This document shows, one piece after another, positions 1-23,799 of a DNA stretch of 23,799 nt. Source of the DNA: a virus. The DNA is taken from IMG/VR virus record IMGVR_UViG_3300020197_000164, positions 1 to 23,799 of that record. One strand, 5' to 3'. Under the pieces are notes generated by a model that was not told the origin of the DNA, ran no database searches, and worked only from the letters and a program-made list of their open reading frames with translations. Both the position numbers and the translations under genes were made by a program. The stretch's first letter is position 1. Each line of letters begins with the position of its first letter.

Positions 1-2
1 AG

Positions 3-260
3 TCTCAAGACGCCGATTTCAGCGACGCCGCGCTCCTGTCTATGTATGCACACGAGTCGCAAGGGACGCCGCTGTTGGATGCACTTACCAACGGGTATAC
101 GCATGGCAAGAAGTGGATGGATGTGACGGTAGCGATGTGGAAAGAGGATATCCGACAGGGGACATTACGTGTTGTTGAACTTCAAACGGATGGGTATCCA
201 GATTGGTTTCTTGTGAAAGTCGGCGTACTACCACTAACAAGGGGAGGACACAATGTATAA
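3..260 (+). CDS. Unknown phage protein, 5'-truncated by window edge
   Basis: The reading frame is open from base 3 to a TAA at 258-260, so the gene very probably begins upstream of the window. The first in-frame ATG (42) has no Shine-Dalgarno sequence ahead of it. The visible C-terminal part is a small soluble-looking protein with no signal peptide, TM segment or recognisable motif. Its last codons overlap the ATG of the following lipoprotein gene at 253, which suggests translational coupling. I do not recognise the family. The real start cannot be seen. Confidence 0.6.
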   Translation, partial: SQDADFSDAALLSMYAHESQGTPLLDALTNGYTHGKKWMDVTVAMWKEDIRQGTLRVVELQTDGYPDWFLVKVGVLPLTRGGHNV

Positions 261-534
261 GCGCGTTCTAGTATGGGTGTTCATGTTTGGGGCGTTGGTA
301 GCTGTCTTGTCCTTTCAGGGGTGTGCCAGCGAGGATGTCGCTAAAGCGAAAGGCGTGACGCAACAGGCGTGTGCGATGGTTCCGGCGGCGCAAGTCGCAG
401 CGGATATCGCCAAAGCGGAATTGCGCGCCCTCCCACCAGGGACGGACGCCACCCAAGCGCAAGCCGACATGGAGCAAGCGCAGCGTGTCTTGAAACACCT
501 TCAAACCGTGTGCGGCCTCGTGGCCCCACAGTAA
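253..534 (+). CDS. Small putative lipoprotein
   Basis: 93 aa. The N-terminus is a classic export signal: MYKR, then a hydrophobic stretch (about residues 5-20), then a cysteine at about residue 24 in the context SFQGC. This resembles a lipobox, but Gln at -2 is atypical, so lipidation is likely rather than certain. The mature part is Ala/Gln-rich and probably helical, with two more cysteines (in QQACAM and TVCGLV). A GGGGAGG-type SD lies just upstream, and the start overlaps the end of the preceding gene. Small lipoproteins next to a one-TM protein in phages are often lysis-related (outer spanin-like), but there is no Pro-rich spanin signature, so the function stays unassigned. Confidence 0.7.
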   Translation: MYKRVLVWVFMFGALVAVLSFQGCASEDVAKAKGVTQQACAMVPAAQVAADIAKAELRALPPGTDATQAQADMEQAQRVLKHLQTVCGLVAPQ

Positions 535-544
535 GGAGTTCAGT

Positions 545-802
545 ATGCTAGAACTCTCTTTAGGTATGTTAAAACTCCTTGTCATCCTTGCTGTCATCAA
601 CATCGTGGAAGTGGGGCTGCTTAGTTATGCCGCGTGGAAAGCGTATGAACATATCCAGGATCAATTAGATGTTCTCAACGTCGAACTGGTGGGCTTTACC
701 ATCCCGCCCGACACCATGAAGGACGTACCCACGCGATCAGACAACCCAGAGGAGGTGCTAAGTGAAATTGGGAGCTACCAAGGGCCGTCGGGGTGGCACT
801 AA
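545..802 (+). CDS. Small single-TM membrane protein
   Basis: 85 aa. One strong hydrophobic segment spans about residues 9-30 (LKLLVILAVINIVEVGLLSY), followed by a short charged, possibly helical stretch (about 33-48) and a polar tail. The start is set by AAGGAG (533-538), 6 nt upstream of the ATG. It follows the lipoprotein gene by 10 nt and overlaps the next gene by 41 nt. An inner-membrane protein paired with a lipoprotein is compatible with a lysis (inner spanin or holin-like) role, but the soluble part is short for an inner spanin. No enzymatic motif is present. Confidence 0.7.
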   Translation: MLELSLGMLKLLVILAVINIVEVGLLSYAAWKAYEHIQDQLDVLNVELVGFTIPPDTMKDVPTRSDNPEEVLSEIGSYQGPSGWH

Positions 803-977
803 GCCTGACGCCGTGAAAACCGCAGCTATGTTGACCATCGTGGACGCCCCACGGATGACGGCAAAAGGTCGTCGGGCCATCGCTGCTTGGCTCTTAAAAC
901 AGGGCTTCTTCCTGGTGGCGTATGGACAGGAATATGCGGCACGTTTCACAGCCCGTTATCGTTACCGTGATAAGTAA
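762..977 (+). CDS. Small basic protein, GTG start
   Basis: 71 aa, strongly basic at both ends (KGRRGGTK near the start; ARYRYRDK at the end). It is probably a small nucleic-acid-binding protein or a small structural factor. The start codon is GTG at 762, chosen because a strong GGAGG (751-755) sits 6 nt upstream. The start lies inside the 3' end of the preceding TM gene in another frame (41-nt overlap). A predicted helix-rich middle (residues 30-60) is the only structure visible. It lies where a small terminase subunit could be expected, but it is very short for one and has no clear HTH, so I do not assign that role. Confidence 0.65.
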   Translation: MKLGATKGRRGGTKPDAVKTAAMLTIVDAPRMTAKGRRAIAAWLLKQGFFLVAYGQEYAARFTARYRYRDK

Positions 978-1007
978 AAACACTTACTCTAAACAGGAGT
1001 CAGCAGA

Positions 1008-1481
1008 ATGATACTCGATGTATGCTGCTCAACGAGGAAGTGGAAACCACATCAGACGGTGGAAGTCGTGTTCGGGTTCGATTGCTTGCGAACTGTCTCC
1101 CCTGATGCGGTCGCTTCTTTTCTGCACCTTCCCGTCAAGGCGGACTCCGTGGATGAGGTATGGGCCGATCCTCCACACCTTATTCGCAACGATGTCAAAC
1201 ACTGGAACCCTTCATACCGCCGGTTTGGGAACTGGAAGAATCGGCGTGAGTTTACAGACGGTTTGAGGACGTTGTGTTGCGAAGTACACCGTGTCCTTAA
1301 ACCTGGCGGCACGTTCTCCCTAAAGCTGATTTACGGTAAGGACTATCGCGTCCCTCACTACGCCGATTTCAAGATTGTGGAGGGTTTTTTTGGGTCTCCC
1401 TCGAATTGGGTCGAAGAACCGTCGAAGTTTGGATGGTCCACGAATACGACAGTATATGCTCGCTATATGAAGGCAAGCTAG
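1008..1481 (+). CDS. Phage SAM-dependent methyltransferase (DPPH type)
   Basis: 157 aa. Class I (Rossmann-fold) SAM-dependent methyltransferase. The N-terminal MILDVCC (residues 1-7) fits the SAM-binding motif I seen in small phage methyltransferases that start MILDVCCGSR; here the following residues are STR instead of GSR. The catalytic-type motif DPPH is at residues 54-57 (the DPPY-like slot of amino-group DNA methylases) and VLKPGG at 96-101 is the usual post-motif strand and turn. Its SD (CAGGAG, 994-999) is well placed. The likely substrate is DNA (adenine N6 or cytosine N4), inferred only from the motif class. It ends just before the terminase gene. The protein is minimal, with no visible target-recognition domain. 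Confidence 0.8.
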   Translation: MILDVCCSTRKWKPHQTVEVVFGFDCLRTVSPDAVASFLHLPVKADSVDEVWADPPHLIRNDVKHWNPSYRRFGNWKNRREFTDGLRTLCCEVHRVLKPGGTFSLKLIYGKDYRVPHYADFKIVEGFFGSPSNWVEEPSKFGWSTNTTVYARYMKAS

Positions 1482-1486
1482 TCGCA

Positions 1487-3211
1487 ATGGAAGCCAGCAC
1501 CCCTGAATACGACCGCCTCTACTGGGCGAAAGAACTGAAAAAGTGTGAAACCAGCTACCTCTACCTCGCTCAGAAGTACCTCCGCATTAAATCGCGGACG
1601 GTGGTGGGCTTTCCCACCCTCACCTTAAACCCCATCCAGCAAATGCTCCACAAAAAGGTGATGGCCCAGCAGAAACGTGACGGGTGGGTGCGTCAAATCT
1701 GGGGGAAACCGCGCCAAATCGGAGCCTCAGCTTACGTCCTCTCGCTCTTTTTCCAGCGTACCGCGTTCCAGAACTTCCACAATGCCTTTATCGTCTCCTA
1801 CGACGAGGATACGGCGGCGGAACGCTTCGATACCATCGCCACCTTTTACGACGCCCTGCCGACCCCTTTGCAACCACCCACCCGCTACAAATCCAAGTTC
1901 AAAATCGAGTTTGATGGGCGGCGCTCCCGCTTTCTCGCCGGTCACTCCAAGAACGTGAACGTGGGCGCAGGCGAAATGAACCACCTCGTCCATCTCACAG
2001 AGGTCGCCCGCTACAGCAACCCCGACGAAATGCAAGCCTCCCTCTTCCCCACCATCTCGAAAGCAAAGGGCGCCACCCCCTCCATCGTCATTATGGAATC
2101 TACCTCGTTTTTCGGGGGTGACTGGTTCAAGGAATTCGCGGAAGCGGCCCGCAGGGGCGACACCGAGTATGAGTTTACGTTCGTCCCGTGGTCGATGAAC
2201 CCGGAATACTCCGACCCGGTCCCCTCGCACTTTGAAGTCTCCGGCGAAGAGCGCGACTTGATGCACCAATATGGATTGACGCTGGGGAACATCGTCTGGC
2301 GTCGGCGCACCCTCTCCAACTACGCCGCCGCAGGCAACCCCGCCCTGTTCTTCCAGGAATTCCCCTTGTCCTTCGAGGAAAGCTGGCAGAGTCCCAAAGG
2401 CACCTTCAGGGCGTTCCCTGATGAATCCTTGGCCTACATCCAGGATCAACTGAAAACAGGGACCACAGGGTTTGTTGATTCCACCGGCTTCCACGAAACC
2501 TTTGACGGCGTCGTGGAGCGGTGGGCCGAACCCGTGGAAGGCGCGTACTACGACATCGGCATCGACGTGGCCGGGGGCCACGAAACCGGCGACTGGACCG
2601 TTTTAGAGGTCATCCGCCGCGACACCCTGGAGCAAGTGGCTGAAGCACGCGGCCATTGGAACCCCGCCGACGAAAACTTTTTAGACCTTGTGTATTGGAC
2701 GGGGTTGTACTATAATCGGGCGCAACTCATCCCGGATATTACGGGAGGCTGGGGGTATGCACTTCTCAATGATCTCCAAAAACGCGATTACCCAAACTTA
2801 TGGCAGTGGCGGCGGCGTGACGATCTACTGGAACGTCCGTCAAAACGGGTGGGTTTCCTTTACAACCGCCGGGAAAAAGCGTCGTTGGTCACGAATGCTG
2901 TTAGGGTCGTACAGCGAGACCATCCTCGCGTCTATTCCGCTGGTCTCTACCTTGAATTGCGGGAATTCCTTAACATCGGGATCGACGAATGGGGAGCGCG
3001 GAGTGGGGGTTTTGATGACTGCGTTAATGCGTGGATGCTGGCGCTTCTGGCATCGAGTGATGAACGGCGAGGACCATCCCCGGAGTCTCAAATCGTGAAA
3101 CCGATCACCCCGCCCCCGTGGGCGCTCCACGATATTGACGCCGACCTCTACGATTATGCCCATGAAACCGGTGATTACTTACTCGATCCATCCCACCACT
3201 TATGGAGGTAA
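1487..3211 (+). CDS. terL: Terminase large subunit
   Basis: 574 aa from ATG 1487. This is the DNA-packaging motor: an N-terminal ATPase plus a C-terminal RNase H-like nuclease that cuts concatemers. The Walker A-like segment is GKPRQIGAS (RQIGAS at residues 76-81), the classic deviant terminase P-loop. The Walker B/catalytic Glu is in LVHLTEVARY (E172), and the coupling motif region ESTSFFGG follows. The nuclease acidic residues are D356 and D360 in YYDIGIDVAGG, with DD at 510-511 in FDDCVNAW. The frame is open upstream to an ATG at 1406 inside the methyltransferase gene. I prefer 1487 because it lies just past the stop (1479-1481) and has GAAGG at 1469-1473, although the 13-nt spacer is long; ATG 1433 is an alternative. 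Confidence 0.95.
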   Translation: MEASTPEYDRLYWAKELKKCETSYLYLAQKYLRIKSRTVVGFPTLTLNPIQQMLHKKVMAQQKRDGWVRQIWGKPRQIGASAYVLSLFFQRTAFQNFHNAFIVSYDEDTAAERFDTIATFYDALPTPLQPPTRYKSKFKIEFDGRRSRFLAGHSKNVNVGAGEMNHLVHLTEVARYSNPDEMQASLFPTISKAKGATPSIVIMESTSFFGGDWFKEFAEAARRGDTEYEFTFVPWSMNPEYSDPVPSHFEVSGEERDLMHQYGLTLGNIVWRRRTLSNYAAAGNPALFFQEFPLSFEESWQSPKGTFRAFPDESLAYIQDQLKTGTTGFVDSTGFHETFDGVVERWAEPVEGAYYDIGIDVAGGHETGDWTVLEVIRRDTLEQVAEARGHWNPADENFLDLVYWTGLYYNRAQLIPDITGGWGYALLNDLQKRDYPNLWQWRRRDDLLERPSKRVGFLYNRREKASLVTNAVRVVQRDHPRVYSAGLYLELREFLNIGIDEWGARSGGFDDCVNAWMLALLASSDERRGPSPESQIVKPITPPPWALHDIDADLYDYAHETGDYLLDPSHHLWR

Positions 3212-3216
3212 GTTCG

Positions 3217-3807
3217 ATGTCTGCAACTGGACGAAAAACTGCGATGGTCTCGCTCCCGGCGGACCTGTTTGATGAATTGACGAAGGAAGCGATTGCCCGT
3301 GGCGTGAAGTTTGGGGCGGTCGTGGAAGCGCATTTAACCGCGCCCGTCGCCTCGGCGTCCGCACCATTGAATGGGGAGGCCGCGTGCGAAATCATGCTGT
3401 CCTTTCTCCCGCCCGATCACCGCCAGTTGATTCGAGCGTGTGCGAAGGAACAAGCCCGCCCCTTGATCGACTTCGTGGTCGGCCCGATGGAATTGGTGAG
3501 GGACCAAGGCTTAGTCGCCAGTATCACCGCCAACCAACTGAACACACCCCCTACGGTGCTGCTCTCCCCGTCCACCATTCCACAGACCAAGACAACCTGT
3601 GTGTACTGTGGACAAGGTTTCATCCCCCCAGTGGACCGCCCCGACGCTCGCTTCTGCCCTCCGCCGGAGGACGACCAGGTGGAATCCTGCGGTCGGAAAG
3701 CGTCGTTAGCCGAGCTTCGCCGAATTCGTGACGCACGCACGACCCCCAAAGGCACCCCAGTCCCGCCCACCAGTTTCGGTGCCCCTTTAACAGCCCCCGC
3801 GAGGTAA
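3217..3807 (+). CDS. RHH-like start plus C-terminal Cys4 zinc-binding protein
   Basis: 196 aa from ATG 3217, chosen for GGAGG (3204-3208) 8 nt upstream. Residues about 8-40 (TAMVSLPADLFDELTKEA and following helix) resemble a ribbon-helix-helix DNA-binding segment: a short beta strand followed by two helices. The middle is Ala/Pro-rich. The C-terminal part carries CVYCGQGF with later cysteines (C128, C131, C147, C158), a likely treble-clef or zinc-ribbon site. It lies between terminase and portal and leaves only 3 nt before the portal GTG. A DNA-binding protein in this slot could be a packaging accessory or a late regulator; this is inference. I do not recognise a named family. Confidence 0.75.
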   Translation: MSATGRKTAMVSLPADLFDELTKEAIARGVKFGAVVEAHLTAPVASASAPLNGEAACEIMLSFLPPDHRQLIRACAKEQARPLIDFVVGPMELVRDQGLVASITANQLNTPPTVLLSPSTIPQTKTTCVYCGQGFIPPVDRPDARFCPPPEDDQVESCGRKASLAELRRIRDARTTPKGTPVPPTSFGAPLTAPAR

Positions 3808-3810
3808 ACT

Positions 3811-5550
3811 GTGGCTGACCGCGAATTCGCACCCCCCATCAACACCACCAACAAGGTCGGCGCCGACGAACGCTCCCTTCTGGACGACCTCCACGCCCTC
3901 ATCAGTGAATACGAAACCGCGAAAACAAACGCGCTGGAGCGAAACGACGGCTTCACCGACGAGGACGACCTGAAACTCTATCGTGGGGAAGTCGGCCCCA
4001 AAGACCGCCTCTTTGAGTGCAACTTCACGCAAGCCTTCATCGACCGGCTGGTGGCGCAACTCACCGACAACCGCCCGATCCTCCGCGTCGAGCATCGCAA
4101 GCGTGGATTAGCCAATGTCGCCCGCGCCCTGGAAAAAGGCGTGATCGCGGTCTGGCAGGAAACCGACCTCCAGCGCCAGGTCTTCAAAATGTGCCACAAC
4201 GCCGCCATCAAGCGGAGCGCCGGTCTCTACACCGGCTACGATCCCGCTACCGACGACATCTACGTGGAAATGCTGCGTCCAGACCAGTTGCTCGCGGACC
4301 CCGCCGTCCTCGAAGCGGGGCTGTTGGACCACGCGGAAGCGCTCTTTATCAAGCGTGTCGTCCCGCTCTCGCTGTTGCGGCGTCGGTTTCCAGGGCGTGG
4401 GGCACTCGTCACACCCGACAAAGCCTCCTCACCAGGCCGCTCCGCCATGCGCACCGTGGAATCCCCTGTCACCACCCTCCTGGAAAAATCACGGGAGTCG
4501 AAAGCCTCCCAAAGCGTGAACGCCGTCATCCCCCGCGCTACCGTCTGGGAAGGCTGCATTCGGGACCGCCAAGTCAACTCCAGCGGGAAACTGGTGTTCC
4601 CGTATGGACGCAACATCCACTTCACTCGTGATGTCGTCCTGTGGGACGGCGCCTACCCTTACTGGGACGCGCAATGGCCGGTGGATTGGTACGACTGGAC
4701 TGTCGATCCTGACCACTTGTGGGGCCACAGCGCCATCTCCCTGCTCCGCCGGATTCAAACGGCCTTCAACCAACTCGTCGATGGCACGGTCGAAAACCAA
4801 ATCATCACCAACTTCGTCAGCATCATCGGCGACCACGATGTCCTCACCAACCGCCAATGGACACAACTCCAGAAAATCCGCAACTCGCTGGTGTTGAAAA
4901 AGCAAGGGGGGCCGAACAAGACGCTGACGCTGCAACCTCCGCCGCCATTCGGGGCCGACCGGATGCAATTGTCGAAGTTCCTGTTCACCTTCGCCCAGAT
5001 GATTACCGGCGTCACCGATGTCACCCTCGGCGAAACCGCCGGGTCGCTGCAATCAGGGCTGGCGATTGAAGGACTCCAGGAAGGGGCCAACTTAATGACC
5101 CGTGCGCGAGCCTCCCGCTTGGAGGATTTACTGTCGCGGGTCGGACAGAAGTTGGTCGCCCGTATTCTCCAGTTCGTGACCGCCGACCGCGTCTTTTCCA
5201 TTATGGGGCCGTCGGGAGAAGCGGTGGAATACGCGCTGGCCCGCAGCGAACTCTTCATCAACGACGATAAGTCGCCGGTCACGCCGGACCAGCGCCGCGA
5301 GTTCTTCAAGTACCTCCGCTTTACCGTGGCCCCCGGTTCCAGCGCCCCCGGCACCCGCGCCCGTCGCGCTGAAATGATGATGCGCTTGAACGCCATCGGT
5401 GCGGCCTCCCGGAAGATGGTGCTGCAAGCCGCCGACTTCCCAGACCCTGATTACATGCTGAAAGAAGCTGAGGAGGACTTCCAGAAGTTCCCACCGGCTG
5501 GGTTTAAGCGCGATCCAAACGCCGTCAACGCCATCGCACAACGGAGTTAG
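3811..5550 (+). CDS. Portal protein
   Basis: 579 aa, GTG start at 3811, 3 nt after the previous stop. The portal forms the dodecameric ring at the capsid vertex through which DNA is packaged and ejected. Support: size; position directly downstream of terminase; an acidic N-terminus followed by LYRGEVGPKDRLFECNFTQ, a portal-like opening; the LRPDQLLADPAV segment; the helical region SLLRRIQTAFNQLVDGTVEN; and the long helical core ending GLQEGANLMTRARASRLEDL, as in the stem and wing helices of podovirus-type portals. The C-terminus is helical and charged. A terminator-like hairpin follows at 5617-5637, so this probably ends a transcription unit. I cannot tell the exact portal subfamily by eye. 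Confidence 0.88.
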   Translation: MADREFAPPINTTNKVGADERSLLDDLHALISEYETAKTNALERNDGFTDEDDLKLYRGEVGPKDRLFECNFTQAFIDRLVAQLTDNRPILRVEHRKRGLANVARALEKGVIAVWQETDLQRQVFKMCHNAAIKRSAGLYTGYDPATDDIYVEMLRPDQLLADPAVLEAGLLDHAEALFIKRVVPLSLLRRRFPGRGALVTPDKASSPGRSAMRTVESPVTTLLEKSRESKASQSVNAVIPRATVWEGCIRDRQVNSSGKLVFPYGRNIHFTRDVVLWDGAYPYWDAQWPVDWYDWTVDPDHLWGHSAISLLRRIQTAFNQLVDGTVENQIITNFVSIIGDHDVLTNRQWTQLQKIRNSLVLKKQGGPNKTLTLQPPPPFGADRMQLSKFLFTFAQMITGVTDVTLGETAGSLQSGLAIEGLQEGANLMTRARASRLEDLLSRVGQKLVARILQFVTADRVFSIMGPSGEAVEYALARSELFINDDKSPVTPDQRREFFKYLRFTVAPGSSAPGTRARRAEMMMRLNAIGAASRKMVLQAADFPDPDYMLKEAEEDFQKFPPAGFKRDPNAVNAIAQRS

Positions 5551-5616
5551 CTTTTTGGCTGCTTACTACAACTCTAGTTACACTTGCTCCCCGCTCACTG
5601 GTCGTAGCGTTGGCTG

Positions 5617-5637
5617 CACCCTGGGCGGGTGTTTTTT
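5617..5637 (+). terminator. Rho-independent terminator after portal gene
   Basis: CACCC (5617-5621) pairs with GGGTG (5627-5631) across the 5-nt loop TGGGC, followed directly by six T residues (5632-5637). The stem is short but all strong pairs except one A-T. It sits about 67 bases past the portal stop and just ahead of a strong promoter, consistent with insulating the packaging genes from the downstream RNA. From the portal stop to this hairpin I see no coding sequence. Confidence 0.6.
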
Positions 5638-5654
5638 CATCTGCTAGAGACATA

Positions 5655-5684
5655 TTGACAGGATGATAAAAAGGTGGGTATACT
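5655..5684 (+). promoter_or_regulatory. Strong sigma70-type promoter (for the structured RNA)
   Basis: A perfect -35 TTGACA (5655-5660) and a near-perfect -10 TATACT (5679-5684) are separated by 18 nt. The predicted transcription start is around 5690-5692, so a transcript would begin about 10 nt before the first paired element (5700). It is the best consensus promoter I found in the window and faces no conventional gene for over 300 bases. That argues that its product is an RNA. Confidence 0.8.
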
Positions 5685-5831
5685 GCATTTGCCCATCAAT
5701 AGGGTGGAGGCGCGAGGGGGGATTGAGCCTCAAGCCATGCGTAAACATGGCTCAACGGTTTGCAAGTCCGCCGCCCTAGTGACCCTTGGGGTTCTTGCCC
5801 CCTCGTTAGCCCACCTAATACGGAATTAACC

Positions 5832-5909
5832 ATGCCCGATAACCCCCTCTAAGCCTACATCGACGCCATCGAGGCCTACATCGACGCCATCGAGCGAATG
5901 GAGGCGTAG
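5832..5909 (+). pseudogene. Mini-ORF with in-frame TAA (possible decayed or leader peptide)
   Basis: ATG (5832) opens a frame that reads MPDNPL, then TAA (5850-5852), then AYIDAIE twice, RMEA and TAG (5907-5909). The part after the TAA is in the same frame and contains the two perfect 7-codon repeats, so it looks like a small coding sequence that has acquired a stop, or a sequence only fortuitously open. Only a weak CGGA precedes the ATG. It could alternatively be a 6-codon leader peptide. All other genes here use the standard code, so stop recoding is not supported. Confidence 0.3.
5853..5894 (+). repeat. 21-nt perfect tandem repeat, two copies
   Basis: GCCTACATCGACGCCATCGA plus G occurs twice in perfect tandem (5853-5873 and 5874-5894). 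Each unit is exactly seven codons in the frame of the mini-ORF starting at ATG 5832 and would encode AYIDAIE. The repeat lies inside the putative structured RNA, in the part with least obvious pairing. A recent duplication or slippage event is the simplest origin. Confidence 0.9.
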
Positions 5910-5912
5910 CGA

Positions 5913-5948
5913 AGGGGGCGGTCGCTAAAACCACCCTAACTTTTTTTT
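5913..5948 (+). terminator. Terminator at the 3' end of the structured RNA
   Basis: AGGG...GGT (5913-5922) can pair with ACC...CCCT (5930-5937) around a small internal loop, and a run of eight T follows (5941-5948) after AAC. The hairpin is imperfect and competes with the 5700-5707/5931-5938 closing helix, but the T8 run is the longest in the window. Its position between an upstream RNA and the next promoter (5960) fits termination. Confidence 0.5.
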
Positions 5949-5959
5949 ATCCCAGGTAC

Positions 5960-5988
5960 TTGACAACGTCACTTAACTTATGTAACAT
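5960..5988 (+). promoter_or_regulatory. Sigma70-type promoter for the head-gene operon
   Basis: TTGACA (5960-5965), a 17-nt spacer, then TAACAT (5983-5988), with TG just ahead of the -10. The predicted start is near 5995, followed by GGGAG (6001-6005) and the ATG at 6010. Much of its sequence is shared with a second site at 20921-20949 (TTGACAA, then ACTT and ACT, then ATG and ACATAC), suggesting a common phage promoter or operator design. Confidence 0.7.
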
Positions 5989-6009
5989 ACTCAACAAATA
6001 GGGAGACGT

Positions 6010-6552
6010 ATGCCTGCTGGCGTAGGGTATCCAGGAATGTCGGAGATGTTGTCGGGCCTGTCCGGTTCCAGTGGGGCGACCCGCGATCCTCAGGATGTGA
6101 GCTTCACCTTGGGCTTCCTGGCTGCGCTGGGCGCGAAAGAGGTGGGCGATCAAGCCGCCTCCCAACAGCGCGAATCCATGAAAGCGCAAAAGCAGGCGAT
6201 GTCGTCCCCGGCCCAAATGCTGCAAGGCAACCTCGGCCCCCTCGATCAACTGTTGGCAATGGCTCGATTCCAAGGGGCCGGACCCGGCTCTCCCCCGGCG
6301 ACGCCCCCGCAATCGCCCATTGCGCTTTTGGCTTCTCGCATGTCCGGTGCTTCGCCCCAGGCACCTCCCCCCGGTGGACCTCCCCTCGCGGGCGGACCAG
6401 CGGCCACCCTACCCTCGCCTGGGGCTCCTTCACCCATGATGTCCAACGCCTTGATGAATACGATGATGCCGCCGCAGGGTGGGGGTGGGATGAACCCTAT
6501 GATTATGGCGCTCCTCCAACAGCGGATGGCGTCGGCGGGCGGGATGGTGTAA
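6010..6552 (+). CDS. Gly/Pro/Met-rich virion-associated protein, unknown
   Basis: 180 aa. ATG 6010 is preceded by GGGAG (6001-6005) and the promoter at 5960. The N-terminal half has short helical stretches (SFTLGFLAALGAKEVGDQ; SQQRESMKAQKQAM). The C-terminal half is low complexity, rich in Pro, Gly, Ala and Met, with PPPGGPP-type runs, ending in a Met-rich helix (NPMIMALLQQRMASAGG). No catalytic motif or TM segment of usual length is seen. Between portal and scaffold/capsid genes such proteins are often minor head proteins. The composition resembles the ejection-type proteins at 21498-23768. Family not recognised. The next gene starts directly after its stop (TAAATG). Confidence 0.75.
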   Translation: MPAGVGYPGMSEMLSGLSGSSGATRDPQDVSFTLGFLAALGAKEVGDQAASQQRESMKAQKQAMSSPAQMLQGNLGPLDQLLAMARFQGAGPGSPPATPPQSPIALLASRMSGASPQAPPPGGPPLAGGPAATLPSPGAPSPMMSNALMNTMMPPQGGGGMNPMIMALLQQRMASAGGMV

Positions 6553-6771
6553 ATGGCCCTCTCAACGACAGACGCTAAGACCGCCGCCGCCTTCAGCGAA
6601 ATGAAGCAGAACCCCCCGCGTGTGCTGGCCCGTACCGCCAGAAAGTACGGCCCTGCCCGCGCTGAACAGCAGCGGGTCGCCATCGGCCTCGATAAAGCTC
6701 AACGTGCAGGCGCCCGCATCCCACAACGGAAGGGCGTGCGTTCAACCGCCCGTTCTGCGGCCCGACGGTAA
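6553..6771 (+). CDS. Small Arg/Ala-rich basic protein
   Basis: 72 aa. The ATG at 6553 abuts the previous TAA (6550-6552), implying coupled translation. The protein is strongly basic with many Arg and Ala residues, ending RSTARSAARR. It looks like a small DNA- or capsid-binding polypeptide, probably helical with a disordered tail. No zinc site, HTH or signal peptide is visible. Its stop overlaps the SD of the next gene. I do not recognise it. Confidence 0.65.
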   Translation: MALSTTDAKTAAAFSEMKQNPPRVLARTARKYGPARAEQQRVAIGLDKAQRAGARIPQRKGVRSTARSAARR

Positions 6772-6781
6772 AGGAGCCAGT

Positions 6782-6955
6782 ATGCCACTCGTCGATTCCT
6801 CACTCAATCTCCAATATCACTACAACCAAGGAGGGTCCTCCATGAAAAGCGACGTGAAAACATCCAAAAAGGAACCGTTGAAGGGGAAGATGGTGGAATC
6901 ACCCGTCAAGTCCCACTACAACGGCGACCCAATCAGCACGAAGCGCGAGAAGTAA
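6782..6955 (+). CDS. Very small charged protein with two candidate starts
   Basis: 57 aa from ATG 6782, which has AAGGAG (6771-6776) 5 nt upstream. An in-frame ATG at 6842 has an even stronger AAGGAGG (6828-6834) 7 nt upstream and would give a 37-aa product. The C-terminal part common to both is Lys-rich (KTSKKEPLKGK; STKREK) and predicted disordered. Both starts may be used, or only the internal one. No family recognised; short Lys-rich proteins of this type occur among phage head genes. Confidence 0.6.
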   Translation: MPLVDSSLNLQYHYNQGGSSMKSDVKTSKKEPLKGKMVESPVKSHYNGDPISTKREK

Positions 6956-6968
6956 GGGTATTTACTTA

Positions 6969-7208
6969 ATGTCATCCGACGACCTCCCTGTCGTCAACGG
7001 TTTGACGCAGACGCAGGACGATGCCCGTCCCGTTCTGGACCGTCTCACCGATTTCCTCATGCGCCCCATGCACCCCGATTCGTACTACATCAATGAAGGA
7101 CTCCAGCAATTGGGGATGGCGTTTGAGGTCTCCAATAACGAAACACTCAAGGCCCGCCTCGCAGCGGCGATGACTCTACTGCGCGAGGGACCGAGCCATT
7201 CTTCCTAA
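6969..7208 (+). CDS. Small helical protein, unknown
   Basis: 79 aa. ATG 6969 follows the previous stop by 13 nt, with TAAGGG (6953-6958) as the probable SD. The sequence is acidic to neutral and mostly helical; its core (residues about 40-70, INEGLQQLGMAFEVSNNETL onward) looks like a small helical bundle, not a TM protein. It sits just ahead of the scaffold-like gene among small head-region genes. Function not recognised. Confidence 0.65.
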   Translation: MSSDDLPVVNGLTQTQDDARPVLDRLTDFLMRPMHPDSYYINEGLQQLGMAFEVSNNETLKARLAAAMTLLREGPSHSS

Positions 7209-7262
7209 CCACCGCCGCACCGCCGCCTATCCTCCTAGGTAGGGACCGGCGAAAGGAGACGT

Positions 7263-8138
7263 ATGCCCAAGGACGATGGAAAAAAGGCCGAACTCGACAA
7301 GGAATTACAGGAACTCGTGGACAAGTACCAAGAGGACCCTGCGGCCTTTGCGAAAGGCTACCGGGAACTGGAAAAGAAATTGTCGAAGCAGGGTGAGGAA
7401 GTCGGGACCCTTCGCAAGAAGGCCGACGACTCTGAGAAGGCGATGACCCAACTCAGTGAGTACACCAAGACGGCGAAACCGATTGTGGACTGGTACACCC
7501 AGAACCAGGCCGCGCTGCAACAGTGGGTGCAGGGGGCGCAGAACAAAGCCGCCTCCAACACAGGCGTCAGCATCCTCACGCCGGAGGAACAACAGGCGTT
7601 GATTAACTCTGCCGCCCAATACATGCAACAGCGCGTGATTGGTCCGTGGTCCCAGCAATTCACACAACAGGTGGAAGCCTACGCCAAAAAGCAACGCGAG
7701 GAATTGGAAGCGGCGTTGTCGCAGCGCAATCAAACCTCCACACAAATCCTGTGGAATGCGTTGGAGCGGGCGCTGCCCAAAGACAAAGTGGACAGCCTAC
7801 GTGAATACCACACCGAGGCGTTGCGGTTCGCCGACCCCTCCAAGGTGGACCCCTTGAAGATGGCGGACGAAATGATCGAGACAAAGGCGCAACTGGCTGA
7901 GTTCAGGGAAAAGGTCAAGCAGTTCGAGAAGGAAAAGGACGACGCCGCGAAAGCCGCCATCCCATCCTACGGGAACGGGAACGGCGTGTTTGCCCCGAAA
8001 GCGGCGGGCGACAAAGCAAAGGAGAGCGTCCCCCAAACCCGTGAAGACCGTTTTAAGCGGGTGATGGAGGACGTGAAAACCAAACATGGGAACGAAGGGC
8101 TGGAACAGTTGTTTGGTCAGCCTACCGCTGTCCGGTAA
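7263..8138 (+). CDS. Putative capsid scaffolding protein
   Basis: 291 aa. Highly charged, Lys/Glu/Gln-rich and predicted almost entirely helical. Coiled-coil-like segments lie at about residues 5-70 (ELDKELQELVDKYQ; GYRELEKKLSKQGEEV) and 200-230 (AQLAEFREKVKQFEKEKDD). The C-terminus is basic and charged. A helical, charged protein immediately upstream of the major capsid gene is the usual position and character of a scaffold that templates procapsid assembly and then leaves. The start is fixed by AAGGAG (7253-7258). The role is inferred from composition and synteny; an internal virion protein is the alternative. Confidence 0.75.
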   Translation: MPKDDGKKAELDKELQELVDKYQEDPAAFAKGYRELEKKLSKQGEEVGTLRKKADDSEKAMTQLSEYTKTAKPIVDWYTQNQAALQQWVQGAQNKAASNTGVSILTPEEQQALINSAAQYMQQRVIGPWSQQFTQQVEAYAKKQREELEAALSQRNQTSTQILWNALERALPKDKVDSLREYHTEALRFADPSKVDPLKMADEMIETKAQLAEFREKVKQFEKEKDDAAKAAIPSYGNGNGVFAPKAAGDKAKESVPQTREDRFKRVMEDVKTKHGNEGLEQLFGQPTAVR

Positions 8139-8199
8139 GGTTGGTCTCGGCTGGCTGCTCCTCGATCCCACTTCATTGTAGAAAGAAAGAGGCGCACCA

Positions 8200-9159
8200 A
8201 TGGCGACACCAACGAGGACAGAGACCCTCAACACGTTTATCGTGTCAACCGGCCAGAACCGGCAAACGGGACTGGTGGATTCCTATTTCGGCTCCGCCCC
8301 CCTCCTGGCGCGGATGCGGTCTCGTGGAGATGAAGCCATCCGTTTAGCGGGTGGATCAGACATCCGCGAGAACTTCATCTACACGAACTTCCCTGCTTCG
8401 TCCTATGGACGTGGCGATACGTTCGATACCAGCGTGACGGAGTTCAGCACGTCGCTGCGGTTTGATTGGTCATATTCCTACGCGGCCATCAACCTCAACG
8501 TCGTGGACGTGGATTTGAACGATTCCCCGCAACAGACGTTCGACCTCGTCGAAGCCGCGATGGAAACAGCGGAACTTTCGCTGATCGACGACCTGTCCAC
8601 GCAGATGTTTGCGGATGGATCAGGCAACGCCTCGAAGGACATGGCGGGCCTCGCCATCGCCGTCAGCCAGACCGGGACCTACGGCGGGATCACACGGGCC
8701 ACCACGGTCAATACGCCGCAACGGGCCATTCGTGCCGCCGTTGAGGACACGACCGGCGGAGCCTTGTCGCTGGGCGGACTCAACAGCTTCTTCGGAAGCT
8801 GCACGGTGGGCCGCGAGAAGCCGGACCTGTTGCCGACCACGCAAACCCTGTGGAACCGTATCTGGGAACGGTCGCAAGCTGCCGACCGCAACAACCCGGA
8901 GGACGAGCGGGACATCGGCTTCCAGTCCGTGCGTCTGAACGGCGCCCCGGTGGTCGTCGATTCGCATTGCCCCAGCGGGTTCTTCTACCTGCTCAATACC
9001 AAGTGGTTCCGGTACTACATCCACCGGAAATGGGATTTCAGGATGCGGGGGCCGATGGAACCCACGAACCAGCAGTTGCAGATCGGGCAGTTGATTACGT
9101 GGAGCCAGTTGGTGTGCCGGGCACCCCGGTTGCAGGGCGTCGCCACTGGGTTGACGTAA
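8200..9159 (+). CDS. Major capsid protein
   Basis: 319 aa, expected to have the HK97 fold and form the icosahedral shell. Support is its place after the scaffold candidate, its size, and a layout typical of this type. An N-terminal arm is followed by GGSDIRENFIYTNFPASSYG and a long acidic helix (DSPQQTFDLVEAAMETAELS; the spine-helix region about residues 107-135). Next comes ADGSGNASKDMAGLAIAVSQ, which is common in phage capsid proteins, then NAPVV-like and MRGPMEP-type C-terminal strands near residues 247-290. AAAGAGG (8187-8192) gives the start. No protease or cleavage site is obvious. Confidence 0.88.
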   Translation: MATPTRTETLNTFIVSTGQNRQTGLVDSYFGSAPLLARMRSRGDEAIRLAGGSDIRENFIYTNFPASSYGRGDTFDTSVTEFSTSLRFDWSYSYAAINLNVVDVDLNDSPQQTFDLVEAAMETAELSLIDDLSTQMFADGSGNASKDMAGLAIAVSQTGTYGGITRATTVNTPQRAIRAAVEDTTGGALSLGGLNSFFGSCTVGREKPDLLPTTQTLWNRIWERSQAADRNNPEDERDIGFQSVRLNGAPVVVDSHCPSGFFYLLNTKWFRYYIHRKWDFRMRGPMEPTNQQLQIGQLITWSQLVCRAPRLQGVATGLT

Positions 9160-9199
9160 TTCAAGACGTGCATAACCGTCATTCAAAGGGTGAATAATC

Positions 9200-9640
9200 G
9201 TGTTGACGGCCCATGAACGTGCACTCAATACCGTCCGCCACCTCCGCTTGAGCGAACCCCAGATCGCCAACCTGCGGAGTGAAAAGACGCTGTTTGTGAC
9301 TGGAGCGCCGCTCGAATGGCCTCCCGTCCTCGTGGCTCAGTACGTGCTGCGAGCAGCGTTGGAGAACGGTTGCACGACGATTGAGGTCCGTCAAGGAGTC
9401 CATCGGGTTCGCTCGTTTGACACCATGCGGTTATTCACTTGGGCGCGGATGTGGCGCGGTGGGCGTCCACCCACGCCGAAAATGAAGCGCATCCTACCGT
9501 ACATCGGGACGATGAAGCAGGCGGCGGTCGGCAACATCCTGGAAGCGCGTCGCCCGCTCATCGTGGTCCCGTCACTGACCCTCAAACCGCCCGTTTCCAG
9601 TACCCCTGGCGGGCAAGGAGTATCCCATGCCAGCGAATAG
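9200..9640 (+). CDS. Unknown head-region protein, GTG start
   Basis: 146 aa from GTG 9200, preceded by AAAGGG (9185-9190). The protein is basic (many Arg) with a mixed alpha/beta pattern. The middle contains RLFTWARMWRGGRPP and the C-terminus is Pro/Ser-rich. No motif, TM segment or signal peptide is seen. It lies between the major capsid gene and a structural protein gene whose ATG (9627) lies inside its last codons (14-nt overlap). It may be a head-completion or virion-assembly protein, but this is position only. Confidence 0.6.
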   Translation: MLTAHERALNTVRHLRLSEPQIANLRSEKTLFVTGAPLEWPPVLVAQYVLRAALENGCTTIEVRQGVHRVRSFDTMRLFTWARMWRGGRPPTPKMKRILPYIGTMKQAAVGNILEARRPLIVVPSLTLKPPVSSTPGGQGVSHASE

Positions 9641-10418
9641 CACTACGCATCAATTCCTCAACGTCGGCAACCTCGTCGGGATGGGCAACGCGGACATCCA
9701 CGAGAATTCCCCCGATCCGCAGTTCAAGGGCGGGGCGCTGTCGTTTATCTCGGACGCCCTCGGCCCCCGTATCTTGAAGTACGTGAAAAATGTGCGGGGC
9801 GCAAACTCTGCTGTCGCCGAGTTAGTTGAGTTGGCGGCAGACGGCGCGAACGTCCTGACCACCACCATCACCAACATCACCGCAGGCAGCACGACCTCGG
9901 CCACGACCACTGGCTTGACCGCTGGTCGGCATCAGGGGATGATTTGCTACGTGCTGGACAACGCGGATTCAGCGGGCGCCGCCCCTGAAGGCGAAGTGTC
10001 GGTGGTGGCGAACAACTCCACCACCGTCATCACGATGGAAGCGGACTATCCCTATTCTACGGCCCTCGCGCTCAACGACGACCTGGAGTTGATCGCCACC
10101 TACCAGATCGAAACCACGGCAGCGAACGCGGAAGCGTGGACCTGCCCCGGCTTCATCGCCGGAAAGGACGGGATCGACAACAACTACTGGGGCTGGTTGA
10201 TCCAGGAAGGGTTCGTCCTGGCGAAGCCAACCGCCGCCAACGTCGCGGAAGGCGACCCGGTGGAATCAGCGGCCAACGGCAGCATTGTGACGCTCGCGCA
10301 AGGCCACGAGGAGTGGGTCGGGATCGCGCTGGCCGCGATGACCAACGATTCCGCCGCGCTGCGGTGCCCTGTCTGGGCCAAGCTGTTCACGTATGAAAAC
10401 AGCGGCGGCACCCCATAA
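9627..10418 (+). CDS. Putative structural (head decoration or related) protein
   Basis: 263 aa. ATG 9627 has AAGGAG (9615-9620) 6 nt ahead. The sequence is rich in Ala, Thr, Asn, Gly and Val, with alternating beta-type stretches (NVLTTTITNITAGSTTSATT; VSVVANNSTTVITM). A C-terminal domain (GLIQEGFVLAK-like, TAANVAEGDPVE, and AMTNDSAALRCPVWAK) resembles the small beta domains of capsid-associated proteins. No catalytic motif is present. Its location one gene after the capsid supports a virion structural role, and abundant Thr/Ser make it a possible glycosylation target for the downstream cassette (inference). Confidence 0.7.
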   Translation: MPANSTTHQFLNVGNLVGMGNADIHENSPDPQFKGGALSFISDALGPRILKYVKNVRGANSAVAELVELAADGANVLTTTITNITAGSTTSATTTGLTAGRHQGMICYVLDNADSAGAAPEGEVSVVANNSTTVITMEADYPYSTALALNDDLELIATYQIETTAANAEAWTCPGFIAGKDGIDNNYWGWLIQEGFVLAKPTAANVAEGDPVESAANGSIVTLAQGHEEWVGIALAAMTNDSAALRCPVWAKLFTYENSGGTP

Positions 10419-10448
10419 CCGGCCTCGGCCAGAAAGGAGGACTAGGTT

Positions 10449-10958
10449 ATGGCATTAACATTCACACTTTCAGGCGACTGGCAAGGCAACGTCGGCAATC
10501 AGCGGTATGTGCAGGGCACGTTGGCGTTCGACTCCAGCTATCCCACAGGGGGCGAATCGCTGACCGCCGCGAACATCGGGTTGCGGGTCATCGAACAGAT
10601 TGACGTGCAACCGAGGTCGGGGTACGTGTTCGATTACAATTACACCGATTCCTTGCTGTTGGTGTATCGAACCGGCACGGTCACTCCAGCGGGGACGCTG
10701 TCCACCCCCAGTTTTGCGATTGCGTCCTCGGCATCGGCTTCCGCCACCTACAAGTTGACGGTGAGCGCCGATTCCACGGTAGCGGTGGTGGCCGGTGACT
10801 CGTTGACAGCGGCCCGCACGCTGTCCGGCACATACTCTCCGGTCGGTGTTCCAACCTTTACGGGCAACGCCACGACAGCGGCAGCGCTCGCCGAGGTCGG
10901 GAATACAACGGACCTGTCCACCCTCACAGGGGTCAGGTTCCGTGCCGTCGGGTACTAA
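10449..10958 (+). CDS. Beta-rich, Ser/Thr-rich structural protein
   Basis: 169 aa. A strong SD, AAAGGAGG (10433-10440), sits 8 nt before the ATG. It opens MALTFTLSGDWQGNVGNQRY, which resembles proteins commonly encoded in the head region of environmental phages. The remainder is beta-rich with a Ser/Ala/Thr-rich middle (SFAIASSASASATYKLTVSA) and the C-terminus FRAVGY. No enzyme motif is found. It is probably a capsid decoration or head-tail structural protein. Its last 17 nt overlap the likely GTG start of the glycosyltransferase gene, tying the cassette to the structural operon. Confidence 0.7.
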   Translation: MALTFTLSGDWQGNVGNQRYVQGTLAFDSSYPTGGESLTAANIGLRVIEQIDVQPRSGYVFDYNYTDSLLLVYRTGTVTPAGTLSTPSFAIASSASASATYKLTVSADSTVAVVAGDSLTAARTLSGTYSPVGVPTFTGNATTAAALAEVGNTTDLSTLTGVRFRAVGY

Positions 10959-11679
10959 GCCGGTGTTCGGCTTGAATACATCGAAGCAACTGCGCGGTCT
11001 CGTTGCGGTCGTCAGCGGCGAGACCGCCCGTTTCGCTCGCGCTGAGGATTCCCTCAACAAGCTCCTCCTCCCCCCCAACTGGGAAATGCGCCGGTTCTAC
11101 GGCACCAACGTCGCCGCCAACCTCAACAACGGGGTCCGGTATGCGTTGGCGACGGGAGCCGAGCATCTGATGGTGATTGGGGATGACCACGTCTTTTCCC
11201 CGATGCTGCTGTACCACCTACTCACACGGAAGGTGGACATTATTGCCCCCCTCGTGACGTTTCGCCGACCCCCCTACATGCCCATCGCTTTCCGCCCTAG
11301 GAAGTCGGGCGAGACGATGTGGGAAACGACGTTTTGGGAAGACCTCCCTCCAAGCGGGATCATGGAAGTCGGTGCAGTCACAAATTCCGGTATGCTGATT
11401 CGCCGAAGTGTGTTAGAATGTCTCAGCGACCCTTGGTTTGATTTGGGGCAAGTCCACCCCGAACACACAGCGGAGGACCTGCACTTTTGCGAGAAGGCGA
11501 TCCACGCTGGTTTCAAAGTGTACGTGGATGTGGATGAGGCGCTGGAACATCTCACACCAGTCGGCATGAAGCCCACGCGACGGGACGATGGGACGTGGGG
11601 CATGGATGCGGTCCTCGACGACGGCATTATCATCCCTCTCCCGTTGGCGTTACCAGAGTCAGACGCGGTAACTGTATGA
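10942..11679 (+). CDS. Glycosyltransferase, GT-A fold (GT2-like)
   Basis: 245 aa from GTG 10942, the in-frame start nearest the true N-terminus; a nearby GTG at 10963 is possible, and the ATG at 10846 lies deep in the preceding gene in another frame. Motifs: LRGLVAVVSGETARF near the N-terminus, GTNVAANLNNGVRYAL, then GDDH (residues 80-83) as the DxD-like metal/nucleotide-sugar site after a beta strand (HLMVIGDDHVF), and AEDLHF with E178/D179 in the slot of the catalytic acidic pair of GT-A enzymes. It would transfer a sugar from a nucleotide sugar; acceptor unknown. Its last bases (ATGA) overlap the next gene's start, so the two are co-translated. Confidence 0.78.
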   Translation: MPSGTKPVFGLNTSKQLRGLVAVVSGETARFARAEDSLNKLLLPPNWEMRRFYGTNVAANLNNGVRYALATGAEHLMVIGDDHVFSPMLLYHLLTRKVDIIAPLVTFRRPPYMPIAFRPRKSGETMWETTFWEDLPPSGIMEVGAVTNSGMLIRRSVLECLSDPWFDLGQVHPEHTAEDLHFCEKAIHAGFKVYVDVDEALEHLTPVGMKPTRRDDGTWGMDAVLDDGIIIPLPLALPESDAVTV

Positions 11680-12218
11680 AGCTCAACATCGGCAGCGGCC
11701 CAGACCCCTTGCTCGGCTACGTGAACATCGACGCGGAGCCGCCTGCCGACTATGTCGGCGACATCCGCGCCATGAACTTCCACGAAGTCGAGGAAATCTT
11801 GATGATCCATTCGCTGGAACATCTCCCGTACCGCGATGTGCCGGTACTGCTTCAGAAGATGAAGCGGTGGCTCGTCCCCGACGGCGTCCTCTGCATCGAG
11901 GTCCCGGATATGGCGGTGATCTGTCAGAACCCGCACCACCCCCATTTCCAGTTGTACACCTATGGCGTGCAAACCTCCGGGGGTGAAATTCATATGAGCG
12001 GGTACACTCTCGCTTCCTTGACTGCGTTACTGATTCAAATGGGGTTCTACATTCAACAGGGTCGTGCGTTTCTTTCAACACACCCAAACCGAGTGGGGAT
12101 GCCGTGCGTGGAAGTGATCGCCCATGCGCCACGGTCCTTATCACAGGAGTCGGAGGCGCAGCGGGCGCAAATCTCGTCCGCGCCTTGCGACGAGGCACAA
12201 CCCGTGTCCGTATCGTAG
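11676..12218 (+). CDS. SAM-dependent methyltransferase (small, class I)
   Basis: 180 aa from ATG 11676, which shares ATGA with the preceding stop. It opens with MKLNIGSGPDPLLGYVNID, a degenerate class I SAM-binding motif in a family often annotated as methyltransferases of sugar or cell-surface gene clusters. IHSLEHLPYRDV (about residue 45) and LVPDGVLCIEVPD (about 68) match later motifs of such enzymes. The natural domain seems to end near VEVIAHAP; the remaining about 28 residues are hydrophilic and Ser/Gln-rich, running across the next gene's N-terminus in another frame. Its substrate (sugar, peptide or small molecule) is not determinable. Confidence 0.75.
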   Translation: MKLNIGSGPDPLLGYVNIDAEPPADYVGDIRAMNFHEVEEILMIHSLEHLPYRDVPVLLQKMKRWLVPDGVLCIEVPDMAVICQNPHHPHFQLYTYGVQTSGGEIHMSGYTLASLTALLIQMGFYIQQGRAFLSTHPNRVGMPCVEVIAHAPRSLSQESEAQRAQISSAPCDEAQPVSVS

Positions 12219-13225
12219 GCGCAGATTGCAACAAGTACCACCTGGCAGCGGCGGACTGCGATGAACGCCGCCTCTTGCCGCCCACGGAAGCCGACCGCGA
12301 GGTCTGGCTGGATGCCGTCTTTCAGGGCGCAGACGCGGTAGACCTCATCCTCCCTCAACCCGATTGCGATGTAGCCGCGCTCGCTTCCGTGTCCACCACC
12401 CCGGAATGGCGGGCCAAACTCGTCCTCCCATCGCCCGGCGCGATTGCGATTGCCCAGGATAAGCTCGATACCGTCTTGACCTTGACGGCGGCGGGCCTCC
12501 CGGTCCCCATGACCATCCCGTACCCGCCGAAGCTCACGGACGTGGCGTGTGAGACGCTGGGCTGGCCGATGTGGGTGCGGGCGCGGCATGGCGCAGGATC
12601 ACGCGGCTCGTTTCGGGCTTGGACGCTGGAACAGGTCCACATTTGGATTGAATCCTGCCGCTACAACAAGTCGATCCAGCCGGATGATTTCATCCTGTGT
12701 GCCTACCTCCCAGGCGCCGAATACGGCTGTCAACTTCTCTACTGGCACGGCACGTTGCTGGTCTCGCAAACACGAGAGCGGGTCGAATACCTTTACGGGT
12801 ACTTGTCGCCAACCGGCCAGTCCTCCAGCCCTGCTGTGGCGCGAACCGTCGCTAATACCGCCCTGGATACCTTGGCCGATCAAGCCGTCCGCGCCCTCGA
12901 CTACGAACCGCATGGCGTGTACGGGGTGGATATGAAATGCGACACCCAGGGCCGTCCCCACATCACGGAGATCAACGCCGGACGCTTCTATACCACGATT
13001 GACTTCCTCGCGTCCGCCGGTCTCAACCTCCCGGAAATCCTCGTGAAACTCCACCGTGGAGACACGATTCCCGTGTTGGGGTGCTCCCCCTTAGCCGCAA
13101 ACCAGTATTGGGTGCGAACCGCCGATTGTCTGCCGCGCCTTGTCCGCTACACCGACCTGATGACACTTGAAAAGGAGAGGACTGTATGCCGTACTCAGGC
13201 TCCATTGTCAGTTCCAACTCGTTAG
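12104..13225 (+). CDS. ATP-grasp ligase
   Basis: 373 aa. GTG 12104 is the only good start that keeps the N-terminal domain, with GGGGA (about 12095-12099) as SD. It overlaps the methyltransferase gene by 115 nt. The N-terminal pre-ATP-grasp Rossmann-like part has ATVLITGVGGAAGANLVRAL (residues 9-28). SPGAIAIAQDKLDTVLTLT marks entry to the ATP-grasp domain, HGAGSRGS (about 162-169) is the nucleotide-binding loop, and GRPHITEINAGRF (E289, N291) is the Mg-ATP site. The architecture fits carbamoyl-phosphate-synthase-like ATP-grasp ligases that couple a carboxylate to an amine or thiol. Its substrates and product are unknown. Confidence 0.82.
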   Translation: MRGSDRPCATVLITGVGGAAGANLVRALRRGTTRVRIVGADCNKYHLAAADCDERRLLPPTEADREVWLDAVFQGADAVDLILPQPDCDVAALASVSTTPEWRAKLVLPSPGAIAIAQDKLDTVLTLTAAGLPVPMTIPYPPKLTDVACETLGWPMWVRARHGAGSRGSFRAWTLEQVHIWIESCRYNKSIQPDDFILCAYLPGAEYGCQLLYWHGTLLVSQTRERVEYLYGYLSPTGQSSSPAVARTVANTALDTLADQAVRALDYEPHGVYGVDMKCDTQGRPHITEINAGRFYTTIDFLASAGLNLPEILVKLHRGDTIPVLGCSPLAANQYWVRTADCLPRLVRYTDLMTLEKERTVCRTQAPLSVPTR

Positions 13226-13527
13226 CCGGGACCGCCACCGTGCTCGTCGGCCACCGTTGTATTCTCACAGGGGCCTGCGTGATTAACACGACCGGCGCCG
13301 ATGCCTATGTCCAGTTGTTTGATGCCGCTGCCGTGACCGACGTGTCGGTCGGCACCACCATCCCCACATGGGCGATCCAAACCGACTTCGGGAAGGGGCT
13401 GGTGAATGAATCCTCCAACATTCCTGAAGGGGGGATTTCGTTCGTCAACGGGATTGTGGGGGCGTCCTGCACGACTCCAACCGGCAGCACCGGCGCTGCA
13501 CAGCACGTCAGGTTAGCGATTATCTAG
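13186..13527 (+). CDS. Small beta-rich phage virion protein
   Basis: 113 aa. AAAGGAG (13171-13177) precedes the ATG. The pattern is SGSIVSSNSLAGTATVLVGH near the start, then ACVINTTGADAYVQLFDA, TIPTWAI, and GISFVNGI. This resembles a family of small beta-sandwich proteins common next to phage head and tail genes, which often contain a NNTSGAAAYLQLFD-like segment. It begins within the last 40 nt of the ATP-grasp gene in a different frame. It is rich in Ser/Thr and has three Cys. It is the only non-enzyme inside the modification cassette, so it may be a virion protein carried along or the target of modification (inference). Confidence 0.75.
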   Translation: MPYSGSIVSSNSLAGTATVLVGHRCILTGACVINTTGADAYVQLFDAAAVTDVSVGTTIPTWAIQTDFGKGLVNESSNIPEGGISFVNGIVGASCTTPTGSTGAAQHVRLAII

Positions 13528-13578
13528 TCCGTATTCCAGGGTAGGGGGAATTCACCATATTGGGGAGGGAGGAACACG

Positions 13579-14286
13579 ATGTTTCATCGGCCACTGAAGA
13601 AAACGATTTACACGCTCAACATTGGGAACTACGCGCCCCAGATTACGGCGCTGACGTACCCGCTGATGGCGGCGTATGCCAAGAAGATCGGGGCGCACTT
13701 CTACGTGATGACCGAGCGCAAGTTTCCCGACTGGCCGATCACGTATGAAAAGATGCAGGTGTATGAACTGGCCCAACAGCATGACAACGACTGGAATATC
13801 TTTGTAGACAGCGATTGCCTGATTCACCCCGATATGTTCGATATCACCAACCACATGTCGAAGGATCAAGTCGCCCACAATGCGTTCGATGTCGCCAGCC
13901 ATCGGTGGGTGTACGACCGCTTCTTCTACCGCGATGGGCGGCACATCGGCAGCGGCAACTGGTTGGCAGTCGCCTCAGATTGGTGCATCGAGTTGTGGAA
14001 GCCGCTGGACGACATCACGAAAGAGGAAGCCGTGGCACGTATTTACCCGACTGTCCGTGAGCGGTCAAGCGGCACCGTGGAACCGGAACACCTCATCGAC
14101 GATTTCACGCTCTCCCGCAACATCGCCAAGCACGGACTCAAAGTCACGAACGTCCGCGCCATGATGAAAACGATGGGGTATGCCGACAACATCGGCTTCC
14201 TCTGGCATCGGTACGCCATCCCCGAAGAGCAAAAGCTGGCTGAGATGAAAAAGACGCTCAAGGATTGGGGGGTGAACATCGCATGA
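13579..14286 (+). CDS. Glycosyltransferase (GT8-like, DxD)
   Basis: 235 aa. ATG 13579 follows a GGGAGGGAGG-type SD (about 13562-13572). An N-terminal strand (KKTIYTLNIGNYAPQITALT) precedes a helix with AKKIGAHFYVMTERKFPDW, then the catalytic-type motif FVDSDCLIH with D77-S-D79 (DxD, metal and nucleotide-sugar binding), then GNWLAVASDW, where an NDP-sugar-contacting loop is usual. EPEHLIDDFTLSRNI provides acidic residues downstream. It would act in the cytoplasm on a sugar or protein acceptor. The stop TGA overlaps the ATG of the radical SAM gene (ATGA). Confidence 0.75.
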   Translation: MFHRPLKKTIYTLNIGNYAPQITALTYPLMAAYAKKIGAHFYVMTERKFPDWPITYEKMQVYELAQQHDNDWNIFVDSDCLIHPDMFDITNHMSKDQVAHNAFDVASHRWVYDRFFYRDGRHIGSGNWLAVASDWCIELWKPLDDITKEEAVARIYPTVRERSSGTVEPEHLIDDFTLSRNIAKHGLKVTNVRAMMKTMGYADNIGFLWHRYAIPEEQKLAEMKKTLKDWGVNIA

Positions 14287-15248
14287 AACCTCTCACCCAC
14301 AAGGACGGCGTCCAAATCGAAATCACCAATTACTGTATCCACGCCTGTAGTAACTGTACCCGCTTTTGCGGAAGCCACCAACACCACTACTATATGGACT
14401 ATGACTACTTCCAGAAGGCTGTGGACTCCTTGGAGGGCTACCCCCGCGTCATCGGGATCATGGGTGGGGAACCGCTCCTTCACCCCGAATTTGAACGCCT
14501 CTGCAATTACCTCGCGTCCAAGTTCCCGCGTGAACAACTAGGGCTGTGGTCCACCCTGCCGCATGGGTATGAACACCACCGAGAAGTCATCTGCCGCACC
14601 TTCGGGAACATCCTGTTGAACGACCATACGCTGCCGGAAGTGATGCACGCTCCTTTGCTGGTCGGTATTGAGGAACTGGTCAAGGACAAGGCAACGATGT
14701 GGCAACTCATCGACAACTGTTGGGTCCAGAATGCCTGGAGCGCCGCCATCAACCCGAAAGGGGCGTTCTTCTGTGAGGTCGCCGCCGCTCGCGCCATCCT
14801 CTTCGACGGGGCCGACGGCTGGCCTCTGGAGAAAGGCTGGTGGAAGCGTATCCCCGCGTTTTATAAGGAACAAATGGAGGAACACTGTCCAGGGTGTGGA
14901 GGGGCGTTGATGCTCCCCGCCCGCACCAGCATGGATGAGCGCGACGACATTTCCCCGAAGAACCTGGAACGCTTAAAGGGGATTTCCAGGAAGGTGGATC
15001 GCGGCGAGTTCGTCCTGTTCGATACCGCCAAGCCGATCCCGATTCTCCCGTCCAAGTATCCGCCGCAGGAATATAAAAACGGTCCCTACCGCCAGGAAGT
15101 CGCGGCTCGCTACGGGATGTTCCTCGTGATGTCGGATCGCGGCTTTTGGGACCCGTACCTGAAGCAGACGTGGACGCCGGGAGACGCCCCACTCTCCCAC
15201 CTCGTCACGATTGACCCGGTGAAGGTACAACATGGCTACGTTGTCTGA
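14283..15248 (+). CDS. Radical SAM enzyme
   Basis: 321 aa from ATG 14283. The hallmark CxxxCxxC is CIHACSNC, C18/C22/C25, which binds the 4Fe-4S cluster that cleaves SAM. GGEP is at residues 61-64. The TIM-barrel-like core runs to about residue 190. C164 (FFCEVAAA) and C202/C205 (HCPGCGG) could bind a second cluster, as in SPASM/twitch proteins. The gene overlaps the previous stop (ATGA) and the next gene by 17 nt. The upstream frame is open to a GTG at 14265, but 14283 is favoured. The substrate is unknown; enzymes of this class modify peptides, nucleotides or sugars. Confidence 0.88.
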   Translation: MKPLTHKDGVQIEITNYCIHACSNCTRFCGSHQHHYYMDYDYFQKAVDSLEGYPRVIGIMGGEPLLHPEFERLCNYLASKFPREQLGLWSTLPHGYEHHREVICRTFGNILLNDHTLPEVMHAPLLVGIEELVKDKATMWQLIDNCWVQNAWSAAINPKGAFFCEVAAARAILFDGADGWPLEKGWWKRIPAFYKEQMEEHCPGCGGALMLPARTSMDERDDISPKNLERLKGISRKVDRGEFVLFDTAKPIPILPSKYPPQEYKNGPYRQEVAARYGMFLVMSDRGFWDPYLKQTWTPGDAPLSHLVTIDPVKVQHGYVV

Positions 15249-16182
15249 CATCACCACCCGCATCCAGCAGTTGATCGGGAACGACACGTTGCTGTCGGCG
15301 GCAGAGGTGTATAACCTCGCCCAAACGCGGTACGAACACCTGTATGAAACCTTCCACTTCTCTCGGCGCCACCGCGACTTTACCATTTCCTTGTTCGCCG
15401 AAGTCTCCTCCAACAACTCAACCTTAGTCACAGTGACCAACGGCAACAGCACGATTACCAGCGCGGGCTCCCCCTTCACCACCAGCGTCGCCACGACCGC
15501 CCGCCAAATCCAGGTCGGCGATGAGGAGCAGTATTTCTTCGTCAACTCCAGGACGAACGACAGCGCGATTGTCCTGGGTAACGGGGAAGCTACCGCCGTC
15601 AACTGGCCCGGCGCGAATGGCTCCAACCAGTCCTGGCGGGTGTTCCAATCCATCTATACACTCCCATCCACCGCAGGCCCCATTATCTCGCTCGCAGGCG
15701 ACCTCCCGATTGACGAGTTGGATGGAGGCCGTGCCGCCCTCGATGAAATCGACCCCGACCGCTCCGCCACCGATTCGCACCCGAAATTCTGGTGCTACGC
15801 CGGGGTGGACGCGAATAACGTCCGTGAAATTGAAGTGTGGCCGGTGCCGACCCAGGCCCGCCTGTTGAGGGGACAATACCTACGGGAAGCTCCCACCCTT
15901 GCCGCTGGGACCACCATCGACATTCCCCTGCCTCCCCTCGTGTACTACACCGCAGCAGACGGTTGCCACCTCCTCCACAGTAAGCAGGGCAGCACGGAGT
16001 CCATGTGGGAAAACAAGGCGCTCTTCTTCGAGCGCAAGGGCCGTGAAGTGATGCAGGACTACATGCCGATTGAGGACGACCTAACTTCCCCGGTACGGAC
16101 CTTTGGCCGCGCCCACTCCAACCCCTTGGACAATCTGCGCGGGACCGACTATGAAACCGACCACCACCTGGATGCGTATTAA
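15232..16182 (+). CDS. Putative head-tail connector / tail structural protein
   Basis: 316 aa. GAAGG (15221-15225) sits 6 nt before the ATG. The N-terminus (MATLSDITTRIQQLIGNDTL) and the helical pairs LAQTRYEHLYETFHFSRRHR are like adaptor and head-completion proteins of short-tailed phages. The long middle is beta-rich (TLVTVTNGNSTITSAGSPFT), and a C-terminal helical segment (CHLLHSKQGSTESMWENKAL) is followed by an acidic tail. It lies right after the modification cassette and before the membrane/lysis-type genes. Assignment is by composition and synteny, so connector versus tail component is uncertain. Confidence 0.65.
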   Translation: MATLSDITTRIQQLIGNDTLLSAAEVYNLAQTRYEHLYETFHFSRRHRDFTISLFAEVSSNNSTLVTVTNGNSTITSAGSPFTTSVATTARQIQVGDEEQYFFVNSRTNDSAIVLGNGEATAVNWPGANGSNQSWRVFQSIYTLPSTAGPIISLAGDLPIDELDGGRAALDEIDPDRSATDSHPKFWCYAGVDANNVREIEVWPVPTQARLLRGQYLREAPTLAAGTTIDIPLPPLVYYTAADGCHLLHSKQGSTESMWENKALFFERKGREVMQDYMPIEDDLTSPVRTFGRAHSNPLDNLRGTDYETDHHLDAY

Positions 16183-16184
16183 CC

Positions 16185-16445
16185 ATGAATGGCGACACAC
16201 AGACAGTCGAAACCTTGAACGGGAAAATGCCGATGTGGGCGAAACTGGTGCTGTGGCTTGGCTTCCCGATTGTCGTGGCGATGTACTTCATGGCGATCAA
16301 CATTGGGTGGTTCGACGATGTGTCCGCCGAAGAAAAACGCTTGAACTTGGAGCATCGAGATGATACAAAGGAGATGGTACGGCTTCTCCGTATTATCTGT
16401 AGTACCAATGGGGGCAACGCCACGCAATGCGGTCCCCAACACTAA
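16185..16445 (+). CDS. Small single-TM protein (holin/spanin-like)
   Basis: 86 aa. Only 2 nt separate the previous TAA from the ATG at 16185, and there is no clear SD. A hydrophobic segment spans about residues 18-41 (WAKLVLWLGFPIVVAMYFMA), followed by a charged, probably coiled helix (AEEKRLNLEHRDDTKEMVRL) and a short tail with two Cys. One TM plus a periplasmic helix is compatible with an inner-membrane spanin subunit or a holin accessory, and a lipoprotein gene follows two genes later. No direct function is shown by the sequence. Confidence 0.65.
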   Translation: MNGDTQTVETLNGKMPMWAKLVLWLGFPIVVAMYFMAINIGWFDDVSAEEKRLNLEHRDDTKEMVRLLRIICSTNGGNATQCGPQH

Positions 16446-16455
16446 GGAGGTCTCC

Positions 16456-16623
16456 ATGAACTGGACACGATTGTGGCCGACCGTCGCCAGCTTGATTGCG
16501 GTCCTCGCAGGCGCGTTCGAGGAACCTGTAAAGCAGTTTGTGATGACGCACCCATCAGAGTCAATGGCGGTGGCAGGCACCCTCACCGTAATCGCCAACT
16601 TGATGAGGTCCCCAAAGCAGTAA
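16456..16623 (+). CDS. 55-aa two-segment membrane protein (holin-like)
   Basis: The ATG at 16456 is set by AAGGAGG (16444-16450), 5 nt upstream. The longer frame from 16360 has no such signal and lies within the preceding gene. Two hydrophobic segments (WPTVASLIAVLAGAF, about 7-21; SMAVAGTLTVIANLM, about 37-51) are separated by a short polar loop. This is the size and layout of very small holins. There is no charge-rich C-terminus beyond MRSPKQ. The neighbouring TM and lipoprotein genes make a lysis module plausible, but no endolysin gene is visible in the window. Confidence 0.6.
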   Translation: MNWTRLWPTVASLIAVLAGAFEEPVKQFVMTHPSESMAVAGTLTVIANLMRSPKQ

Positions 16624-16637
16624 TCAGGAACTCCACG

Positions 16638-16964
16638 ATGAAAGCATGGCTGGCGGCGTGCCTCTTTAGCCTCCTGCTCGGTTGTACCACAGTCCTGGAA
16701 CCTGCGCCCACCGCCTTAGACCTCACCCGTCTCCACTTTACGCTTCGCCTCCTGGATGTGCGGGTCTGCCAAAACCATGAAACAGGCTATTGGGCCGTTC
16801 ACGCCGCTCAGACGAAGAATGTGGTCTATTACCTCCTCTTCCTCGTGGCCACGAACTCCAGCCCCGCTGAAGCCGATGTGGTCTGTCGTGTTGAATGGGA
16901 CACCTTCATCCGCACGGAGACGCAATCAAGCCCCGGCATCCCCACCTCCTTTGTAAAGGAATGA
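16638..16964 (+). CDS. Putative lipoprotein (108 aa)
   Basis: 108 aa from ATG 16638; a longer open frame upstream has no SD and no signal peptide. It opens MKAWLAACLFSLLLGCTT, with a positive residue, a hydrophobic core and a lipobox LLGC, so a lipid-anchored envelope protein is well supported. The mature part has beta-type strands, two further Cys (RVCQNH; VVCRVE) and a hydrophobic stretch (NVVYYLLFLVATN). It could be an outer-membrane spanin partner of the 16185 protein or a host-envelope-modifying (superinfection) lipoprotein. Neither can be decided from sequence alone. Next gene 1 nt downstream. Confidence 0.7.
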   Translation: MKAWLAACLFSLLLGCTTVLEPAPTALDLTRLHFTLRLLDVRVCQNHETGYWAVHAAQTKNVVYYLLFLVATNSSPAEADVVCRVEWDTFIRTETQSSPGIPTSFVKE

Positions 16965-16965
16965 T

Positions 16966-17979
16966 ATGGCCCTTCCAACTTCTGTCAACAACTTGGCGCC
17001 GTTAGGGAGCGCCAGCCCTGCGACCATCGACGACCAACTCCGCGACCTCAAGCTCTTCTTGACCGACCTGTTCGGCGTCCCGAACGCCACCAACATCTCC
17101 GCGAACGTGATGACGGTCGTGGCTGGTGGGCTGGATAGCATCAACTTCGCCAACTCTGCGGCGAACGCCGCCGTCGCCGGGGAACTTCAACGCAACGGCG
17201 CCAACCTCACCTTCCATGACGGCACCTCGGCGCGAACGACGGTATGGGCGGAAACCACGCAAACCATTTCAGGGAATAAGACGTTCAGCGGCACAACCAG
17301 TCTTGGGACGGTTGCGACCGGCACCTGGAATGGGACGGCGATTGGCACCGTTTATGGGGGGACCAACGCGAATAGTTCGGCGGCCACCGGCATCGCACGA
17401 GTCGCGGCAGGCACCTGGTCTTTTTCAGACCAGGGGGCATTGGATGCCGCGCTTGGCACCGCCGTTCGTGGGGACATCGTGTATGGAAACAGCACGCCGG
17501 ATTGGGCGCGGCTGGCGATTGGCGCGAACGGGACCTACCTGTCCTCGAACGGCACCGATGTCAGTTGGGCGACCGTCGCACCGACGCCGCCGGTGTTTAA
17601 CCGCGTCGTGCGCACGGCAGGCGATGTCACGACGACCAGCACCTCTTTAGTTGATCTAACTGGAGCTTCAGTTACATTCACCACCGGAGCTTTTCCAGAG
17701 CATGTTTCATTTGCAGGAAATGCCCAACATTCAGGGGCTGCAGGTGACGTTTTTCTTAATGTCGATATTGATGGGGCGCTGCAATTTGGTACGAGTGGCC
17801 ACCGAGCGGCTGCTCCTGTGGCGGGGGCTGCAATGGATGTCAGCTTCGGGATGGACTCGGCTGCGCTCACCGCTGCGTCCCATACCACTAAAATTCAATG
17901 GAAGGTCGATACCGGGACGGGCACGATTGAGGCAGCGACGGATCAAAACTACGTCTTTTCTGCACACGAGATTCGATAA
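16966..17979 (+). CDS. Tail fibre / receptor-binding protein
   Basis: 337 aa. AAAGGA (16955-16960) precedes the ATG. The N-terminal 40 residues (MALPTSVNNLAPLGSASPAT, then IDDQLRDLKLFLTDLFGVP) look like the virion-attachment helix of tail fibres. The middle is beta-rich with fibre-type repeats: SGNKTFSGTTSLGTVATGTW and GTVYGGTNANSS, similar to the VANGGTG turns of fibres. From about residue 225 on (nt 17640-17979) the base composition changes to clearly more A/T with different codon choice; this is probably the receptor-binding domain, acquired separately. It forms a transcription unit with the neighbouring tail genes. Confidence 0.8.
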   Translation: MALPTSVNNLAPLGSASPATIDDQLRDLKLFLTDLFGVPNATNISANVMTVVAGGLDSINFANSAANAAVAGELQRNGANLTFHDGTSARTTVWAETTQTISGNKTFSGTTSLGTVATGTWNGTAIGTVYGGTNANSSAATGIARVAAGTWSFSDQGALDAALGTAVRGDIVYGNSTPDWARLAIGANGTYLSSNGTDVSWATVAPTPPVFNRVVRTAGDVTTTSTSLVDLTGASVTFTTGAFPEHVSFAGNAQHSGAAGDVFLNVDIDGALQFGTSGHRAAAPVAGAAMDVSFGMDSAALTAASHTTKIQWKVDTGTGTIEAATDQNYVFSAHEIR

Positions 17980-17988
17980 GGAGTCCCC

Positions 17989-18636
17989 ATGCACATCCGC
18001 CATGAAATCTGCCTTGATTGTGAGACGAAGACACGAAGTCAGAGTCTTGAGTTAAATGACTATGTGCTGGACGCATGTGGGCATGGTCCAACACTCAGAC
18101 TCAAAGCCGATACGCCGGAAGACACGGTGCATGGAAGCGTCACTATCGCCTTCTGCGATACCGTGACGCTCGCAGAGCCAGCCGCCGTTGCTGCCAGCAT
18201 CGCCGACTTTGAGCTTCGCGCTCTCGCAATGGGCCTGGACCCTCAAGAACCAGCACGCGCAAAGGACATCATCAAGCTGGCCGCAGCAGAACTTGGCGCG
18301 ACTGTGCTGATGTTCCAGGATAGTCACCTAGAAGTAGCCACCGCCGAGAACGTTGATGCCTACTGGCGTGACCAGGGGAAAAACGCAGACGGGACACCCC
18401 TCCATCGCTTGGAGAAGATTGTCGGGAACAAGGCGTATGGCAACACGGTCATCGACGTGGAAATCTACGAGGAGGACGTTCCAGTGGGATTGATGAAGCA
18501 CCCGTGGATGCCGGGCAAGATGCTTCCTTCTCCCCGTCGATCCACCCTTAAACGGCCTGCCGTGGTGCCGACTGCTGCGCACATCAAAAGCAAGATTGAC
18601 ACGAAAATGCAGGCTTTGGGAAAGCGGATGAAGTAA
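17989..18636 (+). CDS. Unknown protein with N-terminal CxxC
   Basis: 215 aa. AAGGAG (17978-17983) overlaps the fibre stop; the ATG is at 17989. The N-terminus has CLDC (residues 9-12). The middle is acidic and helical (AKDIIKLAAAELGATVL), followed by a domain with YWRDQGKNADGT, and the C-terminus is strongly basic (MQALGKRMK). No recognised catalytic motif. The GC content of its first third resembles the fibre tail upstream, so it may have travelled with it. It could be a fibre chaperone or assembly factor, by position only. Confidence 0.6.
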   Translation: MHIRHEICLDCETKTRSQSLELNDYVLDACGHGPTLRLKADTPEDTVHGSVTIAFCDTVTLAEPAAVAASIADFELRALAMGLDPQEPARAKDIIKLAAAELGATVLMFQDSHLEVATAENVDAYWRDQGKNADGTPLHRLEKIVGNKAYGNTVIDVEIYEEDVPVGLMKHPWMPGKMLPSPRRSTLKRPAVVPTAAHIKSKIDTKMQALGKRMK

Positions 18637-18649
18637 CCAACACCTTTGT

Positions 18650-20200
18650 ATGCCACGCGGGTCTACGACATACCCTTTACGCCCCGACCCTGGTGGAGTC
18701 CGGGAAGACCTCAATCCCATTGCGATTCCCGACGGGCAACTGTTGGCCTCCCTCAACTGGTTGGTTCGACGCGGAGTCGGGGCGCCCCGCCCTGGGTATA
18801 CGCAAGTCGGGTCGCAGGTGGCTGCTGCCAACCGCATTATCGGGATTGGCTACCGCAACGGCCCACTGGAAACGAGTGGGATTGTGTTTCATACACTCAC
18901 CGCCGCCTACGCCTGGGATGGGACCGCCCTCACCGCCATTACCGGCACTTGGTCGGCGGACAGCGATTCCGACTACGACCTCGTGCGCATGGTCCCGTTT
19001 CGCAGTTCAGGGACCCTCTACCTCCTGCGCGTCAACCCCGATAACGACGTAGAGACGTGGGATGGGTCCTCGTCGGCCTTCGCCAACATCGGGTCCAATG
19101 AACCGACTGGAACCGACATCTTCGTGCTTGGCAACCGCGTCCTCGTGGTCCATGCAGACGCCGATCAACATGCCGTCCAGTGGTCGAACTTCAACGATGT
19201 TTCGACGTGGACCGCCACTGACATTGTGCGGTTACTGGATACGCCCGGTAAGCTCGTCGCGGGGAGGGCAGTCACACCATTGACCGGCGCGATTTACAAG
19301 AACGATGGAGTGTACCTCGCCACCGTCCAATCCGCGAAGACGCCGTTCCAGTTTCAGTTTGTGGGGTCGGTCCCAGGCCCGCTCTCACCCGGCTGTCTTG
19401 TGTCCACTCGTGGAACGCATTACTGGCTCGCGGAAGATTTCGTCCTGTACTCGTTTGATGGGAGCCGTATCCAGCCGGTCTCCTCGGCGCTCGCCAGCAC
19501 CCTCTTCGATACCCTGGACATCACCAAGCTAAAGCAGACTCACGGGTGCGTCATGGCGCAGGATGCAGGCGAGTTGTGGTTCTTCTACCCCGATGCCGAC
19601 AACGCGGGGACGATGACGCGTGGCTTGTCCTACAATATCGCAACGGGGGCCATGAACCCCCACGAATTCGCGCATCAAGTGACTGCTTCCAACTCGTGGG
19701 TCAAACAAGCCACGATTACGATTGATGGATTGACTTCATATTCAGCCGACATCGACGGCCTCGCTACACCCTTCAGTACGATCGACAGCATGACTTCCAG
19801 CGGCACGGCGTCCTCCCTCATTGGCGACAACAATGGGAACTTCTACCAGTTCGGGTTAGCCACCACGGATAACAACACGGCCATCGACTGGTCCTTTACA
19901 CACCCACCCAAAGCCGTGGCAGGGCTGGACAAACGGGTGCAACTGGATGGGATTGTCTCGTACTGGACGCTCACCTCCGGCAGCGTCACCGTGACATTGA
20001 CCATTACCGTTTCTGATGACCTGGGCGACGACGAAACCACCACAACTGGAACCTTCAACACCAACACGGAATCCAACCACCTGACCAACTTCTCAGGACG
20101 GGCGAAGTGGATCAAGGTGCAGCACAGCGCCACGGCCTCCAACCCATCCTTAGAACATCGCGGGTCTGCCATTCTCGGCTGGCCGAGGACGATGGTGTAG
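18650..20200 (+). CDS. Tail protein with beta-propeller-like repeats
   Basis: 516 aa. The ATG at 18650 has no strong SD. Repeating segments of the type strand-turn-strand recur: IVFHTLTAAYAWDGT, LYLLRVNPDNDVETWDGSS, THYWLAEDFVLYSFDGSR, DAGELWFFYPDADN. This fits a blade-type beta-propeller, as in the tail proteins (nozzle or stabilisation type) of short-tailed phages. N-terminal SLNWLVRRGVGAPRPGYTQ matches the opening seen in that group. The C-terminal part (about 390-500) is a separate beta-sandwich-like region rich in Thr/Asn. No enzymatic residues are evident. Confidence 0.7.
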   Translation: MPRGSTTYPLRPDPGGVREDLNPIAIPDGQLLASLNWLVRRGVGAPRPGYTQVGSQVAAANRIIGIGYRNGPLETSGIVFHTLTAAYAWDGTALTAITGTWSADSDSDYDLVRMVPFRSSGTLYLLRVNPDNDVETWDGSSSAFANIGSNEPTGTDIFVLGNRVLVVHADADQHAVQWSNFNDVSTWTATDIVRLLDTPGKLVAGRAVTPLTGAIYKNDGVYLATVQSAKTPFQFQFVGSVPGPLSPGCLVSTRGTHYWLAEDFVLYSFDGSRIQPVSSALASTLFDTLDITKLKQTHGCVMAQDAGELWFFYPDADNAGTMTRGLSYNIATGAMNPHEFAHQVTASNSWVKQATITIDGLTSYSADIDGLATPFSTIDSMTSSGTASSLIGDNNGNFYQFGLATTDNNTAIDWSFTHPPKAVAGLDKRVQLDGIVSYWTLTSGSVTVTLTITVSDDLGDDETTTTGTFNTNTESNHLTNFSGRAKWIKVQHSATASNPSLEHRGSAILGWPRTMV

Positions 20201-20203
20201 CTA

Positions 20204-20623
20204 ATGCCGGACCTCCCACAAACGATTGTGCTGCCGTCTGCGGAAGCCCTAGAATCCCCCCCAACCCTGGTGGATTGGGGGCGCAAACTGATTAGTACCA
20301 TCTCCCTGTCATGGGGTGATTCAATCCGTGTCATTAACGGTCTCTCGCGGGTGGGGACTGAGGCGAACCGTACCACCGACCCTGACCTCGACCATATCTT
20401 CTACACCGCCAACGATGGAGAGCAGCAAACGGCTATTGCAGTAGACGGGGCTTGGCGTGGGGTCCGCCCCACCCTCCAAACGGTCGCCACAGCCAGCCTC
20501 CCCGCTGCAAACGCCTCTAGGAACGGCGTTATCCTAATTGAACAGGCGGGGGCCAACGACCACAACCTCATCATCTACGCTGGGGGAAATCGCTACCGCG
20601 TGGATGGGGGTAGTCCCTTTTAA
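20204..20623 (+). CDS. Small tail/structural protein
   Basis: 139 aa; the ATG at 20204 is 3 nt after the previous stop, without a clear SD. Mixed alpha/beta: ISLSWGDSIRVINGLSR, then beta-type stretches ending LIIYAGGNRYRVDGGSPF, a C-terminus like those of small fibre or base-plate proteins (strand pairs around GG). No motif recognised. Position between the propeller protein and the 92-aa gene supports a structural role in the tail. Confidence 0.65.
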   Translation: MPDLPQTIVLPSAEALESPPTLVDWGRKLISTISLSWGDSIRVINGLSRVGTEANRTTDPDLDHIFYTANDGEQQTAIAVDGAWRGVRPTLQTVATASLPAANASRNGVILIEQAGANDHNLIIYAGGNRYRVDGGSPF

Positions 20624-20645
20624 GGGGGTACAAAAAGGGGTAATC

Positions 20646-20924
20646 ATGGACCTAGTTGTCGTTGAATGGATGGACGCCCACTCTGGGAAAGGGTGGCAGG
20701 ACCTCCATGAGATTCAGGAACACATTGGACCACTTTACTGCCGGTCGGTGGGGTGGGTCGTCGCAAAGACCCCGAAATACCTCATGATTGTCCCTCACCT
20801 TTCAGGTGAGCGAAACGGCAACGTCACGGTCTGCGGGTCCGGCGACCTCGCCATCCCCATTTCAACGATTGTCAAGAAGACCGTCCTTCGCAAATCGAAG
20901 CGAAAGCCAATGGAATCAAGTTGA
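20646..20924 (+). CDS. Conserved small phage protein (92 aa)
   Basis: ATG 20646 has AAGGGG (20635-20640) 5 nt ahead; the longer frame overlaps the preceding gene and lacks an SD. The sequence MDLVVVEWMDAHSGKGWQDL, followed by CRSVGWVVAKTPKYLMIVPH, fits a small beta-rich protein family seen repeatedly in tailed phages, of unknown function. The C-terminus is basic (VLRKSKRKP). The stop codon overlaps the TTGACA of the promoter at 20921. It may be a regulatory or RNA-binding protein, but nothing proves it. Confidence 0.65.
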   Translation: MDLVVVEWMDAHSGKGWQDLHEIQEHIGPLYCRSVGWVVAKTPKYLMIVPHLSGERNGNVTVCGSGDLAIPISTIVKKTVLRKSKRKPMESS

Positions 20925-20949
20925 CAAACTTACTTCACTATGGTACATA
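20921..20949 (+). promoter_or_regulatory. Candidate promoter for the ejection-protein genes
   Basis: TTGACA (20921-20926) overlaps the previous gene's stop; 17 nt later is TACATA (20944-20949), a weak -10. The block from TTGACAA to ACATAC shares most positions with the promoter at 5960-5988, supporting a genuine recurring site despite the poor -10. The SD AGGAGGGAG and ATG 20965 follow directly. Confidence 0.5.
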
Positions 20950-20964
20950 CCAGTAGGAGGGAGA

Positions 20965-21483
20965 ATGGGCGAAGTTGCGTCCTTTGACGAGCTTGGACGG
21001 CGTATCTCTGGGAACACCCGGCTAACTGCCCTCCATCGGGATATTCCCGGCTCCACCGTCCTGTTCGAGACAGCCATCGAACGGATCAAAGCCTTCAGCC
21101 AGCGTCTCAGCCAAGACCCCTCCATCCTCTCCAACTCCGTCTGGACGCTGTACTCACAAGGCAGTCCATTGCTGGGGTTGTGGTTGGCGCGTACTCCAGA
21201 AGGGAAAGTGGTGGGCCACGCCGTCGGGATGATCGAGCAATTCGAGGGGAAATACGTGTTTTGGGTCAATCAGGTCCAAATGGACGAAGTGGCCGGACGA
21301 GCCCTCGTGGAACACTTCTTGACCACTATCGACAATTTTGTGCTGGCGTTCAACCAGCACGCCAAAGTGACCGGGATCACCATTCGGGATATTTTCATGC
21401 GCTCGCGGCGCACGACCGACGCTTGGGCACGCCACGCTGGATTTGAGGACTACGCCGTGATTCGACGGCGTGAGGTTCGCTAA
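20965..21483 (+). CDS. GNAT-like acetyltransferase-fold protein
   Basis: 172 aa from ATG 20965 (AGGAGG at 20955-20960). The middle and end carry a GNAT-type pattern: SPLLGLWLARTPEGKVVGHA (strand-turn-strand), MIEQFEGKYVFWVNQVQMDE, a helix with GRALVEHFLTTIDNF, a strand GITIRDIFMRS, and a C-terminal WARHAGFEDYAVIRR resembling the GF-x-x-Y ending of acetyltransferases. The acetyl-CoA loop (Q/RxxGxG/A) is not clear, so the fold may have lost catalysis. It heads the ejection-type gene block behind its own promoter. Alternatively a structural protein. Confidence 0.55.
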   Translation: MGEVASFDELGRRISGNTRLTALHRDIPGSTVLFETAIERIKAFSQRLSQDPSILSNSVWTLYSQGSPLLGLWLARTPEGKVVGHAVGMIEQFEGKYVFWVNQVQMDEVAGRALVEHFLTTIDNFVLAFNQHAKVTGITIRDIFMRSRRTTDAWARHAGFEDYAVIRRREVR

Positions 21484-21497
21484 CAAGGAGATGGATT

Positions 21498-22103
21498 ATG
21501 GGCGGTGGGGGCGATAACACAAAAACTGAAGCGGGGGGAGAATACCCCCCAGAGTTTCGACCGTTAGCGTCAGCCGCCGCTGACCAGATTAAGGCGTTCC
21601 AGGCGGTGGCTCCACTCGCGGCATTTGCGGCTTCCAACCCACAACGGGTCGCCGGAATTTCACCGTTCCAACAGGCCGGGATGAACCTCATCCCCAGCTT
21701 GTTGAACCCACTCCCCATGCTTGCCCAGCTTCGGTCTTTCAACAAACCAATCGGGTATGCCGCATCCGGCGCGTATGCAGCGGGGCAGCAGACTCCAGCC
21801 TCCCAAGCGGGGTTGCAAGCTCTCATCAACCAAGGACGGGTTCCTTCATTCAACACGACGAACCCAGCCTTGCCGGTCTCCCCCGCGACATTCCAAGCCG
21901 GTCTCCCCGCCAACATTCCAAGCGACACTGCGCTGTTGTCCGGGATGACGACCCCACAAGTGGCTGCGCTCCAAAGTCAACTGACGCGCCCGGTTCCTTT
22001 AACCACGCCCATCCTCGGTGGAGGAAGTGGAGCCCCCAATTTCACCGCGTTGGTTAATTCCCTCATCGCAAGCATGGCGGCGCCGCCTACACAGGGGGGT
22101 TAA
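21498..22103 (+). CDS. Ala/Pro-rich putative internal virion (ejection) protein
   Basis: 201 aa. ATG 21498 has AAGGAG (21485-21490) 7 nt upstream. It opens MGGGGDNTKTEAGGEYPPEF. The rest is rich in Ala, Pro, Leu, Gln and Ser with helical stretches (AAADQIKAFQAVAPLAAFAA) and low-complexity Pro/Gly segments. No catalytic motif. Small Ala/Gly-rich helical proteins late in the tail region are typical of DNA-ejection proteins of short-tailed phages. Its N-terminus resembles the protein at 22827. Confidence 0.65.
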   Translation: MGGGGDNTKTEAGGEYPPEFRPLASAAADQIKAFQAVAPLAAFAASNPQRVAGISPFQQAGMNLIPSLLNPLPMLAQLRSFNKPIGYAASGAYAAGQQTPASQAGLQALINQGRVPSFNTTNPALPVSPATFQAGLPANIPSDTALLSGMTTPQVAALQSQLTRPVPLTTPILGGGSGAPNFTALVNSLIASMAAPPTQGG

Positions 22104-22106
22104 TCC

Positions 22107-22817
22107 ATGCCAGACGCTTTTGGGAACCCCACAATTAGCGATGTCGGGTATCAAGCCTTCACCGGCTCTCAAACCGTCCTGCCGCAAGCGCAAGCCGGGC
22201 TCCTCCCTTTTACCACCGGGGACCTGGGTTCCAGCCCGCTCACGCAGGCCGCGATTGCCGCCTTCAAGCAGAACGCTCTCCCTGTCATCCAGAACCAGTT
22301 TACACTCCAAGGCTTAGGACAGTCCCCCGCGTTGGGGGTGGCGGTCGGCGACGCATTAGCCTCTGCAATGCCAGCTTTCATCCAGGCCGACCTTTCAAAC
22401 CGACTCGCCGCCTCTCAAGCCCTCCAACAGCAGGGCCTTTCACAACAGCAAACAGCGGGGCAGTTTCTTGGGCAAGGGGAACAACTGGGGCAGGGGGCCG
22501 TTAAACTGGCGGCAGACATCGGGCACCAGGAGGCGATGCGCCAGCTTCAAGCCGCGCAGGTCGCCGGTCAATTATTGCTGGGCTACGGCGTCCCCACCGC
22601 CCAACTCGAACAGAAGCAACTGGAAGCCGCTCTAGCGGGGTTCAGCGGGGCTGGGCAACTGGAGCGCGGAATCGCGTCTGAACAACTCGAAAACGAGTAC
22701 CTGGATTTCCTTCGCCAACAGGGGCTTGCCGAGCAGACGACTACGGGGTTGTTTGGGGGGTCGGTCTTACCCCCTACACTGCAACAGAAGTCGAAAACAA
22801 CGACGGACGGGAAGTAG
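22107..22817 (+). CDS. Gln/Ala-rich putative internal virion protein
   Basis: 236 aa. ATG 22107 comes 3 nt after the previous stop, with a G-rich (GGGGGG) weak SD. Opening MPDAFGNPTISDVGYQAF. Almost wholly helical, with Gln/Ala/Leu-rich stretches (ASQALQQQGLSQQQTAGQFL; AMRQLQAAQVAGQLLLGYGV) like ejection proteins that pack as helical bundles inside the capsid. A final basic/Thr-rich tail (KSKTTTDGK). Its N-terminal motif recurs in the partial gene at 23779. Confidence 0.65.
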   Translation: MPDAFGNPTISDVGYQAFTGSQTVLPQAQAGLLPFTTGDLGSSPLTQAAIAAFKQNALPVIQNQFTLQGLGQSPALGVAVGDALASAMPAFIQADLSNRLAASQALQQQGLSQQQTAGQFLGQGEQLGQGAVKLAADIGHQEAMRQLQAAQVAGQLLLGYGVPTAQLEQKQLEAALAGFSGAGQLERGIASEQLENEYLDFLRQQGLAEQTTTGLFGGSVLPPTLQQKSKTTTDGK

Positions 22818-22826
22818 AGGTTCGCT

Positions 22827-23768
22827 ATGGGTGGTGGAGCAGATCGCCCAATTTTAACTGGTCTTGGTGCAACGGCTGGATTTGTCTTATCAGGAGGCAA
22901 TCCAATGGGGGCTGCGGCAGGCGCAGCACTTGTCAGTGGTGCTTACAGCGCCGCCGAAGGAGAGGACGTTGGAGAGGCGTTCAAGCAAGGCGCGATCAGC
23001 GGTGGGACGGCGGGGATCACGGCGGGGATTGGGCAGGGTGTCGCAGACGCAATGACGGCGGAGGCTGTGAAGCAAGGGGCAACACAGGGAGCTACACAAG
23101 GAACAAGCCAAGTCGCACAAGGGGCAGGTCAAGCTGGAACAGCCGGGGCACAGACGGTTGCTCCCCCCTTTGCACCACCTCCAACCCCTCCACCAACCTC
23201 CCTTCCACCCCCTCCACCACAACCCGGAGACTTCTCACTTTCAGGCGGATTTGGGAATCAGACCTTGCTCGGTGGAAATGGAGATGGTGCTGACCAATTA
23301 GGGAATTTTACGCAAACTGGAGGACCAGGATCAGGAAGCGCCGACTTTCCAATCGGGGACCTTCCTTCACACACTCTAACGCCGCTCCCCTTGCAAGGAC
23401 CTGGACTATTCGGCACGACTCCACAGACGATCTACGGAACGCCTATGTCTGGACCATTTAATGTTCCACCCGTTGTAGGGGCCTATACACCAGGCGCTCC
23501 TCCAGAACCATCCGGGCTCGACAAACTGCTCAAAGGCTTTAGCGACATGCCCACTTCTGATAAGCTCCAGTTAGGGTTGTTGTCCATGATGGGCGGGTCC
23601 GCAATCGGGGGTGCGTTCGCCTCGGACAAGAACCCCCGCCAAGCCCCAATCCCTCAAGTGGGCGCCAGCAGCTACAGCGGCCCGACCTCCACCGCCGCGC
23701 TCCGCTCCTGGCAAGAAGCGAACGCCCGTCGTAAGCAAACGCCACTAGGTATGTTTACGGCTAGGTAA
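22827..23768 (+). CDS. Gly/Ala-rich putative membrane-inserting ejection protein
   Basis: 313 aa. ATG 22827 with AGAGG upstream. The N-terminal region has small-residue hydrophobic segments (GLGATAGFVLSGGNPMGAAA; GISGGTAGITAGIGQGVADA-like), a glycine-zipper pattern that can insert into membranes. The middle has a long Pro run (APPPTPPPTSLPPPPPQPG), then Gly/Asn/Pro-rich linkers, then a helical C-terminus (LDKLLKGFSDMPTSDKLQLG; ALRSWQEANARRKQ). This composition fits a phage DNA-ejection protein. The base composition in the middle third looks less GC-rich than neighbours. Confidence 0.65.
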   Translation: MGGGADRPILTGLGATAGFVLSGGNPMGAAAGAALVSGAYSAAEGEDVGEAFKQGAISGGTAGITAGIGQGVADAMTAEAVKQGATQGATQGTSQVAQGAGQAGTAGAQTVAPPFAPPPTPPPTSLPPPPPQPGDFSLSGGFGNQTLLGGNGDGADQLGNFTQTGGPGSGSADFPIGDLPSHTLTPLPLQGPGLFGTTPQTIYGTPMSGPFNVPPVVGAYTPGAPPEPSGLDKLLKGFSDMPTSDKLQLGLLSMMGGSAIGGAFASDKNPRQAPIPQVGASSYSGPTSTAALRSWQEANARRKQTPLGMFTAR

Positions 23769-23778
23769 GGAAGTAGAT

Positions 23779-23799
23779 ATGGCAGATGTATTTGGCCCA
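23779..23799 (+). CDS. Start of next gene, 3'-truncated
   Basis: ATG 23779 is preceded by AAGGAAG (23767-23773) 5 nt away and 11 nt after the previous stop. Only MADVFGP is visible. Its start resembles MPDAFGNP at 22107, suggesting a related ejection-type protein. The remainder lies outside the window. Confidence 0.6.

Follow-up and report, generated by a model that had tools for sequence, protein, structure and literature searches.

Between its portal gene and its head operon, a lake phage carries a segment that we read as an accessory transcription unit of the moron type; its most likely product is a short RNA, structured and for the most part untranslated, that would act on the host or on the expression of phage genes (probability about 0.42). 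The rarity of the segment's promoter, a relative that lacks the insert, a local terminator hairpin, a long-range closing helix, a modest excess of folding stability and predicted peptides without relatives argue for this reading, while the single distinct sequence, the comparable folds elsewhere in the same contig and an inherited 3' closing arm argue against it. What is new here is the comparative anatomy of the junction. The features to which we refer, all within the window (the whole stretch of 23,799 nucleotides that was analysed), are as follows:

3811-5550, plus strand: portal protein gene (PHROG 156 portal, E = 1.1e-19), left border of the variable junction
5551-5572, plus strand: remnant of a cytosine methyltransferase gene start (TTG GCT GCT TAC TAC AAC, then a stop), identical at 20/20 bases; the gene is whole in relatives L003/L004
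5616-5638, plus strand: putative terminator-like hairpin with T-run, from a pattern scan
5655-5684, plus strand: sigma-70 promoter P1, TTGACA-18-TATACT, an 11/12 sequence match
5691-5948, plus strand: predicted P1 transcript of ~255 nt, its start placed 7 nt past the -10 element
5700-5707, plus strand: 5' arm of the closing helix, TAGGGTGG
5713-5806, plus strand: stablest predicted domain (-42 kcal/mol, z = -2.94), a stem CGAGGGGG/CCCCCTCG around the hairpin AGCCATG-CGTAAA-CATGGCT
5737-5829, plus strand: 30-aa ORF MRKHGSTVCKSAALVTLGVLAPSLAHLIRN, ATG at 5737, a small membrane or exported peptide in one rival reading
5753-5770, plus strand: CAACGGTTTGCAAGTCCG, an 18-base match without mismatches to the anticodon arm in phage tRNA-Cys(GCA) genes
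5832-5907, plus strand: six-codon ORF MPDNPL, a stop, the in-frame repeat AYIDAIE-AYIDAIERMEA (AYIDAIEAYIDAIERMEA) and a stop
5912-5948, plus strand: local terminator hairpin with T8 (5941-5948), predicted 3' end of the transcript, including the 3' closing arm (5931-5938)
5960-5988, plus strand: head-operon promoter P2, TTGACA-17-TAACAT, with the same hexamers in the insert-free relative
6010-6552, plus strand: first head-operon ORF, right border of the junction

The portal gene and the first head-operon ORF are separated by 459 bases, and because relatives (a ladder built by portal searches) have nothing, a methyltransferase or other ORFs in this place, the junction is a cargo site and the segment the cargo of one lineage. 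With 79% portal identity, the closest circular relative is a contig of 56,982 bases whose two ends, L006 and L008, each read through the portal end, so that the site is seen without joining them: the portal stop is followed by AGGCCCTAC, the T-run and P2, with no insert. The alignment of the window with L008 spans the T-run, P2 and the Shine-Dalgarno sequence, and the T-run and the motif CCCTA(A)C are both present in the insert-free relative. In L003 and L004, which are 94% identical in the portal, the junction instead holds a 296-aa cytosine methyltransferase (L003 ORF against PF00145, E = 4e-15) of a kind common in phages; the gene (7744-8634 in L003, the same place in L004) begins 3 bases past the portal stop with a TTG start. 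In more distant relatives (L018, L019, L021 and L029) the junction is filled by other small ORFs, which lie ahead of a head-operon promoter. The insert itself is known as one distinct sequence: a second contig, L002, is the same phage sequence (6232 bases compared, differing only at 5974), with an identical insert.

Traces of the methyltransferase also flank the insert. In addition to the left-hand remnant, positions 5912-5941 match the last 30 bases of the methyltransferase gene better than all of 1000 shuffles; when the comparison was opened to the whole gene, 26 of 200 shuffles equalled the right-hand match, which makes this a likely rather than certain remnant of the gene end. These comparisons indicate that the T-run and P2 predate the insert and that the closing helix has its 3' arm in the older, inherited flank, whereas P1, the 5' closing arm and the structured domain came in with the insert. 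Other origins for the insert were rejected: apart from those last 30 bases, it matches the methyltransferase interior no better than shuffles do, a duplicated portal end is not significant, and a TA-flanked mini-transposon would have a terminal inverted repeat of only 6 bp and a right end that matches sister flanks.

The promoter on which the earlier note had built its case is real: shuffling the whole window yields 11/12 sites at a rate of 0.025 per strand, and the entire 23.8 kb holds two of them, P1 included. P1 and P2 are the top two plus-strand promoter matches of the contig. On the minus strand, an 11/12 match (TTGACA-16-TATCAT, 16988-16961) lies where the ORF at 16966-17979 begins and points against the direction of the genes. 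Also as previously described, a T8 run closes the segment immediately before P2. Upstream of P1, the hairpin at 5616-5638 is probably the new end of the portal operon, although sites of this type occur 1.9 times per 2 kb in shuffled controls and are weak evidence alone. In the arrangement that we favor, the accessory unit would occupy ~5573-5911 of the variable junction, the terminator at 5616-5638 would close the portal operon upstream of P1, and the strong host-type sigma-70 promoter would make a GC-rich transcript of ~255 nt that stops at the older hairpin and T8, just before P2.

The ends of the segment pair exactly, as the earlier note had observed: TAGGGTGG forms 8 bp with CCACCCTA (5931-5938), and the chance of such a match so near the predicted start and the T-run is ~0.005 in shuffles. 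The same 3' bases alternatively pair within the local terminator hairpin (-9.9 kcal/mol, U8 tail), and since both folds use CCACCCTA, closing helix and terminator would compete. The further stable helices that had been proposed are present, with a minimum free energy of -97.7 kcal/mol for 5690-5950 (z = -2.9 to -2.98, repeated with 300 shuffles), but they are modest: equal-size windows of the same contig reach z = -2.9 in 4/157 cases on the plus strand and 6/157 on the minus strand (3-4%), so that stability alone is weak evidence. The claim of a dedicated phage non-coding RNA survives in part, in that the segment is a discrete promoter-to-terminator unit that no known family explains. That the RNA is conserved as a structure finds no support: the segment is missing or replaced in all relatives but the identical contig, its stability is unexceptional, its 3' closing arm lies in the older flank and its T-run is present in the insert-free relative. 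A dedicated structured RNA is a fair candidate, as yet unproven.

The same remnants and the same modest fold allow a less eventful history, in which foreign or scrambled DNA took the place of the methyltransferase cargo, P1 merely adds head-operon transcription through a leaky T8, and the RNA is functionless. Both methyltransferase ends have left remnants, the right-hand one probably, the AYIDAIE repeat is interrupted by an in-frame stop (the frame at 5832-5907 resembles a broken small gene, possibly a decayed gene fragment), and, with the patterns and searches applied, no homologue of the insert turned up in viral contigs, 85k genomes, phages and plasmids, except in L002. However, a near-consensus promoter between two terminators exceeds what debris needs, and the closing helix is unlikely to have arisen by chance; we regard decayed or accidental filler as possible, if doubtful. 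If the RNA is not real, the junction would still be a caution, as recombination at such a site can build a good promoter, a T-run and paired ends out of what remains of the flanks.

The insert contains no convincing or conserved protein gene, which largely upholds the earlier view of this segment: searches found no relatives of the predicted peptides, either of the 30-aa ORF or of the frame at 5832-5907. The caveat is the 30-aa ORF, which has a basic start, an SLA-H cleavage-like site and a hydrophobic core equalled by only 2 of the 126 ATG ORFs of similar length. The P1 transcript might therefore be the mRNA of this hydrophobic or exported peptide, which would be a small moron protein or else resemble a type I toxin silenced by mRNA folding. 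The end-to-end pairing recalls that of hok mRNA, in which such pairing is known, and a lipoprotein-like ORF occupies the same junction in L018. Yet the ORF lacks a Shine-Dalgarno sequence, which many other genes of this phage have, its ATG lies inside a 7-bp stem, and no antisense promoter-like site, as might accompany a hok-like system, was found in 5000-7000. Together with the lack of relatives, this makes a peptide mRNA unlikely. The L018 ORF (MKSLSLASLCLLSACASG...) lies ~100-450 bases past the end of the portal match at 5653, is upstream of a head-operon sigma-70 promoter with a 12/12 match, and could be a surface-exclusion lipoprotein.

The competing folds around CCACCCTA, whose bases pair either with the 5' end or within the terminator, would also suit a regulatory leader, with P1 transcripts normally ending at T8 and entering the head genes only via an antiterminator or an alternative fold. 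L020 has a comparable order of TTGACA site, leader, and strong hairpin with T-run before the head genes. The lambda 6S RNA runs from pR' to tR', where pR' transcripts stop, and the insert resembles it in its strong promoter, ~200-nt leader and terminator directly upstream of late genes; it differs in that its terminator precedes a second promoter and in that no antiterminator was identified. Because P2, downstream of T8, would bypass such control, and the insert-free relative manages without a leader, we consider this role improbable. In L020 (5690-5860, equivalent to 3790-3950 of L007) the leader is ~100 bases long and its hairpin very strong; a second promoter was not seen, and the layout is like that of lambda pR'-tR'.

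No known RNA family accounts for the predicted transcript, as the earlier note had surmised: Rfam gave nothing above the gathering cut-off (tmRNA, 6S, SRP, RNase P and pRNA included), and a scan for tmRNA and tRNA (ARAGORN for tRNA) found none. The best of the weak hits, a minus-strand tRNA-Sec candidate, scored 23.6 bits against a required 47, with misfitting acceptor and T arms, and was absent at the scale of the whole window; a plus-strand tRNA gene was likewise rejected, with an 18-base anticodon-arm match and no cloverleaf. In that match, the tRNA-Cys model recovers the anticodon arm alone (12.8 bits). A 16-base probe hit 16 other viral contigs, in 10 of which the site is the anticodon arm of tRNA-Cys(GCA), with no tRNA at the match in the remaining 6. 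The probe was picked by eye after a tRNA-like loop had been noticed, and rough arithmetic puts the chance of an 18-base tRNA match at 1-2%, so we treat the resemblance as suggestive only. Hunts for homologues in viral contigs with four RNA patterns hit, besides the identical contig, only tRNA-Cys genes or chance matches; three probes from the RNA other than the tRNA-like one hit the identical contig or chance matches only. In a more speculative reading the insert is a non-coding moron: the cargo site would switch between a methyltransferase gene for protection and a dedicated structured RNA, and the tRNA-Cys-like anticodon arm of that RNA might act as a decoy against an anticodon nuclease of the host or some other defence that binds tRNA. 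We consider this a long shot. Predicted pairing of the RNA to the ribosome sites of phage genes was unexceptional, the best duplex falling within the contig background.

The phi29 pRNA is a phage packaging RNA whose two ends pair, as do those of the insert RNA, which has no Rfam match. Packaging was among the roles that the earlier note had raised, but the close insert-free relative keeps the same terminase, portal and head layout, so the segment is not needed for packaging there and a packaging-essential role is unlikely.

The moron-like accessory unit thus remains our preferred reading. In lambdoid phages, morons are accessory genes that sit between two genes adjacent in relatives and have a promoter and a terminator to themselves. 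The segment described here is similar in being absent from a close relative (L008/L006, with another gene in L003/L004), in carrying its own sigma-70 promoter by sequence match, and in lying between operons with flanking terminators. Whereas a moron brings its own terminator, the right-hand one here is inherited from the insert-free state and the left-hand one is a weak scan hit; a moron also codes for a protein whose expression is independent of the lytic programme, and here there is no convincing protein gene, the sole candidate being the 30-aa ORF, which lacks a ribosome site. A temperate lifestyle is also not indicated: no tyrosine integrase was matched in the mostly partial records that were searched, which likewise led us to reject an attP in a tRNA. 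A portal-based host search gave no match. The term moron is also in use in PMC7067206, in which non-coding RNAs of prophage BTP1 were detected by RNA-seq, and other phage-encoded small RNAs are reviewed in PMC12197685. The predicted transcript resembles these in being short, promoter-driven and of plausible accessory role; unlike the BTP1 RNAs, it is a prediction, with no sequence relation found to any known RNA. If the RNA is real, cargo sites of environmental phages would swap protein genes for RNA genes in place, and annotation pipelines would miss such genes.

Elsewhere in the window, at 10846-15248, the structural genes are interspersed with ORFs that weakly match glycosyltransferase, SAM methyltransferase and radical SAM families and perhaps form a modification cluster.
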